A stretch of DNA of 7,231 nucleotides, from the NCBI GenBank assembly GCA_002413455.1, contig DHXA01000188.1, forward strand, positions 5,174-12,404, read 5' to 3'. Origin of the DNA: Rhodanobacter sp. UBA5168. GTDB lineage: Bacteria > Pseudomonadota > Gammaproteobacteria > Xanthomonadales > Rhodanobacteraceae. Both the position numbers and the translations under genes were made by a program. The notes under the pieces are model-generated. The model did no database searches, was not told the origin of the DNA, and saw only the letters and a list, made by a program, of their open reading frames with translations. Positions 1 through 7,231 of this stretch are shown in pieces (the first letter of the stretch is position 1; every line of letters starts with the position of its first letter).

Positions 1-218
1 TCGCCACGCTGGCACAGAGTCCGGAGACCATGGGCCTGATCACCAACGTCATCAACCTCGCCCACTCGCTGTCGCTGCGCGTGGTCGCCGAAGGTGTGGA
101 GAACGAGGAACAGGTCAAGCTGCTGCGCCTGCTGCGCTGCGATGTGCTGCAGGGCTACTTTCTCGGGAGGCCAATGCCCGCAGCGGCGTTCGAGGAACTA
201 TTGGCGCATGGGACGTAG
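1..218 (+). CDS. EAL-domain protein, C-terminal fragment (c-di-GMP phosphodiesterase type)
   Basis: The reading frame is open from base 3 at the window edge to the TAG at 216-218, so only about the last 71 residues are present and the true start lies upstream. The visible part matches the end of an EAL domain: an I-x-x-V-I-N-L-A-H-S-L helix, then the strand V-V-A-E-G-V-E-N with Q a few residues later, then C-D-V-L-Q-G-Y-F-L-G-R-P. In this family E of VVAEGVE and the DxxQGY(F/L)xxxP loop belong to the active-site region that hydrolyses cyclic di-GMP. The EAL signature itself and the metal-binding residues lie outside the window, so catalytic competence, and the presence of GGDEF, PAS or membrane parts, cannot be judged. 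The ATG at 30 is internal to the domain and is not the start. The last 64 bases overlap the 3' end of the convergent mocR1 gene. Confidence 0.9.
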   Translation, partial: ATLAQSPETMGLITNVINLAHSLSLRVVAEGVENEEQVKLLRLLRCDVLQGYFLGRPMPAAAFEELLAHGT

Positions 219-1714
219 AACGCGAGTCGCGGCCTTGCCCATCGCTCAGCTCGTCCCATCTCCGGCTCCTTTTCCAGCGCACGGCGGAGCTCGATCAATG
301 CGGCCGCGATTTCGCCCGCGTCGATCACCCCGTACCCGAACGTCACCGCCGGATCGATTTCCCGCGTCATCGCATAATCCGCCGTCGACTCGGCACCCGC
401 CGCAAACCGCAGGGTCTTCGGCATGATCGCTGCCGCCAGTTCGGGCTTGCGAATGCGGGCCGCCAGATGCAGGCCCGCTTCGGAGGGAATCGGCTCCAGC
501 CACTCACCGAGCTCCCGCCGCAGGCCATCGAGCAAGGCTTCACGCCGCTCGGCGTAGATCGGCCGCATATGCCGAACGTGCCGCGCGAGGTGGCCATCGC
601 GTATGAAGGCCGCCAGCACCGACTGGGTGATGGTGTCGCAATGCGAGTCGGCGCAGTGCTTGACCGTGATCAGGCCGTTGCGGGCCCAGGCGGGCGCGAC
701 CACGAAGCCCTTGCGCAGCGAGGGGAACATGCTCTTGGAGAACGTGCCGATGTAGAACACCAGCGCGTCGCGGTCCAGCGTCTGCAGGGCGTCCAGCGGA
801 CGCCCGCCGAAGCGGAACTCGCCGTCGTAGTCGTCCTCGACGATGACGGCACGGTGGCGGCGCGCGAACTCGAGCAAGGCGCCGCGCCGGCGCAGCGACA
901 TCGCGACGCCGGTGGGCGACTGATGCGATGGAGTGACGCTGATGACGCGCACGTCCGCGGGCAGTCGATCGACGCACAGGCCCTCGTCGTCCACCGGCAT
1001 CGGCACCAGTCGCGCGCCGGCGGCAGCGAACGCGGCACGCACGGGCGGATAACCGGGTTCCTCCACCGCCACCCGTGTCTGCCCCGGCGTGACCAGCAGC
1101 CGGGCGATCAGGTCGAACGCCTGTTGCGCACCGGAGGTCACGATGACGTCCTCGGCGGTGCAGGCCACTGCGCGGGCAAAGGCGACATGCTGGGCGATCG
1201 CCTCACGCAACGCCGGGATGCCTTCGGACGGCGCATAGGCAAAAGGTTCGCGCGAGCTCCTGCGCAAGGCCTGCCCCATCAGCCGGCGCCATATGTCGTG
1301 CGGAAAATGGCGGTGGTCCGGAATGCCGAGCCGGAAACTGCGCACCGGCAACACTCGCGCGGCCGACGGTTGCAGAAACGGCACGCGCCAGACCGGCGCA
1401 AAACGCGATTCCTCGATTTCGACTTTGGCTTTCGGCGGTTTCGTCGCACGTCGGCGGACGAGGCTGGCGACCACCGGCTTCGCACCCTTCTGCGGGATCA
1501 GATAACCCTCGGCGACCAGCAGGTCGTAGGCAGTGACCACCGTGTTGCGAGCCACGCCGAGCGCTTCGGCGACCCGTCGCGTGGCCGGCAATGGCGAGTC
1601 TGCGGGCAGTCGCCCGTCGAGGATCGCAGAGCGCAGCTGCTGGTGCAGTGCGTGGGTGAGCGTGCCCTGGCTGCGTGATGGAAGCACGACGGGAAAGGAG
1701 AAAACTGGTTCCAT
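155..1714 (-). CDS. MocR/PdxR-family regulator (GntR wHTH fused to aminotransferase-like domain), mocR1
   Basis: A 519-residue protein (from ATG 1714) with the two-domain MocR layout. Residues about 16-80 form a GntR-type winged helix (LHQQLRSAILDGRLP, LPATRRVAEALGV, NTVVTAYDLLVAEGYL). After a linker, residues about 128-480 form a fold-type-I PLP aminotransferase-like domain with TPSHQSPTG (261-269), EDDYDGEF (293-300) and GTFSKSMFPSLRKGF (323-337), where K327 is the expected Schiff-base lysine. Family members are PLP-dependent transcription factors that often sit divergent from their targets, here the MBL-fold/cupin operon starting at 1825. The frame can extend to a TTG at 1741. I prefer ATG 1714 because the extra residues do not resemble the family and they overlap a likely operator. 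The motif usually reads LRLGY; here it is LRKGF. The last 39 residues, after LRRAL, go beyond the usual family end and overlap the EAL gene. The effector is unknown. Confidence 0.93.
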   Translation of the reverse strand: MEPVFSFPVVLPSRSQGTLTHALHQQLRSAILDGRLPADSPLPATRRVAEALGVARNTVVTAYDLLVAEGYLIPQKGAKPVVASLVRRRATKPPKAKVEIEESRFAPVWRVPFLQPSAARVLPVRSFRLGIPDHRHFPHDIWRRLMGQALRRSSREPFAYAPSEGIPALREAIAQHVAFARAVACTAEDVIVTSGAQQAFDLIARLLVTPGQTRVAVEEPGYPPVRAAFAAAGARLVPMPVDDEGLCVDRLPADVRVISVTPSHQSPTGVAMSLRRRGALLEFARRHRAVIVEDDYDGEFRFGGRPLDALQTLDRDALVFYIGTFSKSMFPSLRKGFVVAPAWARNGLITVKHCADSHCDTITQSVLAAFIRDGHLARHVRHMRPIYAERREALLDGLRRELGEWLEPIPSEAGLHLAARIRKPELAAAIMPKTLRFAAGAESTADYAMTREIDPAVTFGYGVIDAGEIAAALIELRRALEKEPEMGRAERWARPRLAFYVPCANSSSNAAAGIGLPRK

Positions 1715-1750
1715 CGAATATCCATGAACTGGATCAATCAAGGCGCCAGA
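1703..1750 (+). promoter_or_regulatory. Candidate MocR1 operator: two direct repeats plus inverted half-site
   Basis: AACTGGTTCCAT (1703-1714) and AACTGGATCAAT (1727-1738) match at 10 of 12 bases and start exactly 24 bases apart. An inverted half-site, CCAGA (1746-1750), begins 18 bases after the second ACTGG core. The first copy covers the likely mocR1 start codon, which would fit autorepression, and the second lies on the side facing the MBL-fold/cupin operon. Known MocR regulators such as GabR and TauR bind direct repeats, which supports the type of site. The assignment to this protein is inference. The same 24/18 spacing is seen near mocR2. I could not find a convincing -35/-10 pair for either gene here. 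Confidence 0.5.
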
Positions 1751-1824
1751 TTACTCCCAGAATGAGCCTCGAACGAAATCGATGTCTGCCCCAATGCAGA
1801 AGCTCGACCTGAGGAGGCTCTGCC

Positions 1825-2631
1825 GTGACCCTGTCCATCTGCGAGACCTGCGGTACCCAGTATGCGGAAGCGCCTGTGGCGCCGGCGCACTGCCCAGTTT
1901 GCGAAGACGAACGCCAGTACGTCGGACCGAAAGGACAGACATGGACGACGCATGACGCACTCAAGTCCAGCTACGCACTGCGGTTAGAAGATGATGCAGG
2001 CCTGCTGGGCATCGGGCTTGCGCCGGACTTCGCGATCAACCAGCGTGCGCTTTATCTGCCCACGGATGCAGGCAACATCCTGTGGGAATGCCTCAGCCTG
2101 GTCACCGACGAGGCGGTCGGCGTGCTCAAGGCGCGCGGCGGCGTGGACCTGATCGCCATTTCGCATCCGCACTTCTACTCATCGATGGTGGAATGGAGCG
2201 AGGCACTGGGAAACGTCCCGATCCTGCTCCACCAAGCGGACATGGAATGGGTGCGCCGGCCGTCGCCGAACATCCGGTTCTGGAGTGGCGACACGCACCG
2301 GTTGTCCGACGGCGTCACGCTGATCCGCGGCGGCGGCCATTTCCCCGGCAGCACGGTATTGCACTGGAAGGACGGCCCGCGCGCCGGCGGTGCGCTGTTC
2401 TCGGGTGACGCGCCGCAGGTGGTAAGTGACCGGCGCCATGTCTCTTTCATGTACAGCTATCCCAACTACATGCCGATGAGATCCGACGCCGTGCGTGGCA
2501 TGCAGACACGCCTGGAGGGTTACGCGTTCGACGATGTGTTTGGTTACACCTGGGCCCGCAACATCATCGGCGGCGCCCGCGCGGCAGTCGACGAATCCTT
2601 CGAACGCTACCTGTCGGCCATGGCTGGCTGA
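1825..2631 (+). CDS. Zinc-ribbon plus metallo-beta-lactamase-fold protein
   Basis: A 268-residue protein starting at GTG 1825, with a strong ribosome-binding site GAGGAGG at 1811-1817, 7 bases upstream. The N-terminus has two CxxC pairs (C6/C9 and C23/C26), a rubredoxin-like or zinc-ribbon knuckle. The rest is an MBL fold: SHPHFYSS (113-120) in the place of HxHxDH, GGHFPGST (170-177) supplying H172, and FSGDAPQ (192-198) supplying D195. The aspartate and third histidine of HxHxDH are replaced by Y118 and S119, and the last MBL histidine position appears to be W243 in FGYTWARN. Four usual ligands (H114, H116, H172, D195) remain, suggesting one metal site rather than two. No signal peptide is seen, so it is likely cytoplasmic. 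It is first in an operon with the cupin gene and divergent from mocR1. The substrate cannot be told from sequence; a hydrolase or detoxifying role is only a guess. Confidence 0.88.
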   Translation: MTLSICETCGTQYAEAPVAPAHCPVCEDERQYVGPKGQTWTTHDALKSSYALRLEDDAGLLGIGLAPDFAINQRALYLPTDAGNILWECLSLVTDEAVGVLKARGGVDLIAISHPHFYSSMVEWSEALGNVPILLHQADMEWVRRPSPNIRFWSGDTHRLSDGVTLIRGGGHFPGSTVLHWKDGPRAGGALFSGDAPQVVSDRRHVSFMYSYPNYMPMRSDAVRGMQTRLEGYAFDDVFGYTWARNIIGGARAAVDESFERYLSAMAG

Positions 2632-2689
2632 TCCCTTGACCAACGAAACACAAGCGCTCACTCACACGTTATCAAAGGAGTCCGCCAGC

Positions 2690-3163
2690 ATGACCAGTCC
2701 ATCCCATCGCAGGCACGACTACCTGCCGGCGCGGTTCAGCAGCGCCGCCGCCGAGCAATGGATACCCTCCGCGACACCCGGCAAATCGTCGCGGCCGCTA
2801 CGCTTCTTCGCCAACGACCGCGGCTTCGTCGAATTGCTGCGCATGGAGCCTGGGGTGGTAATGCCGCTGCATCGCCATAGCGGCGAGATCCATGCCTACA
2901 ACCTCACGGGCACACGCAAGCTGTGTACCGGCGAGCTGATCGGCCCGGGCGATTACGTGTACGAACCGCCCGGCAATGTCGACTGGTGGAAGATCGTCGG
3001 CGACGAACCGATGATCGCCATGGTGATCGTGATGGGCACGGTGGAATTCCTCGGCCCCGGCGGCATCGTGACGGCCCGCGCATCAGCCAGCACCCAGCTG
3101 GCCGAGTACGAACGGTATTGCCGCGCGAATGGACTGACCGTGCAGGATCTGCTGGATAGCTAG
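2690..3163 (+). CDS. Cupin protein, 2,4'-dihydroxyacetophenone dioxygenase-like
   Basis: A 157-residue single-domain cupin. ATG 2690 is chosen because AAGGAG lies at 2675-2680, 9 bases upstream; the frame opens further upstream only by overlapping the MBL-fold gene. Motif 1 is at 55-74 (G55, H61, H63, E66, H68, G74; MPLHRHSGEIHAY), and motif 2 is at 87-98 (GDYVYEPPGNVD). The overall pattern, including the YEPPGNVDWW block and the C-terminal Y-E-R-Y-C-x-x-N-G-L-T, resembles proteins annotated as 2,4'-dihydroxyacetophenone dioxygenase. The founding enzyme of that group is an iron cupin that cleaves an aromatic hydroxyketone to 4-hydroxybenzoate and formate. The usual motif-2 histidine (PxGxxH) is D98 here, so the metal site is altered and the named reaction is not assured. 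It lies 58 bases after the MBL-fold gene on the same strand, very likely in one transcript. Family assignment is good; substrate is unknown. Confidence 0.87.
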   Translation: MTSPSHRRHDYLPARFSSAAAEQWIPSATPGKSSRPLRFFANDRGFVELLRMEPGVVMPLHRHSGEIHAYNLTGTRKLCTGELIGPGDYVYEPPGNVDWWKIVGDEPMIAMVIVMGTVEFLGPGGIVTARASASTQLAEYERYCRANGLTVQDLLDS

Positions 3164-3166
3164 AAG

Positions 3167-3781
3167 TCAGCGCGCAACGCTGGATGGGTCCCTGACTCGC
3201 GTGTCCGTCGCAATCCAGTTCACCTCCCAGGTCTTGCCCCCATCCGCGGAGTAGGCCTGCTCGAACCGGTACACGTCGCCCGTGACCTTCGAGATGACAA
3301 ATCGAACCAGGATGTCGCGGCCGTCCAGTGTCTCCTTGTCGTAAAACGCGCCGCGTCCATTCTTGAATCCGCCGACCGTGGGCACACCCAATCCACCGCC
3401 CCTGCTGCTGGCAACGTTGAGGCTCCACCGACGGGACGCGGGGTCGTACAGGCGCAGGGACAACAATTCGATGTGGCCTGCCCGACCGTCGACTTCGAGT
3501 TCGACCAGGTTGGCGCGGCCGTTCCAGATTTTGCGGACGACACTGGTGCCGTCGTACTCGAGCCAGACCTTGGAGCCGGTCAACGGGTGCTGGAGGCGCG
3601 AAACGCGGGTTTTCCAGTTGCCGATCTCGAAATCGAAATCGTGCTGGCCATCTCGATTCGCCGAGCTGCGGCTTGTTGCCGGTGCAGCGGCTGGCTGGCT
3701 GGCGAATCCCTGCAGCGGAAGCACGCCGGCGATCAGGACCGAGGCCAGGAGGCCGGCACGAATGGATCGAATTGCATTCAT
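3167..3781 (-). CDS. Secreted DUF1579-like protein
   Basis: A 204-residue protein starting at ATG 3781, preceded by GAGGGA six bases upstream. An ATG at 3805 in the same frame has no such site and lies inside the upstream gene. The N-terminus is a Sec signal peptide: arginines at 5 and 8, a hydrophobic stretch LLASVLIAGVLPL, and a likely cut near GFAS-Q (about residue 28). A low-complexity Ala/Ser linker follows, then a beta-rich domain beginning QHDFDFEIGNWK (46-57) and including R-L-Y-D-P, GxFKNGRGAFYD and SADGGKTWEVNW. This pattern is typical of DUF1579 or related 'HDFDFxxGxW' proteins of unknown function found in proteobacteria. No catalytic residues are obvious; a lipocalin-like binding role is possible but unproven. 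The gene is second in an operon after the outer-membrane protein gene, 10 bases downstream of its stop, and is presumably periplasmic or exported. Confidence 0.82.
   Translation of the reverse strand: MNAIRSIRAGLLASVLIAGVLPLQGFASQPAAAPATSRSSANRDGQHDFDFEIGNWKTRVSRLQHPLTGSKVWLEYDGTSVVRKIWNGRANLVELEVDGRAGHIELLSLRLYDPASRRWSLNVASSRGGGLGVPTVGGFKNGRGAFYDKETLDGRDILVRFVISKVTGDVYRFEQAYSADGGKTWEVNWIATDTRVRDPSSVAR
3168..3182. terminator. Small stem-loop between convergent operons (weak terminator candidate)
   Basis: A perfect 5-base stem, CAGCG (3168-3172) with CGCTG (3178-3182), closes a CGCAA loop. It begins 4 bases after the cupin stop codon and includes part of the stop codon of the opposing DUF1579-like gene. 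There is no T-run on either side, so it is not a standard intrinsic terminator. It may help end transcription or stabilise 3' ends, or it may be chance. Confidence 0.25.
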
Positions 3782-3794
3782 CGCGATTCCCTCA
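3782..3794 (-). promoter_or_regulatory. Stop codon overlapping ribosome-binding site (translational coupling)
   Basis: On the minus strand the TGA of the outer-membrane protein gene (3794-3792) runs into GAGGGA (3793-3788), the ribosome-binding site for the ATG at 3781. Ribosomes finishing the first gene would be positioned to reinitiate on the second. This supports one mRNA with linked expression and fixes the start of the DUF1579-like gene. Confidence 0.65.
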
Positions 3795-4820
3795 GTAGAC
3801 GACATTGAGCGCCATGACCGGTGTGACCGTGGTCATCGTGTTGTGGCCCCCCGTGATCACCCGGACACCAAAAATCGCACCGACGTTGGCGTTCCAGCTG
3901 TACTCCACCGCCGGTGCAAACCCGAACGCCGTACTGGAGCCGGAGTCCAGGTGGATACTCGGCGGAGTGGGCAGGCCGCTGGAATCCGGCCCCTGCACGT
4001 AGCCGGTCACCGAGGTGTTACGGCTGTGGCTGTAGGTCAGGTCGAGCGCCAGTACCCAGCTGCGCGTCAGGCTGTATTCCCAGGCCAGATCGGCAAAGAA
4101 GGAACTTCCGGGCCTGGCGATTCCGCGAAATCCCTGCCCGGTTCCGTAGACACTGGCGTCGGCAATGTTCGCATGGCTGGAAAACGCCTGCGACACATCG
4201 AAGCGCATGCGCAGGATGCGGCCGTTCGCCAACCAGAAGTAGGTCTGGGTGTTGAGCTGCAACGTCGTCACATGGGCGCCGCTGCCGAGGCCGTCGGCCG
4301 GCCGGTCGCCGAGCCGATCGTATTTTCCGGTGGGAAAGGTCTCCTGCACCTCGATGGAAGCCGTCGGTACCCAGCTGCCTTCATGAAACTGCGTGAGCTG
4401 GTACTGCGCGAGCAAGGTGAAATCGCCCAGCCCCACGTGTGAGCTGTGCGGGCCATCGCTCACCGTGTTGTAGCCGAACACCGGGATCACCCCGATCGTG
4501 AATCGGTTGGCCAGTCCGTAGAGCAGGTACGTGCGCGAACCGTAGCTATGCGAATGCGCACTGGAGATGTCGTACAGATACGGCTCGGCCAGGACATGTC
4601 CCTGCGGCAGCGTTCCGGCCGAATTCGCCAGCAAGGGGCCCGTCCACCAGGCATCGTCCAGCGACTGATTGTTCGAGGATGGCGCCGGCACGCTTGCCGC
4701 AGCGACCGCGACGGCTTGGGCGAAGGCCGGATCAGAGCCCAGAAAACTTCCCGCCATGCACGTCAACAGGGTGCTGATCACCCATCGAAACGGGATCATC
4801 TTCGGGACCGGCCACATCAT
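3792..4820 (-). CDS. Outer-membrane beta-barrel protein, phenol meta-pathway 'transporter' type
   Basis: A 342-residue protein with a Sec signal peptide: a basic and hydrophobic N-terminus, core WVISTLLTCMAGSFLG, and a likely cut after PAFA at residue 34. The mature part shows alternating amphipathic strands rich in Tyr, Phe and Trp and ends in NVVY, as usual for outer-membrane barrels. Sections such as YGLANRFTIGVIPVFGYN, GLGDFTLLAQYQL and ETFPTGKYD (about 160-168) resemble the family named for the phenol meta-cleavage pathway (Phenol_MetA_deg, usually annotated 'transporter'). Those proteins are thought to let hydrophobic or aromatic compounds cross the outer membrane, but few have been tested. 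The start at 4820 has GGAAG a few bases upstream; ATG 4817 or 4799 are less favoured alternatives. LLTC resembles a lipobox poorly, and the AFA site fits better. It is first in the operon with the DUF1579-like gene and divergent from mocR2, its probable regulator. Confidence 0.85.
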   Translation of the reverse strand: MMWPVPKMIPFRWVISTLLTCMAGSFLGSDPAFAQAVAVAAASVPAPSSNNQSLDDAWWTGPLLANSAGTLPQGHVLAEPYLYDISSAHSHSYGSRTYLLYGLANRFTIGVIPVFGYNTVSDGPHSSHVGLGDFTLLAQYQLTQFHEGSWVPTASIEVQETFPTGKYDRLGDRPADGLGSGAHVTTLQLNTQTYFWLANGRILRMRFDVSQAFSSHANIADASVYGTGQGFRGIARPGSSFFADLAWEYSLTRSWVLALDLTYSHSRNTSVTGYVQGPDSSGLPTPPSIHLDSGSSTAFGFAPAVEYSWNANVGAIFGVRVITGGHNTMTTVTPVMALNVVY

Positions 4821-4868
4821 TCGATCTTCCAGCGCATCACATGGGATACGCGAGAAATTAAACCGCGC

Positions 4869-4918
4869 AGTGGTCTACTGAAATATCCACTTTGACGAGA
4901 TACGCTATAACCACTTTG
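4869..4918 (-). promoter_or_regulatory. Candidate MocR2 operator: two direct repeats plus inverted half-site
   Basis: On the minus strand, CAAAGTGGTTAT (4918-4907) and CAAAGTGGATAT (4894-4883) match at 11 of 12 bases, with a 24-base period. An inverted half-site CCACT (4873-4869, within GTAGACCACT) begins 18 bases after the second AGTGG core. The cluster sits in an A/T-richer patch of the 110-base gap between the divergent mocR2 and outer-membrane protein genes. On the plus strand TATAAC (4906-4911) could serve as a -10 for mocR2 but lacks a clear -35. Direct-repeat operators are known for MocR regulators; binding by this protein is inferred. Confidence 0.6.
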
Positions 4919-4930
4919 CGAGGTCCCCGC

Positions 4931-6412
4931 ATGCAACGCATCTCCGCCAGCTTCCTGCCGCCGATCGCGCTCGATGCCGACAGCGCGACCCCGATGCACC
5001 GCCAACTGTCCGACTGGTTCAGGCGGGCCATCGTCGACGGCCAGTTGCGGCCGGGCCAACGTGTGCCATCAAGCAGGAGCCTTGCCGGCGAATTGAAGAT
5101 TTCCCGCATACCGGTTCTTGGCGCGTATGAACAGCTGTACGCCGAGGGTTATCTGGAGACTTTCGTTGGTGCCGGCACATGCGTCGCCCGATCGATCCCC
5201 GAAGAGGCACTGCGACCGGCGAACATGAAGTCACGACACGCGCCGCTGCAGATCCCGGAGAACAGGGCTGCACGAAGGATCTCGCAGCGGTCGGTGTTGA
5301 TGCGCGAGCCGGCGCAGTCATGGCTGGACAGCCAGGGCGCCTTTCGAATCGGTTTGCCTGCGCTCGAACATTTTCCGACGGTTGTGTGGTCGAAACTGGT
5401 CAATCGGCATGCGCGAAAACCGTCCGTGGACATGATGGTCTACGGCGACCCGATGGGATACCTGCCATTACGCGAAGCGATCGCAGAGTACCTCAACACC
5501 GTTCGCGCCGTGCGCTGCGATGCTTCGCAGATCCTGATGACGACCGGATCACAACAGGGTTTGCAGATTTGCGCGCATGTGCTGCTGGACCCCGGGGAGC
5601 GCGCGTGGGTGGAGGAGCCCGGCTACCCCGGCGCGCGCCAGGCGTTGATAACCGTAGGCGCCAGGCTCATTCCGGTACCTGTCGACCATGAAGGCCTCAA
5701 CGTGGCCGAGGGCATTCGCCGCGGCCGCAGCGCACGCGCCGTCTATGTCACTCCGTCACACCAGTTTCCATTGGGTACGGCCATGAGTGCGGCGCGACGC
5801 ATGCAATTGCTGAACTGGGCGATGCGCAGCGGGGCCTGGATCGTCGAAGACGACTACGACAGCGAGTTCCGTTTTGGCGGCAGCCCGATCGCTTCGCTGC
5901 AGGGGCTGGACGCCGACGACCGGGTCATCTATGTCGGCACCTTCAGCAAGGTCGTGTTCCCCGCGCTGCGCCTCGGTTACGTGGTGGTGCCGAAGGATCT
6001 CGTGCCCGCGTTCTTCGATGCGCGCAACGCGGTCGACACGTTTTCTTCCACGCTGTACCAGGCCGTCATGACCGACTTCCTCCGCGAGGGACATTTTGCG
6101 CGGCACATCCGCCGCATGCGCATGCTCTACCTCGAACGGCGAGCGGCGCTGCTGGAAGCGATCCACAAGTACATGGCGGGCACGCTCGAAGTCGTCGGTG
6201 CGGAAGCCGGCATGCAGCTTACGGCGTTGCTGCCGCCCGGCGTTGACGACGTGGCGGTGTCGAGAAAGGCGGGCCATCACGGCGTTTCGGCCCGGCCGTT
6301 GTCCCTCTGCTATGCAAACCCGCCAGTCAGGGGCGGCCTGATCCTCGGTTACAGCGGCGCCAGCGTGAGCGAGATCCGGGAGGGTATCCGCAAGCTCAGG
6401 ATGTGTCTCTGA
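4931..6412 (+). CDS. MocR/PdxR-family regulator (GntR wHTH fused to aminotransferase-like domain), mocR2
   Basis: A 493-residue protein, of usual length for the family. ATG 4931 has GCGAGG 7 bases upstream and the typical opening for the group; an in-frame TTG at 4892 falls inside the operator repeats and is rejected. Residues about 20-85 form the winged helix (MHRQLSDWFRRAIVDGQLRPG, VPSSRSLAGELKISR, GAYEQLYAEGYL). Where family members usually have SRxTV, it has SRIPV. Residues about 138-490 form the PLP fold-type-I domain with VTPSHQFPLGTAMS (273-286), EDDYDSEFRFGG (306-317) and GTFSKVVFPALRLGY (336-350), K340 being the expected PLP lysine. All the main aminotransferase motifs are intact, so PLP binding is likely. 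It is divergent from the outer-membrane protein/DUF1579-like operon, the likely target. It is clearly paralogous to mocR1 yet well diverged, so this is not a recent duplication. The PdxR-like group can sense PLP, but a role in vitamin B6 control is not indicated by the neighbours. Confidence 0.94.
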   Translation: MQRISASFLPPIALDADSATPMHRQLSDWFRRAIVDGQLRPGQRVPSSRSLAGELKISRIPVLGAYEQLYAEGYLETFVGAGTCVARSIPEEALRPANMKSRHAPLQIPENRAARRISQRSVLMREPAQSWLDSQGAFRIGLPALEHFPTVVWSKLVNRHARKPSVDMMVYGDPMGYLPLREAIAEYLNTVRAVRCDASQILMTTGSQQGLQICAHVLLDPGERAWVEEPGYPGARQALITVGARLIPVPVDHEGLNVAEGIRRGRSARAVYVTPSHQFPLGTAMSAARRMQLLNWAMRSGAWIVEDDYDSEFRFGGSPIASLQGLDADDRVIYVGTFSKVVFPALRLGYVVVPKDLVPAFFDARNAVDTFSSTLYQAVMTDFLREGHFARHIRRMRMLYLERRAALLEAIHKYMAGTLEVVGAEAGMQLTALLPPGVDDVAVSRKAGHHGVSARPLSLCYANPPVRGGLILGYSGASVSEIREGIRKLRMCL

Positions 6413-6417
6413 GACGC

Positions 6418-6460
6418 CCGCATCGCAGCCTGCTGCAACGCCGTTGCGAGACCGATGCGG
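6418..6460. terminator. Nested inverted repeat in convergent gap, possible bidirectional terminator
   Basis: CCGCATCG (6418-6425) pairs perfectly with CGATGCGG (6453-6460), and inside it GCAAC (6435-6439) pairs with GTTGC (6443-6447) around a 3-base loop. It nearly fills the 58 bases between the stop codons of mocR2 and the convergent acetyltransferase gene, where a two-way terminator is expected. It lacks a T-run on either strand, so it is not a textbook intrinsic terminator. Confidence 0.4.
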
Positions 6461-6470
6461 ACAGCACGCC

Positions 6471-6932
6471 CTACAGCAATTTCCGATACACGATAAATCC
6501 CGACTTCTCGGCCAGCTTGTCGTAGAGCTGCATGGCTACCGTGTTCGTCTCGTGGGTTTGCCAGTAGACGCGCTTGGAGCCGGCTTGCGCAGCCTGTTCG
6601 TAAACCGCGTTGATGAGCGCGCGGCCGACTCCCATGCCCCTGGCTGCCTGGGCCGTAAACAGATCCTGCATGTAGCAGCTCGGCCCGAGCTGGATGGTGC
6701 TGCGGTGATAGAGGAAATGCGCCAGCCCGAGCAGACCGCCGTCGTGCTCGGCCACGAGTGCGTGCATCGGCTCGTAGACGTCGAAAAAACGCGACCAGGT
6801 CGTCTGGATGATTTCGTCCGGCAACGCGGTCAGTCCGCTTCGACCGTAAAAGGCGTTGTAGCCGTCCCAGAGCAGCGTCCATGAAGGAAAGTCGCCCTGT
6901 TGCACCGGGCGAATCACGACTGACGAGTTCAT
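6471..6932 (-). CDS. GNAT-family N-acetyltransferase
   Basis: A 153-residue protein, the usual size for a single GNAT domain. It begins with a typical first strand (VVIRPVQQGDF). It has motif A at 88-110, with strand YMQDLFT followed by the acetyl-CoA pyrophosphate loop A-R-G-M-G-V-G-R-A-L (97-106). This is followed by RVYWQTHETN (121-130), the A-x-x-L-Y-D helix with Y137 in the usual general-acid position, and SGFIVYRKL at the end. These features predict acetyl transfer from acetyl-CoA to an amine; the acceptor cannot be told. ATG 6932 is chosen because AGGA lies about 7 bases upstream and because residues before it (Arg/Gly-rich, overlapping the ABC gene) do not resemble the family. It lies 47 bases downstream of the ABC exporter end on the same strand, so cotranscription is possible, and converges with mocR2. 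Confidence 0.92.
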   Translation of the reverse strand: MNSSVVIRPVQQGDFPSWTLLWDGYNAFYGRSGLTALPDEIIQTTWSRFFDVYEPMHALVAEHDGGLLGLAHFLYHRSTIQLGPSCYMQDLFTAQAARGMGVGRALINAVYEQAAQAGSKRVYWQTHETNTVAMQLYDKLAEKSGFIVYRKLL

Positions 6933-6979
6933 GCGATGGTCCTGAAATCTTTCATGATGATTGTCTGGCGTCGCGGGTC

Positions 6980-7231
6980 TCATTCGACGGCATCTTCCGC
7001 CGCCACGAACCCGCCCGTCTGCCGCTTCCACAATCGCGCATACAAGCCTTCGCGCGCGACCAGTTCGGCATGCGTGCCGCTTTCCACGATGCGGCCCTTG
7101 TCCAGCACCACCAGCCGGTTCATCCGGGCGATGGTGGACAGGCGGTGCGCGATGGCGATCACCGTCTTGCCCTGCATCAGGATATCGAGACTGTCCTGGA
7201 TCGCCGCCTCGGCTTCGGAGTCGAGCGCCGA
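6980..7231 (-). CDS. ABC exporter ATP-binding subunit, C-terminal fragment (MsbA/ABCB type)
   Basis: The frame is open from the window edge at 7231 to the TGA at 6982-6980, giving the last 83 residues. It begins [12 protein letters not shown], the D-loop just after Walker B, and continues with [12 protein letters not shown], which holds the switch histidine (H-loop), then [20 protein letters not shown] and [14 protein letters not shown]. These are the standard last segments of a nucleotide-binding domain in exporters where it is fused to a six-helix membrane domain. The Walker A, signature and Walker B motifs lie outside the window. The AHRLSTI plus 'G-x-H-x-E-L-V ... Y-A-x-L-W' ending fits lipid A/multidrug-type exporters, but the substrate cannot be assigned. 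A short acidic tail (AAEDAVE) follows the domain. Confidence 0.93.

Follow-up and report, generated by a model that had tools for sequence, protein, structure and literature searches.

Within the window, the whole analysed stretch of 7,231 nucleotides from Rhodanobacter sp. UBA5168 (contig DHXA01000188.1), each of two MocR-type regulator genes stands divergent from another gene, and the region between them carries two direct half-sites followed by an inverted one. What could three half-sites contribute at such a promoter, and do they represent a private code of this pair of paralogues or a more general arrangement?

Regulators and predicted targets

Both regulators are composed of an N-terminal GntR winged helix and a C-terminal class I/II aminotransferase domain, above the Pfam cut-offs, and the two proteins are 39% identical. 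The genes concerned are:

155..1714, minus strand: mocR1, MocR-type regulator, ATG at 1714 (Pfam GntR and Aminotran_1_2; Pfam/NCBIfam query 218-1714, short of the last 20 residues)
1825..2631, plus strand: 268-aa protein, predicted mocR1 target, divergent from the adjacent mocR1 in 11/11 genomes where it was found
2690..3163, plus strand: cupin (Pfam Cupin_7, Cupin_2), probably the second gene in the target operon of mocR1
3167..3781, minus strand: predicted 10-strand beta barrel with a spirocyclase/nitrobindin-like fold, predicted mocR2 target
3792..4820, minus strand: outer-membrane-type protein (Phenol_MetA_deg), predicted mocR2 target, present in 10/10 genus mocR2 loci
4931..6412, plus strand: mocR2, MocR-type regulator (Pfam/NCBIfam; phmmer match to GabR structures)

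The GTFSK motif of mocR2 aligns with that of GabR (phmmer) and is also contained in mocR1, as seen in the translated reading frame; its lysine is the one that we take to bind PLP. The best NCBIfam match of both regulators is rhizopine_MocR (NF052281), at 419.1 bits for the shortened mocR1 query and 501.2 bits for mocR2, below the cut-off of 650. Both exceed the cut-off of 320 of the PdxR model (NF052282; 395.6 and 428.9 bits), which we regard as broad, since a rhizopine MocR also passes it with 433.3 bits. The genes adjoining mocR1 and mocR2 match no pdx family in Pfam and NCBIfam, where the 268-aa and barrel proteins matched no family; members of the barrel protein family match Pfam DUF1579 weakly (4/12, best E 0.0087). 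The 268-aa protein, called metallo-beta-lactamase-like (MBL) in an earlier, sequence-only reading of this DNA, had no Pfam match and no match among solved structures in a profile search, and we left it unnamed because its predicted fold is of low confidence (mean pLDDT 49) and without structural match.

Two arrays with one geometry

A letter-by-letter check bore out the coordinates and spacings that the sequence-only reading had given for both divergent regions. On the plus strand of the mocR1 region, AACTGGTTCCAT begins at position 1703 and AACTGGATCAAT 24 bases later at 1727, and CCAGA starts at 1746, 18 bases past the ACTGG at 1728. On the minus strand of the mocR2 region, CAAAGTGGTTAT (4918-4907) and CAAAGTGGATAT (4894-4883) are likewise offset by 24, and CCACT occupies 4873-4869. 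Both regions are therefore TGG-24-TGG-16-CCA when counted from the first TGG to the second and from there to the inverted CCA, with the following boxes:

1703..1714, plus strand: mocR1 box 1 (AACTGGTTCCAT), overlapping the mocR1 start codon; kept in 11/11 module-bearing genus genomes
1727..1738, plus strand: mocR1 box 2 (AACTGGATCAAT), direct repeat 24 on; kept in 11/11, core AATGG in 9/11
1746..1753, minus strand: mocR1 box 3, inverted (CCAGATTA on the plus strand, 11/11), CCA 16 past the TGG of box 2
4907..4918, minus strand: mocR2 box 1 (CAAAGTGGTTAT), whose core lies 17 bases upstream of the start of mocR2; AGTGG in 10/10
4883..4894, minus strand: mocR2 box 2 (CAAAGTGGATAT); AAGTGGNTATT in 10/10
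4869..4873, plus strand: mocR2 box 3, inverted (AGTGG on the plus strand); CCACT in 10/10

Among 3000 first-order resampled sequences, in which dinucleotide frequencies are kept only on average, the tripartite score was equalled at any geometry in 53 for mocR1 and in 12 for mocR2, and 0/3000 resampled pairs reached both scores in one common geometry. We predict that the arrays at both divergent regions are very probably MocR operators, and the proposal that both are directed at the divergent target in one common layout is supported.

Conservation within the genus

The genus sample comprised 45 genomes, with 11 mocR1 and 10 mocR2 regions bearing the module. In the alignment of orthologous intergenic regions, which the sequence-only reading had named as the check, repeats and spacing are kept: all three boxes are intact in 11/11 mocR1 and 10/10 mocR2 regions, the leaders diverge, and the 24/16 spacing, whose constancy within an orthologous group counts for an operator, does not vary in either set. 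The two worries attached to mocR1, that one copy overlaps coding sequence and that the third site is imperfect, are eased, as the box over the start codon is kept in 11/11 genomes and box 3 (TCTGGCGC read outwards) is TCTGGAYC in 9/11. The exact array patterns were derived from these genus alignments, so that matches within them are by construction; they matched in no module-less genome among the 45, and the reversed-pattern control gave 0/45 genomes for both arrays. Genome G025 has a further complete array, with a -10-like element of its own, between the 3' end of mocR2 and another member of the 3167-3781 family, and its position away from any mocR start assigns the module to the target.

A T in the first copy and an A in the second, seen in both arrays of the window, is not kept across orthologues, where this position varies in all four boxes (mocR1 box 1: T 8, C 3; mocR1 box 2: A 10, C 1; mocR2 box 1: C 6, T 4; mocR2 box 2: C 6, A 2, T 2). 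A candidate fourth half-site of mocR1, a CCA at 1722 that would make the array 24/16 from both ends, was taken as local; by the strict pattern, the window and G004 have it (L002, L067), as do two related paralogues, L041 and L073, whereas the nine other mocR1 regions do not.

Geometry across MocR relatives

A TGG-based scan identified an array with spacings of 23-24/16-18 in 32/80 named MocR relatives, compared with 4/480 random windows and 3/80 opposite strands, and these arrays fall in 18/44 protein clusters at 60% identity and 6/14 at 50%, in organisms whose records name several phyla. The span from box 1 to box 3 is 40-41 bases in 31/32 arrays. The third box is poor in some of these arrays (L137, L159, L176). 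The strict TGG/TGG/CCA pattern at exactly 24/16 occurs in 13/80 relatives, four of them (L114, L148, L151 and L173) outside the 32, and the two scans of the 80 loci agree incompletely. A scan free of box letters, over 142 upstream regions, also placed the 24-base direct spacing at the top, with 225 cell hits where each shuffle set gave 115, and the TGG-based scan was preferred because of this higher background. Five of the eight loci in the 23/18 cell are presumably upstream of gabT-like genes, judging from the first 60 residues. The array is not universal, since by these criteria 48/80 relatives lack it at 23-24/16-18 and 40/63 genus MocR regions lack it in the strict TGG/TGG/CCA form.

These results bear on the view of the sequence-only reading that two paralogous regulators have retained a common layout with a single base changed in the core (C versus G), which could separate their specificities or permit cross-talk. 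The two regulators are close together in the window and their spacings are identical, and the layout is indeed common to both. It is not special to the pair, however: the mocR1 and mocR2 modules were found together in only 2/45 genus genomes, and the layout is common far outside the pair, as the 32/80 relatives illustrate. Nor is the core difference conserved, since mocR1 box 2 has AATGG in 9/11 genomes and the conserved half-sites of boxes 1-2 (AGTGGNYA in mocR2, MTGGNTC in mocR1) differ at several positions, which argues against a single discriminating base. Cross-talk fares no better, as neither exact pattern, the only form searched, matches the other region or elsewhere in the window's genome (85% complete). 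We thus regard a pair-specific operator code as very improbable, and it was rejected on the co-occurrence and the conserved half-sites. Even less credible is that the boxes are promoter or leader sequence kept by descent and not regulator sites; the genus relatives do share descent, but the boxes persist while the intervening sequence and the leaders diverge, and box letters differ between the many protein clusters that share this geometry.

A -10-like element past the third box

A -10-like element often begins 11-13 bases past the third box, which would place box 3 in the spacer between -35 and -10. In the window the predicted elements are:

1758..1763, plus strand: predicted -10 of the mocR1 target promoter, CAGAAT, 12 bases past CCA
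4855..4860, minus strand: predicted -10 of the outer-membrane-type protein promoter, TAATTT, 13 bases past CCA; TAKNYT in the other nine genus genomes

TA stands at +12/+13 past CCA in 17/32 arrays, where the background at any one position is 4.2% (p about 6e-11, binomial), and in 10/25 arrays when L100-L108 are left out (p about 1.5e-5), with the offsets taken from the window's own two modules and the loci treated as independent by the binomial; 15/32 arrays have no TA there. In 31/41 rows with TA at +11 to +14, the best -35 match reaches 2-3 of 6 positions. Among the mocR1 regions, the -10-like element is CAGAAT in the window and in G004 and TAGAGT in the other 9/11 genomes. That the mocR1 target of the window carries CAGAAT and not TAGAGT counts against the mechanism proposed below.

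Proposed mechanism

We propose, with a probability of about 0.6, that the two arrays are likely MocR operators, each fused with its predicted target promoter in a module of ~60 bases that works as a two-register switch. In such a module, two direct boxes 24 apart are followed after 16 bases by an inverted box and after a further 12-13 by a -10-like element. With its subunits head-to-tail, a MocR dimer bound at boxes 1 and 2 (about -65 and -41) would activate the promoter, whose -35 is weak, and concurrently repress mocR, since the regulator's start codon or leader lies under box 1. Were the dimer to occupy boxes 2 and 3 instead, RNA polymerase would be shut out, since box 3 would sit in the -35/-10 spacer (about -25). 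An effector reacting with PLP would pick between the two registers. More tentatively, and at rather less than even odds, a large share of MocR regulators, from Proteobacteria to Acidobacteriota and Chloroflexota, may use one composite module with dimer register choice as the on/off switch and, as part of the same tentative claim, with an inverted third half-site that lies in the -35/-10 spacer and keeps a fixed distance to the -10.

Two other readings of the third box have to be weighed. It may be a helper: by stabilising the complex or looping it, box 3 would strengthen activation instead of blocking it. In a synthetic GabR promoter, loss of the spacer box reduced activation without abolishing it (PMC9452892, in part), and the near-constant span from box 1 to box 3 is close to the 41-bp GabR region described in the same source. 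As removal of the spacer box lowered the GABA response of GabR (PMC9452892), a purely blocking box 3 is argued against. Nevertheless, a helper at this position would overlap the space needed by RNA polymerase, and GabR has a different box order, so that we consider this reading possible but rather doubtful. Plain repression, in which MocR dimers occupy every one of the three boxes and span the promoter until the effector releases them, without activation, would agree with a box 3 inside the core promoter and with passages of PMC8739950 in which EnuR, a MocR protein, represses from predicted operators over -35 and -10; because of EnuR, activation is not to be assumed. Plain repression appears unlikely to us, since the -35 is weak in 31/41 scored rows, as expected of an activated promoter, and since induced expression is reportedly facilitated by rhizopine MocR, which among named types is the nearest relative (PMC10107442, in part).

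If the shared geometry and its register to the -10-like element hold at the bench, they would give a simple physical reason for the third half-site, and the operators and target promoters of uncharacterised MocR proteins would become predictable from sequence alone; the two modules of the window would be clean test cases.

Comparison with known systems

The inverted third half-site had seemed unfamiliar for this family in the sequence-only reading, but two direct boxes followed by an inverted one, the layout of the window arrays, is the commonest MocR motif in Table 2 of PMC5320631 (Suvorova and Rodionov, 2016; 103 regulogs, 245 regulons). According to passages of the same paper, MocR genes are often divergent from their targets, own-gene repression is frequent and GabR dimers are head-to-tail; the -10 register of the window arrays is not described in these passages. 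The terms 'metallo' and 'outer membrane' are absent from its main text, the targets in the window being the 268-aa protein with the cupin and the outer-membrane-type protein with the beta barrel. For PdxR of Bacillus clausii, it reports mixed direct and inverted repeats, the apo form preferring direct and the PLP form inverted repeats, so that PLP shifts the preference from one to the other; no pdx gene was recognised in the window. A literature search for a structure of PdxR on DNA found no paper, and term look-ups in PMC4254191 and PMC6917764 returned nothing on layout.

In B. subtilis GabR, three boxes lie within 41 bp over divergent promoters, and in the synthetic promoter with native box spacing the third box was placed in the -35/-10 spacer, yet the 6-nt boxes run in the order -> <- -> and not -> -> <- as in the window (PMC9452892, in part). 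The proteobacterial GabR motif (PMC5320631) has a spacing of 23/18, compared with 24/16 here.

Of the rhizopine MocR promoters PmocB and PmocD, PmocB is induced, with a mapped start, a 72-bp functional region and two direct repeats 24 bases apart (AAAGYGGYTCT) that resemble the mocR2 box (PMC10107442, in part). In the founder-type rhizopine mocR cluster of P. zundukense, we found the array at both promoters, inverted box included, at 24/17, with one of the three boxes off consensus on each side. The regulator of this cluster (L182) is a rhizopine MocR by its score (765.1 bits, NF052281 cut-off 650), unlike both window regulators, which miss this equivalog cut-off; box 3 of the rhizopine system lies at 17 instead of 16, and its targets are rhizopine catabolism genes. 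The three-box layout is thus already known for MocR regulators and the window arrays are a good example of a known switch type, to which the measured rule adds that one geometry class is spread over numerous protein clusters and stands in register with a -10-like element in about half of the arrays.

Tripartite arrays in the two divergent regions

The window encodes two regulators, mocR1 and mocR2:

155–1714, minus strand: mocR1, MocR-type regulator, facing a divergent gene
4931–6412, plus strand: mocR2, MocR-type regulator, facing a divergent gene

Opposite mocR1 lie the gene of a 268-aa protein (1825–2631) and a cupin gene, and opposite mocR2 an outer-membrane-type protein gene, followed by the gene of a 204-aa protein (3167–3781). 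The sequence-only reading had placed an array of two direct boxes and one inverted box in both intergenic regions, and both arrays were recovered in place, as TGG, 24 bases, TGG, 16 bases, CCA, counted from core letter to core letter (24/16). First-order resampling of both regions, repeated 3000 times, attained the mocR1 score at any spacing in 53 rounds and the mocR2 score in 12, and both scores at one common spacing in none. Judging from sequence, we consider these arrays very probably MocR operators (probability about 0.93).

A fourth, inverted half-site is present in mocR1 (1722–1724), from which the array reads 24/16 from both ends; it also occurs in genome G004 and in the paralogues L041 and L073, and is absent from the other nine mocR1 regions.

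Conservation within the genus

Among 45 genomes of the genus, the mocR1 target is present in 11, and divergent mocR1, the three boxes and both spacings are kept in 11/11; mocR2 orthologues (identity ≥63%) were identified in 10 genomes, with the array kept in 10/10. The exact array patterns, which were built from the same genus alignments, had no match in the remaining genomes, and reversed control patterns had none in any of the 45. The third box of mocR1, imperfect in the window, reads outwards as TCTGGAYC in 9/11 genomes; the proposed T/A alternation between box copies is not kept across the orthologues. The two modules (array plus -10-like element of the divergent target) do not form a co-evolving pair: they co-occur in 2/45 genomes (G000 and G004), and mocR1 and mocR2 share 39% protein identity.

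The strict 24/16 pattern was detected upstream of 11 mocR1, 10 mocR2 and two third-paralogue genes, and was not found at the other 40 of the 63 MocR places in the genus (including L039, with an extrapolated start). In this third paralogue (L041, L073) the direct boxes are TTGGATC and GTGGATC, and box 1 overlaps the likely start codon, as it does in mocR1. Genome G004 carries three MocR genes in ~15 kb (C1 1236604–1251181), the further one being located between the mocR1 and mocR2 orthologues.

In genome G025, the first array faces a member of the 3167–3781 family (58% identical over 153 residues), and a second complete array separates the 3' end of mocR2 from another member (36% over 147 residues; L021, position 3002 of the turned locus), with a -10-like TAGCTT 13 bases past CCA, by eye. 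Since both arrays adjoin genes of this family, the array accompanies the target gene as well as the start of the regulator gene.

The same geometry beyond the genus

We inspected 80 named relatives, the best of 592 that were confirmed, and identified a tripartite array with spacings of 23–24 and 16–18 in 32 (24/16 in 11, 24/17 in 8, 23/18 in 8, 23/17 in 5 and 24/18 in 1, with L124 counted in two cells). The shuffled control came to 0.021 per cell per 80 loci; an array was seen in 4/480 random windows taken from these loci and in 3/80 on the opposite strand. Clustering the proteins of these best 80 of 592 gave 44 groups at 60% identity (18 with a positive) and 14 at 50% (6 with a positive). Taxa in the titles of positive loci include Rhodanobacter, Dyella, Burkholderiales, Acidobacteriota, Anaerolineae and Verrucomicrobia, many being MAG contigs with provisional phylum labels. 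Strict TGG/TGG/CCA at 24/16 occurs in 13 of the best 80, four of them outside the 32; the count of 32 is probably a lower bound, because near-miss arrays were seen by eye in L101 and L118, among 20 upstream regions inspected.

Two contigs titled Acidobacteria (L100, L103), with mocR2 at 66–72% identity, may be misbinned or transferred. In Phyllobacterium sp. T1293 (L180), the MocR gene is separated from a divergent MFS transporter gene by a region with three direct boxes followed by an inverted one (spacings 23, 23, 16, by eye).

Position of the -10-like element and proposed mechanism

In the genus alignments, a -10-like hexamer on the target side begins 12 (mocR1) or 13 (mocR2) bases past CCA. 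In the 32 arrays, TANNNT matches number three at +11, five at +12 and eight at +13, and five altogether at the other 22 offsets examined. Treating loci as independent, TA at +12/+13 occurs in 17/32 arrays (p ~6e-11), and in 10/25 when L100–L108 are left out (p ~1.5e-5). We infer that this hexamer is a -10 element. Of the 41 rows in which TA stands at +11 to +14, 31 have a best -35 match of 2 or 3 out of 6 and, given these matches and the hexamer offset, box 3 would fall within the -35/-10 spacer.

We propose that a dimer on the direct boxes would activate, that a dimer using box 3 would block, and that an effector, via PLP, would select the register. Activation of the target side seems fairly probable, and a blocking role of box 3 is a tentative suggestion, somewhat less likely than not. 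In the available part of one study, a synthetic GabR promoter has the third box placed by design in the -35/-10 spacer, parallel to the prediction for the window, and losing this box reduces activity, which speaks against a purely blocking role of box 3 (PMC9452892).

Target proteins

The 3167–3781 protein is predicted to form a 10-stranded barrel (mean pLDDT 76.6), and the model is structurally closest to the spirocyclases OlmO and OssO, with nitrobindin among the next matches. Barrel relatives occur in 6/10 genus mocR2 loci and in 8 of the 80 named loci (the best of 592 confirmed), within the flanks covered (L100, L103, L104, L105, L106, L114, L118, L140), and an outer-membrane-type gene in 10/10 and 7/80, respectively; from these counts, a name based on the barrel family together with the outer-membrane-type protein suits the mocR2 regulon better than one based only on the outer-membrane-type protein. 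Other genus barrel relatives lie ≤~200 bases from further MocR genes (L083, L085, L087, L088, L090, L091), so that proteins of the barrel family seem to accompany MocR proteins. The 1825–2631 protein has an N-terminal cysteine motif pair (CETC and CPVC), a weak rubredoxin-like match (E 0.068) and no Pfam match.

Comparison with known MocR systems

Two direct boxes followed by an inverted one are the commonest MocR motif (PMC5320631, Table 2, in the part available). The accessible parts of PMC5320631, PMC4944035, PMC9452892, PMC8739950 and PMC10107442 and the results of literature searches contained no description of a -10 register that is fixed across MocR clusters; these sources left subscription literature mostly uncovered, and absence is not proven.

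The best match of both window proteins, which pass the broad PdxR model, is the model of the rhizopine MocR, founder of the family, at 419 (query lacking 20 C-terminal residues) and 501 bits versus a cut-off of 650. A MocR on a Phyllobacterium zundukense plasmid, 41% identical to mocR2, passes it with 765 bits; its annotated neighbours are a sugar-transporter binding protein, a Gfo/Idh/MocA oxidoreductase, a fatty acid desaturase and a MocE-family ferredoxin, which we read as mocB, mocA, mocD and mocE. A 24/17 array is present at both the mocB-side and mocD-side promoters, with one degenerate box each (CTG as box 2 and CGG as box 1, respectively). The rhizopine system was described with two 11-bp direct repeats and a 13-bp spacer, hence a period of 24, and with transcription starting 46 bp upstream of mocB and a functional region of 72 bp; an inverted third box goes unmentioned in the available part of this account of the mocB promoter (PMC10107442). 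Transferring that start to P. zundukense by hand count, box 3 begins at ~-28 and box 1 at ~-69, positions that agree with the prediction for the window and, as the strains differ, are indicative only.
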